A DNA stretch of 64,000 nt from the NCBI RefSeq assembly GCF_900105925.1, contig NZ_LT629791.1, positions 62,001 through 126,000 of the forward strand, read 5' to 3'. How positions within the stretch are numbered: position 1 is the stretch's first letter; each line of letters opens with the position of its first letter. This DNA is from Jiangella alkaliphila. GTDB taxonomy: Bacteria; Actinomycetota; Actinomycetes; Jiangellales; Jiangellaceae. Shown here in pieces: positions 1-64,000 of the stretch. The notes beneath the pieces are model-generated. The model ran no database searches. It saw only the letters and a list, made by a program, of their open reading frames with translations, and was not told the origin of the DNA. The translations under genes and the position numbers were made by a program.

Positions 1-847
1 GCGACAGCGTCGCGTGCCCGAACACGACGACCCGCTCGACGAGGCCGCCGAGCTCGGGCCGCTCCAGCAGCAGCCGGTACGGGCCGACGGCGTTCGTGCC
101 GGACCTGGCGCCCGACGACGGCTCGGCGAGCAGGGGTAGACCGGCCGCCTCGGCGTACGTCCGCGCGTCCGTACCCGCACCGTCGCCGGCGACCACGACC
201 GTCCGCGGCCCAGCGTCCAGCACCGACGGCTCCCCCGCCGGTCCGGCAGCGGCCACGTCCACGGCGCCGTCGGACGACGCCGGCCAGGACGCGTCGTCGT
301 CCGGGACGAGCGGCTCGCGGAAGGCGAGGTCGAGGTGGACGGGGCCGGCGAAGCCCGAGCGCGTACCGACCGCGGCCGCGACGGCGCGGGCCAGCAGCGC
401 CCGCAGGTCGGCGTCCTCCCCCGCGCGTCCGTACGAGGCGGGCACGTCGGCGAAGAACCGGACCGCGGACCCGAACAGCCGCACCTGGTCGGTGGTCTGG
501 TTGGCACCGGTGCCGCGCAGCTCGTGCGGCCGGTCGGCGGTGAGCAGCAGCAGCGGCACCCCCGAGTGCGACGCCTCCAGCACCGCGGGGTGCAGGTTCG
601 CCGCTGCGGTGCCGGACGTCGTGACGACGGCGACCGGCCCGGCCACCCGGGCCAGCCCGAGCGCGGTGAACGCGGCGACCCGCTCGTCGACGCGCACGTG
701 CAACCGCAGGTCGCCGCGCGCGGACGCCGTCGCCAGCGCGTGCGCGAGCGGTGCGGACCGCGAGCCCGGGGCCAGCACGACGTGCCTGACGCGGTGCCGG
801 ACCAGCTCGGTGACCAGCGTGCGGGCCGCCCAGGTCGAGGGGTTCAC
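1..847 (-). CDS. menD: MenD, SEPHCHC synthase (partial, C-terminus off the window)
   Basis: Thiamine-diphosphate enzyme that joins the succinic semialdehyde unit from 2-oxoglutarate to isochorismate, the first committed step of classical menaquinone synthesis in the cytoplasm. About 282 N-terminal residues are visible. Reading from the GTG gives NPSTWAARTLV, then APGSRSAPL (about 26-34), TSGTAAANLHPAV (77-89) and ADRPHELRGTGANQTTDQ (104-121), all hallmarks of MenD. The start was chosen because GTG (847-845) overlaps the TGA of the upstream CGNR gene by 4 bp and begins at the usual NPST. menB, menE and menA lie 4-8 kb away on the other strand. The ThDP-binding half is beyond position 1. Confidence 0.93.
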   Translation of the reverse strand, partial: MNPSTWAARTLVTELVRHRVRHVVLAPGSRSAPLAHALATASARGDLRLHVRVDERVAAFTALGLARVAGPVAVVTTSGTAAANLHPAVLEASHSGVPLLLLTADRPHELRGTGANQTTDQVRLFGSAVRFFADVPASYGRAGEDADLRALLARAVAAAVGTRSGFAGPVHLDLAFREPLVPDDDASWPASSDGAVDVAAAGPAGEPSVLDAGPRTVVVAGDGAGTDARTYAEAAGLPLLAEPSSGARSGTNAVGPYRLLLERPELGGLVERVVVFGHATLS

Positions 848-1428
848 GTACTCGATTCTGCCCTGCGGTCGCGCCACGCCCGCTGCTTGGCCCGATTGCC
901 GCAGACCTGCATGGAGCACCACTTGCCCGACCGCGCCCGCGACTCGTCGTAGAACGCCCACCGGCAGGTGTCGTCGACGCACACCTTGAGCCGCGACCAC
1001 GTCCCGTCCGCCATCGCGTCGCCGACCAGCGCGAGCAGCCCGCCGATCGCGCCGTCGACCCCGCCGGCCGACGGACGCGGCCGCCAGCCGTCGCGGGCGG
1101 TGAGGGTCGCGGTGAGCCGGGCGCGGCCGGCCGCCTCGTTGAGGACGGCGAGAGCGGCGGCCGGGATCGGGTCGCCGTCGTGGTTGGCGGCCAGCGTCTC
1201 GCGCAGCGCCTCGCGGACGGCGACCGCGTGGGCCAGCTCGGCCGGGCCGGCGCCCACTCCTGGGCCCGCATCGTCCAGCAGGTCCGCGCTGGTCAGCCAC
1301 TCGACCAGGTCGCCCGGCGTAGCCAGCGCGTCCGTCGCCGCGTCGACGTCGAGCGTGTTGACGAAGCGCCGGACCGTCTCGAGCCGGCCGGGCGCCGGCG
1401 TGGTGGCTCCGGACATGTCACCGAGCAT
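844..1428 (-). CDS. CGNR zinc-finger regulator
   Basis: Probable DNA-binding regulator of 194 residues. The N-terminal two thirds form the helical stress-sensing-like domain of the family (RLETVRRFVNTLDVDA at 15-30), and the C-terminus carries the zinc finger, with Cys150, Cys155, Cys171 and Cys176 in CVDDTCRW and CSMQVCGNR; the latter gives the family its name. A second ATG at 1416 is a possible start. It is divergent from an MFS exporter, with a 33-bp palindrome between them, and its stop overlaps menD by 4 bp, so menD may be partly co-expressed. By family habit it probably represses or activates the exporter; that is inference. Confidence 0.85.
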   Translation of the reverse strand: MLGDMSGATTPAPGRLETVRRFVNTLDVDAATDALATPGDLVEWLTSADLLDDAGPGVGAGPAELAHAVAVREALRETLAANHDGDPIPAAALAVLNEAAGRARLTATLTARDGWRPRPSAGGVDGAIGGLLALVGDAMADGTWSRLKVCVDDTCRWAFYDESRARSGKWCSMQVCGNRAKQRAWRDRRAESST

Positions 1429-1440
1429 AACCCTCTTGCG

Positions 1441-1473
1441 GAATTCATTGGTTACTCCCTAACCTGTGAATTC
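1441..1473. promoter_or_regulatory. 33-bp operator-like palindrome over the MFS promoter
   Basis: Arms GAATTCA (1441-1447) and TGAATTC (1467-1473) enclose inner arms GGTTA (1450-1454) and TAACC (1460-1464), so 12 of 14 arm positions pair. It ends directly before the MFS ATG at 1474. A candidate -35 TTGCGG (1436-1441) and -10 TAACCT (1460-1465), 18 bp apart, would start transcription at or next to that ATG, giving a leaderless message. The palindrome therefore covers spacer, -10 and start. The divergent CGNR protein is the obvious candidate binder. Confidence 0.7.
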
Positions 1474-2742
1474 ATGACAGCGGTTACGGCTAGTCGAGGC
1501 GCCTGGGACAGCCGCGACTTCCGCCGGCTCTGGACCGGCTCGGCGGCGTCGACGTTCGGCTCCGAGGTCGCGGAGCTGGCCGTGCCGCTGCTGGCGATCG
1601 GCGTGCTGGCGGCGACGCCGGGCGAGCTGGGCGCGTTGCGGACGGCCCAGTTCCTGCCGTTCCTGCTGGCCACACTGCCGCTCGGGCTGCTGGTGGACCG
1701 TCGGCGCCGGCTGCCGCTGATGATCGGCGCCGACGTCGGCCGGTTCGCGCTGATCCTCGTCATCCCGATCGCGGTCTGGGCCGGATTCGCGCAGATCGAG
1801 CTGCTATACGGAGTGATGTTCCTGGCCGGCGTACTGACGGTGCTGTACCAGGTCGCGGACTTCGCGTTCGTGCCGGAGATCGTGACGCCGCACCAGCTGG
1901 TCGACGCGAACGGGAAACTGGCGGCGGCGCAGTCGGCGAACGAGATCGGCGCCCGCGGCTTCGGCGGGCTGCTCGTGCAGGCGGCCTCGGGGCCGGTCGC
2001 GATGCTGGTCAACGCGCTGACGTACCTGGTGTCGGCGCTCAGCCTGCGCGGCATCGCGGTCGTCGAGACGGCCCGCCCGCCGGCGTCGTCCCGCCCGTCG
2101 TGGGCCGAGGTGACGGCGGGGCTGCGCGAGGCGCTGCGCAACCGGTTCATCCGCTCCCTGCTCGGCGAGGCGACCACGTTCAACCTGTTCAACGAGGTCT
2201 TCATCCTCGGGCTGATGCTGTTCACGGTGCGCGAGGTCGGGCTCAGTCCGGTGCAGCTCGGCATCGTGTTCACCGCGGGCGGGGTCGGCTCGTTCCTCGG
2301 CGCCTGGTTCGGGTCGCGGGTGACCGGCCGGTTCGGCTACGGGCGGGTGCTGCTGATCACGCTGGTGCTCGGCAACACCGCGCCCGCGCTGGTCGCACTG
2401 ACCGGCACTGACGTCGTCGGGGTCCTGGTGCTGTTCTGCGCGGTGTTCGTGGTGATGGGCGTCGGGATCGGCATCGCCAATGTGCACGCGGTGACGTTGC
2501 GCCAGGCGGCGCTGCCGGAGTCGCTACGTGGCCGGGTGAACGCGGCGTACCGGCTGATCTCGTGGGGCGCGATCCCGGTGGGCGCGTCGCTCGGCGGCGT
2601 GCTGGCCGGCGTCACGGACGGGCGGACGGCGATGGTGGCCGGCGCGTTCGGCATGGCCTTGGCGACGCTGTGGGTGGCGTTCTCGCCGGTGCGCCGGCTC
2701 GCGTCGATCGACGAGGCCGCCCGGCTGTCGCGGACCGGCTGA
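1474..2742 (+). CDS. MFS transporter, drug/siderophore exporter type
   Basis: Membrane exporter of 422 residues with about twelve hydrophobic segments. It opens with GAWDSRDFRRLWTGSAAST, the usual start of the EntS-like MFS_3 group, and has the loop motif LLVDRRRRLPLM after the second segment. Longer upstream readings run through the palindrome and the CGNR gene, so the ATG at 1474 is preferred; it has no Shine-Dalgarno and fits a leaderless start. The substrate cannot be read from sequence. Regulation by the adjacent CGNR protein through the palindrome at 1441-1473 is likely. The gene is convergent with the next gene. Confidence 0.85.
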   Translation: MTAVTASRGAWDSRDFRRLWTGSAASTFGSEVAELAVPLLAIGVLAATPGELGALRTAQFLPFLLATLPLGLLVDRRRRLPLMIGADVGRFALILVIPIAVWAGFAQIELLYGVMFLAGVLTVLYQVADFAFVPEIVTPHQLVDANGKLAAAQSANEIGARGFGGLLVQAASGPVAMLVNALTYLVSALSLRGIAVVETARPPASSRPSWAEVTAGLREALRNRFIRSLLGEATTFNLFNEVFILGLMLFTVREVGLSPVQLGIVFTAGGVGSFLGAWFGSRVTGRFGYGRVLLITLVLGNTAPALVALTGTDVVGVLVLFCAVFVVMGVGIGIANVHAVTLRQAALPESLRGRVNAAYRLISWGAIPVGASLGGVLAGVTDGRTAMVAGAFGMALATLWVAFSPVRRLASIDEAARLSRTG

Positions 2743-2756
2743 CCGCGCGCCGGCCG

Positions 2757-3905
2757 TCAAGTCTGCGGCTGCTCGGCCGGCGGCGCCTCGTCCTCGGAGA
2801 CCTGCCGCAGCCAGGTGAAGCCGGTGTTGCTGCCCTGGCAAGTCTGCAGGACGATGTCGCACTCGTCGCCGCAGGTCCAGTTCGACGCGGAGCCGAGCGC
2901 GGAGCCGCGGCCCTGCGCGATGACGCGGTCGACGACCTCGTACAGGCCGGTGAACTCGCCCTCGAGCTGGACGAACGTGCCGGTCGGGATGGAGTTCCAC
3001 CACGAGTTGCCGAGGTAGTCGTGCGCCACGACGAACGTGCCGGACTCGACCGGCGTGTAGTGGCAGCCGACGCCGTTGCCGAGGTTGTCGATGTCGACGT
3101 CGTCGTCGCAGGTCTCGACCGGGATGGTGCGGACGTCGTCGCCGAGCGCGATGGCCTCTTCGCTGACGACGGCGCCGAACCGGCTGCCGCCGGCGTAGCT
3201 GAACCGGAACCGCGTGGTGTGCTCGGCGGTGGCCTCGGCGACCGCCGTGCCCTCGGCCGTCGTCGTGAGGGCGGACAGCGCGGCCCACTCCTCGCCGTCG
3301 GCCTGCTGCTCCAGCCCGATCTCGCCGACGATCGGGACGCCGCCGTCGGTGGTCCACGCGGCGGTGACGCCCACGCCGTCGTCGGCCCGCTCCGCCGTGG
3401 CGGTGATGCGCGACACCAGCGGGGAGCCGGCCGTGATGACGATCTCGTGCGACGCGACCGCCTCGACCTCGGGGCCGCCACCGTACGCGAGCCGGTAGAT
3501 GCCCGACGACTGCACCTGCACCTCGACGTCGCCGGCGCCGTTCTCGACCGGGACCGTGGTGACGGTGACCCAGGAGTTGCCCTCGATGCGCTGGAGGTCG
3601 ACCTCGCCGCTGACGGCCTCGCCGGACGGCGTGATCCAGCTGGCGCCGAACGTGATGGCCACACCCGGCCGGGCCTCAGCCGGTGCCGTCAGGACCAGCG
3701 GCAGGTCGTCGGCCGCGGCCGGCGGCTCGGCGGCGACGGCGGCGGCGACCTGCTCGGGCGCCGGCGACGCGGCTGCCTGGACGATCGTCGCCTCGGGCCC
3801 GCCGCTCGCTGTCGGGTCGTCGTCGCTCGTGGCGCTGAGGACGGCGAACACCGCCGCCACCAGGAGGGCCAGGACGCCGACTACAGCCATCGCGCGGTAC
3901 TTCAT
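2757..3905 (-). CDS. Secreted Ig-repeat protein with sortase-like C-terminal domain
   Basis: Protein of 382 residues with an N-terminal membrane helix (MAVVGVLALLVAAVFAVL, 6-23), an Ala/Pro linker, two Ig-like beta repeats (about 68-158 and 163-255, each ending in a YRLAYGG or FRFSYAGG strand) and a C-terminal domain. The last has His295 in VVAHDYLGNSWW, GTFVQLEG (309-316), then LQTC with Cys356 and Arg367. That order of His, TC and Arg is the sortase catalytic pattern, though identity is low. Extra cysteines at 266, 281, 345 and 349 may form disulfides. ATG 3905 is used; ATG 3920 is an alternative. Substrate unknown; an LPDTG protein is encoded 41 kb away. Confidence 0.6.
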   Translation of the reverse strand: MKYRAMAVVGVLALLVAAVFAVLSATSDDDPTASGGPEATIVQAAASPAPEQVAAAVAAEPPAAADDLPLVLTAPAEARPGVAITFGASWITPSGEAVSGEVDLQRIEGNSWVTVTTVPVENGAGDVEVQVQSSGIYRLAYGGGPEVEAVASHEIVITAGSPLVSRITATAERADDGVGVTAAWTTDGGVPIVGEIGLEQQADGEEWAALSALTTTAEGTAVAEATAEHTTRFRFSYAGGSRFGAVVSEEAIALGDDVRTIPVETCDDDVDIDNLGNGVGCHYTPVESGTFVVAHDYLGNSWWNSIPTGTFVQLEGEFTGLYEVVDRVIAQGRGSALGSASNWTCGDECDIVLQTCQGSNTGFTWLRQVSEDEAPPAEQPQT

Positions 3906-4015
3906 GCCTCTATCTTCCATGGCCACCGGCGCATGGCGGCCACGACCCGGTGCTCCCACATCCCTGAGACGACCGAATGGGCCGGTTCGTTCCCTCGATT
4001 TCCCTCTTCCTACCG

Positions 4016-4555
4016 TCAGCCAAGGTCTGCCGATTCGGTGAGCAGCCGCATGTCGGCTTCGACCTGGTCCGCATCGGCGCCGAGTCCGTACGCAACCAAG
4101 GTCAAGACGTGCTCGTCGAGCAGGATGTGCCGAACCAGCCCCGAGCCCGAAGCCAACGAGATCTCGCCCTCGATCCCGGTGCGGCCCTGAATCTCGATCG
4201 GATCCGAGTTCTCGAGAGTGCCGCCCATGCCCTCGGCCGCCCCCGCGATACCGACCTGCAGGCTGTACGCCTCGGGCGGCGTGTCGTAGATGCCGAAGGC
4301 GACGCCTCCGGTCTCGTCCTCGACCATGTAGAACCGGCCCTCCATGGTCGAGCCATCGAGCGCCGGGCCCGAGAACTCCTGCGCCTCCACCGCCTCCGGT
4401 AGCGCCACAGTCACCCCGCTCGGCGCGTCAGTGACGGCGATCCACCCGGCCGGTGCCGAGTCGTACGGCTCGTCGGCCGGCTCGTCCTCGCCGCATCCCG
4501 CGACGGAGACCGCCACGAACGCCACCACGATGCTCCACCAGCCGTACCTGCGCAT
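4016..4555 (-). CDS. Putative lipoprotein of unknown function
   Basis: Protein of 179 residues with a lipoprotein signal: MRRYGWW, a hydrophobic stretch and VAGC with the lipidated Cys at 21. The mature part has a mixed alpha/beta pattern (GWIAVTDAPSGVTVALPEAV, then GRFYMVEDETGGVAFGIYD), reminiscent of PsbP/LpqN-like secreted domains, but I do not recognise a defined family. The start is decided by GAGGGG five bases before ATG 4555; much longer upstream readings run antisense to menB. It stands alone, divergent from menB, with 90 bp between. Confidence 0.65.
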   Translation of the reverse strand: MRRYGWWSIVVAFVAVSVAGCGEDEPADEPYDSAPAGWIAVTDAPSGVTVALPEAVEAQEFSGPALDGSTMEGRFYMVEDETGGVAFGIYDTPPEAYSLQVGIAGAAEGMGGTLENSDPIEIQGRTGIEGEISLASGSGLVRHILLDEHVLTLVAYGLGADADQVEADMRLLTESADLG

Positions 4556-4645
4556 GCTTACCCCTCGTGCGTCGGCATCGGGTCGATGCCATGGCGCGGA
4601 CCCTATCCGAGCGCCCGGGGCTGCCGCCCCACTAGCGTAACGGTC

Positions 4646-5557
<912 letters not shown>

Positions 5558-5676
5558 TTCAAGGCGTTTGCGCAGCTCAGAGGCCGCCCGATCGATGGTA
5601 GCCAGTGGCTACGCTTGGGGCTGGATGCCGTGCTAATCTTGAGTATCTGGGCTGGCCGAGAGGCCCTGGTCCAACC

Positions 5677-5701
5677 TTAGGCGGGGACATCCCCCGCCTA
5701 A
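5677..5701 (+). promoter_or_regulatory. Perfect hairpin abutting the DUF3800 start codon
   Basis: A 10-bp perfect stem, TTAGGCGGGG (5677-5686) and CCCCGCCTAA (5692-5701), has a 5-base loop and ends one base before the ATG at 5702. It could terminate menB transcription, although no T-run follows, or hide the ribosome site of the next gene. No Shine-Dalgarno precedes that ATG outside the stem. Confidence 0.55.
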
Positions 5702-6421
5702 ATGCATTTCCGGGAAGTGCTGTTGCGGGAGCTCAGCATCTTCATCGATGAGTCCGGCGACTTCGGCCCCTTGCAGAAGCACTCGCCGTTCTACATCTTG
5801 AGCCTCGTCTTCCACGATCAGAGTGACGACATCACACGCCACCTCGACAAGATCCATGAGGCACTCCAAGCACGCGGGCTGTCAGCGAGTCATGCGATCC
5901 ACACGGCACCGCTGATCCGCCGGGAGCACGACTACCGCTGGCTGGACCTGCCGGCTCGTCGATCTATATTTCGCGTCCTGGTGGACTTCGTCCGTACGTG
6001 CGACGTGACCCACCACTCCCAGGTGTTCAGCAAGCGGGAGCACAGCGGTACCGACCGACTCGTGAGCGCCATGTCTCGCGAGCTCGGCGCGCTGATCCGA
6101 TCGAACCACCAGTACTTCAGCTCATGGGATCGAGTCGTCATCTACTACGACAACGGGCAGAAGGAAATCACGAACCTCGTCAACAGTGTCTTCAACGCAC
6201 ACCTGACCAACGTCGAGGTTCGGAAGGTCGTCCCGTCGGGCTACAGCTTGTTCCAGGCTGCCGACCTCTGCTGCACGCTTGCGCTACTGCGCAAGAAGAT
6301 CGAGACGGACGGGCTGTCCAGCTCCGAGCGCGACTTCTTCTCCACCCCGAAGGACAGTGCCGAACGCGCCCTGAAGAAGGGGTACTTCAAGACGATGGAC
6401 CGCAAGAGGTTCGGAGACTAG
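5702..6421 (+). CDS. DUF3800 domain protein
   Basis: Protein of 239 residues with the DUF3800 signature FIDESGDFG (14-22) near the start and the conserved tail FQAADLCCTLALLRKKIE; the family is thought to share an RNase H-like fold and is often found in mobile or defence regions. GTG 5717 and TTG 5723 are alternative starts closer to the family's usual N-terminus. The gene is visibly less GC-rich than its neighbours and splits menB from menE, which suggests acquisition by transfer. No partner defence gene lies beside it. Function unknown. Confidence 0.85.
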   Translation: MHFREVLLRELSIFIDESGDFGPLQKHSPFYILSLVFHDQSDDITRHLDKIHEALQARGLSASHAIHTAPLIRREHDYRWLDLPARRSIFRVLVDFVRTCDVTHHSQVFSKREHSGTDRLVSAMSRELGALIRSNHQYFSSWDRVVIYYDNGQKEITNLVNSVFNAHLTNVEVRKVVPSGYSLFQAADLCCTLALLRKKIETDGLSSSERDFFSTPKDSAERALKKGYFKTMDRKRFGD

Positions 6422-6560
6422 CCGACGGAAGGCGCCTCCGGCCGTTCCTCCAGCCATTGCCGCATGAGGTCGCTCCCCGCCACCCGGGGAGTCGGCGTTC
6501 CTCGCGGGCAGCCGAGCCGTCGGCGGTCGGCAACGGGCCGGCATCTAGGGTGGAGGCGCG

Positions 6561-7769
6561 ATGCAGACGCCGACCCAGCCCTCCGGCCCCACCGGCCGCC
6601 GCACCCTGACCACGGTCGAGGTGCCGTTGCGCCCGGCGGTCGTGAAGCGGCTGCTGCCCGCCGTCGCCGGGGCGCTGGCCGGCGGGGACGCGCTGCTGCC
6701 GCTGCCGTCGTCGCCGGCGGCGGTGCGCGACGAGCTCATGACGGAGTTCGCGCCGCGCCGGCCGCTCGAGGAGGGCGTCGCGTTCATCGTGCCGACGTCG
6801 GGGTCGACGGGGCGGCCGAAGGGCGCGCTGCTGAGCGCCGCCGCCGTCCGGGCGTCCGCCGAGGCGACGCTGGAGCGGCTCGGGGGGCCGGGCCGCTGGC
6901 TGCTCGCGCTGCCCGCCACCCACATCGCCGGCCTGATGGTCCTGGCGCGGTCCGTGGTCGCGGGGACGGAACCGGTCGCCGTCGACCTCAGCGACGGGTT
7001 CGACCCGGAGCTGTTCGCGGCCGCCAGCGTCCAGGTCTTCGCCGGCCACGGCCGCCGCTACACGGCGCTGGTCCCGCGGCAGCTCAGCGCACTGCTGGAC
7101 GCCGGCGGGGCGCCGCTTTCGGCGCTGACCGGCTACGACGCCGTGCTGGTCGGCGGCGCCGCGGCCGACGACGCGCGGCTGGACCGCGCCCGCAAGGCCG
7201 GCGTCGAGATCGTCACGACCTACGGCATGACGGAGACCTGCGGCGGCTGCGTGTACGACGGCGTCCCGCTGGACGGGGTGCGGGTCGAGCTGGCGGCCGA
7301 CGGACGGATCCGGCTGGCCGGCCCGATGCTGGCGTCGGGCTACCGGCTGCGCCCCGACCTCGCGCCGTCGTTCGCCGGCGGCTGGTTCACCACGTCCGAC
7401 CTCGGCTCACTCGACGCCGACGGCCGCCTGACGGTGCTCGGCCGGGCGGATGACGTCGCGGTGTCGGGCGGCGAGAACGTCCCGCTGGCCGCCGTCGACC
7501 TCGCCGTCGCCTCGCACCCGGACGTCGCCGAGGCGCTCAGCGTCGCCGTCCCCGACGCCGAGTGGGGCGAGCGGGTCGTCGTCGCCGTCGTGCCCGCCGA
7601 CGCCGCGCGCCCGCCGTCGCTCGACTCCGTGCGTGCCCACGTCCGCGAGCGGCACCCCGTCGCCTACGCCCCCAAGGAGCTGCACGTGCTCGAAGCGCTG
7701 CCCACCCTGCCCGGCGGGAAGACCGACCGCCGCGCGCTCGCGGCCCGGCTCGGACGGGCGGACGCCTGA
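6561..7769 (+). CDS. menE: MenE, o-succinylbenzoate-CoA ligase
   Basis: ANL-family adenylating enzyme that makes o-succinylbenzoyl-CoA, the substrate of MenB. The 402 residues are short for an acyl-CoA ligase but normal for actinobacterial MenE. Visible motifs are the phosphate loop PTSGSTGRPKG (78-88), TYGMTETCGG, GRADDVAVSGGENV and the C-terminal LPGGKTDRRAL with the catalytic Lys. GGAGG lies four bases before ATG 6561. Its TGA overlaps the menA ATG by one base, so the two are coupled. Confidence 0.92.
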   Translation: MQTPTQPSGPTGRRTLTTVEVPLRPAVVKRLLPAVAGALAGGDALLPLPSSPAAVRDELMTEFAPRRPLEEGVAFIVPTSGSTGRPKGALLSAAAVRASAEATLERLGGPGRWLLALPATHIAGLMVLARSVVAGTEPVAVDLSDGFDPELFAAASVQVFAGHGRRYTALVPRQLSALLDAGGAPLSALTGYDAVLVGGAAADDARLDRARKAGVEIVTTYGMTETCGGCVYDGVPLDGVRVELAADGRIRLAGPMLASGYRLRPDLAPSFAGGWFTTSDLGSLDADGRLTVLGRADDVAVSGGENVPLAAVDLAVASHPDVAEALSVAVPDAEWGERVVVAVVPADAARPPSLDSVRAHVRERHPVAYAPKELHVLEALPTLPGGKTDRRALAARLGRADA

Positions 7770-8644
7770 TGGCGACGCCCGGGCAGTGGGTCGAGGGCGC
7801 CCGGCCGCGGACCCTGCCGGCCGCCGTCGCGCCGGTGCTGGTGGGTACGGGGGCCGCCGCGGCCGCCGACGGTGCGCACCTGGGCAAGGCGCTGCTGGCG
7901 CTGGTGGTCGCGTTGGCGCTGCAGATCGGCGTCAACTACGCGAACGACTACTCCGACGGCATCCGCGGCACCGACGAGCACCGGGTCGGCCCGTTCCGGC
8001 TGGTCGGATCGGGTGCGGCGCGGCCGGCGGCGGTGAAGGCGGCGGCGCTGTGGAGCTTCGCGGCGGCCGGGGTGTCCGGTGCGGCGCTGGTGGCGTGGTC
8101 GGGGCACTGGTGGCTGTTCGCCGTCGGGGCGCTGGCGATAGCGGCGGCCTGGTTCTACACCGGCGGCCGCAACCCGTACGGCTACCGCGGGCTCGGCGAG
8201 ATCTCGGTGTTCGTGTTCTTCGGGCTCGTGGCCGTGGCCGGGACGACCTATGTGCAGGCCGACGAGCTGACGTGGACGTCGCTGGTGTCGGCGGTGGCGA
8301 TCGGCTGCCTGGCGTGTGCGCTGCTGCTGGTCAACAACATCCGCGACATCGGCACCGACACTGAGAGCGGCAAGCGGACGCTGGCGGTGACGCTCGGCGA
8401 ACAACGCAGCCGGATGCTCTACGTGCTGCTGATGACGGCGCCGTTCCTGATCGTGGCGGCGCTGGCCGTCACCGGACGGCCGTGGGGCGCCCTCACGCTG
8501 CTGTGCGCCCCACTGGCCGTGGTGACCGCGCTGCCGGTGGTCCGGCGGGCGACCGGCCGGGACCTCATCCCGGTGCTGAAGCGGACCGGAATGACCGAGC
8601 TGGCCTTCGCGGTGCTGCTGACCGTCGGCCTGGCGGTGGGCTGA
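7769..8644 (+). CDS. menA: MenA, 1,4-dihydroxy-2-naphthoate polyprenyltransferase
   Basis: Integral membrane UbiA-family enzyme that attaches the polyprenyl tail to 1,4-dihydroxy-2-naphthoate, giving demethylmenaquinone. The 291 residues contain the two Asp-rich motifs NYANDYSDG (56-64) and NNIRDIGTD (189-197), with about eight hydrophobic helices. The ATG shares its A with the menE stop (TGATG), which fixes the start. Confidence 0.94.
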   Translation: MATPGQWVEGARPRTLPAAVAPVLVGTGAAAAADGAHLGKALLALVVALALQIGVNYANDYSDGIRGTDEHRVGPFRLVGSGAARPAAVKAAALWSFAAAGVSGAALVAWSGHWWLFAVGALAIAAAWFYTGGRNPYGYRGLGEISVFVFFGLVAVAGTTYVQADELTWTSLVSAVAIGCLACALLLVNNIRDIGTDTESGKRTLAVTLGEQRSRMLYVLLMTAPFLIVAALAVTGRPWGALTLLCAPLAVVTALPVVRRATGRDLIPVLKRTGMTELAFAVLLTVGLAVG

Positions 8645-8821
8645 GGGGTTCGCCCACGCGCCAGGCCGAGGTCGTGATCGCGAGCTCCCACCCGTTCGCC
8701 GAGGACACTTGGGGCCGGGCCGGGGTCGCGAACCGGCTGGTGGCCGGCTCGCCGTCGGGCGGGACCGCTGGTTGCGGCCGTCCGCAAGTCGGATAACGGT
8801 GCTGGTGCTCCCGCCCGCACC

Positions 8822-8995
8822 TCAGGCGTGCCGGCGAGCGCGGCGCGGGCCGCTGTAGCCGCGGTCCTCGGCAGGAATCCGCGCGACGATGGCCGCCCGC
8901 AGGTCCTGCAGCAGCGACTGGCTCTCGCCGCGGTGCCGGCCGCGCTTGGCCCGCTTGGCGTCTTCGGCGGCCCGCTCGTATTCGTCGGTCATCAT
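8822..8995 (-). CDS. Small basic/acidic protein, 57 residues, unknown
   Basis: Short gene with a near-ideal ribosome site: AGGAGG then five bases before ATG 8995 (a second ATG follows at once). The product starts MMTDEYERAAEDAKRAKRGR, has a middle amphipathic stretch (SLLQDLRAAIVARIPAEDRG) and ends in an Arg-rich tail. It has no signal peptide or membrane helix and I recognise no family. It lies alone between menA and the DUF4229 gene; the 177 bp between menA and this gene (8645-8821) hold nothing I can name. Confidence 0.6.
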   Translation of the reverse strand: MMTDEYERAAEDAKRAKRGRHRGESQSLLQDLRAAIVARIPAEDRGYSGPRRARRHA

Positions 8996-9147
8996 GTGAA
9001 CCTCCTGTGTGAGGACGGCTCCTCGCGGCGGCCGTCTGACCCACAAGACAGAGGGACGGCCGGATCATGACGCGCCCTGTCAAGATTTCTTCTCGATAGT
9101 TGGTCAGCGCTCGTCTCGAGGCTCGGGCATGCCGAGCATGGCGACGG

Positions 9148-9166
9148 CGTGACGGCTCTCGTCACG
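9148..9166 (-). terminator. Hairpin downstream of the DUF4229 gene
   Basis: CGTGACG (9148-9154) and CGTCACG (9160-9166) form a 7-bp stem with a 5-base loop, 38 bp beyond the DUF4229 stop. There is no T-run, as is common for actinobacterial terminators. Confidence 0.4.
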
Positions 9167-9204
9167 GTCGCGGGTGCGCCCGCGTGGGCGTCGTGCCAGG
9201 CCTG

Positions 9205-9504
9205 CTAGGCCTCGCGCGGCCCGTCCGTGCGGTTGGGCTGCTGGACGTCCGCCTCGGCGCGGGAGCGCTGCTCGTCGTCCCACGCGTCCTCGGCGGCAGT
9301 GCGCTCGCGGATGGTGCGCAGCCGACGGTCCCAGGCGATGGAGACCTTGTCGCGGCTGCCGCGCAGCACGAAGAAACTGACCAGTCCGGAGAGCACCAGC
9401 CCGAGCGCCACGAGCACCAGCCCGCGCAAGCCGACGAGCCAGAGCAGCGCGGTGGCGATGGCGAACACCAGCGCGCGCAACAGGGTGTATCGAAGAACGG
9501 CCAT
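9205..9504 (-). CDS. DUF4229 membrane protein
   Basis: Small membrane protein of 99 residues. It begins MAVLRYTLLRALVFAIATAL and has two hydrophobic helices (about 8-24 and 27-47), then a charged cytoplasmic tail (RRLRTIRERTAAEDAWDDEQ). This layout matches the actinobacterial DUF4229 family, often found near menaquinone and cytochrome genes. Its function is unknown. Upstream on the same strand are a strong hairpin and an SOS-type promoter with a mini-ORF, so read-through from that promoter could reach it. Confidence 0.8.
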   Translation of the reverse strand: MAVLRYTLLRALVFAIATALLWLVGLRGLVLVALGLVLSGLVSFFVLRGSRDKVSIAWDRRLRTIRERTAAEDAWDDEQRSRAEADVQQPNRTDGPREA

Positions 9505-9529
9505 GACCTGACGGATTCTACGCCGCCCA

Positions 9530-9592
9530 GTGATCGGCAGGGCCGCCGCCCGCGAGTCGGGGGAAGCCCGGGCGACGGCCCCTGCCGATCAC
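9530..9592 (-). terminator. Long hairpin at the stop of the SOS mini-ORF
   Basis: Arms at 9530-9552 and 9569-9592 pair over 13 perfect bases (GTGATCGGCAGGG against its complement) and then six more with one bulge and one mismatch. On the minus strand the TGA of the 27-residue ORF lies inside the base of the stem, so transcription from the SOS promoter should meet it immediately. It separates that promoter from the DUF4229 gene. Confidence 0.65.
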
Positions 9593-9672
9593 CCCGGGGA
9601 GGGTGGTGGCCTGGAGGGGCGGCTCGGCCGCTGCCCGTAGCCGGCCGCCGGTGTGGTGTTCGGAAGGACCAT
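9589..9672 (-). CDS. Leaderless 27-residue Pro/Arg-rich mini-ORF under an SOS box
   Basis: The ATG at 9672 lies six bases after a good -10 element, so the transcript would start at or beside it and be leaderless. The product begins MVLPNTTPAAGYGQ and continues with alternating R, P and S (RPSRPSRPPPSPG). Its TGA sits in the stem of a strong hairpin. It has no homolog I know. It may be a leader peptide that couples translation to attenuation before DUF4229, or a DNA-damage-induced peptide in its own right. Confidence 0.5.
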   Translation of the reverse strand: MVLPNTTPAAGYGQRPSRPSRPPPSPG

Positions 9673-9678
9673 GCGACG

Positions 9679-9707
9679 ACACTATCGAACAGGTGTTCGA
9701 GCGTCAA
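9679..9707 (-). promoter_or_regulatory. SOS promoter with a perfect LexA box
   Basis: On the minus strand: -35 TTGACG (9702-9707), a 17-bp spacer, and -10 TAGTGT (9679-9684). The spacer is almost entirely TCGAACACCTGTTCGA (9685-9700), an exact TCGAAC-N4-GTTCGA palindrome matching the LexA site known from mycobacteria and Bacillus. LexA bound here would cover the space between the two elements. Confidence 0.85.
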
Positions 9708-9721
9708 CCGGTTCCGGCGAC

Positions 9722-10123
9722 TCAGTCCAGCGACGCCGGCCACTCGTGCTCGGGCAGCAGCTCGCGCAGCGGCACGGCCCGGTCCCGGCCCAGGACGACC
9801 CGAGTGCCGAGGTTGTCCGGGTGCAGTTGCCGGATGAACTCGCGGCACCGGCCGCACGGCGGCAGCACGTACAGCGCGCCGTTCTCGTCCCGCCACACCG
9901 CGACGATCGCCTCGATGCGTTCCTCGCCGCCGGTCACCATGGCGGCGATCGCGCTGTGCTCGGCGCAGAACCCCGTGCCGGACGCCGTGTCGATGCAGAC
10001 CCCGTGGTAGGCGTTGCCACGGTCCGTGACCAGCGTCGACGCGACGTCGCCGATCAGCCGGTCGTCGAGCCGGCGCGGGTTGAGGTAGGCGGCGGCCGAG
10101 GCGATCAGCTCGTCGTCGTTCAT
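9722..10123 (-). CDS. cdd: Cytidine deaminase
   Basis: Zinc enzyme of 133 residues that deaminates cytidine and deoxycytidine in pyrimidine salvage. Zinc ligands and catalytic Glu are in CAEHSAIA (53-60) and PPCGRC with Cys90 and Cys93. The length suits the homotetrameric class. A relative such as blasticidin-S deaminase cannot be excluded. ATG 10123 overlaps the TGA of the DUF3806 gene by 4 bp, so the two form an operon. Confidence 0.88.
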   Translation of the reverse strand: MNDDELIASAAAYLNPRRLDDRLIGDVASTLVTDRGNAYHGVCIDTASGTGFCAEHSAIAAMVTGGEERIEAIVAVWRDENGALYVLPPCGRCREFIRQLHPDNLGTRVVLGRDRAVPLRELLPEHEWPASLD

Positions 10124-10575
10124 CGCTGCTCGCGGATGTGCGTGACCCGCTCGATCAGCGCGGCGGCCAACTCGGGCAGCACGCCGGCCTCGCCGGCAAC
10201 CCAGCGCTTGGCCACCAGGTTCGCCGGATACAGCAGAACGTCGCCGGGCTGCCCATGCAATGCCAGCTCGGTGCCGTACTCGTCGCTGGCGACCACCCAC
10301 GACATCCCGGTGCGTAACCGGACGTGCTCGCCGAATCCGACACCCAGCCGGTTGATGAGGACGTTCGGGTCAGGCCGGTGCTCCGGATCCGGTGCGGTAG
10401 CCGTCCAACCACGCAGCGCCTCGTCATAGGCCGTGCCGAGCGCGACGATGTCGGCCTCGGCACCGTCGAGCGACGCCAGGCACTCGGCCACCCACGCCCG
10501 CTCCGCGTCGCGCAGGTCGGTGATCACCGGCCCGGTCGGCGCCGCCTGTGGTGCGGACCTCTTGAACCAGCCCAT
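10120..10575 (-). CDS. DUF3806 protein
   Basis: Cytoplasmic protein of 151 residues with the DUF3806 core: LINRLGVGFGEHVRLRTGM (73-91), then SWVVASDEYGTELALHG and the PANLVAKRW segment. The N-terminus MGWFKRSAPQ may touch membranes. Function is unknown. The gene runs with 4-bp overlap into cytidine deaminase. The 147 bp between this start and the divergent oxidoreductase gene hold only promoters. Confidence 0.78.
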   Translation of the reverse strand: MGWFKRSAPQAAPTGPVITDLRDAERAWVAECLASLDGAEADIVALGTAYDEALRGWTATAPDPEHRPDPNVLINRLGVGFGEHVRLRTGMSWVVASDEYGTELALHGQPGDVLLYPANLVAKRWVAGEAGVLPELAAALIERVTHIREQR

Positions 10576-10722
10576 CGCCGCAGCCTAGCCCCTGCGGCGG
10601 CCGCGAAGCCGGTCCGCCGACGCCGCCACGCGATCTTCAAGGGGCTGCGGCTGGATCACCTCGTAGAGGCGAAGCGGAGGCTCGTCTCCGGCCGTTCACA
10701 TCCTTGATCTAACGTGTGAGGT

Positions 10723-11760
10723 ATGACCACTTCCCCCATGAAGTTCGGACTCTTCGTCCCGCAGGGCTGGCGGCTGGACCTCGTCGACATCAAGGCGGCC
10801 GACCAGTGGCCGGCCATGCTGAAGGTCGCCCAGCACGCCGATGCGGGCCCCTGGGAGTCGATCTGGGTCTACGACCACTTCCACACAGTTCCCGTTCCCA
10901 CCGAGGAGGCCACTCACGAGGCGTGGACGCTGATGGCGGCGTTCGGCGCCGCGACGCAGCGGGTGCGGCTCGGCCAGATGTGCACGTGCATGGCCTACCG
11001 CAACCCGGCCTACCTGGCGAAGGTCGCCGCCACGGCGGACGTCGTCTCGGGCGGGCGGGTCGAGATGGGCATCGGCGCGGGCTGGTACGAGCACGAGTGG
11101 CGCGCCTACGGCTTCGGCTTCCCGCGCGCGGGCATCCGGCTGGCGATGCTCGACGAGGGCGTCGACATCATGCGGCAGGCGTGGACGAACGGGGTCGCGA
11201 CCCTGGCCGGCGAGCACTACCAGGTCGACGGCGCCATCTGCCGGCCGCTGCCGCTGCAGGAGGACGGCATCCCGCTGTGGATCGCCGGCGGCGGCGAGAA
11301 GGTGACGCTGCGCATCGCGGCCAAGCACGCCCGCGGCCCGGAGTACACCGGCTCGCGCAGCTACACGGCGTACACCAACTTCAGCGGCACGCCGGAGGTC
11401 TTCGCGCACAAGTCCGAGGTGCTGGCGGGTCACTGCCGCGACCTCGGCACCGACTACGACTCCATCACGCGGACGATGAACTTCAACGTCGTCATCGGCA
11501 GTGACCAGGCCGAGGTCGACTCCAAGCTGGCCCGCATCGAGGAGATCTACGGCCGGTTCATGACGCCCGACGTCGTGGCCGAGAAGATGCAGCCGTTCCG
11601 CGAGAGCCCGACGGTCGGCACGCCTGAGCAGGTCGCCGAGGCGATCCAGCGGTTCAAGGACGTCGGCATGAGCTACGCCATCGGCTACTTCCCGGAGGCC
11701 GCCTACGACCTCAGCGGCGTCGAGCTGTTCGAGCGCGAGGTCGTCCCGGCGCTCACCTGA
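10723..11760 (+). CDS. LLM-class F420-dependent oxidoreductase
   Basis: Luciferase-like monooxygenase fold, 345 residues, probably using coenzyme F420 rather than FMN as is usual in actinobacteria. Motifs are MKFGLFVPQGW, SIWVYDHF (about 47-54), VSGGRVEMGIGAGWYEHEW and IPLWIAGGGEKVTLRIA. The ATG has no well-spaced Shine-Dalgarno; TAACGT (10710-10715) lies seven bases before it, which suits a leaderless start. ATG 10738 is the alternative. The substrate is unknown. Confidence 0.85.
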   Translation: MTTSPMKFGLFVPQGWRLDLVDIKAADQWPAMLKVAQHADAGPWESIWVYDHFHTVPVPTEEATHEAWTLMAAFGAATQRVRLGQMCTCMAYRNPAYLAKVAATADVVSGGRVEMGIGAGWYEHEWRAYGFGFPRAGIRLAMLDEGVDIMRQAWTNGVATLAGEHYQVDGAICRPLPLQEDGIPLWIAGGGEKVTLRIAAKHARGPEYTGSRSYTAYTNFSGTPEVFAHKSEVLAGHCRDLGTDYDSITRTMNFNVVIGSDQAEVDSKLARIEEIYGRFMTPDVVAEKMQPFRESPTVGTPEQVAEAIQRFKDVGMSYAIGYFPEAAYDLSGVELFEREVVPALT

Positions 11761-11770
11761 TCGACGACGC

Positions 11771-12700
11771 TCAGTCCCCGCCACCGCCGTCGCCGCCTCC
11801 GTCACCGTCGCCACCGTCGCCGCTGGTCATGCCGGAGTCGGCGGCGAGCGCGGCGTTGACGCCGTAGTGGCCGGCGCGGCCGCGGCGCATGATGCTCCAC
11901 CGTGACTCATCGGCCCGGCCCTGGACCTGGCGGCGCAGCGCGTCGTCCGTCATGGCGGCGAACCCGCCGACGGCGACCCGCTGCGCCTGCGGGGCGTCGT
12001 CGGGCAGCTCGGCCCGCAGCAGGTCGACGATGTCGCGGCCGCGCGCGGTCCGCGGGTCGGGGCCGTGGTAGCCGGGGCGACGGCTCCAGATGAACGCCGT
12101 CAGCAGCGTCACCGGGAACCATGCGAAGATCGTGATCGCGGCCGGCGCATCGCTGTCCTCGAGCGGGTTGTACGACGTGATCAGCCCCATCGAGCAGAAG
12201 AACATGCCGGCCAGCGTCGGCGCCCACACGACAGCCGGGCCCCACTGGCGGCGCAGCGGCGTCACCAGGAAGCCGCGGTCGGCCAGCGTGCGCAACCGAG
12301 TCCGCAGCCGCATCTTCAGCACGTCACGGCGGACGGCGTCCAGCCCCTGGCGGCCCTTGGCCCGCACCGAGACCAGGATCCAGCCCTCGTCGGTGGCGTA
12401 GGGCGGCTTGTACTCAGGGCTGTCCATCGGGGTGTCGAGCAGCCGGTCGACCTCGTCGCTGACGGTGAGCTTCCCGTCCTCGGCGAGTACCAGCCCGCGG
12501 TCGACGAGCTCGAGGACGGTGACGTCGATGGCGCGGGCGACGCCGCCACTGACCAACGCGGTGTCGGTGCGGTCGAAGCTGCGGCCGATCTCGTAGCGGG
12601 CCTCATCGGGGCGGGGACGGCGGTCGACGACGTTCACCGCGATCGCCGAGCCGATGCCGCCGACGACCACCAGGACGAAGAGCACCAGCAGTGCCGTCAC
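11771..12700 (-). CDS. TIGR04222-type membrane protein with Gly/Asp tail
   Basis: Protein of 309 residues: an N-terminal membrane helix (LLVLFVLVVVGGIGSAIAV), a cytoplasmic helical domain with a winged-helix look (TVLELVDRGLVLAEDGKLTV), two central helices (about 160-200) and a tail of G and D repeats. This is the layout of the TIGR04222 family of actinobacterial membrane proteins, whose tails are usually Gly-rich. Function unknown. Its stop lies ten bases from that of the convergent oxidoreductase. Confidence 0.7.
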   Translation of the reverse strand: MTALLVLFVLVVVGGIGSAIAVNVVDRRPRPDEARYEIGRSFDRTDTALVSGGVARAIDVTVLELVDRGLVLAEDGKLTVSDEVDRLLDTPMDSPEYKPPYATDEGWILVSVRAKGRQGLDAVRRDVLKMRLRTRLRTLADRGFLVTPLRRQWGPAVVWAPTLAGMFFCSMGLITSYNPLEDSDAPAAITIFAWFPVTLLTAFIWSRRPGYHGPDPRTARGRDIVDLLRAELPDDAPQAQRVAVGGFAAMTDDALRRQVQGRADESRWSIMRRGRAGHYGVNAALAADSGMTSGDGGDGDGGGDGGGGD

Positions 12701-12717
12701 CGTTCGACGCTGACACG

Positions 12718-13182
12718 TCAGGGTTGCGGTTGCGTGATCACCCGCGAAACCAGCGGCGACGAGTACACGACGGAGGTCGTGACGCTACCGAGCGTGGCCA
12801 GCCGGCCGGCCAGCTCCTCCAGGTGCCGCATGGACCGTGCGGCGACCTTGATCACGAAGCAGTCGTCGCCGGTGACGTGGTGGCACTCCAGCAGCTCCTG
12901 GGTGCGGTCCAGCTCGGCGTGCAGCGCGCGGTAGTTGCCGGACGGGTAGCGCAGCCGGACGTAGGCGATGACGGTGTAGCCGACGCGCTCGAGGTCCAGC
13001 TCCGCCCGGAAGCCGGCGATGACGCCGAGGTCGGTGAGCCGGCGGATACGGTCGGCGGTCGCGGTGGGCCCGAGATTGACGCGGCGGGCCAGCTCGGCGA
13101 CGGCGACGCGGCCGTCGCGCTGGAGGTGCTCGAGCAGCTGCCAGTCGACGCGGTCGAGGGTCGAGGCGGAATCGTCGGCCAT
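12718..13182 (-). CDS. Lrp/AsnC family regulator (first copy)
   Basis: Protein of 154 residues. An N-terminal helix-turn-helix (LDRVDWQLLEHLQRDGRVAV, then NLGPTATADRIRRL) is followed by an RAM effector domain (GNYRALHAELDRTQELLECH). ATG 13182 is preferred over an upstream start that would add 14 basic residues. It is divergent from a rhodanese gene with 94 bp between, so that gene and itself are the likely targets. Confidence 0.88.
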   Translation of the reverse strand: MADDSASTLDRVDWQLLEHLQRDGRVAVAELARRVNLGPTATADRIRRLTDLGVIAGFRAELDLERVGYTVIAYVRLRYPSGNYRALHAELDRTQELLECHHVTGDDCFVIKVAARSMRHLEELAGRLATLGSVTTSVVYSSPLVSRVITQPQP

Positions 13183-13276
13183 GGCGCGACGATACCGGGG
13201 TTTCCCCGCCGCACGGCCGCCCAAGACCCCCGATCGGCCCTGCCAGCAGCGCAGGCCGCCGATCTACCGTCGACCC

Positions 13277-13663
13277 ATGACGATGACGAACTCGATCGCG
13301 CCGCCGGACGAGGCCGCCGCGCACTTCGCGTCCCTGCTGGCGTTCGAGACCGACTGCTGGGACGTCCACCACGCGCTGACCACCGGGACCGCCGACTTCG
13401 TGCTGCTCGACGTCCGCAGCCCGGAGCTGTACGCCGCCGGGCACGTGCCGGGCGCCGTCAGCCTGCCGCACGGACGCATCGTCGAGCGCAATCTCGCCCG
13501 GTGGCCGGCCGGCACGGCCTTCGTGGTCTACTGCGCCGGGCCGCACTGCAACGGCGCCGACAAGGCCGCACTGCGGCTGGCCCGGCTGGGCCGTCCGGTC
13601 AAGAAGATGATCGGCGGCGTCACCGGCTGGCTCGACGAGGGCTTCACACTCCGGACGACGTGA
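13277..13663 (+). CDS. Single-domain rhodanese
   Basis: Sulfurtransferase of 128 residues. VLLDVRSPELYAAGHVPGA (42-60) is the rhodanese entry motif, and the active Cys86 sits in VYCAGPHCNGADKAA. The long CAGPHCNG loop is typical of stand-alone bacterial members. Its 3' end overlaps the convergent threonine dehydratase by 20 bp. It is probably controlled by the divergent Lrp regulator. Confidence 0.9.
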   Translation: MTMTNSIAPPDEAAAHFASLLAFETDCWDVHHALTTGTADFVLLDVRSPELYAAGHVPGAVSLPHGRIVERNLARWPAGTAFVVYCAGPHCNGADKAALRLARLGRPVKKMIGGVTGWLDEGFTLRTT

Positions 13664-14606
13664 GCACGCGGGCCAGCAGCGCCGGGTCGGCGTTGCCGCC
13701 CGACACGACGGCCACCGCCCGGCCGAACCGCTCCGGCTCGGCCAGGAATGCGGCCGTCGTCAGCGCGCCCGTCGGCTCGGACACGATCCGCCCGCGCACC
13801 GCCAGCAGCCGCATCGCGGCCAGGATCGCGTCCTCCGGCACGGTGACGATCTCGTCGACGTAGCGGCGGATGTGCTCCCAGGTCAGCTCGCCGATCACCG
13901 GGAGCCGGACGCCGTCGGCGATGGTGCGGTAGGTGTCGGCGGGGTCCCAGGCGACCCGCTCGCCGCGGGCCAGGCTGTCGCGGGCGTCGGCGGCCAGCTC
14001 GGGTTCGACGCCGACGACGCGCGTCCCGGGCGCCAGCGCCTTGACGGCGACGCCGATGCCGGAGATCAGCCCGCCGCCGCCCACGGGGACGAGGACGGTG
14101 CCGGCGTCGGGCCGGTCGGCGGCGATCTCGAGGCCGACGGTACCCGCGCCGGCGATGACCCGGGCGTCGTCGAACGGCGAGACGAACGTCAGCCCGCGCT
14201 CGGTGACCAGCTCGCGGACCCGGCTGTCGCGCTCGGCCGGCCGCACCATGAGCACCTCGGCGCCGAGCGCCCGCGTCGCCTCGACCTTCACCGGCGTTGC
14301 GGCGTCGGGCATGACGACGGTGGCCGCGATGCCCTGCTCGCGGGCGGCCCAGGCCAGCGCCTGTGCATGGTTGCCGCTGGAGTGCGTGACGACGCCGCGC
14401 GCCCGGGCGTCGTCGTCGAGCAGGGCGACGGCGTTGAACGCGCCGCGCAGCTTGAACGCGCCGGTCGCCTGCAGCCCCTCCGGCTTCAGCCACAGCTCGC
14501 CGCCGGCCCACGCGGCCGGGATCAGGGGGGTGCGGACGGCGACGCCGTCGAGGCGCGCCGCCGCCGCGCGAACGTCGTCGAGGGTCACCAGGCCGTTCGC
14601 CGCCAT
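13644..14606 (-). CDS. Threonine/serine dehydratase, PLP type
   Basis: Fold-type II PLP enzyme of 320 residues that deaminates threonine to 2-oxobutyrate, or serine to pyruvate. The Schiff-base Lys52 is in ATGAFKLRGAFNA, and the phosphate loop is VPVGGGGLISG. There is no C-terminal ACT domain, so it is the short TdcB/serine-dehydratase type without isoleucine feedback. ATG 14606 shares one base with the stop of the Lrp gene upstream, making a regulator-enzyme operon. Confidence 0.9.
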   Translation of the reverse strand: MAANGLVTLDDVRAAAARLDGVAVRTPLIPAAWAGGELWLKPEGLQATGAFKLRGAFNAVALLDDDARARGVVTHSSGNHAQALAWAAREQGIAATVVMPDAATPVKVEATRALGAEVLMVRPAERDSRVRELVTERGLTFVSPFDDARVIAGAGTVGLEIAADRPDAGTVLVPVGGGGLISGIGVAVKALAPGTRVVGVEPELAADARDSLARGERVAWDPADTYRTIADGVRLPVIGELTWEHIRRYVDEIVTVPEDAILAAMRLLAVRGRIVSEPTGALTTAAFLAEPERFGRAVAVVSGGNADPALLARVLTSSGV

Positions 14607-15073
14607 CAGCTGCCGACCAGTTCGGCCGCGGCCGGCTCGACCTGGCGGTCCTCGAACCGCGTCGAGATGACCAGCGTGGTGCGGGTGCGCGCGACCCCCT
14701 CGATGCGGACGAGGCGGCCGAGCAGCCGCTCCAGCCCTTCGACGTCGGCGACGCGGACCTTCAGCATGTACGCCTCGTCGCCGGCGATGAACCAGCAGTC
14801 CTCGACCTCCGCGACGCCCTCGAGCCGGGCGCCGACCTCCTCGTGGCCGGCCGAGTCGGACAGCACCAGCCCGATCAGCGCCGTCAGCCCCAGACCCACG
14901 GCCGCTTGGTTGACGGTGGCGCGGTAGCCGGTGATGACCCCGCGCTCCTCGAGCCGGCGCACCCGCTCTTGGATGCTCGGTCCGGACAGGCCCACCAGCC
15001 TCCCCAGTTCCGCGTACGACGCCCGGCCGTTGGCCCGCAACGCCGCGACAAGACTCGCATCGACGGTGTCCAT
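14606..15073 (-). CDS. Lrp/AsnC family regulator (second copy)
   Basis: Protein of 155 residues with a helix-turn-helix (YAELGRLVGLSGPSIQERVR, 20-39) and a RAM domain (EEVGARLEGVAEVEDCWFIA). It overlaps the dehydratase gene by one base, so it most likely responds to an amino acid such as threonine or serine and controls that gene; this is inferred from context. It is about 30% identical by eye to the Lrp copy 2 kb away and is not a recent duplicate. Confidence 0.88.
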   Translation of the reverse strand: MDTVDASLVAALRANGRASYAELGRLVGLSGPSIQERVRRLEERGVITGYRATVNQAAVGLGLTALIGLVLSDSAGHEEVGARLEGVAEVEDCWFIAGDEAYMLKVRVADVEGLERLLGRLVRIEGVARTRTTLVISTRFEDRQVEPAAAELVGS

Positions 15074-15228
15074 GGCGCTCCATCCTCGCAGCGCCCCGCG
15101 GGACGCCGGCAACGTGGTGGGGATCACCCGGTTCGAGATTGTTCCGTGACCTTCCCGTAACTTAGAATCATAGGTACAGAGGCGCTCTTGACCTTTGATT
15201 TGATTGAAGTTCGCTACAGGGAGTGACG

Positions 15229-15348
15229 TTGTACAGCTTGGAGTACGCCCAGACTCGCATCGACGACCTGCGTCGGGAGGCCGAGAGGGCGCGCCAGGCT
15301 GCCGTCCTTCGCGCCGGTCACCGCCCGCGCCGTCGCCTCTTCTCCTGA
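15229..15348 (+). CDS. 39-residue actinobacterial small protein (TTG start)
   Basis: AGGGAG lies five bases before TTG 15229, which is therefore preferred to the in-frame GTG at 15223 that overlaps the ribosome site. The product reads YSLEYAQTRIDDLRREAERA and ends RPRRRLFS: one amphipathic helix with a basic tail. Similar short helical proteins occur in other actinomycetes, but none is assigned a function that I know. TAGAAT at about 15164 could be its -10. A terminator follows 12 bases after the stop. Confidence 0.6.
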   Translation: MYSLEYAQTRIDDLRREAERARQAAVLRAGHRPRRRLFS

Positions 15349-15359
15349 CCGACGACCAC

Positions 15360-15385
15360 GCGTCCGGCCCCGCCCGGCCGGACGC
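15360..15385 (+). terminator. Hairpin after the 39-residue protein gene
   Basis: GCGTCCGGCC (15360-15369) and GGCCGGACGC (15376-15385) form a perfect 10-bp stem with a 6-base loop, 12 bases beyond the TGA. No T-run. Confidence 0.65.
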
Positions 15386-15536
15386 CTTCGAGGGCCCGCC
15401 CCCGGCCCCTGGTCGTGGCGCCCTCGGATCGGCCTGACGCTTGCTCTGACAAGCGGATTCCGGTCCGAGGTGCGTCACGCCCGGCGCAGCGCCTAGGCTG
15501 GAGGGAAGAGCACAGCTCGACCAGGGAGGTCACACG

Positions 15537-15992
15537 GTGGGTCGGGTACTACCAATCGTGGTCGCCATAGCGCTGCTCGTCTATGCGCTGATCGACTGCC
15601 TGCAGACCGACTCCGCCCGGTTCCGGTCGCTCAACCGCGTCGCCTGGGTGGCGATCATCGTGCTCGTCCCGATCATCGGGCCGGTCCTCTGGCTGGTCCT
15701 GGGCAAGCTGCGGACGCGTCCGCAGCGGCCCGCCGGCCCGCCCCCACGGCCGGTCGCGCCTGACGACGACCCCGAGTTCCTGCGGCACCTGCGCGACATC
15801 GACACCAAGCACGAGCAGATGCTCAACCAGTGGGAGGCCGACCTCCGTAAGCGCGAGGCCGAGGCCAAGGCCGCGAAGGACGCCGAAGAGCGTGCCGCTG
15901 CCGAGGAGGTCGAGCGGCGCAAGCAGGCCGAGGCCCGCAAGCGCGAGGACGAGGCCCGCCAGCGCACCGACGACGAGGACGACTCCCGCTAA
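15537..15992 (+). CDS. PLD nuclease N-terminal (PLDc_N) membrane protein
   Basis: Protein of 151 residues with two membrane helices (VLPIVVAIALLVYALIDC and VAWVAIIVLVPIIGPVLWLV) that form the PLDc_N domain, followed by a Pro-rich link and a long charged coiled coil (KREAEAKAAKDAEERAAAEE). There is no phospholipase domain. AGGGAGG precedes the GTG at 15537. Such genes often lie beside ccsB/resB and menaquinone genes in actinobacteria, as here; function is unknown. Confidence 0.8.
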   Translation: MGRVLPIVVAIALLVYALIDCLQTDSARFRSLNRVAWVAIIVLVPIIGPVLWLVLGKLRTRPQRPAGPPPRPVAPDDDPEFLRHLRDIDTKHEQMLNQWEADLRKREAEAKAAKDAEERAAAEEVERRKQAEARKREDEARQRTDDEDDSR

Positions 15993-16003
15993 GCCCCTCG
16001 GTT

Positions 16004-16156
16004 CGCCGGGGGTTGCCGAGTTGGGCGTCCCCCTGCTGCCTATTCTCTTAGCCGCGCACCCGCGCCTCAAGCGGACTGATGGGCGCTTCGCGCCGACGAG
16101 ACCGCTTGACCCGCGCGCACGCGGCCAAGAACTGGCAGCTACCAGGGGGACGGGGA
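16004..16156. repeat. Inverted repeat pair A/B of a palindromic repeat family
   Basis: Copy A (16004-16074, plus) and copy B (16102-16156, minus) share CGTCCCCCTG, then a TTGGCCGCG-like block and CTCAAGCGG, and face each other across 27 bases. They can fold into a hairpin with arms of about 50 bases with mismatches. Related copies C and D lie at 16484-16648. The 660 bp between the convergent PLDc_N and ccsB genes hold only such repeats and no gene. Confidence 0.75.
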
Positions 16157-16214
16157 AGAACCGGGCACAGCCCGTCGGATTCGTGCAGTTCGCCCGACAT
16201 TGCGCGTTTGGCTT

Positions 16215-16310
16215 CCTGGGTGTGAGGCGCGTCCTGGGTCTCACGCGCGCCGATCGGCCGTTTCAGGCCCGTGAACGCGCCTCACACCCAGGACGCGCCT
16301 CACACCCAGG
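16215..16310. repeat. Perfect 20-bp inverted repeat with an 18-bp tandem copy
   Basis: CCTGGGTGTGAGGCGCGTCC (16215-16234) has its exact complement at 16291-16310. The unit ACGCGCCTCACACCCAGG occurs twice in tandem (16275-16292 and 16293-16310). It lies in the middle of the repeat island. The stretch 16311-16483 continues with TCCTGGTC blocks in both orientations and no gene. Confidence 0.8.
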
Positions 16311-16483
16311 TTGGTGAGCGCCGGGGTCCTGGTCTCCCGTCACGTCCTGGTCCCCAGTCACGCCACCAGCCCCGAATCCGCCGTTTCGCGTAACGGCAGA
16401 CCACGACGTAACGCCAGACCAGGACCCGCCCCGTCGTCCTCAATGGCCAGGACCGGCATCGACGACCCAGCCGTCGCCACACT

Positions 16484-16648
16484 CCCCCCGTCCCCCTGAT
16501 AGCTGCCCGTTCTTGGCCGCGAGGGTGCGGGTCAAGTCCAAGCCCCCACCACAGCCAACAATCACCACAGAGGCGCGGACTTGAGGCGCGCCCTCGCGGC
16601 CAAGACCATGGCCAGCAGGGGGACGGCCAACTCGGCAACCCCCGGCGG
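16484..16648. repeat. Inverted repeat pair C/D of the same palindromic family
   Basis: Copy C (16484-16539, plus) and copy D (16577-16648, minus) share CGTCCCCCTG, CTTGGCCGCGAGGG and CAAGTCC, and face each other across 37 bases. Copy D continues outward into GCCAACTCGGCAACCCC, matching the outer end of copy A, so the whole island is roughly symmetrical (A right, B left, C right, D left). Confidence 0.75.
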
Positions 16649-16653
16649 GACTA

Positions 16654-17634
16654 TCAGAGGCCGCCGTAGGAATGCAGGCCGTTGAAGAGGATGTTCACGC
16701 CGAAGTAGCTGAACAGCACCGTCGCGTACCCGATGAGCGCGACCACGGAGGCCTTCGAGCCCTTCCAGCCGGCCGTGGCGCGAGCGTGCAGGTAGGCGGC
16801 GTAGGCCAGCCAGGTGATGAGCGCCCAGACCTCCTTGGGGTCCCAGCCCCAGTACCGGCCCCACGACACCTCGGCCCAGATGGCGCCGAGGATGAGCGGG
16901 CCGAAGGTCCAGATCGGGAACGCGATGGCGATGAGCCGGTAGGCGAGCCGGTCCAGCGAGACGGAGTCGGGCAGCGAGGCGCCGAAGCCGCTCGTGCGGC
17001 CGCGGTCGGCGGCCCGCTCGGAGGCGATCTGCAAGGCGCTGACCACGGCGCCGACGGTGAACAGGCCGAATGCGAGCACGGCGCACCCGACGTGGACGAC
17101 CAGCCAGTAGGACTGCAGCGCCGGCTGCAGCGGGCCGGGCGACACGTAGAGGACCGTCGAGGCGAGGCCGACGGTGACGAAGATCAGCAGCACGGCCCAG
17201 ACGGCGACGACGCGGCCGACCACGGTGCGGGCGAGGACGAGGAAGACGATCGAGGCGACGAGGGCGCCGGTGATGGAGAACTCGTACATGTTCGCCCACG
17301 GCGCCCGCTCGGTGCCGAGACCGCGCATGACGACGCCGACGGCGAGCGCCAGCGTGGCCAGGGCGAACAGCCCGCGGCCGATGCCGCCCATGCGGTCGGC
17401 GCGCTGCTGGAGCTCGGCGTCCTCCGGACCGGCCGGCCCCACGGGCGCATCGACGGACGACGACGCCGTGGACGCGCCGACCAGCTCGCGCTCAGGCGCG
17501 GCGGCCGTCAGGGCCCGGCGACGGCGGCTGTGGATGCCGGCCTCGGCGCAGAACGCCAGCCAGGCCGCCAGGTAGCCGAGGACGGCCACGACGACGACGT
17601 AGCGACTCCACTCGGCGACGGCGTCGAGGTCCAT
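16654..17634 (-). CDS. ccsB: CcsB, cytochrome c synthase subunit (System II)
   Basis: Membrane protein of 326 residues with about eight helices that, with ResB, carries haem outward and attaches it to apocytochrome c. The WWD-type haem motif is WGRYWGWDPKEVWALITW near the C-terminus (about 272-289), and HVGCAVLAFG carries a conserved His. The start overlaps the resB stop by one base. It ends the six-gene run hemL to ccsB. Confidence 0.92.
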   Translation of the reverse strand: MDLDAVAEWSRYVVVVAVLGYLAAWLAFCAEAGIHSRRRRALTAAAPERELVGASTASSSVDAPVGPAGPEDAELQQRADRMGGIGRGLFALATLALAVGVVMRGLGTERAPWANMYEFSITGALVASIVFLVLARTVVGRVVAVWAVLLIFVTVGLASTVLYVSPGPLQPALQSYWLVVHVGCAVLAFGLFTVGAVVSALQIASERAADRGRTSGFGASLPDSVSLDRLAYRLIAIAFPIWTFGPLILGAIWAEVSWGRYWGWDPKEVWALITWLAYAAYLHARATAGWKGSKASVVALIGYATVLFSYFGVNILFNGLHSYGGL

Positions 17635-19241
17635 CAGTCCTCCTTCTTCTCATCCGCGCCGCCCAGGCGCAGCAATAGCCCGTCAGTGATGGCGCCGATC
17701 TCGTCGACGAGGCGGTCGGCTGCCGAGCCCTCAGCCCGGTGCAGCCCCGCGACCTCGACCACGGTACGCCCCTCGGGTCCGACGCTCGCACGCACCCAGG
17801 CGCGCCGCCGCCGCACGTACAGCGACCCCATCAGCCCGACCACCGCGAGCACCCCGCCGACGAGCGCCAGCTCGCGCCCGGAGTTGCGGCCGATCTGCAG
17901 GTTCACCCAGGTCACGTAGCCGTCGAAGGTGATGAAGCGGCCGTCGGGCAGCTCGACGGTGTCGCCGACGACGAGCTGCTGGCGGTACGGCTCGCCGTTC
18001 TCCTCGTACTGCTCCATGTCGGTGGTGTCGAGCCGGTACACCGACTGCGCCTGGCCGTCGTCGAGGCCGAGGTCACCGTGCCAGGCGGTCAGGAACACCG
18101 CCGGGTTGCGGGCGCCCGGGAAGATCGACCGCGGCCCGTTCTGGTCCAGCACGGCGGTCGGCAGGAAGCTGGCCTGGATGCCGATGTCGTCGCCGAACTC
18201 CGGCGGCACCTCGACCTTGACCACGCCGGTGGACGTGAAGCTGGTGTCCTCGGGCAGGAACGGCACCGGCCCCTCGGCGAGGATCGTCTCGCCGTCGGCC
18301 GCCCGGACGGTGAACGCGGGCGCGTAGCCGGGGTTGATGATGTGCACCGAGGTACCGTCGATGCTCAGCGGCTCGTTGACCCTGATCGTGTGCGTCTCGG
18401 GCGCGGCACCCGGCTCGCGCACCAGCGTCACCGTCGCCTCGTACTCGGACGGCTGGCCGATCTGGTTGCCGGCCTCGACGAACTCCATGCGGAACTCGTC
18501 GATGTCCATCGAGAACGGCGGCAGGTCGGCGGTGTCGAACAGCGCGCCGGCGGAGAGACTGTCGAACTGGATCACCTGGTTGGAGAAGCCCGCGCCCTCG
18601 GGCACCAGCACCGTCGCCCGGTAGCTGAACAGCCCGCCCAGCGCCACGGCCAGCAGCACCACCACGACGGACAGGTGGAACACCAGGTTGCCGGTCTCGC
18701 GCAGGTGCCCGGCCTCGGCGGCGACGGCGTCCTCTTCGCCTTCGGCGGGACGACGAAGGCGGAAGCGCCGCGACCGCAGCTCGGCCCGGGCCACCGCGAG
18801 CACCTCGCCGGGCGCGGCGTCGACCTCGACCTTCCGGTACGCCGGCATCCGCGTCAGCCGTCGCGGGGCCTTCGGCGGCTGCGCCCGGATCGCCTTCCAG
18901 TGCTGCCAGGTGCGCGGCAGGATGCAGCCGACCAGCGACACCAGCAGCGCGAGGTAGATGGCGGCGAACCAAGGCGCGGAGAAGACGTCGAACAGGCCGA
19001 GGCGGTCGTACCACTCCGACAGCGTGGGGTTGCGGGCGCGGAAGTCGCGGACGTTGAGCGGGTTGACGTCGCTCTGCGGAATGATCGAGCCCGGAATGGC
19101 GGCGACGGCGAGCAGGAACAGCAGGATCAGCGCCACCCGCATCGAGGTGAGCTGCCGCCAGGCCCACCGGGCCAGCTCCAGGCCGCCCAGCGGGGGTGGC
19201 CGGTTGTCCACCGGCGGGCGGGTGTCCATGCCCGTCGTCAT
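17634..19241 (-). CDS. resB: ResB, cytochrome c biogenesis protein (System II)
   Basis: Partner of CcsB, 535 residues. It has N-terminal helices (ALILLFLLAVAAIPGSIIPQ with the conserved IPQ), LLVSLVGCILPRTW, a third helix near 200, a large extracytoplasmic domain (about 220-450) and a last helix near 460 before a soluble tail. It lies 13 bp after ccdA. A second ATG four codons in is a possible start, since the Shine-Dalgarno is weak. Confidence 0.92.
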   Translation of the reverse strand: MTTGMDTRPPVDNRPPPLGGLELARWAWRQLTSMRVALILLFLLAVAAIPGSIIPQSDVNPLNVRDFRARNPTLSEWYDRLGLFDVFSAPWFAAIYLALLVSLVGCILPRTWQHWKAIRAQPPKAPRRLTRMPAYRKVEVDAAPGEVLAVARAELRSRRFRLRRPAEGEEDAVAAEAGHLRETGNLVFHLSVVVVLLAVALGGLFSYRATVLVPEGAGFSNQVIQFDSLSAGALFDTADLPPFSMDIDEFRMEFVEAGNQIGQPSEYEATVTLVREPGAAPETHTIRVNEPLSIDGTSVHIINPGYAPAFTVRAADGETILAEGPVPFLPEDTSFTSTGVVKVEVPPEFGDDIGIQASFLPTAVLDQNGPRSIFPGARNPAVFLTAWHGDLGLDDGQAQSVYRLDTTDMEQYEENGEPYRQQLVVGDTVELPDGRFITFDGYVTWVNLQIGRNSGRELALVGGVLAVVGLMGSLYVRRRRAWVRASVGPEGRTVVEVAGLHRAEGSAADRLVDEIGAITDGLLLRLGGADEKKED

Positions 19242-19254
19242 CGTGTGTCCACCA

Positions 19255-19998
19255 CTACACCGCCACCTCGAAGCCGCCGATCCAGCCCTGCATCGACACC
19301 ATCAGCTCGTTCCACAACCCCGTGACCAGCAGGACGCCGAGCACGATCAGCATGACGCCGCCGGCGCGCATGACCGCCTGCTGGTGCTGACGCACCCACT
19401 GGAACCACCGGCTGGCCCGCTGGTAGGCCAGCGCCGCCAGCAGGAAGGGGATGCCCAGCCCCAGGCAGTACGCGAACGACAGCAGCGCGCCGCGCGCGGC
19501 GCTGGCCTCGGTGAACGCCAGCGCCTGCACGGCCGCCAGCGTCGGGCCCATGCACGGCGTCCAGCCGATGCCGAACACCGCGCCCAGCAGCGGCGCCCCG
19601 GCCAGCCCGACCGCCGGCCGCGCCTCCGTGCGCCAGTCGCGCGACAGCCCCGGCAGCCAGCCGGCGAACAGCAGGCCGAGCCCGATCGTCACGACGCCCA
19701 GCACCCGCATGATCGTCTCGCTGTGCTCCAGCAGCAGCGTCCCCAGCCCGCCGAAGAGCAGCCCGTACGAGACGAACACCACACTGAACCCGAGCACGAA
19801 CAGCAGCACGCCCAGCACCAGCCGGCCGCGCCGCCCGGACGCCAGCTCCGCGCCGGACAGCCCGGTGACGTAGCCCAGGTAGCCCGGGACCAGCGGCAGC
19901 ACACACGGCGACAGGAACGAGACGAGCCCGGCCAGCGCCGCCACCGGCACGGCCAGCGCCAGCGAACCGGTCAGGACGGTCTCGCCGAAGGAACTCAC
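19255..19998 (-). CDS. ccdA: CcdA, thiol-disulfide membrane transporter
   Basis: Membrane protein of 247 residues with six helices that passes reducing power across the membrane to TlpA/ResA for cytochrome c maturation. The redox cysteines lie in SPCVLPLVPGYL (30-41) and GWTPCMGPTLA, the standard CcdA pair. Translation starts at a GTG that overlaps the TGA of tlpA by 4 bp. Confidence 0.93.
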   Translation of the reverse strand: MSSFGETVLTGSLALAVPVAALAGLVSFLSPCVLPLVPGYLGYVTGLSGAELASGRRGRLVLGVLLFVLGFSVVFVSYGLLFGGLGTLLLEHSETIMRVLGVVTIGLGLLFAGWLPGLSRDWRTEARPAVGLAGAPLLGAVFGIGWTPCMGPTLAAVQALAFTEASAARGALLSFAYCLGLGIPFLLAALAYQRASRWFQWVRQHQQAVMRAGGVMLIVLGVLLVTGLWNELMVSMQGWIGGFEVAV

Positions 19999-20603
19999 GA
20001 TGTCTCAGCGGTGCCCTCCGGCGGGGGTGCCTCGGTTGCGACCTCGCGGACGAGGTCGGTCAGCGTCGTCTCGCCGAGCGGCCCGAGGACCCGGGCGGCG
20101 ATGCGGCCCTCGCGGTCGATGACCAGCGTGCTCGGGATGGCCGCGGGCGGGATGGTGTCGCGGAACGCGAGCAACGCGTCGGCCTTGGGGTCGTAGATGC
20201 TCGGGTAGGTGATGCCGAACTCGTCCTCGAACTGCTGCGCCGGCCGCGTGCCGTTGGGCTCGCGCACGTTGACGCCGATGAATTGCACGCCCTCGGGTTC
20301 GAGGGTCTCGAAGGCGGCCTGCAGGTCCGGCGCCTCCTTGCGGCAGGGCGGGCACCACGAGCCCCAGATGTTCAGCACCACGACGTCGCCGAGCTGGTCG
20401 GCCAGCTGGAAGTCGCCGCCGTCGAGCAGCTCGCCGCCGAACTCCGGTGCGGTCTCGCGCTCGGCCGCCTCGTAGATGCTGATGGTGCCGTCGCCGGCGA
20501 CGTAGCCGGCCTGGTTCGCGTTGTCGCTGCGCTCGACCTGGCCGTCGGAGCAGCCCGCGAGCAGCAGTGCCGCCGCGGCCGCCAGTAAGACCGTCCGGCG
20601 CAT
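19995..20603 (-). CDS. TlpA/ResA-type thioredoxin lipoprotein
   Basis: Lipid-anchored thioredoxin of 202 residues that reduces the CXXCH cysteines of apocytochrome c, taking electrons from CcdA. The lipobox is LLAGC with Cys18; the active site is WCPPC with Cys84 and Cys87; IPSTLVIDREG supplies the cis-Pro loop. Both ends overlap neighbours (1 bp with the phosphatase gene, 4 bp with ccdA), so translation is coupled. Confidence 0.92.
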   Translation of the reverse strand: MRRTVLLAAAAALLLAGCSDGQVERSDNANQAGYVAGDGTISIYEAAERETAPEFGGELLDGGDFQLADQLGDVVVLNIWGSWCPPCRKEAPDLQAAFETLEPEGVQFIGVNVREPNGTRPAQQFEDEFGITYPSIYDPKADALLAFRDTIPPAAIPSTLVIDREGRIAARVLGPLGETTLTDLVREVATEAPPPEGTAETS

Positions 20604-21250
20604 CACGCACCTGCCGAGAACGGCTTGCCGGACTGCGGCAGCAGGTCGCCGGCCGGCTCGCTGTAGGCGACCGAGACGATGGTGTCGTCCTCGTACGTGA
20701 CGGTGGTGAGGCTGGCCAGCGCGCACTCGCGCCGCCGCGGGTCGTGCCAGAGCCGGCGGCCCTCGATGAAGCTGCGCACGGTCCAGATCGGCAGCTGGTG
20801 CGAGACCAGCACGGCCTCGTGGCCGGCGGCGTCGCGGCGGGCGTCGCTCATGGCGGCCAGCATGCGGTCGGCGATCTCGCGGTACGGCTCGCCCCACGAC
20901 GGCTTGAACGGGTTACGCAGGCTGCGCCAGTGGCGGGGGTGGCGGATGGAACCGTCGCCGACGCCGAAGGTCAGGCCCTCGAAGACGTTGAGCGCCTCGA
21001 GCAGGCGGTCGTCGAGGCGGACCTCGAGGCCGAGCGCGTCGGCGAGCGGAGCGGCGGTCTCGCGGGCGCGGTCCAGCGGCGAGCTGACCAGCACCGCGAC
21101 GTCGCGTTCGGCGACCGCGCCGGCGACCCGCTCGGCCATGGCCAGGCCGAGGTCGGACAGGTGGTAGCCGGGGAGCCGGCCGTAGAGCACCTTCGTCGGG
21201 TTGTGCACCTCGCCGTGGCGCAGCAGGTGCACTCGGGTCAGCTCGCTCAT
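20603..21250 (-). CDS. Histidine phosphatase superfamily protein
   Basis: Protein of 215 residues in the phosphoglycerate-mutase-like family. The catalytic [10 protein letters not shown] lies at 9-18, [12 protein letters not shown] is the second Arg motif, and [10 protein letters not shown] holds the second His. The substrate is unknown. The gene is fixed between hemL (4-bp overlap) and tlpA (1-bp overlap), an arrangement also seen in other actinobacteria. Confidence 0.88.
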
Positions 21251-22563
21251 GCCGCCTCCGTCCCGGCCGCGGCAGCCGCGGCAGCCGCCGCGGGCAGCGC
21301 CTGCGCGATGCGGTCGACCGCGCGGCCGTCGTGGGCGGCGCTGACGAACCATGCTTCGAAGGCCGACGGCGGCAGGTACACGCCCGATTCCAGCAGTGAG
21401 TGGAAGAACGCGCCGAACCGCTTCGTGCTGGTGCGCTTGGCGGCGGCGAAGTCGGTGACCGGCGCGCCGTCGGGGGTGAAGAACACACTGAACAGGTTGC
21501 CGGCGTACTGGACGCGATGCGGCACGCCCGCGGCCGTCAGCGCCGCGCCGACGAGCCCGCCGACGCGCTGTGCCGTGGCGTCGAGATGCGCGTACACCTG
21601 GGCGTCGGCCAGCCGCAGCGTGACGAGGCCGGCCGTCGTCGCGACCGGGTTCCCCGACAGCGTGCCGGCCTGGTAGACCGGCCCGGCCGGCGCCAGCAGG
21701 CCCATGACCTCGGCCGACCCGCCGAACGCCGCGGCCGGGAAGCCGCCGCCCATGACCTTGCCGAACGTCGTGAGGTCGGCCGTGACGCCGTCGAGGCCGT
21801 GCCAGCCGGAGCGGGACACCCGGAAGCCGGTCATCACCTCGTCGAGGACGAGCAACGCGCCGTGCTCGTGGGCGGTGTCGCGGAGGAACGCGTTGAAGCC
21901 GTCGGCCGGTGCGACGGCGCCCATGTTGCCGGCGGCGGCCTCGGCGATGACGCAGGCGATCTGCTCGCCGTGCTCGGCGAACGCCGCCTTCACCGCGCCG
22001 GTGTCGTTGTACGGCACGACGATGGTGTCGCCCGCGCTGGCGCCCGTGACGCCGGGGGTGTCGGGCAGCGCGAACGTCGCCACGCCGCTGCCGGCCTGCG
22101 CCAGCAGGGCGTCGACGTGCCCGTGGTAGTGGCCGGCGAACTTCACGACCTTGCTGCGCCCGGTGGCGCCGCGGGCCAGCCGGATGGCGCTCATGGTGGC
22201 CTCGGTGCCGCTGGAGACCAGCCGGACCTGCTCGACGCTGGTGCGGGCGACGATCTCTTCGGCCAGCTCGACCTCGGGCTGGGTGGGCGTGCCGTACGAC
22301 GTGCCCAGCGCGACCTGTGCGCGGACCGCCTCGACGACCGCCGGGTGGGCGTGGCCGAGGATCATCGGCCCCCACGAGCCGACGAGGTCGACGTACTCGC
22401 GGCCGTCGACGTCGTACAGGTAGGGTCCGGTGGCGCGCTGGATGAACCTGGGCGTTCCGCCCACCGCGCGGAACGCCCGCACCGGCGAGTTCACCCCGCC
22501 GGGCGTGACGGCCCGCGCGCGGTCGAAGAGCTCCGCACTGCGCGGCACGTCGTCGTTGGTCAC
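21247..22563 (-). CDS. hemL: HemL, glutamate-1-semialdehyde aminomutase
   Basis: PLP enzyme of 438 residues that converts glutamate-1-semialdehyde to 5-aminolevulinate in the C5 haem pathway. Motifs are [11 protein letters not shown] (21-31), [15 protein letters not shown] (117-131), [12 protein letters not shown] and Lys269 in [15 protein letters not shown] 22563 gives the normal N-terminus. It supplies the product needed by HemB at 25.6 kb and heads the cytochrome c maturation run. Confidence 0.95.
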
Positions 22564-22655
22564 CGCGTCATTCTCGCAAGCTGCACGATCAGGCCGGACG
22601 CCGCCCCCGCCCCTGGTGCGCACGGGTGGGCGGGGACGGCGTCAGGCTCGCGTCG

Positions 22656-24104
22656 TCAGCGGCCGACGGCCTCTTCGACCCGCTTGCCGAGGGTCTCGTC
22701 GACGCTGCGCCAGTAGGCGAAGACGCGCTGGCGCAGCTCGTCGTTCTTCACCTGGCCGACGTGGCCGGCGATGTTGCCGACCAGCCGGTCGCGGGCGGCG
22801 TCGTCGAGGACCTCGCGGACCATCGTGCCGGCCTGGCCGAAGTCGTCGTCCTCGGCGTGCAGGGTGGCGGCGGCGCGCACCAGCTCGCCGTCGGACTCCC
22901 AGCCGGCGTCGCCGACCAGCGACGGCTCGGCCGCCGGGCCACCGTGGCTGTTGGGCGCGTAGACCGGCCGGTTCGCCGCGGCGAAGTCGAACCGCATGGC
23001 GCCGTCCTTGGAGTACGAGTGGACCTCGTTCTTCGGCGCGTTGACCGGCAGCTGGTTGTAGTTGGTGCCGATGCGGTACCGGTGCGCGTCGGCGTAGGAG
23101 AAGATGCGGCCGAGCAGCATCTTGTCCGGGCTGGCGGCGATGCCGGGCACGAAGTTGCTCGGCTCGAACGCGGCCTGCTCGATCTGCGCGAAGTAGTTCT
23201 CCGGGTTGCGGTCCAGCCGCAGCGTGCCGACCTTGATCAGCGGGAAGTCGCCCTTCGGCCACACCTTGGTGAGGTCGAACGGGTTGAACCGGTAGCTCGC
23301 GGCGTCGGCGTACGGCATGACCTGCACGTGCACCGTCCACGACGGCGCGTCGCCGCGGGCGATGGCGTCGTAGAGGTCGCGGATGTGGTGGTCGGCGTCC
23401 TCACCGGCGATGCGGTCGGCGTCGGCCTGCGTCAGGAACTCGTGGCCCTGGTCGGTGCGGAAGTGGTACTTCACCCAGAACCGCTCGCCGCCGGCGTTGA
23501 TCCACTGGTACGTGTGCGAGCCGAAGCCGTCCATATTGCGCCAGGTGCGCGGCAGGCCGCGGTCGCCCATCAGCCAGGTCACCTGGTGCGCGCTCTCCGG
23601 CGACAGCGTCCAGAAATCCCACTGCATGTCGTGGTCGCGCAGGTGCGAGCCCGGCAGCCGCTTCTGCGAGCGGATGAAGTCGGGGAACTTGATGGTGTCG
23701 CGCAGGAAGAACACCGGGGTGTTGTTGCCGACGAGGTCGTAGTTGCCCTCGGGCGAGTAGAACTTCAGCGCGAAGCCGCGCGGGTCGCGCCAGGTGTCGG
23801 GGCTGCCCTGCTCGCCGGCGACGGACGAGAACCGCGCCAGCGCCTCGGTGCGGGCACCCGGCTGGAACAGCGCCGCCTTGGTGAACTGGCTGACGTCCTC
23901 GGTGACCTCGAGGACGCCGAACGCGCCGCCGCCCTTGGCGTGCACCACCCGCTCCGGCACGCGCTCGCGGTTGAACTGGGCCAGCTTTTCGACCAGGTAG
24001 TGGTCGTGCAGCACGATCGGCCCGTCCGGCCCGACCGTCTGCGAGTGGGCGTCGCTGGCGACCGGGGCGCCGGAGTTGGTGGTCGTGTGCGGCGTAGAGC
24101 TCAT
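22656..24104 (-). CDS. katA: Monofunctional haem catalase
   Basis: Clade 3 type catalase of 482 residues that splits hydrogen peroxide. It shows catalytic His55 in [12 protein letters not shown], the Asn in [12 protein letters not shown], and the haem Tyr in [15 protein letters not shown] strong GAGGAG site precedes ATG 24104, which overlaps the stop of the Fur-type regulator by 4 bp. The regulator-catalase pairing is the CatR/FurA arrangement known from streptomycetes and mycobacteria. Confidence 0.95.
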
Positions 24105-24586
24105 GTAATCTCCTCGTTCGCTGGTTTGCAGTCGGGGCAGAGCCCCCAGAAGGTCACCTCGGCCTCGTCGAGCACGAAGCCGTGCGTGTGCGCCGGCGCC
24201 AGACACGGCGCCGCCCCGGGGCAGTCGACGTCGACGATGACGCCGCAGCCCCGGCAGATCAGGTGGTGGTGGTTGTCGCCTACCCGCGTCTCGTACCGCG
24301 CGGTGGACCCGGCCGGCTCCATGCGGCGCAGCAGCCCGGCCTCGGTCAGCGCGTGCAGCACGTCGTAGACGGCCTGGGTGGAGACGGCGCCGAGCGAGGC
24401 CCGGACATGCCGCGCGACGGTGTCGGCGTCGGCGTGCGACTCGCGCTCCAACGCGACGAGGACGCCCACGCGGGGCGCGGTGACCCGCAGCCCGGCCGCC
24501 CGCAACCGCGAAGCCGCGTCATCACGCAGTTTCTCCCCCTGACGCCCGGCGGCGGGCCGCAGTAGCCCTTCCTCGTCGGTGGCCAT
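24101..24586 (-). CDS. Fur-family peroxide regulator (CatR/FurA type)
   Basis: Metal-dependent repressor of 161 residues. A winged helix ([20 protein letters not shown]) is followed by the metal-binding domain with [11 protein letters not shown] and a C-terminal CPDC; the two CxxC pairs are the structural zinc site. It is translationally coupled to katA and very probably represses it until peroxide oxidises the bound metal. It likely represses itself through the inverted repeats upstream. Confidence 0.9.
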
Positions 24587-24600
24587 AACCCGATCCTCTG

Positions 24601-24639
24601 ACGCTTTCTGGAATGAGTCAAGTAAGCGTCCGATTCCAG
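24601..24639 (-). promoter_or_regulatory. Inverted repeats upstream of the fur-katA operon
   Basis: CTGGAAT (24608-24614) and ATTCCAG (24633-24639) are a perfect 7-bp pair, and ACGCTT (24601-24606) pairs with AAGCGT (24624-24629). They lie 15-53 bp before the regulator's ATG, and TTGACT on the minus strand inside them could be a -35. It is a candidate operator for the Fur-type protein. Confidence 0.5.
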
Positions 24640-24689
24640 GCGTTTGTCCTCCTGGTCTAGGGGAACGACTCCGGTGCGGAGGTGACGCG

Positions 24690-25574
24690 GTGTCGACGAC
24701 CCTGGTTCCCGTGGCCCATCGGACCGTCTCGATCGACGGTCTGGAGATCTTCTACCGCGAGGCCGGGCCGCCGGACGCGCCGGTGTTCCTGCTGCCGCAC
24801 GGCTACCCGTCGTCGTCGTTCCAGTACCGCGGCTTCATGGCCGCGCTCGGCGACCGGTGGCGGCTGGTCGCGCCGGACTATCCGGCCTTCGGCTACAGCT
24901 CGCAGCCGCCCCGGACGGAGTTCGACTACACCTTCGCCGGCTACGCCGACGTGCTCGACGCGTTCCTGGCGAAGCTGGGCATCGAGCGGTTCGCGCTGTA
25001 CCTGTTCGACTACGGATCGCAGGTCGGCCTCCAGCTGGCGATGCGGCGGCCTGAGCGCGTCGCCGCCCTGGTCATCCAGAACGGCGACGCCTACGAGCAC
25101 ACGCTCGGCCCGAAGTACGAGCTGCTGCGCCGCTACTGGGCGGCGCCGACGCCGGAGCTGCGGGCCCGGCTGGAGGAGGCGGTCACCGAGCAGGGCCTGC
25201 GCGAGGAGGTCCAGGGCGAGGTGCCGCCGCACGTCGTCGAGCGCATCTCACCGGACCTGTGGCAGCAGGCCTGGGCCCGGATGCGGGAGCCGGAGAACCG
25301 GGCGATCATGGTCGACCTGTTCGCCCAGATCCAGGACAGCGTGGCCCTGTTCCCGGCATACCAGGCGTACCTGCGCGAACACCGGCCGCCGACACTGATC
25401 GTGTGGGGACCGCACGACGGCTACATGCCGGCCGAGGCGGCGCATGCCTACCTCGCCGACCTGCCCGACGCCGAGCTGCACGTGCTGCCCGACGCCGGCC
25501 ACTGGCTGATCGAGACGCACCTGGGCGACCTGGTGCGGCTGACCCGCGACTTCCTCGCGCGGGTGCATCGCTGA
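24690..25574 (+). CDS. Alpha/beta hydrolase, probable Asp-nucleophile type
   Basis: Hydrolase of 294 residues. HGYPSSSFQYRGF is the oxyanion region in the HGxP form of epoxide hydrolases, and the nucleophile elbow reads LFDYGSQVG, with Asp where Ser is usual, as in epoxide hydrolases and haloalkane dehalogenases. The acid is likely in WGPHDGYMP and the His in LPDAGHWLIE. GTG 24690 has GGAGGT six bases upstream. The substrate is not readable. It is divergent from the fur-katA operon and ends two bases from hemB. Confidence 0.8.
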   Translation: MSTTLVPVAHRTVSIDGLEIFYREAGPPDAPVFLLPHGYPSSSFQYRGFMAALGDRWRLVAPDYPAFGYSSQPPRTEFDYTFAGYADVLDAFLAKLGIERFALYLFDYGSQVGLQLAMRRPERVAALVIQNGDAYEHTLGPKYELLRRYWAAPTPELRARLEEAVTEQGLREEVQGEVPPHVVERISPDLWQQAWARMREPENRAIMVDLFAQIQDSVALFPAYQAYLREHRPPTLIVWGPHDGYMPAEAAHAYLADLPDAELHVLPDAGHWLIETHLGDLVRLTRDFLARVHR

Positions 25575-25576
25575 GC

Positions 25577-26560
25577 TCAGTGGGCAGCGCGCAGCCAGTG
25601 GGCGGCCTCGACCGCCCAGTAGGAGAGGACGATGTCGGCGCCGGCCCGGCGGATGGACGTCAGCGTCTCCAGAACGGCGCGGTCGCGGTCGATCCAGCCG
25701 CGCTCGGCGGCGGCCTGGATCATCGCGTACTCGCCGGAGATCTGGTAGGCGGCGACGGGGACGTCGACGACGTCGCGGACGCGGGCGAGCACGTCGAGGT
25801 AGGACATCGCCGGCTTGACCATGACCATGTCGGCGCCCTCGTCGATGTCGAGGGCGGTCTCGCGCAGCGCCTCGAGCCCGTTGGCGGGGTCCTGCTGGTA
25901 CGTCTTGCGGTCGCCGACCAGCGACGACTCGACGGCGTCGCGGAACGGGCCGTAGAGGGCCGACGCGTACTTGACCGCGTAGGCGAGGATGGCGACGTCG
26001 GTGTACCCGGCCGCGTCGAGCGCGGACCGCGCGGCCCCGACCTGGCCGTCCATCATGCCGCTCGGCCCGACGACGTGGACGCCGGCCTCGGCCTGGGCGA
26101 CGGCCATGCGGCCGTAGACCTCGAGCGTCGCGTCGTTGTCGACGGAGCCGTCGGGGGCCAGCACTCCGCAGTGGCCGTGGTCGGTGAACTCGTCGATGCA
26201 GAGGTCGGCCATGACGACGGTGGCGTCACCGACCTCGGCGACGACCTCGCGGATGGCGGCGTTGAGCGGCCCCTTGGGGTCGACGCCGCCGGAGCCGGTG
26301 GCGTCCTTCCGCGACGGGATCGCGAACAGCATCAGCCCGCCGACCCCGGCCTCGGCCGCCTCCAGCGACGCCTTGCGCAGCGACTCCATGGTGTGCTGCA
26401 CGACGCCGGGCATGGACGGGATCGGCCGCGGCTCGGTGGCGCCCTCGCGGACGAACATCGGCAGCACCAGGTGCCGCGGCTCCAACGACGTCTCGGCGAC
26501 CAGCCGCCGCATGGCCGGCGTGGTGCGCAACCGCCGCGGCCGGATCTCCGGATACCCCAT
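25577..26560 (-). CDS. hemB: HemB, porphobilinogen synthase
   Basis: Condenses two 5-aminolevulinates to porphobilinogen. The 327 residues show [14 protein letters not shown], the catalytic lysines in [18 protein letters not shown] and [14 protein letters not shown], and [10 protein letters not shown]. The metal-binding region reads [18 protein letters not shown]. It is the last gene of the hemA-C-D-B run, 15 bp after the hemD fusion. Confidence 0.95.
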
Positions 26561-26575
26561 GGTGCGTATCTTCCC

Positions 26576-28186
26576 CTATTGGGCGTTCTTGCGCCGGGCG
26601 GATGCCCGGCGCCGCTGCGACGGCTTGAGCACCGGCTCGCCCGCCTCGACCATCGCCACCCGCCGGGTCAGGCCGAACTGCGCGAGCGCCTCGGCCAGCG
26701 CCTCGATCGACGGCTCAGGCGCGAGGACGTCGACCCGCAGGCCGTGCTCCTCAGCGGTCTTCGCGGTCTGCGGCCCGATGCAGGCGACGACGGTCGACGC
26801 GTGCGGCTTGCCGGCGATGCCGACGAGGTTGCGCACCGTCGACGACGACGTGAAGGCGACCGCGTCGAACTTGCCGGTCTTGATCGCGTCGCGGGTCTCG
26901 GCCGGCGGCGGCGCGGCGCGCACCGTGCGGTACGCGGTGACGTCGTCGACCTCCCAGCCCATCTCCGTCAGCCCGGCCGCCAGCGTCTCCGTCGCGATGT
27001 CGGCCCGCGGCAGGAACACCCGGTTGATCGGGTCGAGCACCTCGTCGTACGGCGGCCAGTCGTTCAGCAGCCCTACGGCGGACTGCTCGCCGGACGGGAC
27101 GAGGTCGGGCTCGATGCCCCACGACCGCAGCGCCTCGGCGGTCTTCTCGCCCACCGCCGCGACCTTGAGGCCGGACAGCGCGCGAGCGTCGAGACCGTAC
27201 GCCGTCAGCTTCTCCTTGACCGCCCGTAGCGCGTTGACCGAGGTGAACGCGATCCACTCGTAGCGGCCCTCGACCATGCCGCGGACGGCCTTGTCGATCT
27301 GCTGCGGGTTGCGCGGCGGCTCGACGGAGATCGTGGGGACCTCCTCGGGCACGGCGCCGGACCGGCGCAGCGCGACCGACAACGCGCCGGCCTGCTCCTT
27401 GGTGCGCGGCACCAGGACCCGCCAGCCGAACAGCGCCTTGGTCTCGAACCACGAGAGGGTGTCGCGGTGCTCGATGGCGTCGCCGACGATGACGACGTAC
27501 GGCCCCTCGAGCTTGGCCGCGCGAGCGTCGGCCGCGACGCCGCTGAGCGTCGACACGACGGTCTGCTGCTCGACGGTGCTGCCGGACGTCACGACGGCGA
27601 CCGGCGTGGACGGCACCCGGCCGGCGTCGACGAGCGCGTCGGCGAGGTGGCCGAGCTGCTCGGTGACGCCGGTCAGCAGGACGGTGTCGGCCGTACAGGA
27701 CCGCAGGTCGATCTTGCCGCCGACGTCGAAGATCTCGACGCTGCGGCGACGGCCGGTGACCAGCGGGATACCGGCATGCGTGGCGACGGACGTGGCCGTG
27801 GCGACGCCCGCGACCACCTCGAACGGGATGCCGGCCTTGGCGCAGGCGAGCGCTTCGTCGGCACCGGTGGCGTGGGTGAACGGGTCGCCGCCGAGCAGGC
27901 GCACGACGCGCCGGCCCCCCTTGGCGACCTGGACGACACGACGCCCGCGCGCGGGCGCGGTCAGGGTGACGCCTTCATCGTCGACGCTGACGTCGACGAT
28001 CTCGACTATGCCGGGTGCGTACGCGAGCATCATGCGGTGCGCCGGGTCGTCGATGACGACGACGTCGGCCCCACCGAGCACCTCGACCGCCCGTAGGGTG
28101 AGCAGTCCCGGATCGCCGGGACCGGCGCCGACGAACGCGACGCCACCTTCATCGGCGCGCTTCTGCGCACCTCGCGGAGTGGTCAC
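26576..28186 (-). CDS. hemD: Uroporphyrinogen-III methyltransferase/synthase fusion (HemD)
   Basis: Fusion of 536 residues. The N-terminal SUMT-like domain has VGAGPGDPGLLT (19-30) and LLGGDPF (97-103). The C-terminal domain, from about 255, is uroporphyrinogen-III synthase, which closes hydroxymethylbilane with ring-D inversion. The usual SUMT segment VVPGV reads VVAGV here, so methyltransferase activity is less certain than HemD activity. The protein ends with a basic tail (RRRASARRKNAQ). It starts at GTG, 4 bp after hemC. Confidence 0.92.
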   Translation of the reverse strand: MTTPRGAQKRADEGGVAFVGAGPGDPGLLTLRAVEVLGGADVVVIDDPAHRMMLAYAPGIVEIVDVSVDDEGVTLTAPARGRRVVQVAKGGRRVVRLLGGDPFTHATGADEALACAKAGIPFEVVAGVATATSVATHAGIPLVTGRRRSVEIFDVGGKIDLRSCTADTVLLTGVTEQLGHLADALVDAGRVPSTPVAVVTSGSTVEQQTVVSTLSGVAADARAAKLEGPYVVIVGDAIEHRDTLSWFETKALFGWRVLVPRTKEQAGALSVALRRSGAVPEEVPTISVEPPRNPQQIDKAVRGMVEGRYEWIAFTSVNALRAVKEKLTAYGLDARALSGLKVAAVGEKTAEALRSWGIEPDLVPSGEQSAVGLLNDWPPYDEVLDPINRVFLPRADIATETLAAGLTEMGWEVDDVTAYRTVRAAPPPAETRDAIKTGKFDAVAFTSSSTVRNLVGIAGKPHASTVVACIGPQTAKTAEEHGLRVDVLAPEPSIEALAEALAQFGLTRRVAMVEAGEPVLKPSQRRRASARRKNAQ

Positions 28187-28190
28187 GTGT

Positions 28191-29135
28191 CTATTCCTCC
28201 TTCGACGCCGGCCCAGCGGCGTCGACGACTGCCCCGGCCCCGTCGGCGAGAAGCTCGTGCGCGAGGTCGCGCCCGATCTGCTCCGCCCCCCCGAGGGGTC
28301 CGGTGGCTGACTTGCGGATACTCACCGAGCCGTCGCGTGCTGCCACGACGGCCCGGATGTACAGCTCGAGGCCACTTTCGCCCTCCGCCGCCTCGGCGTA
28401 GGCGCCCACGGGCGCCGTACAACCGGCCTCGAGCACGGCGAGAAGGGTCCGTTCTGCGGTGACCGCCGCCCTGGTGGCGGGGTCGTCGAGCGCGCCCAGC
28501 GTCTGGACGAGCTCGGTGTCGGCAGCGCGGCACTCGATGCCGAGCGCGCCCTGTCCCGGTGCGGGCAGGACCTGCATCGGGTCGAGCACTTCGGTGACGG
28601 AGTCCAGCCGGCCCAGCCGCGCGAGCCCGGCCCGGGCCAGCACGACGCCGTCGAGCGTGCCGTCGGCGACCTTGCCCAGCCGGGTGTCGACGTTGCCGCG
28701 CAGGCCGACGATCTCGATGCCCAGCCCGAGCGCCCGGATCTGGGCCTCGCGCCGCGGCGACCCGGTGCCGACGCGCGCGCCGACCGGGAGATCGGACAGC
28801 TTGTAGCCGTCGCGGGCGCACAGCACGTCGCGCGGGTCCTCGCGCTCGGGGACCGCGGCCAGCACCAGGCCGTCGGCGGGTGCGGTCGGGAGGTCCTTGA
28901 GCGAGTGGACGGCGAGGTCGACCCGGCCGTCGAGCAGAGCCTCACGCAGCGCCGTGACGAACACGCCGGTGCCGCCGATGGTGTCCAGCGGCGCCATGGA
29001 CACGTCGCCCTTGGTGGTGATCTCGACCAGCTCGACCTCGTGCCCGAGCGCGCTCAGGCGGTCGCGGACGTAGCCGGCCTGGACCAGCGCGAGGGCGCTG
29101 CGCCGGGTGCCCAGCCGCAGCGGGGTGGTCGTCAT
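28191..29135 (-). CDS. hemC: HemC, hydroxymethylbilane synthase
   Basis: Joins four porphobilinogens head to tail. The 314 residues show RLGTRRSALALVQA, the VHSLKDLPT Lys/Asp region (77-85), TGSPRREAQI and the dipyrromethane-cofactor Cys239 in LEAGCTAPVG. ATG 29135 overlaps the hemA stop by 4 bp. Confidence 0.95.
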   Translation of the reverse strand: MTTTPLRLGTRRSALALVQAGYVRDRLSALGHEVELVEITTKGDVSMAPLDTIGGTGVFVTALREALLDGRVDLAVHSLKDLPTAPADGLVLAAVPEREDPRDVLCARDGYKLSDLPVGARVGTGSPRREAQIRALGLGIEIVGLRGNVDTRLGKVADGTLDGVVLARAGLARLGRLDSVTEVLDPMQVLPAPGQGALGIECRAADTELVQTLGALDDPATRAAVTAERTLLAVLEAGCTAPVGAYAEAAEGESGLELYIRAVVAARDGSVSIRKSATGPLGGAEQIGRDLAHELLADGAGAVVDAAGPASKEE

Positions 29136-30496
29136 GTCGGCACCGTCCCGTCGGGCTTGGCGACGGCGTCGATGGAGCGGCGGTCGAGGGCGAACAGCTC
29201 GCGCAGCGCGGCCTCGTAGGAGGCGCCGTCGGGCTGCGCGGCCAGCTCCTTGACCCGCACCGTCGGCTGGTGCAGCAGCTTGTCGACCACGCGGCGCACC
29301 GTGCGGGCGACCTCGGCGCGGGTTCGCTCGTCGAGGTCGGGCAGCCGGCTCGTCATGCGGCTGAGCTCGGCGTCGACGACGTCGTCGGCCATGCTGCGCA
29401 GCGCGACGACGGTCGGCGCCACCTGGGCGGCGCGGCGCGCGGTGGCGAACGCGGCCACCTCGTCGGTGACGATCGAGCGGACGGCGGAGACGTCGCCGGC
29501 CATGGTGCGGGCGTCGGCGACGTCTTCGTCGGCGGCCTCGCTCAGGCGGGCGAGGTCGGCCAGCACGACGCCGGGGAGGTCGGCCACGCCGGCGTCGACG
29601 TCACGCGGCAACGCGAGGTCGACGATGCCCAGCGGCCGCCCGCCGCGCTCGGCGACCGCCGCCTCGACCGTCTCGTACGGGAGCACCACGCCGGCCGCGC
29701 CGGTGCAGGAGATGACGAGGTCGACCTCGCGCAGCACCCGCGGCAGCGCCGTCATCGGGACCGCCCGGCCGCCGACCGCGTCGGCCACCCGGGCGCCGTT
29801 CTCGCGCGTGCGGTTGGCGACGACGACGTCGACGCCCTCGCGCTGCAGCGTGGCCGCGGCCAGCGACGCCATCGAGCCAGCGCCGACGACCAGCGCCGAC
29901 GTGCCGGGCAGCAGCTCGCGCCAGGACGCGCCGGCGACCCGGCCGGACGACCAGCCCTCGGCCGCGACCGCGGGCAGCACCCGAGCCAGCCCGAGCGTCA
30001 CCAGCGAGCGGCCGGCGGCGTCGATGCCGGTCTCGGCGTGCGCGCGCTTGCCGACCCGCAGCGCCGTCTGGAACAGCTCCGTCAGCACCCGGCCGGTGGC
30101 GCCGGAGGTCTGCGCGAGCCGGTACGCGTCACGCACCTGGCCGAGGATCTGCGTCTCGCCGACCACCATGGAGTCGAGGCCGCTGACCACGTGGAACAGG
30201 TGCGACACCGCGCGGTCGCCGTAGTGCACGTAGAGGTACGGCGTGAGCAACTCGATCGGCGCGCCGGTGTGCTGCGACAGCAGGGCGCTGGCCTCGTCGA
30301 TGCCGCCGTGGAACGTGGCGGTGTCGAGGTACAGCTCCAGCCGGTTGCAGGTGGCGACGACCACCGCCTCGGCGATCTGGTGCGACGACGGGACCTCGTC
30401 GAGCAGCTTCGCGACCGCCGCGCGGTCCAGCGCGACGCTCTCGAGCACCTCGACCGGCGCACTTCGATGTGACACGCCGATGGCCAGCACGCTCAT
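29132..30496 (-). CDS. hemA: HemA, glutamyl-tRNA reductase
   Basis: NADPH enzyme that reduces glutamyl-tRNA to glutamate-1-semialdehyde, the entry to the C5 pathway. The 454 residues show the nucleophile Cys50 in ATCNRLELY, GETQILGQVRDAY, the Rossmann motif VVGAGSMASLAA and the C-terminal dimerisation helix. ATG 30496 overlaps the rex stop by 4 bp; longer upstream readings run through rex and are not used. Confidence 0.95.
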   Translation of the reverse strand: MSVLAIGVSHRSAPVEVLESVALDRAAVAKLLDEVPSSHQIAEAVVVATCNRLELYLDTATFHGGIDEASALLSQHTGAPIELLTPYLYVHYGDRAVSHLFHVVSGLDSMVVGETQILGQVRDAYRLAQTSGATGRVLTELFQTALRVGKRAHAETGIDAAGRSLVTLGLARVLPAVAAEGWSSGRVAGASWRELLPGTSALVVGAGSMASLAAATLQREGVDVVVANRTRENGARVADAVGGRAVPMTALPRVLREVDLVISCTGAAGVVLPYETVEAAVAERGGRPLGIVDLALPRDVDAGVADLPGVVLADLARLSEAADEDVADARTMAGDVSAVRSIVTDEVAAFATARRAAQVAPTVVALRSMADDVVDAELSRMTSRLPDLDERTRAEVARTVRRVVDKLLHQPTVRVKELAAQPDGASYEAALRELFALDRRSIDAVAKPDGTVPT

Positions 30497-31227
30497 CCGT
30501 TCACCGCCTCGGCCAGCTCGGCCGCCTGCTCGGCGGTCAGGGCCAGCGCGGCGCCGTTCTTGCGCTGTTCGTGGTAGGCGAGGATCTGCAGCTCGGTGGA
30601 GAGGTCGACCTTGCGGAGGTCGACGCCCTCGGGCACCTGCACGATGGCCGGTGCAAAGTTGAGGATGCTGGTGACCCCGGCCGCGACCAGGCGGTCGCAG
30701 ACCAGTTGAGCGGCCCGGGCCGGCGTGGCGACGACGCCGATGGCGATGCCGAGGTCTTGAACGATCTGCTCGAGCTCGTCGGCGTGCCGGACGTTGAGCC
30801 CGGCGACCTCTTCGCCCAGCCGGCTGGGGTCGGCGTCGACGAGCGCGGCGATGCGGAAGCCCCGCGACGCGAACCCGCCGTAGTTGGCCAGCGCGTGGCC
30901 CAGGTTGCCGATGCCGACGATGACGACCGCCCAGTCGGTGGTGAGGCCGATCTCGCGGGTGATCTGGTGGCGCAGGAAGTCGACCTCGTAGCCGACCCCG
31001 CGGGTGCCGTAGGAGCCCAGGTAGGAGAGGTCTTTGCGCAGCTTGGCGGAGTTCACTCCGGCCGACGCGGCCAGCTCTTCGGACGAGACCGTGGCGACGC
31101 CCCGCTCGGCCAGATTGGTGAGCGCCCGCAGGTAGAGCGGCAACCGCGCGACCGTCGCCTCCGGCACGCCGCGCTGCGTTGCTGCGGCTGGTGTCGGCGT
31201 GGACGACGGACGGCTGTTTCGGGTCAC
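30493..31227 (-). CDS. rex: Rex, NADH/NAD+-sensing repressor
   Basis: Repressor of 244 residues that leaves DNA when NADH rises. The winged helix ends in SAKLRKDLSYLGSYGTRGVG (80-99), the Rex signature, and the Rossmann motif is VVIVGIGNLGHALA. It starts at GTG 31227 with GGGGAG four bases upstream. The order rex-hemA-hemC-hemD is that known from Streptomyces, where Rex represses its own operon. A Rex site overlaps the promoter here too. Confidence 0.95.
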   Translation of the reverse strand: MTRNSRPSSTPTPAAATQRGVPEATVARLPLYLRALTNLAERGVATVSSEELAASAGVNSAKLRKDLSYLGSYGTRGVGYEVDFLRHQITREIGLTTDWAVVIVGIGNLGHALANYGGFASRGFRIAALVDADPSRLGEEVAGLNVRHADELEQIVQDLGIAIGVVATPARAAQLVCDRLVAAGVTSILNFAPAIVQVPEGVDLRKVDLSTELQILAYHEQRKNGAALALTAEQAAELAEAVNG

Positions 31228-31311
31228 GACACTCCCCGGTCGGCCGGCGCGGAAGGCGACATCCGGGGGCCGGGTGACGGACCCGAACCGGCAAGACTTA
31301 CGATGCGCCCC

Positions 31312-31340
31312 AGCCTAGACGCTTGTGAACGTGTGCACAA
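31312..31340 (-). promoter_or_regulatory. Rex operator overlapping the rex-hemACD promoter
   Basis: TTGTGAACGTGTGCACAA (31323-31340) matches the Rex operator pattern TTGTGAA-N4-TTCACAA at all but one position. On the minus strand it overlaps a -35 TTGTGC (31335-31340), a 17-bp spacer and a -10 AGCCTA complement, TAGGCT (31312-31317). This leaves a leader of about 80 bases before rex. Confidence 0.85.
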
Positions 31341-31364
31341 AGTTGCTGTTCTGGGCTGGATGTT

Positions 31365-31616
31365 CTATAAGGCGCCGGTGAGAGCGCGGCGCAGCCGGTC
31401 GGCGTCGACCCGCCAGAAGTCGTGCTGAGCGCCGTCGACGAACGTGACGGGGATCTGCTCGCCGTAGCGCCGCTCCAGCTCCGGGTCGTCGACGATGCTC
31501 TGTTCGGCCCAGCCGACGCCCAGCTCGGCGCAGACGGTTTCGACGACGACGCGGGCGTCCTCACACAGGTGGCAGCCCGGCCGGCCGAGCAGCAGCACCC
31601 GCGGCGATTCGCTCAT
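31365..31616 (-). CDS. Glutaredoxin-like thiol protein
   Basis: Small thioredoxin-fold protein of 83 residues with the redox motif GRPGCHLCEDA (Cys15, Cys18), the cis-Pro segment IPVTFVDG and the DUF836/glutaredoxin layout. ATG 31616 is used; an upstream start would cross the palindrome at 31639-31688. It lies directly upstream of rex on the same strand, before the rex promoter. Confidence 0.85.
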   Translation of the reverse strand: MSESPRVLLLGRPGCHLCEDARVVVETVCAELGVGWAEQSIVDDPELERRYGEQIPVTFVDGAQHDFWRVDADRLRRALTGAL

Positions 31617-31638
31617 GGAGAGTCCCCTTCCGCGTGCT

Positions 31639-31688
31639 TTTGCAATGAGCACCAATACGCACCGGTGCGTATACGTGCTCATTGCAAA
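31639..31688. repeat. 50-bp near-perfect palindrome between divergent genes
   Basis: Two 25-base arms pair at 23 positions; the central ATACGCACCGGTGCGTAT (31655-31672) is a perfect 18-bp palindrome, and the outer TTTGCAATGAGCAC has its exact complement. It lies 22 bp before the glutaredoxin-like gene and 74 bp before the HAD hydrolase gene, so it may be a shared operator or a cruciform site. Confidence 0.8.
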
Positions 31689-31762
31689 GGCCACCGTACG
31701 TCCTGCCGCAGGATGCCTTGCCGGGCGTCGGGGTGGACGATGCGCCGTTACTCTTGGCGACC

Positions 31763-32632
31763 ATGCCGGGTTTGCGCTTGCGCAGGGAACGGACCGGGGC
31801 CGCGTCGGAACGGGCGAGGGCCGACGTCGCGGCCAGCACCGCCGAGGCGATCGCCGGCATCGAGCTGCCGTCCGACGCCCGGGCGGCCGCCTTCTTCGAC
31901 CTGGACAACACCGTCCTGCGCGGCGCCTCGCTGTTCTATCTGGCCCGCGGGATGTACCAGCGCGGGCTGCTGCGCACCAGCGACATCCTCCGGTTCGGCC
32001 GCCAGCAGCTGCAGTTCGCCCTCGGCGCCGAGGACCCGGACCACATCGTCGAGGCGCGGGCGGCGGCGCTGTCGTTCATCGCCGGCCGGTCGGTCGAGGA
32101 GCTGTCGCGCGTCGGCGAGGAGATCTTCGAGCAGCTGATGGCCGACAAGCTCTGGCCCGGCACGCAGGCGATCGCGCAGCTGCACATCGACCAGGGCCAG
32201 CGGGTGTGGCTCGTGACGGCGGCGCCGGTCGAGGTGGCGACGATCATCGCCCGGCGGCTCGGCCTGACCGGCGCGCTGGGCACCGTCGCCGAGCACGTCG
32301 ACGGCTACTACACCGGCCGGCTGGTGGGCGACCTGTTGCACGGCGCGGACAAGGCGGCGGCGGTGACGTCGCTGGCCGTGCGCGAGGGCCTGGACCTGCG
32401 CCGCTGCTCGGCCTACAGCGACTCCGCCAACGACATCCCGATGCTCTCGCTGGTCGGCTTCCCGTGCGCGGTCAACCCGGACCGCAAGCTGCGCCGTCAC
32501 GCCCGCAAACGCGGCTGGCGGATCCGCGACTACCGGGCCCGGCGGCGCAACACCACGCTGGGCATCGCGGCCGGCACGGGTGCCGTCGCCGGCGCCGCGG
32601 TCGGGATCGTCGCCGCCCGCAAACGCCGCTAA
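31763..32632 (+). CDS. HAD-IB family phosphatase, SerB-like
   Basis: Hydrolase of 289 residues. HAD motif I is FFDLDNTVLRG (44-54), motif II VTAAP, and motif IV YSDSANDIPMLS. A basic stretch is followed by a Gly/Ala-rich helix at the C-terminus (AAGTGAVAGAAVGIVAA) that could anchor it to the membrane. Genes of this type commonly sit beside an acyltransferase and an epimerase in actinobacteria, as here, suggesting a phospholipid role; the substrate is inferred only. Confidence 0.85.
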   Translation: MPGLRLRRERTGAASERARADVAASTAEAIAGIELPSDARAAAFFDLDNTVLRGASLFYLARGMYQRGLLRTSDILRFGRQQLQFALGAEDPDHIVEARAAALSFIAGRSVEELSRVGEEIFEQLMADKLWPGTQAIAQLHIDQGQRVWLVTAAPVEVATIIARRLGLTGALGTVAEHVDGYYTGRLVGDLLHGADKAAAVTSLAVREGLDLRRCSAYSDSANDIPMLSLVGFPCAVNPDRKLRRHARKRGWRIRDYRARRRNTTLGIAAGTGAVAGAAVGIVAARKRR

Positions 32633-32714
32633 CCCGCCTCGCTCCCGCCAGGTGCCGCCACCAACCGCGGACCGTGCCGAGCCTGCAGCGCGCGGACCGC
32701 TCGACGACAGCCGA

Positions 32715-32815
32715 GGGCGGCGGGGCGGAGGATGCGGAGCCGGCGTCAAGAGCGCACGCGGCATGCTTCACCGCCGCGAAGCGGAGCCGGCGCAGCATCC
32801 TCCGCCCCGCCGCCC
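32715..32815 (+). repeat. Structured intergenic element, copy 1
   Basis: A perfect 21-bp stem (32715-32735 with 32795-32815) encloses a 59-base core (32736-32794). The core is identical to that at 53408-53466, while the stem sequence differs there yet still pairs. Inside the core CGCGGC and GCCGCG form a second hairpin, and GCGGAGCCGGCG occurs at both ends. It lies in the 194-bp gap between the HAD and acyltransferase genes, which converge on it. It may act as a terminator or processed RNA. Confidence 0.8.
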
Positions 32816-32826
32816 GGCCGCAACCA

Positions 32827-33741
32827 CTAGCCGAAGGCGGGGCCGCGCAGCTCCAACAGCTCGGTGAGCGTCGCCTGGATGGTGTCGCGCACCTGGTCGG
32901 TCAGCTCGAACACCACCATGGGGTCGTCGGCCGCGCCGGGCGGGTAGTCGTCAGTGCGGATGGGCTCGCCGAACTCGATGATCCACTTCGACGGCAGCGG
33001 CACCAGCCCGAGCAGCCCGAGCCACGGGAACGTCGGCGTCAGCGGGAAGTACGGCAGCCCGAGCAGCCGGGCCAGCGACTCGGCGTTGCCGATCATCGGG
33101 TAGATCTCTTCGGCGCCGACGATCGAGCACGGGATGATCGGCGCCTTCGTGCGCAACGCCGCCGACACGAACCCGCCGCGGCCGAACCGCTGCAGCTTGT
33201 AGCGCTGCGAGAACGGCTTGCCGACGCCCTTGAAGCCCTCGGGCCAGACGCCGACCAGCTCGCCGCCGCCGAGCAGCGCCTCGACGTCCTCGTTGCAGGC
33301 CAGCGTGGTGCCGCTCTTGCGGGCGAGGTCGGCGACCACCGGCAGCTGGAAGACCAGCGTGGCGCCGAGGGCGCGCAGGTGCCGGGCCTTCGGATGGGTG
33401 TCGTGGACGGCCAGCTGGGTCATCAGGGAGTCGACCGGCAGCGTGCCGGAGTGGTTCGCCGCCACCAGCGCCGCACCGGTGTCGGGGATGTTCTCGATGC
33501 CGCGCACCTCGACCCGGAACCAGTGCTTGTACAGCGGGCGCAGCGCCGGGAGCAGAACGGACTCGGTCAGCTCGGGGTCGAACCCGAACGGGTCGACCTC
33601 GAACTCGCCCGTCAGCCGGCGCCCGGCGAACGCGACCAGCTGGTCCAGCCGATCGCCGTCGACGCCCAGGCGGTCGCGCAGCGCCCGGCCGGCCGCCGAC
33701 GCGACGCGGTCCAGCAGGCCGGGCAGCGGGCTATCGGCCAC
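32827..33741 (-). CDS. Lysophospholipid acyltransferase (PlsC-like)
   Basis: Membrane-associated acyltransferase of 304 residues. Motif I is ANHSGTLPVDS (the HX4D signature), the substrate motif is WPEGFKGVGKPF, and APIIPCSIVG is motif IV. It probably acylates a glycerol-phosphate-type lipid. GTG 33741 lies inside the 3' end of the epimerase gene (11-bp overlap), so the two are coupled. Confidence 0.88.
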   Translation of the reverse strand: MADSPLPGLLDRVASAAGRALRDRLGVDGDRLDQLVAFAGRRLTGEFEVDPFGFDPELTESVLLPALRPLYKHWFRVEVRGIENIPDTGAALVAANHSGTLPVDSLMTQLAVHDTHPKARHLRALGATLVFQLPVVADLARKSGTTLACNEDVEALLGGGELVGVWPEGFKGVGKPFSQRYKLQRFGRGGFVSAALRTKAPIIPCSIVGAEEIYPMIGNAESLARLLGLPYFPLTPTFPWLGLLGLVPLPSKWIIEFGEPIRTDDYPPGAADDPMVVFELTDQVRDTIQATLTELLELRGPAFG

Positions 33742-34765
33742 GGGGGTCCTCCCCGGTCAGGACCTCGCGGACGGTGTGCTCGACGGCGCGGATGCGGTCG
33801 CGGTCGAGCAGCCCGCCGCGGGTGCGCGCGTCGGCGAACGCGTCGAACGTCGCGACCGTGTTGTAGACGGGGTCGAACTTCAGCTGGGTGCGCATGCGGG
33901 TGGTGTCGACGCCGCGGCCGTAGGTGAGGAACCGCACCAGCGCGGAGTCCATGTCGACGATGCCGCTGCGCTTCAGGATGCCGCCGACGAACGGCGAGCC
34001 CAGCGTCGGCAGCGGCAGCCCAGGCCGGCCGGCTCGCCGCAGCGCCTGGCTGAGCACCATGAACCCGTCGCCGGCCACGTTGAAGATGCCCGGCCGGTGC
34101 TCGACCGTCGCCAGCCGCAGCGCCTCGACGCAGTCCTGCTCGTGCACCAGCTGGAAGCGCGGGTCGCGGCCCAGCACGACCGGCACCAGCGGCAGCACGA
34201 AGTACTCGGACAGGCCGGTGCGGATCTCCGGGCCCAGCACATTCGCGAACCGCAGGATCGTCACGCCGACGTCGGGGCGGCGCCGTGAGAAGCCGCGCAC
34301 GTACGCCTCGACCTCGCCGGCGTCCTTCTCGTAGCCACGCCGCGAGTGCGCCCCCGCCACCATGTCCTCGGCGAACAGCGCCGGCGCCTGCGGCCCCGAC
34401 CCGTACACCGTCGTGGACGACTTCACCACGACCTTGCGCACCGACGTCGAGCGCTGGCACGCCGCCAGCAGCTGCATGGTGCCGATGACGTTGATCTCCT
34501 TCTGCGGCGTGCGGCCGCCGGCGTCGGCGCGCGTGGCCAGGATGTTCATGTGCACGACGGTGTCGGGCGCGACGCGGTCGATCGCGCGCCCGATGTCGGA
34601 CGTGCGGATGTCGGCGCGCACGAACTCCGCGCCCCCGATGCTCTGCGTGGGTTCGAGGAGATCGACGCCGACGACGCGGCTCACCCCGGCCTCGGCCGAG
34701 AGGCGCTCAGCCAGCCGGGCGCCCAGATACCGGGCGACCCCCACCACCATGACAACCCTGGACAC
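33731..34765 (-). CDS. NAD-dependent epimerase/dehydratase (extended SDR)
   Basis: Protein of 344 residues with an altered nucleotide loop VVGVARYLGARLA, DIRTSDIGRA for the adenine side, SSTTVYGSGPQAP and RRGYEKDAGE in place of the usual YxxxK spacing. GTG 34765 is preferred to an upstream ATG because the product then begins at the Rossmann strand. It is coupled to the acyltransferase gene. Substrate unknown. Confidence 0.83.
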   Translation of the reverse strand: MSRVVMVVGVARYLGARLAERLSAEAGVSRVVGVDLLEPTQSIGGAEFVRADIRTSDIGRAIDRVAPDTVVHMNILATRADAGGRTPQKEINVIGTMQLLAACQRSTSVRKVVVKSSTTVYGSGPQAPALFAEDMVAGAHSRRGYEKDAGEVEAYVRGFSRRRPDVGVTILRFANVLGPEIRTGLSEYFVLPLVPVVLGRDPRFQLVHEQDCVEALRLATVEHRPGIFNVAGDGFMVLSQALRRAGRPGLPLPTLGSPFVGGILKRSGIVDMDSALVRFLTYGRGVDTTRMRTQLKFDPVYNTVATFDAFADARTRGGLLDRDRIRAVEHTVREVLTGEDPRGR

Positions 34766-34831
34766 TCGTGTCCCGCTCTCCCCTAAGCACGGCCGCGCAA
34801 GACACCACTCTCGCACGGCCGCCGGAGTGAC

Positions 34832-34933
34832 TTACTTGCCCATGCGGCGACGCTGCACGCGCGTACGGCGCAGGAGCTTGCGGTGCTTCTTCTTCGCCAT
34901 CCGCTTGCGGCGCTTCTTGATCACAGAGCCCAC
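34832..34933 (-). CDS. Mini ribosomal protein bS22 (AURKAIP1/COX24 domain)
   Basis: Very short, extremely basic protein of 33 residues: [18 protein letters not shown], then [14 protein letters not shown]. This matches bS22, described on mycobacterial 30S subunits, and the COX24 domain. It starts at GTG 34933 with GAGGG upstream. The HTH gene next to it is its usual neighbour in actinobacteria. Confidence 0.9.
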
Positions 34934-35033
34934 GGGGCACCCTCACTCGCACGTCGATTGACCGCGCGACAGCCGCGCGACCGGCCAAGCCTACCCGGCT
35001 GACCGGGGGCGTCGTCCAATCGGCCTGTACCCC

Positions 35034-35252
35034 TTAACCGGCTTCCATCCCGCGGACGTACGACTCGCGCAAGTACTCGTGCACCGCGCTCTCCGGGATG
35101 CGGAACGACCGGCCCACCTGGACCGCCGGCAACGTGCCCGCGTGGACGAGGCGATACACCGTCATCTTCGACACCCTCATCGCCGTCGCCACCTCGGCGA
35201 CAGTGAGGAACCGCACCTCTCCGAGTGGTGCCTCGGGCCCGTTGGTCGTCAT
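35034..35252 (-). CDS. Small excisionase-like helix-turn-helix protein
   Basis: DNA-binding protein of 72 residues with a MerR/Xis-type domain: FLTVAEVATAMRVSKMTVYR, then GTLPAVQVGRSFRIPESAV. It is the conserved actinobacterial neighbour of bS22, not a phage excisionase by context. No Shine-Dalgarno precedes ATG 35252, and TACCAT lies a few bases upstream, which suits a leaderless start. Targets unknown. Confidence 0.88.
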   Translation of the reverse strand: MTTNGPEAPLGEVRFLTVAEVATAMRVSKMTVYRLVHAGTLPAVQVGRSFRIPESAVHEYLRESYVRGMEAG

Positions 35253-35371
35253 TGCTTGATGGTAGTGGCGGATGTGACGGATGGGAAAGGGGGATCGAGA
35301 AGTGAATCGGATCGTGGGACGGATTGGTCCTGTCTCGTGACCTTTGCGGCGCCCCGCCGCTGCCGGCGTCG

Positions 35372-36550
35372 TCAGTAGGTGGGGTCGAGGGCGTGCGCCG
35401 GGAAGACGGCCGTCCGGGTCGCGTGGATCGCCTGGTCCAGCGGGTCGGCGGGGTCGTAGCCGGTGGACCAGTCGGAGTGCGTCGGCCGGGCGCCGTCGGT
35501 CATGCGCAGCGGCGCCGTCTGGTGGTAGCGGGCCTCGATGTGGGCGCGCCAGCCGGACGGCGTCTCGGTCTCCGGCGGAAGCGGGCGCTCCGCCGCGATG
35601 GCCAGGAGGTGGGTCCAGGCCCGAGGGACGACCTCGATGAGGGCGTAGCCGCCACCACCGGTCGCGACCCAGCGGCCGTCACAGAGCTCGTGGGCGAGGT
35701 CGTGCAGCAGCCGGTAGGACTCGCGCTGGCCGTCGACCGTCAGCGCCAGGTGCGCCAGCGGGTCCTCGAGGTGGCTGTCGCAGCCGTGCTGGCTGACCAG
35801 GATCTGCGGCCGCCACGCTCGCAGCAGGGGCGGGACGACGGCGTGGAAGGCGCGCAGCCAGCCGGCGTCGGACGTGCCCGGCGGGAGAGCGACGTTGACG
35901 GCGCTGCCCTCGGCGCCCGGCCCGCCGGTCTCGCTCGGGTAGCCGGTGCCCGGGAACAGCGTCCGCGGCGTCTCGTGCAGGCTGATGGTCAGCACCCGCG
36001 GGTCGTCGTAGAAGACGGTCTGGACGCCGTCACCGTGATGGACGTCGACGTCGACGTACGCGACCCGCTCGGCGCCGGCGTCGAGCAGTGCCCTGATGCC
36101 CAGCGCGGGGTCGTTGTAGACGCAGAACCCGGACGCGCTGGCCGGCATCGCGTGGTGCAGCCCGCCCGCCACGTTGACCCCGTGCAGCGCCGCCCCCGAC
36201 CACACCGCCCGCGCCGCCGCGATCGTCCCGCCCGCCACCAGCGCGCTGGCCTCGTGCATGCCGGCGAAGCACGGGTCGTCGGTGGTGCCGAGGCCGTGCA
36301 CGAGGTCGACGGTGTCGGGGTCGGCGCTGGCGGCCTTGACGGCGTCGAGGTAGCCGGCGGTGTGCACCGTCCGCAGCGTGGCGTCGTCGGCGAGATCGGG
36401 CGCCTCGACGTGCACGCCGTCGCCGCCGAGGACGCCCAGCTCGCGGGCCAGCCGGATGGTGAGGTCGACGCGGACCGGGTTCAGCGGGTGCCCGGGGCCG
36501 AAGTCGTAGCCGGTCAGGGCGTCGGACCAGGCGACGTGCACCGTGTGCAT
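35372..36550 (-). CDS. acuC: AcuC-like histone deacetylase family protein
   Basis: Zinc deacetylase of 392 residues, likely acting on acetylated lysines of proteins such as acetyl-CoA synthetase. It shows GGLHHAMPASASGFCVYND with the tandem His, zinc-binding VDVDVHHGDGVQ, SLHETPRTLFPGTGY and VATGGGGY. The order of motifs and the length match AcuC. The start is seven bases after the proC stop. Confidence 0.9.
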   Translation of the reverse strand: MHTVHVAWSDALTGYDFGPGHPLNPVRVDLTIRLARELGVLGGDGVHVEAPDLADDATLRTVHTAGYLDAVKAASADPDTVDLVHGLGTTDDPCFAGMHEASALVAGGTIAAARAVWSGAALHGVNVAGGLHHAMPASASGFCVYNDPALGIRALLDAGAERVAYVDVDVHHGDGVQTVFYDDPRVLTISLHETPRTLFPGTGYPSETGGPGAEGSAVNVALPPGTSDAGWLRAFHAVVPPLLRAWRPQILVSQHGCDSHLEDPLAHLALTVDGQRESYRLLHDLAHELCDGRWVATGGGGYALIEVVPRAWTHLLAIAAERPLPPETETPSGWRAHIEARYHQTAPLRMTDGARPTHSDWSTGYDPADPLDQAIHATRTAVFPAHALDPTY

Positions 36551-36557
36551 GGTGGCG

Positions 36558-37364
36558 TCAGCCCGACTCGCCGGACGCCAGCGCGCGGGAGCGGTCGCGG
36601 GCGGCCTCCATGGCGGCGAGGACGTCGGCGCGGACCTTGCCGTCGTCGAGCTTGCGCAGCGCCGCCGCCGTCGTGCCGCCGGGCGAGGTGACCCGCTCGC
36701 GCAGCACGCTCGGGTGCTCGCCGGTATCGCGCAGCAGCTGGGCCGAGCCGGCCAGCGTCTGCACCACGAGCTCCGTGGCGGTGGCGCGCGGCAGGCCCAG
36801 GTGGACGCCGCCCTCGATCATCGCCTCGACCAGGTAGAACACGTACGCCGGGCCGGAGCCGGAGACGGCGGTGACGGCGTCCTGCAGTTTCTCCGGGACG
36901 CGGGCCACCCGGCCGGTGGAGCGCAGCAGGTCCTCGGCCTCGCGCAAGTGCGTCTCGTCGCTGTTCGCACCGGCCGAGATGGCGGCCATGCCCTCGCCGA
37001 CCAGCGCCGGAGTGTTCGGCATGACCCGCACGACGGCGACGCCGCCGGGCAGCCGCGCCTCGACGAACGCCGTCGTGATGCCGGCCGCCAGCGACACGAA
37101 CAGCTGCCCGGGCCGGGCCGAGACCGCGACCTCGTCGAGCAGCGGCCCGACGTCGTGCGGCTTCACCACGAGCAGGACGGTGTCAGCGCGCTTCACGGCC
37201 TCGGCGTTGTCGAGCACCTCGACGCCGTACCGCTCGGTCAGCTCCGCCGCGCGGTCGGACCGCTTCTCGCCGACCAGCACGTCGGAGACGGGCCGGCCGC
37301 CCTGCAGGATGCCGGAGAGCAGCGCCTCACCCATCACGCCGGCGCCGAGGATCGCCACGGTCAT
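36558..37364 (-). CDS. proC: ProC, pyrroline-5-carboxylate reductase
   Basis: Last enzyme of proline synthesis, 268 residues. It shows VAILGAGVMGEALLSG (3-18), VVRVMPNTPALVGEG and SGSGPAYVFYLVEAM, the ProC signature. ATG 37364 overlaps the proline dehydrogenase stop by 4 bp, so a synthetic and a catabolic proline enzyme are co-expressed. Confidence 0.94.
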   Translation of the reverse strand: MTVAILGAGVMGEALLSGILQGGRPVSDVLVGEKRSDRAAELTERYGVEVLDNAEAVKRADTVLLVVKPHDVGPLLDEVAVSARPGQLFVSLAAGITTAFVEARLPGGVAVVRVMPNTPALVGEGMAAISAGANSDETHLREAEDLLRSTGRVARVPEKLQDAVTAVSGSGPAYVFYLVEAMIEGGVHLGLPRATATELVVQTLAGSAQLLRDTGEHPSVLRERVTSPGGTTAAALRKLDDGKVRADVLAAMEAARDRSRALASGESG

Positions 37365-38293
37365 TTGGAGCTCGCCACCGATCGCAGGAGGAATCCGAGG
37401 TTGGCCGGCCGGTCGGCCAGCCGGCGGACCAGGTAGGCGTACCACTCAGGTCCGTAGGGGACGTACACCCGGACCCGCTCGCCGGCCCGGACCAGCCGGA
37501 CCTGCTCGCGCGAGCGCAGGCCGTAGAGCATCTGGTACTCGTAGCTGCCCTGCTCGCGCCGGTGCCGGGCGGCCAGCGACCCGGCGATCTCGACCAGCCG
37601 GGGGTCGTGCGTGGCGATCATCGGGTAGCCGTCGCCGGCGAACAGCACCTTCATGCAGCGCACGTACGAGCGGTCGACGTCGCCGCGGTCGCGGAAGGCG
37701 ACGCTCTCGGGCTCGTCGTAGGCGCCCTTGCACAGCCGCACCCGCGAGCCCTCGTGGGCGAGGTCGCGGCAGTCGGCCTCGGTGCGCTTGAGCTGGGCCT
37801 GCAGCACCACGCCGACGCTGGGGAAGTCGGTGCGCAGGTCGCGCAGGACGTCCAGCGTGGCGTCGGTGGTGGTGTGGTCCTCCATGTCCAGCGTCACCGT
37901 GGTGGCGGCGTCGGCGGCCGCCTGGCAGATCTGCTGCGCGTTCTCGAGCGCGATGGCCGGGCCGTCGGCCGGCAGCGCCTGCCCGACCGCCGACAGCCGC
38001 ACCGACACCTCGACGTCGGTGGTCAGCTCGGCCTTCTCGAGCGCCTCGAGCAGTGCGACGTAGACCTGCGCGATGCGCGTGGCCTGGGCGCGGTCGTGGG
38101 TGTCCTCGCCCAGGTGGTCGATGGTGACCGCAAGACCCTCACCGGTCAGCTCGCCGGCCACCCGCACGACGTCGCTCTGCTCCGGGCCGGCGACGTAACG
38201 CGCGACGACGCCGCGGGCCAGCGGGAGACGCTCGACCGTGTGCCGCAGCCGCTCGCTCCGCGACGCGCCCAGCAGGGCCGAACGAAATATCAT
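37361..38293 (-). CDS. Proline dehydrogenase (monofunctional)
   Basis: Flavoenzyme of 310 residues that oxidises proline to pyrroline-5-carboxylate. It shows VTLDMEDHTTTDATL, VRLCKGAYDEPESVAF, MIATHDPRLVEIA and YEYQMLYGLRSREQ, typical of the PutA/PRODH barrel. No P5C dehydrogenase domain is attached. ATG 38293 gives a normal start; a longer N-terminus cannot be excluded. It is coupled to proC. Confidence 0.9.
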   Translation of the reverse strand: MIFRSALLGASRSERLRHTVERLPLARGVVARYVAGPEQSDVVRVAGELTGEGLAVTIDHLGEDTHDRAQATRIAQVYVALLEALEKAELTTDVEVSVRLSAVGQALPADGPAIALENAQQICQAAADAATTVTLDMEDHTTTDATLDVLRDLRTDFPSVGVVLQAQLKRTEADCRDLAHEGSRVRLCKGAYDEPESVAFRDRGDVDRSYVRCMKVLFAGDGYPMIATHDPRLVEIAGSLAARHRREQGSYEYQMLYGLRSREQVRLVRAGERVRVYVPYGPEWYAYLVRRLADRPANLGFLLRSVASSK

Positions 38294-38398
38294 CCGGGCT
38301 GGCGCCAGACCCTGCGGTCGGCTACCAACCTTCCCCAATGCCAATGCGGTGCCCTCTCCTCGCGGTAGCCGGACTCCGCCAGGGTACGGCACCTGAGG

Positions 38399-39127
38399 TC
38401 ACGGAGTGCGGCGACGCAGCGTGGCCGCGCCGAGCGCCAGCAGCGCCACCGAGAACCCCAGCACGACGCCGATCTGGCCCCACACCTCCGGGTCGGTGTT
38501 GGCCTGGACCTCGCTCATCGCGTCGACGGCGTACGACAGCGGCAGCACGTCGGAGATCGCCTCGAGGACGTCCGGCAGCTGGTCGCGCGGCACCAGCAGC
38601 CCGCAGAGCAGGAACTGCGGGAGGATCAGCGCCGGCATGAACTGGACCACCTGGAACTCCGTCGACGCGAACGCGCTGACGAACAGCCCGAGCGCCACGC
38701 CCAGCAGCGCGTCGAACACCGCGACGGCGATGAGCAGCCAGGCCGGCCCGGCGGTGTCCATGTCGAGCAGACCGATCGCCACCGACGCGGTGATGAGCGC
38801 CTGCAGCAGCGCGACCGACCCGAACGCCAGCGCGTAGCCGGCCAGGAAGTCGAACTTGCCGGTCGGCATCGACAGCAGCCGCTCCAGCGTCCCGGACGTC
38901 CGCTCACGCAGCGTCGCGATCGACGTCACGAGGAACATCACCAGGAACGGGAAGATCGCCAGCAGCGCCGGCCCGATCCGGTCGAACAGCGCGCCGCCGT
39001 CGTAGACCCACCAGAGCAGCGACAGCAGCAGGCTCGGGACCACCAGCATCAGCGCGATGGTGCGCGGGTCGTGCCGCAGCTGGGTCAGCACCCGTGCGGC
39101 CGTGGCCAGGGTGATCCGCGGGGTCAT
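38399..39127 (-). CDS. ABC-2 type transporter permease
   Basis: Membrane component of 242 residues with six helices. RERTSGTLERLLSMPTGKFD is the conserved ABC-2 loop, and FMPALILPQFLLCGLLVPRD precedes the last helices. ATG 39127 overlaps the stop of the ATPase gene by 4 bp. With the ATPase and an upstream TetR it forms a drug- or lipid-export set; the substrate is unknown. Confidence 0.88.
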   Translation of the reverse strand: MTPRITLATAARVLTQLRHDPRTIALMLVVPSLLLSLLWWVYDGGALFDRIGPALLAIFPFLVMFLVTSIATLRERTSGTLERLLSMPTGKFDFLAGYALAFGSVALLQALITASVAIGLLDMDTAGPAWLLIAVAVFDALLGVALGLFVSAFASTEFQVVQFMPALILPQFLLCGLLVPRDQLPDVLEAISDVLPLSYAVDAMSEVQANTDPEVWGQIGVVLGFSVALLALGAATLRRRTP

Positions 39128-39852
39128 GACGCCACCTCCTGCTCGGCCTTCTCCACCAGTTCCAAGAACGCGCCCTCGGCGTCGGCCGCGCCCGTGCGGG
39201 CCAGCAGCGCCGGCAGCGTGTCGTCGGCCAGCAGCCGGCCCTCGCGGAGCAGAATCAGCCGCTCGCACCGCTCGGCCTCGTCCATCACGTGGCTCGACAC
39301 CAGCAGCGTGACGCCGTCCTGGGCGAGCCGGTTGAACAGCTCCCACAGCTGCACGCGCAGCACCGGGTCCAGCCCGACCGTCGGCTCGTCCAGGACCAGC
39401 ACCTCCGGCGTCCCGAGCAGCGCCGTCGCCAGCGACACCCGCGACTCCTGCCCGCCGGACAGCCGGCCCACCAGGTGGTCGGCCCGCGAGCCGAGGTCGA
39501 CCTGCTCGATCGCGCGGTCGACGTCGCTCATCGGCGCGCCGAGGACGCGAGCGTAGTAGCGCAGGTTCTGGCGGACGGTGAGGTCGGCGTAGATGCTCGG
39601 CGCCTGGGTCACGTAGGCGACGCGGTCGCGCAAGCTCTTGTCGCCGGCGGGGCGGCCGAGGACGTCGACGGTCCCGCCGGCCACCTTCTGGACGCCGACG
39701 ACGGCCCGCATGAGCGTCGACTTGCCGGAGCCCGACGGGCCGAGCAGGCCGGTCAGGCTGCCGGCGCGGATGTCCAGATCGAAGTCGTCGAGGACGGTGA
39801 CGGGACCGCGCACGACCCGCAGCCCGCGGATCCGTACGGCAGAATTCATCAT
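39124..39852 (-). CDS. ABC transporter ATP-binding protein
   Basis: ATPase of 242 residues: Walker A GPSGSGKST (38-46), Q-loop YVTQAPSIYADL, signature LSGGQESRVSLA, Walker B VLVLDEPT and the switch His in LLVSSHVMDEAE. The promoter seven bases upstream of the ATG suggests a leaderless transcript. Confidence 0.92.
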   Translation of the reverse strand: MMNSAVRIRGLRVVRGPVTVLDDFDLDIRAGSLTGLLGPSGSGKSTLMRAVVGVQKVAGGTVDVLGRPAGDKSLRDRVAYVTQAPSIYADLTVRQNLRYYARVLGAPMSDVDRAIEQVDLGSRADHLVGRLSGGQESRVSLATALLGTPEVLVLDEPTVGLDPVLRVQLWELFNRLAQDGVTLLVSSHVMDEAERCERLILLREGRLLADDTLPALLARTGAADAEGAFLELVEKAEQEVAS

Positions 39853-39859
39853 GTGTTGA

Positions 39860-39889
39860 ATAATGCGGCCGTGAGCGAGCCGCCGTCAA
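39860..39889 (-). promoter_or_regulatory. Promoter of the ABC transporter operon
   Basis: On the minus strand, TTGACG (39884-39889), an 18-bp spacer and CATTAT (39860-39865) end seven bases before ATG 39852. The spacing predicts a leaderless message. It lies just after the tetR gene, so the transporter can be expressed apart from it. Confidence 0.65.
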
Positions 39890-39913
39890 GCGGCGGGCGG
39901 GTTTCGGGGTGAG

Positions 39914-40528
39914 CTAGTCCTGCTCGAAGGCGCCGTCGTAGTACCGCTGCAGCACCGGCGCGACCAGCGCCACCAGCTCCTCGTCGGACACCGACGCCAT
40001 CGGCTCCAGCTTGACCACGTAGCGGATGATCGCGATGCCGATCATGTGCGACACCATCGCCTCGGCCCGCAGCGCGCCGTCGGGCACGCCCTCGAAGGCG
40101 ACCAGGACGCGGCCGAGCAGCGCCCGGGTGACGAACTGGCGCAGCAGCCGGGCGGCGGTCTCGTGCTGCAGGGCCGAGCGGAGCAGCGCGAGCATCGGCG
40201 CGCGCCCGGACGGCTGACCCCACACGCTCAGGAACGTGCGCATGGCCCGCTCGCCGACACCCGCATCGCCGCTGTCGTCCGCGATCGCGTCGGCGATGAC
40301 GGCCGGGTCGAACGGGATCTCCATCGCGACCAGGAACAGCTTCTCCTTGGTCCCGAAGTAGTGGTGGACGAGCGCAGGGTCGACGCCGGCGGCGGCCGCG
40401 ATGGCGCGCACGCTGGCGCCGTCGTAACCGCGCTCGCCGAACACCTCGCGAGCGGCGGCCAGGATCTCGCCCTTGGTGTCCGGTGCGCCGCGACGCCGCC
40501 CGGACCGCGCCCTCAGAACCTTTCCCAC
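39914..40528 (-). CDS. TetR family repressor
   Basis: Protein of 204 residues. The helix-turn-helix runs through REVFGERGYDGASVRAIAAA and GVDPALVHHYFGTKEKLF, the TetR hallmark; the C-terminal half is an all-helical ligand domain of the TetR_C type common next to ABC-2 exporters. GTG 40528 is used. It probably represses the ABC transporter operon downstream. Confidence 0.88.
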   Translation of the reverse strand: MGKVLRARSGRRRGAPDTKGEILAAAREVFGERGYDGASVRAIAAAAGVDPALVHHYFGTKEKLFLVAMEIPFDPAVIADAIADDSGDAGVGERAMRTFLSVWGQPSGRAPMLALLRSALQHETAARLLRQFVTRALLGRVLVAFEGVPDGALRAEAMVSHMIGIAIIRYVVKLEPMASVSDEELVALVAPVLQRYYDGAFEQD

Positions 40529-40831
40529 AATTCCGGCATCCTATCCACGAACTCGGCCGGCCGCCCACTGCCGCCGTGCCTATACGGCTGACATGTGCCC
40601 TGTTGTCGCATTCTTTCGGCGATGTACGAGAAGTGTCGAAAACTCGGACGAAATAGTCCGGCACCACCACGAAACGCCTGAACAGGAGGGTGTGCGGCAC
40701 TTGGTCACATCAATCGGGTGACTCTCCGACAACACACTTGACATAGCTCGCCCGCCAGTCAAAGCTTTCGTGCTGATGCGCATCAATGCACCATCCGACC
40801 GCAAGACAACGCGTGATCAAGGAGTATTCTG
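40529..40831 (+). promoter_or_regulatory. 303-bp control region of the short C-x23-C repeat gene
   Basis: No gene is visible here. TTGACA (40738-40743) is a consensus -35 on the plus strand, but the -10 17-18 bp later is poor. TGATGCGCATCA (40774-40785) is a perfect 12-bp palindrome in the predicted leader or promoter, and GTCAC/GTGAC halves flank 40705-40722. GGAG lies seven bases before the GTG of the next gene. The region is less GC-rich than its surroundings. Confidence 0.5.
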
Positions 40832-41308
40832 GTGAAGAACGTACTGCGCGGCGCCCTCGTCGCTGGTGTGGCGTTCGCAGCCTCCATGGGCATCGGGGCC
40901 ACGGCCTCCGCGGCTCCGGAGGTTCCGGGTGCCGACTCCCTTCCGGAGATCGACATCCTGAACAACGCCTGCATCCTGCCCTGGTTCTGGCAGGGCCCGG
41001 TCAACTTCATGGTCGAGGACCAGTACGGCTCGTACTCGGCCTGTAACGGTGCGGCCGAGGACGGCGAAGGCAGCGGCATCGGCAACAACGCCTGCATCCT
41101 GCCCTGGTTCTGGCAGGGTCCGTTCAACGTCCTGCTGGGCAGCCAGGCCGGCGACTACGCGGCCTGCAACGGCTCGGAGGAGATCCCGGCCGACGTCCAG
41201 GAGCAGCTGCAGAGCATGCTGCCCGAGGGTGTCGCTCCCGAGGACCTCACCGAGAGCGAGCTGCTGGAGCTGCTCCCCGAGGGCACGCAGCTGCTGCCGC
41301 AGGGCTGA
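40832..41308 (+). CDS. Short secreted protein with two C-x23-C / PWxWQGP repeats
   Basis: Secreted protein of 158 residues with a Sec signal (LVAGVAFAASMGIGATASAA). Two repeats of about 30 residues (44-73 and 85-114) each read NNACILPWFWQGP, then a Q and an aromatic, and end in ACNG; the Cys pairs 47/71 and 88/112 are both 24 apart. A Leu/Glu-rich tail follows (VQEQLQSMLPEG). There is no anchor. Its start region (GGAG, seven bases, start, Lys) matches that of the long paralog at 46690. I recognise no family. A cell-surface role like short chaplins is possible. Confidence 0.85.
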   Translation: MKNVLRGALVAGVAFAASMGIGATASAAPEVPGADSLPEIDILNNACILPWFWQGPVNFMVEDQYGSYSACNGAAEDGEGSGIGNNACILPWFWQGPFNVLLGSQAGDYAACNGSEEIPADVQEQLQSMLPEGVAPEDLTESELLELLPEGTQLLPQG

Positions 41309-41324
41309 GCGTCCTGAGCTGAGG

Positions 41325-41371
41325 GCACGGGGCGGAGATTGCCAGTTCTCCTGCGGCAATCTCCCCCGTGC
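41325..41371 (+). terminator. Hairpin after the short repeat-protein gene
   Basis: GCACGGGG plus GGAGATTGCC pairs with GGCAATCTCC plus CCCGTGC across an 11-base loop, with a small bulge. It starts 17 bases after the stop. Confidence 0.7.
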
Positions 41372-41457
41372 TGCTCGGTGTTGTACGACGACTCGCGTCG
41401 AGGGCGACCGCCCTCGGCGCCTTTCGTGGTTCCCGGCGTCGATCCTGGCGCCGGGAC

Positions 41458-42351
41458 TCAGCCCGCCGAGCCACCGCGGGCGACCAGTTCCGCCGTCCCG
41501 TCGGCGCCCACCGCGAACGCCGTCTGCACGGAGGCGGCGAGGTTGAGCCGGGTGAAGGCCAGCGCCTCGGCGAGGTCGGCCTCGCGCTCGGCCGTGTTGC
41601 GCGCCCGCCGCGTGCTGACCTCGAGGATCACCGACCCGGACCACTCGATGCGGGCCAGCCGCTCCAGCACCGCCGAGCACGGCTGATTGCCGCGGCCGGG
41701 GATCAGGTGCTCGTCGCGCGACGAGCCGGTGCCGTCAGTCATGTGCAGGTGGGCCAGGCGGTCGCCGATCGCTTCGGACATCTTCAGCGAGTCCATGCCG
41801 GCGACGGCCGCGTGCGAGAGGTCGAGCGTGATGTGCTCGTACGCCTCGTCGGTGGGGTCCCAGTCGGGCGCGTAGGCGGCCACCTCACGGCCGGCCGCCC
41901 GCCACGGGTACATGTTCTCCACCGCGACGGCGATGCCGAACTCCTCCTCGAGCCGGGCCACCAGCTCGACGAAGCCGCGCGCGTACTCGCGCTGCCACCG
42001 GAACGGCGGATGCACGACGACGGTCGACGCGCCCAGGCGGCGGGCCGCCTCGAGCGACTTCGTCAGCCGCACCGTGGGATCGGGCGACCACACGCGCTGG
42101 GTGATGAGCAGGCACGGCGCGTGCACGGACAGCACCGGCATGCCGTACCGCTCGGCCAGGCTCTCGATCTGGTCGATGTCCTGGCTGACCGGATCGGTCC
42201 ACACCATCACCTCGACGCCGTCGTAGCCGAGCTCCGCGGCCATCTCGAACGCCGTGGCGGCCCCCTGCGGGTAGGTGGCGGCGGTGGACAGCCCCACGGG
42301 CGACTCGGGGACCCGTAGTACCCCGGAGGCACTCTGGCGCAGTTCGGACAC
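41458..42351 (-). CDS. Sugar phosphate isomerase/epimerase (AP endonuclease 2-like TIM barrel)
   Basis: TIM-barrel protein of 297 residues. It has [66 protein letters not shown] and HMTDGTG, whose His, Glu and Asp residues are typical metal ligands of the family. GTG 42351 gives a full barrel. The substrate is unknown. It converges on the short repeat-protein gene but looks unrelated to it. Confidence 0.82.
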
Positions 42352-42398
42352 GCTCTCAAGGGTAAGCCGCCGGGCCACGCGCCGGCGCCGGGCTCGGC

Positions 42399-43205
42399 TC
42401 ACGACTCGGGCGCGAACTCCCAGTGCCAGGGCTCCGGCGTGCTGCCGCTGGGCCGGGCCCAGTCGGGGTTGTCCCAGCCGAAGTCGCCGGCGTTGTCGTC
42501 GAGCCAGGCGTAGAGCTCGCCGCCGAAGGAGTTGGCGCCGCAGCCGACGTCCACGGCGAGGCCCCAGCCGTGCTGGCTGGTGCCGGGCTCGGCGGCCAGG
42601 CCGGGCTTGCGGTCGGCGACGTCGACCTGAGCCTCGTAGCTGCGGTACGAGTCGGTGACGCACTCGATGAGGCCCTCGCCGGTCTCGGCCCGGTAGAACG
42701 CGTCGAGCGCGACGAACGAGGCGGCGGCATCGGGGCGCAGCTGCTGGCCGCTGCCGATGCCGCACAGGTGATCGGAGCCGAGCTCGCCGTTGCCGATGTC
42801 GTCGTCGGGGATGGTGGCGTCGCAGCCGGCCACCGGCGGGAAGCCGGCCGGGGTCGGCGTGGGCGTCGGCACCGGCGCGACGGCCGTGGGCGCCGGGGCG
42901 GGCGCGGCGGTCACCGGGGCCGACGGGGTGGGCGCCGGCGTGGCGGACGGGGTGCCGACGCTGCCGGCCAGCGGCGACGGGGCGCCGTTGTCACCGCGGT
43001 CGGGGCCGGCCGCGGCGTCCTCGCGCAGCTCGCCGACGTCGAACGGGGCGGGCGAGAGCGAGGCGATGGCGGCCGTCGGGGCCGGGGCGGCCGTGAGCGT
43101 CGTGGCGCCGACGGCGGCGCCGGCGGCCGCGCCCACCCCCGCGAAGGGCAGAGCGAGCCGGCGGAGGCGGGCAGAGTGGCGCCGCTTGTGACGAGCGTTG
43201 GGCAC
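42399..43205 (-). CDS. M15 family D-Ala-D-Ala carboxypeptidase-like protein
   Basis: Envelope peptidase of 268 residues. A basic start and hydrophobic stretch ([20 protein letters not shown]) target it to the outside; a Pro/Ala/Thr linker (about 80-125) follows; the C-terminal VanY-type domain has SYRSYEAQ, the zinc motif [12 protein letters not shown] and EPWHWEF. It should trim peptidoglycan stem peptides. GTG 43205 is preceded by GGAGGA at a long distance. Confidence 0.87.
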
Positions 43206-43290
43206 GAGCGGCGGTCCTCCGGGAGATCACGAGACGATAACGGCCAGATGACTCTAACCCGATTCGTCCAATTTTCCATAAGGACTGACG

Positions 43291-44259
43291 TCAGACCTCG
43301 CGGCCGGCTTCGACGGCCTCCCCGAACTCGCCCCCTTCGAACTGGTCCAGCCGGCGCAGGATGATGCCCTCGCGCAGCGCCCACGGGCAGATGTCGATCT
43401 CGTCGACCTCGAACAGGTCGACGACGGCGTCGGCGACGACCGCGCCGGCCAGCAGCTGCGCGGCCCGGCCGGAGGACACGCCGGGCAGCTTGGCCCGCTC
43501 GGCGGTCGTCATGGCGGCCAGCTTCTTCACCAGTTCCTGCACGTCAGAGCGGCTCAGCGTGCGCCGGACGTACGGGCCGTCGCCGGACGGCGCGGCGCCG
43601 GCCACCCGGGCCAGCGACCGGAACGTCTTGCTCGACGCGACCGCGCGGTCGTGGGTGCCGTACCGGTTGACGCCGCCGATGATCGAGGCGATCTCGGCCC
43701 GGACGTGCCGCCGCAGCGCCCGCACCTCGTCCTTCGACGGCGGGTCGCCGGTGAACCACGCGCGGGTCAGCCGGGCGGCGCCGAGCGGCAGCGACACCGC
43801 GACGTCGGGGTTCTCGTCGCCGCCGGCGGCCAGCTCGAGCGAGCCGCCGCCGATGTCGACGCTGAGCAGCCGCCCCGCCGACCACCCGTACCAGCGGCGC
43901 ACCGCGAGGAACGTCAGCCGCGCCTCGTCCTCGCCGGACAGGATCTGCAGGTCGACGCCGGCCTCGTCGCGCACGCGGTCCAGGACGGCGGTGCCGTTGA
44001 CGGCCTCGCGCAGCGCCGACGTCGCGAACGCCAGCATGGACGTGGCGCCCTTGTCCTCGGCCGCCTCGACCGCGTCGCGGCAGGTCTGCACCAGCCGGTC
44101 GGCGCCCTCGCCGCTAATGGAGCCGGAGTCGTCGAGCAGCTCGACCAGGCTCAGATCGGTCTTCTGCTTGTACGCCGGCAGCGGACGCGCGCCCCGGTGG
44201 GCGTCGACCAGCAACAGATGGACGGTGTTGGAACCGACGTCGAGCACACCCATGCGCAC
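43291..44259 (-). CDS. Ppx/GppA phosphatase family protein
   Basis: Exopolyphosphatase or pppGpp phosphatase of 322 residues. It opens [18 protein letters not shown], the ASKHA phosphate motif, and has [12 protein letters not shown] and [17 protein letters not shown] 44259 is preferred since actinobacterial members begin two residues before GVLDVGS; ATG 44253 is the alternative. There is no Shine-Dalgarno; TATCGT sits seven bases upstream, suiting a leaderless start. It is divergent from the next gene with 21 bp between. Confidence 0.88.
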
Positions 44260-44280
44260 GAAAAAGACGATACTCGTGGG

Positions 44281-45036
44281 GTGGAGCTGCGGACACACGG
44301 AGCGCGAGCCTGGGTGGAGTTCACCGATCCGGCCGACGACGGCCAGGTGCTGCGCTGCGACCTGACCTGGCTGACGTCCCGGTGGACGTGCATCTTCGGG
44401 CAGGGCTGCCCCGGCATCTACGCCGACCGGCCCGACGACGGCTGCTGCACGCACGGCGCCCACTTCTCCGATGACGACGACGAGAAGCGCGTGCGCGGCT
44501 ACGCGAGCCGGCTCGGCCCCGAGGTCTGGCAGCTGCGCGACGAGGGGCTGCGCGGCGGCGTCGTCGAGATCGACGACGAGGGCGAGCACAAGACCCGCGT
44601 CGTCGACGGCGCGTGCGTGTTCCTGAACCGGCCCGGGTTCGCCGGCGGCACCGGCTGCGCGCTGCACGCGTTCGCGCTGGCGTCCGGGCAGCACCCGCTG
44701 GAGACCAAGCCCGACGTGTGCTGGCAGCTGCCGATCCGGCGGTCCTACCGCGACGCCGAGCGGCCGGACGGGACGACGTACCTCGAGATCTCGATCGGCG
44801 AGTACGACCGCGCCGGCTGGGGCGCCGGCGGCCACGACATGAACTGGTACTGCACCACGGCGACCGAGGCGCACGTCGGGCGCGAGCCGGTCTACCGGTC
44901 GAACGAGCCGGAGCTGCGGGCGCTCGTCGGCGACAAGGCCTACGAGCAGCTGGCCGAGCACTGCGAGGCGTTCCTCGCCGCCCAGCTGCCGCTGCTGGTG
45001 CACCCGGCGACGGCGGCGGCGAACCCGCCGGACTGA
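44281..45036 (+). CDS. Conserved actinobacterial Cys-rich protein, unknown function
   Basis: Cytoplasmic protein of 251 residues, rich in Trp and Cys: [48 protein letters not shown] and [14 protein letters not shown]. The cysteine pattern suggests bound metal and recalls YkgJ-like zinc/iron proteins, but the family is not defined for me. GTG 44281 lies seven bases after GATACT, so it may be leaderless. Its promoter must overlap that of the divergent ppx gene. Confidence 0.75.
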
Positions 45037-45048
45037 GTCCCCCGCCCA

Positions 45049-45132
45049 CCCCAAGTTGATCTTGGAGTTGTTCGCCAATTACTGGGCGAATTGTCCGATT
45101 GATGGCCGAACTACTCCAAGATCAACTTGGGG
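45049..45132. repeat. Perfect 20-bp inverted repeat with 44-base loop
   Basis: CCCCAAGTTGATCTTGGAGT (45049-45068) has its exact complement at 45113-45132. In the loop TTCGCC and GGCGAA form a smaller stem. Runs of G and C continue outside. It lies between convergent genes, and no coding sequence is visible in it. Confidence 0.85.
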
Positions 45133-45175
45133 GCGGGGCGGGGTGGGCGGGGCCGGGTCCGGCACCGGACAGCGA

Positions 45176-45217
45176 GAGGCCGCCGGACCCGAACCTCTCG
45201 GTCGGGCCGGCGGCCTC
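45176..45217 (-). terminator. Terminator hairpin of the LPDTG protein gene
   Basis: GAGGCCGCCGG (45176-45186) pairs perfectly with CCGGCGGCCTC (45207-45217) and the stem continues inward by five bases after a bulge. It starts 17 bases beyond the TAA at 45234 on the minus strand. Confidence 0.75.
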
Positions 45218-45233
45218 TACAGGGGAGTTGCTG

Positions 45234-46690
45234 TTACTGCTGGACCTGGCGGCGGTTCACCGCGAACGCGGCGGCCGCACCGGCGAGCAGCAGGCCGACG
45301 GCAACGAACAGCAGCTGGCTCGACGCACCGGTGTCCGGCAGCGACTCGCCGTCACCGGAACCGTCGTCGGCACCGTCAGCGGCGCCGTCGTCGGAGCCGT
45401 CCTCGGCGCCGTCGTCAGTGCCGTCGACCTCGGTCCCGTCGACCTCGGTCCCGTCGACCTCGGTGCCCTCGACCTCGGTGCCCTCGACCTCGGTGCCCTC
45501 GACTCGGTGCCCTCGACCTCGGTACCTTCGACCTCGGTGCCCTCGACCTCGGTGCCCTCGACCTCGGTGCCCTCGACCTCGGTGCCCTCGACCTCGGTGC
45601 CCTCGACCTCGGTACCTTCGACCTCGGTGCCCTCGACCTCGGTACCTTCGACCTCGGTGCCCTCGACCTCGGTCCCATCGACCTCGGTCTCAGCCTCGGC
45701 GCGATCGCAGGCCTGGTAGTAGGCCTCCTGGCTGCCGATCAGGGCGTTGAGCGGACCCTGCCACAGCCACGGCAGCGCACAGGCATCGTTGAGGATGTCG
45801 ATGCTGCCGCCGTCCTCGCCAGGTGCTGCGACGAGGCTGCTCAGCAGGTCCGTCGACGGCGCGTCAGCGCCGCTGCAGGCGGTGTAGTGGGCCGACTGCT
45901 CGCCCAGCACCGCGTTGATCGGACCCTGCCACAGCCACGGCGCGGCGCAGGCGTTGTTCAGCAGGTTGACACCGTCGCCGGTCAGCGTGCCGTCGTTGTT
46001 GCAGGCGGCGTAGTGCGCGGACTGACCGTCGTTGAACCCGTTGACCGGGCCCTGCCACAGCCACGGCAGCGCACAGACGTTGTTGCCAACGTTGAGCCCG
46101 TCGCCGTAGGTGGTGCCGTCGCTGTTGCACGCGACGTACGTGGCCTCCTGGCCCTCGACGAACACGTTCGCCGGACCCTGCCAGAGCCACGGGAGTGCGC
46201 AGGCACCGTTGAGCACGTTGATGCCGTCGCCGTAGGTGGTCTCTTCGGTGTTGCAGACCACGTAGTAGGCGGACTGGTCCTCGACGCCGCCGTTGGCCGG
46301 ACCCTGCCAGAGCCAGGGCGCCGCGCAGGCGTTGTTGAGGACGTTGATGCCATCGCCGTAGGAGTCGGCATTGTTGTTCAGGACGTTGATGCCGTCGCCG
46401 ATGGCGATGCCGGTGTTGCCGTTGCAAGCCTCGTAGAAGGCCTCCTGGCCGCCGACGAAGATGTTGAACGGTCCCTGCCACAGCCAGGGCAGTGCGCACA
46501 GGCTGTTGCCGACCTCGATGTCGCCGAGGCCGAGGGTGTCGAGCAGGCCGTTGGCCTCCTCGACGCTGGTGATCTCGTTGGGGAGCTCAACCCCCTTGCT
46601 CTCCTCGGCCGTGGCCGCCGGCACGCTCATAGCGAAACAGGCGGCGAGCGCAGCGCCGGCCACAACGGCGCCACGCAGCACTGTCTTCAA
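45234..46690 (-). pseudogene. Long LPDTG-anchored protein with six C-x23-C repeats, frameshifted in its linker
   Basis: TTG 46690 has GGAG seven bases upstream, the same spacing as in the short paralog. A Sec signal (VAGAALAACFAMSVPAATA) is followed by six repeats with Cys pairs 65/89, 122/146, 164/188, 206/230, 248/272 and 304/328, all exactly 24 apart, each with PWLWQGP. A linker of TEVEG/TEVDG pentapeptides follows. One 15-bp linker unit (45496-45509) has 14 bp, which shifts the frame; read past it, the protein continues through an Asp/Gly stretch to SLPDTG, a hydrophobic helix and NRRQVQQ, a complete sortase signal ending at TAA 45234. It may be phase-variable, a true mutation or an assembly error. 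Confidence 0.85.
45421..45689 (-). repeat. 18-unit 15-bp tandem repeat encoding the TEVEG linker
   Basis: Seventeen 15-bp units and one 14-bp unit (45496-45509) of the form CCCTCGACCTCGGTG on the plus strand encode TEVEG or TEVDG on the minus strand. Such near-identical units favour slippage, which changes linker length and, in the case of the 14-bp unit, the frame. Confidence 0.95.
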
Positions 46691-46760
46691 CACAATTCTC
46701 CTCAAATCATTCGAAAGGTGTTTCCCAGGCAACCTGTTTTCTGGGTGCCCGCCAGGGAGT

Positions 46761-46789
46761 ACATTCGACCCACTGGCCAGGGGTGTCAA
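46761..46789 (-). promoter_or_regulatory. Promoter of the LPDTG repeat-protein gene
   Basis: On the minus strand, consensus -35 TTGACA (46784-46789), a 17-bp spacer and -10 GAATGT (46761-46766). It predicts a leader of about 65 bases with GGAG before TTG 46690. The paralog at 40832 also has a TTGACA -35. Confidence 0.65.
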
Positions 46790-46892
46790 GGTACTCTACA
46801 AAAGGTCAATCATCTAGGTGACATACCGGCGACAGCACTTTTCGAAGCCCTTTCTGTCCGAATTCGTGAAGAGCGTCTGCAATAATGTGGAC

Positions 46893-47597
46893 GTGCGCCG
46901 CGACGTCATACCGAGTCCGAACATCTGGCACTATCCGGACGTCTACGAGATCGAGAACCGCGGCGTCGACCCCGGCGGCGTTCTCGAGGCCGCGATGCTG
47001 CGCATCCACGACTGGGCCGGGCTCGACCTCCTCGACGTCGGCTGCGGCACCGGGTTCCATCTCCCCCGGTTCGCGGCGTCCGCCCGCCGCGTCGTCGGCG
47101 TCGAGCCGCACCCGCCGCTGGTGCGACGCGCTCAGCAGCGGGTGGCGGCGCTGCCGGCCGCGGTCCGCTCGCGCATCACCGTCCTGCGCGGCAAGGCGCA
47201 GCAGCTGCCGCTCCCGCCGGCGTCGGTCGACGTCGTGCACGCCCGCTGGTCCTATTTCTTCGGACCCGGCAGCGAGCCGGGGCTGGCCGAGCTGGGCCGG
47301 GTGCTGCGACACGGCGGCACCGCGTTCGTCATCGACAACGACGCCACCCGGTCGACGTTCGGCCGCTGGTTCCGCACCGCGCTGCCGTCGTACGACGCCG
47401 AGGCGGTGGAGCGGTTCTGGGCCCGGCAGGGCTGGCAGCGCGAGCCGCTGACGATGCGCTGGGAGCTGCCCGACCGCGCCGCGTTCGAAGCCGTCGTGCG
47501 GATCGAGTTCGACCCCGAGAACGCCGAGGCGATCCTGACCGAGCACGACGCCGCCTCCGTCGACTACGCCGTCAACCTGTTCTGGCGCCGCTTCTGA
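46893..47597 (+). CDS. Class I SAM-dependent methyltransferase
   Basis: Methyltransferase of 234 residues. Motif I is LDVGCGTGFH, followed by the acidic GVEPHPP and LPLPPASVDVVHARWSYF. The start IPSPNIWHYPDVYEIENR is typical of an actinobacterial group of unknown substrate. GTG 46893 is chosen because AATAAT ends six bases before it, suggesting a leaderless transcript; GTG 46887 and 46818 are in frame. It precedes radA on the same strand. Confidence 0.85.
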   Translation: MRRDVIPSPNIWHYPDVYEIENRGVDPGGVLEAAMLRIHDWAGLDLLDVGCGTGFHLPRFAASARRVVGVEPHPPLVRRAQQRVAALPAAVRSRITVLRGKAQQLPLPPASVDVVHARWSYFFGPGSEPGLAELGRVLRHGGTAFVIDNDATRSTFGRWFRTALPSYDAEAVERFWARQGWQREPLTMRWELPDRAAFEAVVRIEFDPENAEAILTEHDAASVDYAVNLFWRRF

Positions 47598-47634
47598 CGC
47601 ACGGTTGTCGGACCGGCCGTCTACGGTTCTGGTC

Positions 47635-49026
47635 ATGGCGAAGGCGAAGACGACGGCCCCGGTCTTCCGGTGCTCCGAGTGTGGCTGGTCCACGGCCAAG
47701 TGGGTCGGCCGGTGCGGCGAGTGCCAGGCATGGGGCACGGTCGAGCAGGCCGGCACGGCGAAGGCCGGCGTCACGGCGGCCGGCCCGGTCACCGAGGCGG
47801 CCCAGCCGATCGGCTCGGTCGCCATCGAGGCCGCCCGCTCCCGGCCCACCGGCGTCGGCGAGTTCGACCGCGCGCTGGGCGGCGGGCTGGTCCAGGGCGC
47901 CGTCATCCTGCTGGCCGGCGAGCCGGGCGTCGGCAAGTCAACACTCCTACTCGACGTCACCGCACGGTGGGCGCACGAGGCCGGCCGGGCGCTCTACGTC
48001 ACCGGTGAGGAGTCCGCGGCCCAGGTGCGGCTGCGGGCCGAGCGCATCGACGCCGTCGCCGACCATCTCTACCTCGCCGCCGAGACCGACCTGTCCGCCG
48101 TCCTCGGGCACATCGACGAGGTCCAGCCGTCGCTGCTGGTGCTCGACTCCGTCCAGACGGTGTCCAGCGCGGCCGTCGACGGCGCGGCCGGCGGCGTCAC
48201 ACAGGTGCGCGAGGTGGCCGCGTCGCTGATCCGCCTGGCCAAGGACCGCGGCATCGCCACCATCCTCGTCGGCCATGTCACCAAGGACGGCAGCATCGCC
48301 GGGCCGCGCGTGCTCGAGCACCTGGTCGACGTCGTGCTGCACTTCGAGGGCGACCGCCACTCCCGGCTGCGGCTGGTGCGCACGGTGAAGAACCGGTTCG
48401 GGCCGGCCGACGAGGTCGGCTGCTTCGACCTCACCGACACCGGCATCAGCTCGCTGGCCGACCCCACCGGGCTGTTCCTGTCGCGCCACGCCACACCGGT
48501 GCCGGGCACCTGCGTCACCGTCACGCTGGAGGGGCGGCGCCCGTTGCTCGGCGAGGTGCAGGCGCTGGTGGCGACGTCCGCGCTGGCCACGCCGCGGCGG
48601 GCGAACAGCGGGCTCGACTCCTCGCGCGTCGCCATGGTGCTGGCCGTGCTCGAGCGTCGCGGTCAGGTCCGGCTCAGCAACAGCGACGTCTACACGTCCA
48701 CCGTCGGCGGCGCCAAGCTGTCCGAGCCGTCCACCGACCTCGCGTTGCTGCTGGCGGTGGCCGGCGCGGCGTCCGGCACTCCGTTGCCGGCCGGGCTGAC
48801 GGCGCTCGGCGAGGTCGGGCTGGCCGGCGAGATCCGCCGCGTGTCCGGCCTGCAGCGGCGGCTGGCCGAAGCCGAGCGCATGGGGTTCACGACGGCGCTG
48901 GTGCCGGGCGACCCCGGCCCCGTGCCCGGCGGCATCCGCGTCGTCGAGGTCGCCGACGTCGGCCAGGCGCTGGCGGCGGCCGGTCGCAATGCCGGGTTGG
49001 CGGCGGATTCGCCCCAGCGCACCTGA
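47635..49026 (+). CDS. radA: RadA, DNA repair ATPase
   Basis: Branch-migration helicase-like protein of 463 residues acting in recombination. It shows the zinc finger Cys13, 16, 27 and 30, Walker A GEPGVGKST (95-103), the RadA-specific KNRFG and a C-terminal Lon-like domain (LALLLAVAGAASGTPLP, then LTALGEVGLAGEIR). radA followed by disA is the usual actinobacterial order. Confidence 0.96.
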   Translation: MAKAKTTAPVFRCSECGWSTAKWVGRCGECQAWGTVEQAGTAKAGVTAAGPVTEAAQPIGSVAIEAARSRPTGVGEFDRALGGGLVQGAVILLAGEPGVGKSTLLLDVTARWAHEAGRALYVTGEESAAQVRLRAERIDAVADHLYLAAETDLSAVLGHIDEVQPSLLVLDSVQTVSSAAVDGAAGGVTQVREVAASLIRLAKDRGIATILVGHVTKDGSIAGPRVLEHLVDVVLHFEGDRHSRLRLVRTVKNRFGPADEVGCFDLTDTGISSLADPTGLFLSRHATPVPGTCVTVTLEGRRPLLGEVQALVATSALATPRRANSGLDSSRVAMVLAVLERRGQVRLSNSDVYTSTVGGAKLSEPSTDLALLLAVAGAASGTPLPAGLTALGEVGLAGEIRRVSGLQRRLAEAERMGFTTALVPGDPGPVPGGIRVVEVADVGQALAAAGRNAGLAADSPQRT

Positions 49027-49182
49027 ATCGTTGCGTGGTATTGACGTCAACGACGCCACACACCGGCACATCACGCCCTAGACTGTTCTATCCGCGCCGT
49101 CGGCTGTCCCTCGCCGGGACGGCGCCGCGCAAACGTACACTGTTCATCAACGAGAAGCCGTTCGGGTCACGACAGGGGTCAC

Positions 49183-50277
49183 GTGCAAGGCATCGATCGA
49201 GCCGGCGCCGACGCGAAGCTGCGCCTGGCTCTGGCAGCTGTGGCGCCCGGCACGGCGCTGCGCGAGGGCCTGGAGCGGATCCTGCGCGGCCGCACCGGCG
49301 CCCTGGTCGTGCTCGGCTACGACAAGACCATCGAGGCCATGTCCACCGGCGGCTTCAGCCTCGACGTCGAGTTCAGCGCCACCCGGCTGCGCGAGCTGGC
49401 GAAGATGGACGGCGCCATCGTCGTCGACCGCGACTGCACGAAGATCCTCAAGGCGGCCACCCAGCTGGTGCCCGACCCGTCCATCCCGACGACCGAGTCC
49501 GGCACCCGGCACCGCACCGCCGAGCGCGTGGCCAAGCAGACCGGCTTCCCGGTCATCTCGGTCAGCCAGTCCATGCGCATCGTCGCCATCTACGTCGACG
49601 ACATCCGCTACGTGCTCGAGGACGCCGGGCAGATCCTGTCGCGGGCCAACCAGGCGCTGGCCACGCTCGAGCGCTACAAGCTGCGCCTCGACGAAGTGTC
49701 CGGCACGCTGTCGGCGCTGGAGATCGAGGACCTCGTCACCGTCCGCGACGTCGTCTCGGTGGCGCAGCGGCTGGAGATGGTGCGGCGCATCTCGGTCGAG
49801 ATCGACGGCTACGTGGTCGAGCTCGGCACCGACGGCCGGCTGCTCAGCCTGCAGCTCGACGAGCTCGTCGCCGGCGTCGACTCCGACCGCGAGCTGGTCA
49901 TCCGCGACTACCTGCCGGCACCGTCCGGACGCCGCAAGCGCAGCCTCGGCGAGGCCATCAGCGCGCTCGACACACTGTCCGGCACCGACCTGCTCGACCT
50001 CGGCGCGGTCGCCCGGGCGCTCGGCTTCCCCGGCGGCGGCGAGCAGCTCGACGCCGCGGTGAGCCCGCGCGGGTTCCGGCTGCTGGCCCGGGTGCCGCGG
50101 CTGCCCGACAGCGTCATCGACCGCCTGGTCGAGCACTTCGGCGGCCTGCAGAAGCTCCTCGCCGCCAGCGTCGACGATCTCCAAGCCGTCGAGGGCGTCG
50201 GCGAGTCCCGCGCCCGCAGCGTCCGCGAGGGACTGTCCCGGCTGGCCGAGTCCAGCATCCTCGAACGCTACGTCTGA
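49183..50277 (+). CDS. disA: DisA, diadenylate cyclase scanning DNA
   Basis: Makes cyclic di-AMP and scans DNA for branched structures, 364 residues. The DAC domain has KMDGAIVVD (DGA at 76-78) and GTRHRTAER (107-115); a helical spine and a C-terminal helix-hairpin-helix DNA-binding domain ([19 protein letters not shown]) follow. GTG 49183 is preceded by AGGGG. The 156-bp gap after radA holds the palindrome TTGACGTCAA and a TACACT -10, so disA probably has its own promoter. Confidence 0.95.
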
Positions 50278-50414
50278 CCAGCGTCGTCGCGGACGAACGT
50301 CGTGCGAACGAACGTTGTCAGCGCCCGCCCGTAGGGTGGGCACCCTCCCAACCGGGCGGGGACCGAACTCAGGCACACGAACGCACAGTTCGGGCGAACC
50401 GGACACCGCACTCG

Positions 50415-50874
50415 TCAGCTGGCGAAGGCAGCGACGGCGTCGGCGAACCGGTCGAGGTCCGCGGCGAAGTCCGGCCGCGGCGGCTCCGTGCAGCCCGGCA
50501 GCACGACCGCACCCGGCACGAGCGCGGCCAGCGCGTCCACCGCCCGGCGCTGGTGGAACGGGTTCGGCGGGTCCGCCGGCAGCAGGCCAGGCCAGCAGCA
50601 GGCGGGCGACCGTGTCCGGCCTGGCCAGCGCCAGCCGCACCGCCGCCGAGCAGCCGTTCGACCCGGCGATGACGACCACCGGCTCCCCGGGCAGCGTCCG
50701 AGCCAGGTGATCTGCCTCGGCCGCCCACGACGTCGCGCGAGTCAGCCGATCCGGCGCGAGCACGTCGAAGCCGCGACCCTCCAGCGCGTCGATGACGCCC
50801 GGCCGCCGCCAGAAGGCGTCGGCGTCCATGCCCGGTTCCCAGAGCCCACCGTGGACCAGCAGCAGCGTCGTCAC
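50415..50874 (-). pseudogene. Frameshifted short alpha/beta hydrolase
   Basis: From GTG 50874 the frame reads TTLLLVHGGLWEPGMDADAF, with a nucleophile elbow VVIAGSNGCSAAVRL, to LLLAWPA. Near 50575-50590 an extra base shifts it; in the next frame the protein continues DPPNPFHQRRAVDALAALVP to a TGA at 50415 and looks normal there. Total length is 460 bp, one more than a multiple of three. It is either a recent pseudogene or a sequence error. At about 153 residues it is short for the fold. Confidence 0.7.
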
Positions 50875-50896
50875 CGACGCATTGTCGCGTACATGA

Positions 50897-50940
50897 CTCG
50901 TGGGCCCGCCGCCCTCTCGCGAAGGCGCCGGACCCACGAG
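50897..50940 (-). terminator. Hairpin between the secreted protein and the broken hydrolase
   Basis: CTCGTGGG (50897-50904) pairs with CCCACGAG (50933-50940), and the stem extends inward with one mismatch to about 12 bases. It lies between the 51014-52243 gene and the downstream hydrolase. Confidence 0.55.
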
Positions 50941-50958
50941 GTTCATCTCATTTCGTGT

Positions 50959-50983
50959 CACGGCGGCGGGTGGGACCGCCGTG
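50959..50983 (-). terminator. Terminator hairpin of the 409-residue secreted protein gene
   Basis: CACGGCGG (50959-50966) and CCGCCGTG (50976-50983) form an 8-bp stem with a 9-base loop, about 30 bases beyond the stop at 51014 on the minus strand. Confidence 0.55.
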
Positions 50984-51013
50984 CTCGATCGCCGGGCCGG
51001 AGCCCGGCTGCTC

Positions 51014-52243
51014 TCAGAGCGAGCGCGCGGCGTCGGCCGGAACGGCCTCGCCGGTGATGCCGCCCTGCGGGACCTCGACGCTCAGCTCGGGGAAGCTCAG
51101 CAGGCCGACCTCGGCGCTGGCCACCTCGACGTCGCCCACGACCGGGACCGGGACGGTCACCGTCACGCGCACCGACAGGCCGCCGCCCGACGCGGACGCG
51201 ACCGTGCCGTCCTCGGCGAGGACGGTGTCGGAGTCGCGGTAGTCGGCGAAGTTCAGGTTCACCGACAGGCCGCCCAGGTCGAACGTCTCGTCGAAGCCCG
51301 GCTCGACGTGGATGACGTCGTTGTCACCGACGTGCAGCTCGAGGGCCGGCAGCTCGTAGTCGAACGCCGCGCCGCCCGGCTCACCGGTCGCCGCGAGCCG
51401 GCCCCACGCGTTCGGCGTCTCGCCGTCGTCGGAGCCCGCCAGGCCGAGCGAGATGCCGCCGTTGGCCGCCCCGCCCAGGACGCTCAGGTCGGCGAACCGG
51501 CCGCTGACCTCGGCGTAGGCGCCCAGCGAGCCGTCGTCCTTCGGGAACGTGCCGGTCTCCTGCAGCAGCTGGCCGGCGCCGACGGTGACGACCGGGCTAC
51601 CGGCCGGCAGCTCGATCGGCAGCATGTCCGCGACCCCACCCAGGTCCGCGATGTCGATCAGGTCGACCTCGCCGACACCCGAGTACAGCGACGTCAGCAC
51701 GCCGCCTGCGCCGCCCTCGGTGACGAGGTCGTCGTTCCAGTTGGCCTTGACCTCGCCGGAGATCGCGTCGAGGTTGCCGAGGATCGGCACCTCGAGGCCG
51801 TGCAGGCCGTAGGTGGCCGTGTCGGCCTCCTCCGGCAACGCGACCTGCTCGACCAGGTACGGGACGTCGAACTCGGCGCCCGCGCCGCCGACGCTGGCGA
51901 TGATCCCGAACGCCCGGGAGAAGACGCCCTCGTCCTCGCCCTCGACGCCGGCCGAGTTCGCCTCGGACTCGATCTGCCCGACGGTGACGTGCGCGTCGAG
52001 CTCCGGCACCTCCACCGGGAGGGGCGCCTCGGCGCCGGTCCTCACCTGCGCGGTGGCGTAGTAGCCGTCCGCTGCGATCCTGAACTCGCCGGAGCGCTGG
52101 TCCGGCTCGGCGGCCGTGCCGGACTCGGTGGCCTGTGCCTGCAGCCCGGCGGCCGAGCAGACCAGCGCCGCGCCGGCCACGCCCGCTGCCACCTTGACCG
52201 CACCACGACGCACACGCCGCCGGTCAGTCGCTTCCAGAGTCAT
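51014..52243 (-). CDS. Secreted beta-rich protein, unknown function
   Basis: Protein of 409 residues with a signal peptide (GAVKVAAGVAGAALVCSAAG). The mature part is rich in G, D and V with alternating hydrophobic strands (FRIAADGYYATAQVRTG near the start; LSVRVTVTVPVPVVGDVEVA near the end), suggesting a beta-sandwich or choice-of-anchor type secreted protein. There is no LPXTG, lipobox or C-terminal helix. AAGGAG lies six bases before ATG 52243, which decides the start over a longer reading. The family is not recognised. Confidence 0.7.
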   Translation of the reverse strand: MTLEATDRRRVRRGAVKVAAGVAGAALVCSAAGLQAQATESGTAAEPDQRSGEFRIAADGYYATAQVRTGAEAPLPVEVPELDAHVTVGQIESEANSAGVEGEDEGVFSRAFGIIASVGGAGAEFDVPYLVEQVALPEEADTATYGLHGLEVPILGNLDAISGEVKANWNDDLVTEGGAGGVLTSLYSGVGEVDLIDIADLGGVADMLPIELPAGSPVVTVGAGQLLQETGTFPKDDGSLGAYAEVSGRFADLSVLGGAANGGISLGLAGSDDGETPNAWGRLAATGEPGGAAFDYELPALELHVGDNDVIHVEPGFDETFDLGGLSVNLNFADYRDSDTVLAEDGTVASASGGGLSVRVTVTVPVPVVGDVEVASAEVGLLSFPELSVEVPQGGITGEAVPADAARSL

Positions 52244-52452
52244 ACTTGCTCCTTCTCCACTACCCTTTTCCGGCCTCGATGGGGACAAAGTCCGGATTTA
52301 TCCGTGCGTGCAGAATTGATCACGCGTCAGAGACGCTAACTACGAGACTGATCATGAGTCAATGACCATGACGAAACGTCGTCGGCGGATATTTTCCGGT
52401 GTCCTTTTTGGCCCTTTGTGACCCGCTGCCGCCGGGCCTAGACTCGACGCTG

Positions 52453-53337
52453 ATGCACGCCACCGTCCTGTCCTGGTACTCCGCTCACGCGCGCGATCTG
52501 CCGTGGCGCGCGCCCGGCCGGACGCCCTGGGGCGTGTTGGTGAGCGAGATCATGCTGCAGCAGACCCCGGTCGTGCGGGTCGAGCCGGTGTGGCACGAGT
52601 GGATGCGACGGTGGCCGCGGCCGGCCGATCTCGCCGCCGAGGAGCCGGGCGAGGCGATCCGCGCGTGGGGACGGCTGGGCTACCCGCGGCGGGCGCTGCG
52701 GCTGCACGCGGCGGCCGGGGCGATCGTCGCGCGGCACGGTGGTGACGTGCCGGGGACGTACGACGAGCTGATCGCGCTGCCCGGCATCGGCGACTACACG
52801 GCCGCGGCGGTCGCGTCGTTCGCGTTCGGCGCCCGGCACGCCGTCCTCGACACCAACGTCCGCCGGGTGCTCGCCCGCGCCGTCGCCGGGACCCAGTACG
52901 CACCCGTCGCGCCGACGTCCGCCGAGCGGCGGCTGGCGCTGGACCTGGTGCCGGACGGCGACACCGCGCCCCGCTGGGCGGTCGCCGTCATGGAACTGGG
53001 CGCGCTGGTCTGCACCGCCCGCTCGCCGCGCTGCTCGGCCTGCCCCATCGCCGACCAGTGCGCCTGGCGCCTCGCCGGCTCCCCTCCCGACGACGGTCCC
53101 CCACGCCGCGGCCAGCCCTGGCACGGCACCGACCGCCAGGTCCGCGGCCGCCTGATGGCAATCCTCCGCGACTCGACCACCCCCGTGCCCAAACACCTGC
53201 TCGAGGCCACCTGGCCCGACCCCGCCCAACGCGAACGCGCCCTCGACACCCTCGTCGCCGACGGCCTCATCGAACCCTTGGACGGCGACCTCTTCCGCCT
53301 CCCCACCTCTCCCCCGCCCGCCGGTCAAGTGGGATAG
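52453..53337 (+). CDS. mutY: MutY, A/G-specific adenine DNA glycosylase
   Basis: Removes adenine opposite 8-oxoguanine, 294 residues. The catalytic Glu32 is in SEIMLQQTPVVRV, the helix-hairpin-helix is LPGIGDYTAAAV (109-120), Asp133 lies in VLDTNVRR, and the iron-sulfur cysteines are 187, 194, 197 and 203. The C-terminal NUDIX-like part is reduced, as in many actinobacteria. ATG 52453 is used. Confidence 0.92.
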   Translation: MHATVLSWYSAHARDLPWRAPGRTPWGVLVSEIMLQQTPVVRVEPVWHEWMRRWPRPADLAAEEPGEAIRAWGRLGYPRRALRLHAAAGAIVARHGGDVPGTYDELIALPGIGDYTAAAVASFAFGARHAVLDTNVRRVLARAVAGTQYAPVAPTSAERRLALDLVPDGDTAPRWAVAVMELGALVCTARSPRCSACPIADQCAWRLAGSPPDDGPPRRGQPWHGTDRQVRGRLMAILRDSTTPVPKHLLEATWPDPAQRERALDTLVADGLIEPLDGDLFRLPTSPPPAGQVG

Positions 53338-53389
53338 CCCTGGCCGTGCGGCGGGCGCGGAGCTGGCGGCCCGGTGCGCACGACCATGA

Positions 53390-53484
53390 GGAGGGGACGG
53401 CGGGTGCGGAGCCGGCGTCAAGAGCGCACGCGGCATGCTTCACCGCCGCGAAGCGGAGCCGGCGCAGCACCCGCCGCCCCCTCC
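53390..53484 (+). repeat. Structured intergenic element, copy 2
   Basis: An 18-bp stem (53390-53407 with 53467-53484, one mismatch) encloses the same 59-base core (53408-53466) as at 32736-32794. The stem sequence (GGAGGGGACGGCGGGTGC) differs from that of copy 1 but still pairs, so the fold rather than the sequence is kept. It lies about 50 bp downstream of mutY, as copy 1 lies downstream of the HAD gene. Confidence 0.8.
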
Positions 53485-53544
53485 GACCCCGCAAGCAGAC
53501 CCCGCCGGCGCAGCGCCACAAGACACCGCCCGGCGTGACCACCC

Positions 53545-53573
53545 TTGACCGGCGGTAATCATTTCGCTACGTT
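53545..53573 (+). promoter_or_regulatory. Promoter of the nagZ-namZ-amiE operon
   Basis: TTGACC (53545-53550), a 17-bp spacer and TACGTT (53568-53573) lie 55 bp before the nagZ ATG, which has GGAGG at a good distance. Confidence 0.6.
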
Positions 53574-53627
53574 CCGCCACAAGCTGGCTCGCTGAAAACG
53601 GCAACCGCCCGTCCCCCGGAGGCCCAC

Positions 53628-55430
53628 ATGCCCGTGATTCGCCGTCGCAGCTTTCTCCGCGCCGTCGCGGCGACCGGCGCCGTCGTGCTCATCGCCCCGC
53701 GTGCGGCGGCGGACGAGGACGAGGGCGCGGAGTGGGTCGCCGCCCGGTTGGCGGGCATGACGCTGGAACAGAAGGTCGGCCAGCTGTTCGTCGTCCAGGT
53801 GTACGGGGCCGACGCGCACACGGTCACGGCGGCGCAGCGGACCAGCAACCGGGCCGCCTACGGCGTCGACACCCCCGCCGACGTGGTGGAGAAGTATCAC
53901 CTCGGCGGCGTCATCTACTTCGCGTGGGCGGGCAACGTCGACCGGCCGGAGCAGATAGCGCAGCTCTCCAATGCCCTCCAACAGTCCGCGACGGCGTCCG
54001 GCGGGCCGCCGCTGCTGATCTCGGCGGACCAGGAGACCGGCATCGTCGCCCGGATGCCCGCGCCTGCGACGCAGTTCCCCGGCGCCCAGGCCCTGGCGGC
54101 CGCCCAGAGCACGAACGCCGCCCGGGAAGCGGCCCGGATCACCGCCCGCGAGCTGCGCGCCGTCGGCATCAACCAGAACTTCGCGCCGGTCGCGGACGTC
54201 AACGTCAACGCCGAGAACCCGGTCATCGGCGTGCGCAGCTTCAGCTCCGACCCCACGATGGCCGCGGACTACGTGACGGCGCAGGTGGCCGGCTACCAGG
54301 CCGGCGAGGGCGTCGCGGCGGCCGCCAAGCACTTCCCCGGCCACGGCGACACCACGACCGACAGCCACTACGGCGTCCCGGAGATCGACCACACCCGCCA
54401 GGAGTGGGAGACCATCGACGCGCCGCCGTTCCGGGCCGCGATCGAAGCCGGGATCGACGTGATCATGACGGCGCACATCGTCGTCGACAGCCTGGACCCG
54501 ACCGGGGTGCCGGCGACGCTGTCCGAGCCGATCATCACCGGGCTGCTGCGTGACGAGCTCGGCTTCGACGGCCTCGTCATCACCGACGCGCTGAACATGG
54601 AGGGCGTCCGCGCGGGCTTCGGCCCGGCCCGGGTCCCCGTCCTCGCGCTGCTGGCCGGCGTCGACCAGCTGCTGGTGCCGAAGGACGGCGACATGGACGT
54701 CATGTACCAGGCGGTGCTGCAGGCCGTCCGCGACGGCGAGATCAGCGAGGACCGGCTGGAACAGAGCGTCGAGCGGGTCTTGGAGCTGAAGTGGAAGCGC
54801 GGCATCACCGGCGACGAGCAGGTCGACGTCGACCGGGTCGCCCGGACCGTCGGCGTCCGCGCCCACCAGATCGCCTCGCAGCGGATCACCGACCCGACCG
54901 TCACGGCGCTGCGCAACACCGACCCCACCGGCGCGGCCATCCTCCCGGTCGCGCCCACCAGCAGCGTCAACGTCGTCACGACGAACACCGCGGCCGGCAA
55001 CGACCTCGCCGCCGCTCTGCGCGCCCAAGGCGGGACGGCGACCGTGCAGGCCGTCGGCACCAGGCCGAGCGACGCCGCGATCGCGGCCGCCGTCCAGGCC
55101 GCGCCGGCACATGACCTCACCGTCGTCATCACGTCGAACGCCTGGGACATCGTCACGACGGATCCGCAGGGCCGGCAGCGCCGGCTGGTCGCCGAGCTGG
55201 CCGCCACCGGGGACCCCGTCGTCGCGGTCGCCGCGCGCAACGCCTACGACGTCGCCTACCTGCCCGAGACGGCCGGCTTCCTGGCCGCCTACTCGTCCAC
55301 GACGGTGTCGATGCGCAGCGTCGCGAAGGTGCTCACCGGCGCCATCGCACCGGAAGGACGGCTGCCGGTCGTCATCCCGGCCGCCGACGGCACCGTGCTC
55401 TACCCGATCGGCCACGGCCTCACCTGGTGA
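53628..55430 (+). CDS. nagZ: NagZ-type beta-N-acetylhexosaminidase (GH3), Tat-exported
   Basis: Glycosidase of 600 residues that releases N-acetylglucosamine from peptidoglycan fragments. A twin-arginine signal (MPVIRRRSFLRAVAATGAVV) exports it. The GH3 barrel shows ISADQETGIVARM, AAAKHFPGHGDT with the catalytic His and LVITDALNM with the nucleophile Asp. A second GH3 domain follows from about 400, as in Bacillus NagZ. It leads a three-gene operon with namZ and an amiE-like gene. Confidence 0.92.
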   Translation: MPVIRRRSFLRAVAATGAVVLIAPRAAADEDEGAEWVAARLAGMTLEQKVGQLFVVQVYGADAHTVTAAQRTSNRAAYGVDTPADVVEKYHLGGVIYFAWAGNVDRPEQIAQLSNALQQSATASGGPPLLISADQETGIVARMPAPATQFPGAQALAAAQSTNAAREAARITARELRAVGINQNFAPVADVNVNAENPVIGVRSFSSDPTMAADYVTAQVAGYQAGEGVAAAAKHFPGHGDTTTDSHYGVPEIDHTRQEWETIDAPPFRAAIEAGIDVIMTAHIVVDSLDPTGVPATLSEPIITGLLRDELGFDGLVITDALNMEGVRAGFGPARVPVLALLAGVDQLLVPKDGDMDVMYQAVLQAVRDGEISEDRLEQSVERVLELKWKRGITGDEQVDVDRVARTVGVRAHQIASQRITDPTVTALRNTDPTGAAILPVAPTSSVNVVTTNTAAGNDLAAALRAQGGTATVQAVGTRPSDAAIAAAVQAAPAHDLTVVITSNAWDIVTTDPQGRQRRLVAELAATGDPVVAVAARNAYDVAYLPETAGFLAAYSSTTVSMRSVAKVLTGAIAPEGRLPVVIPAADGTVLYPIGHGLTW

Positions 55431-55459
55431 CCCCCGCCCGCAGATCCCGAGGAGCCCCC

Positions 55460-56752
55460 ATGGACCGCCGCACGTTCATCGCCTCCGGAGCGGCCGCCGC
55501 CGGCGCCGCGGCAGGCGCCGTCGCAGCACCGTCGGTCGCCTTCGCATCGGGCGGGAGCGACCCCGCGCGCGCCGTGCTCACCGGCGCGAAGCGGCTGGCC
55601 GACGACGGCTGGACGGCGCTGTCCGGCCACCGCGTCGGGGTCATCTCGAACCCGACCGGGATCCTGCCCGACGCCTCGCACATCGTCGACAGCATGGTCG
55701 CCTCCGGCAACGTGAACATCGCCGGCGTGTTCGGCCCGGAGCACGGGTTCCGCGGCTCGGCGCAGGCCGGCGAGGCGGAGGAGACGACGATCGACCCGCG
55801 CACCGGCGTCACGGTCTACGACGCGTACGGCGCGCAGGAGGCCGGCTTCATGCGGATGTTCGCCGAGGCCGACGTCGAGGTCGTCGTCTTCGACATCCAG
55901 GACGTCGGAGCCCGGTTCTACACCTACATCTGGACCATGTGGTCGGCGATGCGCGCGGCCGCCCGCATGGGCCTGAAGTTCGTCGTGCTGGACCGGCCCA
56001 ACCCGGTCGGCGGGACGGCGTCCGGCCCGATGCTGTTCCCCGGGTTCGAGTCGGGCATCGGGCAGCGCTACATCGTCCAGCAGCACGGCATGACCGTCGG
56101 CGAGCTGGCCCGGTTCTTCAACACCGAGTTCCTGCCCGACGACGCCGGCGCCTCCGTCGAGGACCTCGAGGTCGTGACGATGCGCCGCTGGCGGCCGGAC
56201 TCCCGCTACGCCGACACCGGGCTGCCGTGGGTGCTGCCCAGCCCGAACATGCCGACGCCGGACACCGCGCAGGTCTACGTGGGCACCTGCCTGTTCGAGG
56301 GCACGGCCGCGTCGGAGGGCCGGGGCAGCACGCGGCCGTTCGAGCTGATCGGCGCGCCCTACGGCACCTACCACTGGTCCGATGAGCTCAACGCGGCCGG
56401 GCTGCCGGGCGTCGACTTCCGCGAGGCGTACTTCGTGCCGACCTTCAGCAAGCACGTCGGCAAGGTCTGCGGCGGCGTCCAGCTGCACGTCACCGACCCG
56501 GACGAGTTCGACCCGGTGCGCACCGGCGTCGCGATGGTCGTCGCGGCGAAGCGGCTGTACCCGACCGCGTTCTCGTGGCGCGGCGGCGGCACCAGCGACG
56601 GCTTCATCCACCTGCTGCACGGCTCGGACCGGCTGCGGATCATGGTCGACGCAGGCGCGTCGGCCGACGATATCGTGGCCTCGTGGCAGGACGAGCTGGC
56701 CGAGTTCGACCGTCGACGGCAGCCGTACCTGCTCTACCGGGGCCGGCGATGA
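55460..56752 (+). CDS. namZ: NamZ-like exo-beta-N-acetylmuramidase (DUF1343), Tat-exported
   Basis: Protein of 430 residues in the DUF1343 family, whose Bacillus member NamZ (YbbC) removes terminal MurNAc from peptidoglycan. It shows the Tat signal MDRRTFIASGAAAAGAAAG, VGVISNPTGIL, VFGPEHGFRG with the catalytic Glu, VFDIQDVGARFYTYIWTM and RPNPVGG. ATG 55460 has GAGGAG five bases upstream and is preferred to GTG 55427. It ends with a 4-bp overlap into the amiE-like gene. Confidence 0.9.
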   Translation: MDRRTFIASGAAAAGAAAGAVAAPSVAFASGGSDPARAVLTGAKRLADDGWTALSGHRVGVISNPTGILPDASHIVDSMVASGNVNIAGVFGPEHGFRGSAQAGEAEETTIDPRTGVTVYDAYGAQEAGFMRMFAEADVEVVVFDIQDVGARFYTYIWTMWSAMRAAARMGLKFVVLDRPNPVGGTASGPMLFPGFESGIGQRYIVQQHGMTVGELARFFNTEFLPDDAGASVEDLEVVTMRRWRPDSRYADTGLPWVLPSPNMPTPDTAQVYVGTCLFEGTAASEGRGSTRPFELIGAPYGTYHWSDELNAAGLPGVDFREAYFVPTFSKHVGKVCGGVQLHVTDPDEFDPVRTGVAMVVAAKRLYPTAFSWRGGGTSDGFIHLLHGSDRLRIMVDAGASADDIVASWQDELAEFDRRRQPYLLYRGRR

Positions 56753-58485
56753 CGGCGCGCGGCATCGTCCTCGTGTCCGTGCTCGCCGCCTCTCTGCTCG
56801 GCGCGGGCGTCCCGGCGAGCGCGGACGACGACGCCGGCCGCTTCGACCGCCGGCACGACGACTTCATGTCGCCGCGCACGACGCTGCGCGCGGCCGCACC
56901 GGCCGACGTCGGCCTCGACCCGGACCGCATCGAGGCGCTGGTCGACGCCGCCGCGTCGTACACCGAGACCCCGCCGGGCACGTCGCATCCGCTCTACTCC
57001 GGCATGACGGTGCTGGCCGCGCACGGCGGCCGGGTCGTCGCCGAGGACGCGGCCGGCTGGGCGCTGCGGTTCGCCGACGGCGCCGGCGCCGAGCTGCCGC
57101 AGGACCAGTGGATCGCGGCCGGCACCGACACGATCTACGACCTCGCCTCGGTGTCGAAGCTGTTCACCACCATCGTCGTGATGCAGCAGGTCGAGGCCGG
57201 CCGGGTCGACCTGAGCGCGCCCGTCGTCGAGTACCTGCCGGCGTTCGCCGCGAACGGCAAGAGCGAGATCACCGTCGAGCAGCTGCTGACGCACACCAGC
57301 GGGCTGGTCTCGTGGCTGCCGCTGTGGAGCCGCTGGCCCACCCCGGAGGCGCGACTCGAGGCCGTCATGACCACGACGCCCGCCAAGCCGCCCGGCACCA
57401 CGTACCTCTACTCCGACCTCAACATGATCACCGCCGGGATGATCGCCGAGGAGGTCACCGGTCAGGCCCTCGACGCACTGGTCCGCGACGGCATCACCGA
57501 GCCGCTCGGCATGACCGACACCGGGTACAACCCGCCGGCGGAGCAGCTGGACCGCATCGCGGCGACGGAGTTCCAGTCCGCACCGCCGCGCGGCATCGTC
57601 CACGGCGAGGTGCACGACGAGAACGCCTGGTCGCTGAACGGGGTCGCGGGGCACGCCGGGCTGTTCGGCACGGCGCAGGACCTCGCCCGCCTGGCGCAGG
57701 CGATCCTCAACGGGGGCGCCTACGGCGGCGAGCGGATCCTGCGGCCGGAGTCGGTCGAGGCGTTGATCACCGACGTGAACACCGAGTTCCCCGGCAACGC
57801 CCACGGCATGGGCTTCGAGCTCAACCAGCGCTGGCTGATGGCCGCGCTGACGGCACCGAACACGGCCGGGCACACCGGCTTCACCGGAACGAGCATGGTC
57901 ATCGATCCGCAGTCGCGCTCGTTCGTGATCCTGCTGACCAACCGGGTGCACCCGTCGCGCAACTGGGGCACCATCAACCCGGCCCGGCGCGCTGTCGCGC
58001 ACGAGCTGGCCTACGCGCTCGCCGTCGACCCGCGCGCCGGCGACGACGCCTGGCAGGCGCACGAGGCCGACGCGACGACGTCCACGCTCAGCCTGCCGGT
58101 CGAGCTGTCCGGCAGCTCGACGCTGATGTTCGACCTGTTCGTCGACACCGAGACGACCGACCGGCTCACCCTCGAGCGGTCCACCGACGACGGCGCCACC
58201 TGGACGCCGGTGCCGTTCACGGCCCGCGCCGGACGGGACCGCATCGACGCCACCGGCGGCGTCGTCAGCGGCTACCAGGGCCGGCAGTGGTGGACGGTGC
58301 GCGCCGGCCTGCCCGGCGACGGCGACACGATCCTGCGCTGGCGCTACGTCACCGACGCGCTCTACCAGGGCCGTGGCGTCTACGTCGACGACGTCAAGGT
58401 GCGCACCCGCGGCAAGCCGGTGTTCGACGGCGAGCGGCACCCGGACCGGTTCGTGGCCGACGGCTGGGTCAGATCAGGTCGATGA
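56749..58485 (+). CDS. Serine hydrolase, AmiE-like, with C-terminal beta domain
   Basis: Exported protein of 578 residues in the beta-lactamase/serine hydrolase family. The signal is GIVLVSVLAASLLGAGVPAS; SVSK at 134-137 holds the nucleophile Ser and Lys; LYSDLN supplies the Tyr; GHTGFTG is the third motif. A beta-sandwich (LMFDLFVDTETTDRLTLE) is added after about 450. The order nagZ-namZ-serine hydrolase parallels Bacillus ybbD, ybbC and ybbE, where YbbE (AmiE) is a muramyl-L-alanine amidase, so the same role is inferred. Confidence 0.82.
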   Translation: MTARGIVLVSVLAASLLGAGVPASADDDAGRFDRRHDDFMSPRTTLRAAAPADVGLDPDRIEALVDAAASYTETPPGTSHPLYSGMTVLAAHGGRVVAEDAAGWALRFADGAGAELPQDQWIAAGTDTIYDLASVSKLFTTIVVMQQVEAGRVDLSAPVVEYLPAFAANGKSEITVEQLLTHTSGLVSWLPLWSRWPTPEARLEAVMTTTPAKPPGTTYLYSDLNMITAGMIAEEVTGQALDALVRDGITEPLGMTDTGYNPPAEQLDRIAATEFQSAPPRGIVHGEVHDENAWSLNGVAGHAGLFGTAQDLARLAQAILNGGAYGGERILRPESVEALITDVNTEFPGNAHGMGFELNQRWLMAALTAPNTAGHTGFTGTSMVIDPQSRSFVILLTNRVHPSRNWGTINPARRAVAHELAYALAVDPRAGDDAWQAHEADATTSTLSLPVELSGSSTLMFDLFVDTETTDRLTLERSTDDGATWTPVPFTARAGRDRIDATGGVVSGYQGRQWWTVRAGLPGDGDTILRWRYVTDALYQGRGVYVDDVKVRTRGKPVFDGERHPDRFVADGWVRSGR

Positions 58486-59245
58486 GGTCGGCCACCGAGT
58501 TCATGACGTGGTTCGGCTGGAACGGGAAGCGGCCGATGTCGGCGCGGGCCGTGGAGCCGGTGAGCACCAGGTAGGTGCGCAGCCCCGCCTCCATGCCCGC
58601 GACGACGTCGGTGTCCATGCGGTCGCCGACCATGGCCGTCATCTCGGAGTGCGCCTCGATGGCGTTCATCGCGCTGCGGAACATCATCGGGTTCGGCTTG
58701 CCCACGTAGTACGGGTCGCGGCCGGTCGCCCGGGTGATCATGGCGGCGACCGCGCCGGTGGCCGGTAGCGGGCCGTCCTGCGACGGCCCGGTGGCGTCGG
58801 GGTTGGTGGCGATGAACCGCGCGCCCTCGCCGATCAGCCGGATCGCCTTCGTGATGGCCTCGAACGAGTACGTGCGGGTCTCGCCCAGCACCACGTAGTC
58901 GGGCTTGGTGTCGGTCAGCACGTAGCCGACCTCGTGCAGGGCCGTGGTCAGCCCGGCCTCGCCGATGACGTACGCCGTGCCGCCCGGATGCTGGTCGTCG
59001 AGGAACTGCGCCGTCGCCAGCGCGGACGTCCAGATCGACTGTTCCGGCAGGTCGAGGCCGGAGCGCGCCAGCCGGGCGGCGAGGTCGCGCTGCGTGTAGA
59101 TGGAGTTGTTCGTCAGCACCAGGAAGCGGCGCTCACGGTCGACGAGGCGGCGCAGGAAGTCCGCGGCCCCAGGGATCGCGCGGTCCTCGTGCACGAGGAC
59201 GCCGTCCATGTCGGTCAGCCAGCACTCGATCTCACGGTCGCTCAC
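58469..59245 (-). CDS. HAD-IIA family hydrolase (NagD-like)
   Basis: Phosphatase of 258 residues: WLTDMDGVLVHEDRAIPGA (motif I), LVLTNNSIYTQ (motif II), GKPNPMMFRSAM with the Lys and VGDRMDTDVVAG (motif IV). The NagD/PNPPase layout with an inserted C2 cap is clear. The natural substrate is unknown. It starts at GTG 59245 and its end overlaps the convergent amiE-like gene by 17 bp. Confidence 0.9.
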   Translation of the reverse strand: MSDREIECWLTDMDGVLVHEDRAIPGAADFLRRLVDRERRFLVLTNNSIYTQRDLAARLARSGLDLPEQSIWTSALATAQFLDDQHPGGTAYVIGEAGLTTALHEVGYVLTDTKPDYVVLGETRTYSFEAITKAIRLIGEGARFIATNPDATGPSQDGPLPATGAVAAMITRATGRDPYYVGKPNPMMFRSAMNAIEAHSEMTAMVGDRMDTDVVAGMEAGLRTYLVLTGSTARADIGRFPFQPNHVMNSVADLIDLI

Positions 59246-59348
59246 GCCACCACTCTAGGGTGTAACGTGAGCGAACCCCTGCGGCCGGGCACATCGGGTA
59301 ATCTCGCCGGGGTTTGACAATTCACGACACTCACAGGAGTACATAGCC

Positions 59349-59699
59349 ATGACTCGTTCCACCCGAACCGCCACGATGCTCGGCGCGGCGGCCGCCCTGG
59401 TCCTCAGCCTGTCCGCCTGTGGCGGCAGCGACTCGGAGTACTGCGACCTGCTCAGCGACGACGACTCCTCGTTCGCCGACGCCGACCCCAGCGACCCGGA
59501 GGCGATGGAGGAGCTCGACAGCCGCATCCAGGAGGTCGTCGACGCCGCTCCCGACGACATCCGGGGCGACTGGGAGACCTTCCAGGAGGCCATCAACGAC
59601 CCGGAGGCCGCGGCCGCGCAGGACCCCGAGGCGGCGATGACGGCGATGGAGAACATCGGCCAGCACGCCCAGGACGAGTGCGACATCGACATCAGCTGA
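59349..59699 (+). CDS. Small acidic lipoprotein
   Basis: Protein of 116 residues with a lipobox LSLSAC (Cys at about 24) and an acidic helical mature part that begins GGSDSEYCDLLSDD and ends QHAQDECDIDIS; the two later Cys may pair. AGGAG lies nine bases before the ATG. Similar small acidic lipoproteins are common in actinobacteria, without known function. A strong hairpin follows. Confidence 0.75.
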   Translation: MTRSTRTATMLGAAAALVLSLSACGGSDSEYCDLLSDDDSSFADADPSDPEAMEELDSRIQEVVDAAPDDIRGDWETFQEAINDPEAAAAQDPEAAMTAMENIGQHAQDECDIDIS

Positions 59700-59723
59700 G
59701 CCGCTCACCCGGCGCACTGACGC

Positions 59724-59759
59724 GGAACGGCCCCGGAGCACGTGCTCCGGGGCCGTTCC
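59724..59759. terminator. Perfect 36-bp palindromic bidirectional terminator
   Basis: Two 18-base arms (59724-59741 and 59742-59759) are exact complements, GGAACGGCCCCGGAGCAC and its partner. It sits between the convergent lipoprotein and clpC genes, 24 and 20 bases from their stops, and can serve both. Confidence 0.85.
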
Positions 59760-59779
59760 CATGTGACGTCGTGACGTCG

Positions 59780-62326
<2,547 letters not shown>

Positions 62327-62528
62327 CAGTGGCGCTCCTTGCCGAGCGGTCGGCTGTAGGGACGGGGACCCCACATCTGACCATTCGATGCTATATCCGC
62401 CGGCCGCCTCTCACTCCGCGGTGGTCCTGGAACGAGACGATGGCGGCGGATCCTTCGTACTTACTGTGCCTGCAAGAACACCACGCCGGGTACCCGATGT
62501 TCCACTCGATGAGCCTGTTGACCCCCGA

Positions 62529-62556
62529 GTTCGCTGCGGGCGAAGTTCCGTAGAGT
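62529..62556 (+). promoter_or_regulatory. ClgR-like box and leaderless promoter between clpC and the beta-lactamase-like gene
   Basis: GTTCGC-N5-GCG at 62529-62542 matches the ClgR pattern described for clp genes in actinobacteria, within the inverted repeat TTCGC/GCGAA. On the plus strand TAGAGT (62551-62556) is a -10 six bases before ATG 62563, predicting a leaderless message. The box is about 200 bp from clpC, so which gene it serves is open. The remaining 62327-62528 holds no gene; TATAGC near 62391-62396 on the minus strand may be the clpC -10. Confidence 0.5.
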
Positions 62557-62562
62557 GGCCGG

Positions 62563-63645
62563 ATGCGCCGCACCGCCGTCTCTCTCGCGGCGGTTCTGGC
62601 CCTGGTCGCGGCCTGCGGGACGGGTGCCGCGGAGGCGCCGCCCACGTCGTCCGGCCCGACATCGACCTCGTCCAGCCCGCCGTCGAGCCCGCCGTCGAGC
62701 CCGCCGTCGACGGCGCCCGCGCCGGCCGGGTCGTGGGCCGAGCTGCGCGACCGGCTGGAGGCGCTGGACGCCGACGTCGGCATGGTGGCGGCCCGCGTCG
62801 GGGCGGACGGCGGCTGCGAGCCGGTGGCGGAACTCGACCCCGCGACGCCGCGGCCGATGGCGTCGATCTTCAAGCTCTACGTGCTGGGCGCCGTTGCCGC
62901 CGCCGTCGACGCCGGCTCGCTGTCGTGGACCGACGTGCTGACCGTCAGCGGCGGCCTGCGCAGCCTGCCGTCCGGTGAGCTGCAGGCCGAGCCCGACGGC
63001 ACCCCGGTGACGGTCCAGCGGGCGGCGGCGGCGATGATCGCGATCAGCGACAACACCGCGTCGGAGCTGCTGATGGACCGGGTCGGGCGGGCCGCCGTCG
63101 AGGACGCGATGGCGGCGCTGGGGCACTCGCGGCCGGACCTCAACCGTCCGTTCCTCACGACGCGCGAGTTCTTCACCCTCGGCTGGGGGCCGCTGGACCT
63201 GCGCGACGACTGGGCGCGGGCGGGCGCGACGTCGCGGACCCGGATCCTGGCGGCGCTGCCCGGCGGGCCGCTGCGGGTGAGCGGCGTCGACATCGACGAC
63301 CCGGCCTGGACGTCCGGGATCGACTGGTTCGGGTCCACGCTGGACGTCTGCGCTGCGCAGGCGGCGCTGCACGCGGACCCGTCGGACGAGGTGCTGCGGT
63401 CCGTGCTCGGGCAGAGCCGCGGCGTGACCATCGACGAGGCCGCATGGCCGTACGTCAGCTTCAAGGGTGGCAGCGCGCCCGGCGTGGTGACGGCGTCGTG
63501 GTACGCCGAGCGGGCCGACGGCGAGCGCTACGTCTTCGTCATGCAGGCGGCGGCGCCGGACGCGGTCGCGCTGGCCGACCACGACGCGTTCTTCGCACTG
63601 GGCGAGGACGCGTTCGCGCTGCTCTCAGGTCACCAGGGACCGTAG
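62563..63645 (+). CDS. Beta-lactamase class A-like serine hydrolase lipoprotein
   Basis: Lipoprotein of 360 residues with lipobox LVAAC (Cys18) and a Ser/Pro/Thr linker (PPSSPPSSPPST). The catalytic domain has MASIFK (Ser101, Lys104), ISDNTASELL (SDN 162-164) and FKGGSAPG in the KTG position. It may be a true beta-lactamase or a related serine hydrolase; no Glu166-type omega loop is obvious, so resistance activity should not be assumed. Its end overlaps the DUF2516 gene by 16 bp. Confidence 0.82.
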   Translation: MRRTAVSLAAVLALVAACGTGAAEAPPTSSGPTSTSSSPPSSPPSSPPSTAPAPAGSWAELRDRLEALDADVGMVAARVGADGGCEPVAELDPATPRPMASIFKLYVLGAVAAAVDAGSLSWTDVLTVSGGLRSLPSGELQAEPDGTPVTVQRAAAAMIAISDNTASELLMDRVGRAAVEDAMAALGHSRPDLNRPFLTTREFFTLGWGPLDLRDDWARAGATSRTRILAALPGGPLRVSGVDIDDPAWTSGIDWFGSTLDVCAAQAALHADPSDEVLRSVLGQSRGVTIDEAAWPYVSFKGGSAPGVVTASWYAERADGERYVFVMQAAAPDAVALADHDAFFALGEDAFALLSGHQGP

Positions 63646-63956
63646 GGCCCGTCGTGGGTGTTGCCGTTGCGGCGGCCGCCGCCGAACTGGCGCACCGCCG
63701 GGCGGACGTCGACGAGATAGACCGCGGCACCGACCACACCCAGCAGGTTCACGAAGAACAGCGGGGTGGGGAACAGGGCGATCTCGACCAGCAGCGCGAC
63801 GCCGAGAATGGACAGCCAGATCGGCTTGGACCATTTGCCCGCGGCCGGGAACGCCTGCGTGGGGACCCGGAGCGCGTCGATGAAGGCGTACCCCTTCAGC
63901 CCCAGAGCGCCGATGCCCAAGAGGATCAGGATCCAGGACTGGAAATCCCCGAACAT
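63630..63956 (-). CDS. DUF2516 membrane protein
   Basis: Small membrane protein of 108 residues beginning MFGDFQSWILILLGIGALGL, then KWSKPIWLSILGVALLVEIA and a third helix, with a Gly/Arg-rich tail. This is the DUF2516 layout of actinobacteria, function unknown. ATG 63956 is preferred, with GGGATGG upstream; GTG 63971 is in frame. The last 29 bases of the window hold no readable gene. Confidence 0.82.
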   Translation of the reverse strand: MFGDFQSWILILLGIGALGLKGYAFIDALRVPTQAFPAAGKWSKPIWLSILGVALLVEIALFPTPLFFVNLLGVVGAAVYLVDVRPAVRQFGGGRRNGNTHDGPYGPW

Positions 63957-64000
63957 GTTCACCCATCCCACTGTACGTGATCGGCAGCGGCCCCAGAACG

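Follow-up and report, generated by a model that had tools for sequence, protein, structure and literature searches.

A dispersed family of covarying gene-end hairpins in the Jiangellaceae, probably a mobile palindromic element

The two similar hairpins found in the analysed stretch of the Jiangella alkaliphila genome (64,000 nucleotides, referred to here as the window) belong to a family of short repeats that share one fold with covarying stems, differ in presence between orthologous sites, nest within one another, occur as shortened forms and lie at gene ends. The reading favoured here, with reasonable though far from full confidence, is a non-autonomous palindromic mobile element of ~95–105 bp that, once inserted, is retained as a gene-end structure of the hairpin type; the family is probably a selfish repeat doubling as a gene-end signal. 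In this bacterial repeat family, orthologous sites display dispersal, nesting, shortening by deletion and compensatory change of the stems next to one another, which makes it a testable case of selfish hairpins turning into gene-end signals and of co-evolving palindrome arms.

The initial annotation of the window was correct in placing an identical 59-nt core at 32736–32794 and 53408–53466, in counting 21 of 21 and 17 of 18 flanking pairs, and in noting a repeated sequence in the core, which is the 12-bp direct repeat GCGGAGCCGGCG, found twice per copy. The run identical in both copies is 65 nt long (32733–32797, corresponding to 53405–53469). The features concerned, in window coordinates, are as follows.

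31718–32632, + strand: gene upstream of copy 1, HAD-type hydrolase (gene call, Pfam)
32715–32815, + strand: copy 1, whole hairpin (21/21 stem pairs)
32715–32735, + strand: copy 1, 5′ arm of the outer stem P1, 21 nt (pairs 21/21 with 32795–32815)
32734–32745, + strand: copy 1, first 12-bp direct repeat GCGGAGCCGGCG (the 47 bases missing from short forms run from this repeat to the second)
32736–32794, + strand: copy 1, 59-nt core with P2, 5′ internal loop, P3 and apical loop (identical to 53408–53466; fold)
32763–32772, + strand: copy 1, apical loop ATGCTTCACC, which hardly varies across the family (rows of alignments A1 and A2)
32781–32792, + strand: copy 1, second 12-bp direct repeat GCGGAGCCGGCG (sequence match)
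32795–32815, + strand: copy 1, 3′ arm of P1 (pairing with the 5′ arm)
32827–33741, − strand: convergent gene downstream of copy 1, acyltransferase (gene call, Pfam)
52399–53337, + strand: gene upstream of copy 2, HhH-GPD, endonuclease III-like (gene call, Pfam)
53357–53388, + strand: possible 5′ half of an older element around copy 2, ending in CATG (by eye; not significant alone, p 0.125)
53390–53484, + strand: copy 2, whole hairpin (17/18 stem pairs)
53390–53407, + strand: copy 2, 5′ arm of P1, 18 nt, 17 paired (pairing with the 3′ arm)
53406–53417 and 53453–53464, + strand: copy 2, direct repeats GCGGAGCCGGCG (sequence match)
53408–53466, + strand: copy 2, 59-nt core (identical to the copy 1 core)
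53435–53444, + strand: copy 2, apical loop ATGCTTCACC (position from the inner-pattern scan)
53467–53484, + strand: copy 2, 3′ arm of P1 (pairing with the 5′ arm)
53485–53515, + strand: possible 3′ half of an older element around copy 2 (p 0.005)

Compared with shuffles, copy 1 gave fold z-scores of −8.5 both as RNA and as DNA, and copy 2 gave −4.9 (RNA) and −6.1 (DNA) when folded over 53389–53480, four bases short of its 3′ arm. An inner pattern derived from the family matched twice in the window and not once in 100 shuffles. The window also holds a second, different palindromic repeat at 31633–31691, where the site-1 query matches on both strands; among the matches listed, this repeat is found in at least 13 places in the J. 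alkaliphila genome, in more than 20 in genome G001 and in at least three in G010.

The fold common to the copies consists of P1 (16 pairs modelled), the short stem P2, a 5′ internal loop, the inner stem P3 and the near-invariant apical loop ATGCTTCACC, which is closed by GGC/GCC. An internal loop inside P1 reads GGA/GCA in most Jiangella copies, P2 is GCCGGC/GCCGGC with a 5′ bulge of GTCAAGAG or GTCTAAAGAG and relatives inside it, and P3 is short in most Jiangella copies and 12–14 pairs long elsewhere. The internal-loop sequence is conserved, and the apical loop nearly invariant, across four genera. Pairing was found in 95.7% of cells of alignment A1, against 75.5% for shuffles and 36–46% for slid partners, and both sides had changed in 26 of the 37 pairs (15/16 in P1, 3/8 in P2, 8/13 in P3), a count that none of 500 shuffles reached and that was far lower for slid partners, over which the structure is favoured by having been derived from the same A1 sequences. 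P2 covaries, being CCAGC/GCTGG at locus L121, as does P3 (GCGTTTCGTGGC/GCCACGAAACGC versus GCATTTCGTGGC/GCCACGAAATGC). Together with compensated P1 changes at orthologous sites, this covariation supports the earlier suggestion of selection on a fold. An alternative inner module, AAGTGGCCGCGC...CCACGGTTGGCCGC with a variable loop, sits on the same P1/P2 frame in five copies from two species (L113 and L117–L120; genomes G007 and G011), and at one orthologous site the two inner modules alternate on a nearly identical P1 (L102, L117).

The J. alkaliphila genome (7,716,500 bases, ~7.72 Mb, one contig) contains 13 full copies and one short form. The 13 cores differ from those in the window at 0 to 4 of 59 positions, and eight are identical when both window copies are counted. 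These copies leave a single empty arc of 3.22 Mb (4.09–7.31 Mb; p = 0.02), a clustering that is only suggestive. By BLAST the element was found in 8 of 12 Jiangella genomes, which have between 2 and 22 matches apiece when fragments are counted, while a covariance model built from 21 sequences found it in 13 of 22 Jiangellaceae genomes and four of six genera; the two matches in genome G014 (43 and 36 bits) are weak, and no conclusion rests on them. None of the 371 class genomes outside the Jiangellaceae carries the element, as judged by a scan of 393 class genomes under stricter filters, which may have missed weak matches. A pattern scan of named genomes gave matches in J. ureilytica, J. muralis, J. 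anatolica and J. endophytica, as well as in Phytoactinopolyspora alkaliphila, Haloactinopolyspora alba and an actinomycete MAG; two of its 19 matches (L155, L164) had no element-like fold and were taken as chance. Viral contigs gave no pattern match, nor was any match found in the plasmids and phages searched. The search of the genome and its relatives with a covariance model, which the initial annotation had proposed, has thus recovered a family of full copies, so far within the Jiangellaceae alone. Unpaired flanks in other genome copies, or identity with a known repeat, had been named as evidence that would count against the annotation; the flanks pair in all 13 J. alkaliphila copies, and scans of five loci with the Rfam 15 covariance models (E ≤ 1) placed no family at the element, the three weak hits lying outside it. 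No published account of this element was found in the literature searched, which is not proof that none exists.

The earlier option of a non-autonomous mobile repeat gains support from this dispersal and from empty orthologous sites. At site 1, whose flanking genes are present in all 12 Jiangella genomes, the 11 genomes that could be joined (in G009 they fall on two contigs) comprise one with a full copy, one with a short form, three with other hairpins and six with 7–29 bases between the aligned flanks. At site 2, joined in 11 genomes (all but G003), three have a full copy, one a short form, one a possible remnant, one another hairpin and five no copy, and the full copy of G001 is accompanied by a further short one. 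The site-2 region lies near both contig ends in G010 (G010:C1:3–1823 and 7472042–7474512), which may reflect a terminal repeat or an assembly overlap. A third site holds the element in G010, a plain hairpin in G001 and G009, and longer unrelated sequence in G005 and G007; a fourth has a full copy in three genomes, a short form in one and none in two. The flanks of empty sites are too diverged to place the element ends or a target duplication. Two further hairpin families occur at the same intergenic sites, namely GTTGATCTTGGA/TCCAAGATCAAC (G008, G005) and CCATGATCATCAAC/GTTGATGATCATGG (G002, G008), at loci L254, L259 and L256 for site 1 and L126 for site 2.

One element lies within another at L069/L071, where a full copy sits inside the apical loop of an older one. 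Across 61 Jiangella copies, a 5′ core half was detected upstream in 14 and a 3′ half downstream in nine at p ≤ 0.01, versus four and one when the halves were swapped. With p ≤ 0.05 the figures become 20 and 14 versus 16 and 6, so the test separates well only at the stricter threshold. Eight short hairpins with the loop GGAGCCGGCGCA (seven by covariance model, L097 by eye) correspond to the full form minus the 47 bases between the 12-bp repeats, and all are in carrier genomes. Short and full forms replace each other between species at three sites, which fits repeated loss between the 12-bp repeats. The opposite order, with GGAGCCGGCGCA as an ancestral terminator loop and the 47 bp as an insertion with a 12-bp target duplication, was rejected: only one of 26 exact matches in the J. 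alkaliphila genome is a short GGAGCCGGCGCA hairpin, and the four element-free Jiangella genomes gave no BLAST match at all, short or full.

As to what moves the element, the Y1 transposase domain (PF01797) was found in 0 of 12 Jiangella genomes versus 5 of 14 control genomes, and reverse transcriptase (PF00078), as would be expected of a retroelement, in 1 of 13 carriers (G020) and 2 of 9 non-carriers. As far as searched, the former is rejected as the mover in the genus Jiangella and the latter in the 13 carriers. These two usual movers are thus missing from most carriers.

The outer stem appears to be part of what moves. In the 13 J. alkaliphila copies 14–16 of 16 P1 positions pair (at L005 only with one gap allowed), and the 5′ arms share a mean identity of 77.6%, against 43.8% for shuffled arms (maximum 50.2%), which argues that P1 travels with the core. 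The two window stems, described earlier as differing in sequence while each pairs with itself, are therefore self-pairing as stated but are diverged copies of one stem rather than unrelated sequences. That the stems are site-specific terminators which pre-dated the element was rejected as the main story on the same 77.6% identity between sites. In 27 orthologous-site comparisons of P1, which overlap, are not independent and come mostly from BLAST with a few by eye, 310 pairs were unchanged, 65 had changed on both sides with compensation, 17 had become another standard pair by a single change, 31 were broken by a single change, six had double changes that do not pair and three had gaps; the single breaks indicate that pairing is not always kept.

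These data bear on the strongest alternative, that the family is purely selfish DNA with no host role, for which gene ends are tolerated insertion sites and whose stems are kept paired by fold-back template switching and not by selection. This is rather unlikely, yet it deserves serious weight. Amplification is sporadic, with 18 covariance-model matches in Phytoactinopolyspora G016 and 0, 0, 0 and 2 in its four congeners; nesting, decayed halves and the presence of other hairpin families at the same sites in other species also favour it, as does the near absence of G-U pairs (1 in 208 P1 positions of the J. alkaliphila copies), which would suit a process at the DNA level. However, in four comparisons between the closest genomes, G001 and G010, there were six single breaks and four single standard-pair changes to one double change, and such an excess of single-side changes is expected if compensation follows mutation, not from one-step copying. 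Judged from these sequences, P1 change looks like mutation, then compensation. The near-invariance of the loops across four genera likewise speaks against DNA with no host role, as does a conserved placement after rpmE (L31), seen in three genera (by Pfam in two and by eye in the third) and with a release-factor gene on the other side in one genus; this is likely an old site.

Under the favoured reading of a mobile element kept as a gene-end hairpin, each copy, known so far only from the Jiangellaceae, folds into one long rod, in the order P1, internal loop, P2, 5′ bulge, P3 and near-invariant apical loop, and would move as one unit. The copies occupy intergenic DNA by gene 3′ ends, rarely a protein linker in frame, and sometimes the apical loop of an older copy. 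Compensatory change would hold the stems after insertion, the most likely reason being that the hairpin serves the neighbouring gene as a two-way, U-poor terminator or 3′-end stabiliser, with termination as the presumed selected trait, and some protein would recognise the fixed loops. A bolder version, which we consider unlikely, is a mobile hairpin whose fixed apical and internal loops let it recognise hairpin loops, its own included, and which spreads in the form of folded single-stranded DNA with neither a Y1 transposase nor a reverse transcriptase; copies would then be portable gene-end hairpins with an exchangeable apical module, and the insertion mechanism would determine their strand relative to transcription, with opposite outcomes in two subfamilies.

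The elements lie mostly at gene ends. There were 93 non-overlapping model matches, and a codon-score gene caller placed the 62 on loci with enough flank: 60 are bordered by a gene 3′ end on one side or both and 31 lie between convergent genes (+− 31), the remainder being tandem (++ 16, −− 13) or divergent (−+ 2). For comparison, the first gene caller gave +− 29, ++ 14, −− 13 and −+ 5, with one undefined. In element orientation, the 38 Jiangella matches divide into 15 ++, 21 +−, 1 −− and 1 −+, and the other 24 (other genera and the older-type J. ureilytica copy L168) into 1 ++, 10 +−, 12 −− and 1 −+. Tandem settings are thus 15 sense versus 1 antisense in Jiangella and 1 versus 12 in the rest (Fisher p = 3e-6, with grouping by hand, orthologues counted more than once and approximate gene calls); for the sole Jiangella −− call (L078), the orthologue L013 gives a contradictory result. 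The strand-specific 3′-UTR RNA considered in the initial annotation consequently finds no support across the family as a whole, since Jiangella copies mostly run with the upstream gene and those of other genera mostly against their neighbour. A conserved RNA motif of 3′ untranslated regions, regulatory or bound by a protein and multiplied by duplication, would account for the conserved loops, for the rpmE placement and for the strong coupling of strand to neighbouring gene within each group, but it is the least probable of the alternatives, as the opposite transcribed strand in the two groups means that the copies do not all yield the same RNA, and none of the five loci has an Rfam match at the element.

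No canonical intrinsic terminator, that is, a hairpin followed by a clear U-tract, was seen among 84 copies, in which the 12 nt after the stem hold a mean of 0.9 T (maximum 5) on the sense strand and 2.6 T (maximum 6) on the antisense strand, and copy 1 showed no terminator-like site. The element may nevertheless serve as a terminator of another kind, as its gene-end location would fit. Hairpin 3′ ends with no U-rich motif are described for Streptomyces griseus (PMC8914203), and the element resembles such U-poor (I-shaped) intrinsic terminators of GC-rich bacteria, as presented there, in being a GC-rich hairpin just past a stop codon with no U-tract. Those, however, are hairpins at individual transcript ends (PMC8914203), whereas the present ones are dispersed members of one family, alike in sequence and with conserved loops.

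By its P1 arms and its 95–105 bp, the element is a MITE in the sense of a short element with terminal inverted repeats. By analogy, its closest counterparts in behaviour are the pneumococcal SPRITE, BOX and RUP repeats and the Rickettsia palindromic elements. The pneumococcal repeats are described as short, folded, enriched between convergent genes and inserted into one another, and SPRITE additionally as lying near CDS 3′ ends, as a suggested terminator and as having no clear mover (PMC3049150), all of which recalls the Jiangellaceae family. According to the same account, SPRITE and RUP are AT-rich, SPRITE with short AAAA/TTTT ends, unlike the GC-rich element with its long covarying P1 (PMC3049150); their host belongs to another phylum, and sequence kinship was judged through Rfam alone. 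REP/REPIN sequences, as outlined in the cited text, are likewise non-autonomous hairpins with decaying remnants, a REPIN consisting of a pair of REPs in inverted orientation that a RAYT (Y1) protein mobilises (PMC8049555), the domain of which (Y1_Tnp) is lacking in the 12 Jiangella genomes. The repetitive hairpin elements described from mitochondria offer a looser parallel (PMC2800124). A survey of stem-loop families covers Mycobacterium and Corynebacterium and, in its available text, never mentions Streptomyces (PMC2267715), and the main text of the J. gansuensis genome paper, as available, makes no mention of transposons or hairpins (PMC5292007).

Rickettsia palindromic elements, described as ~100–150 bp long, can sit in frame inside protein genes (PMC10969869), and in this respect, comparing by description, the Jiangellaceae element behaves similarly. 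The linker of an ABC exporter holds one in-frame copy in Haloactinopolyspora and two tandem copies in a related MAG, giving three clear copies in two of 20 orthologues. The Rickettsia elements are described mostly from inside genes (PMC10969869), whereas here these three copies, in two genomes, stand against a great majority that are intergenic. The measured linker is 94 and 135 aa long with the element and 62–95 aa in the 18 other orthologues, 14 of which fall within 62–79. A fourth in-gene match, which is weak, lies in a ResB gene (L212). Four exporter linkers of 85–95 aa have no model match (L281, L282, L284, L286), and three of these share a DSLVPRSPMP-like stretch that is perhaps another in-frame repeat.
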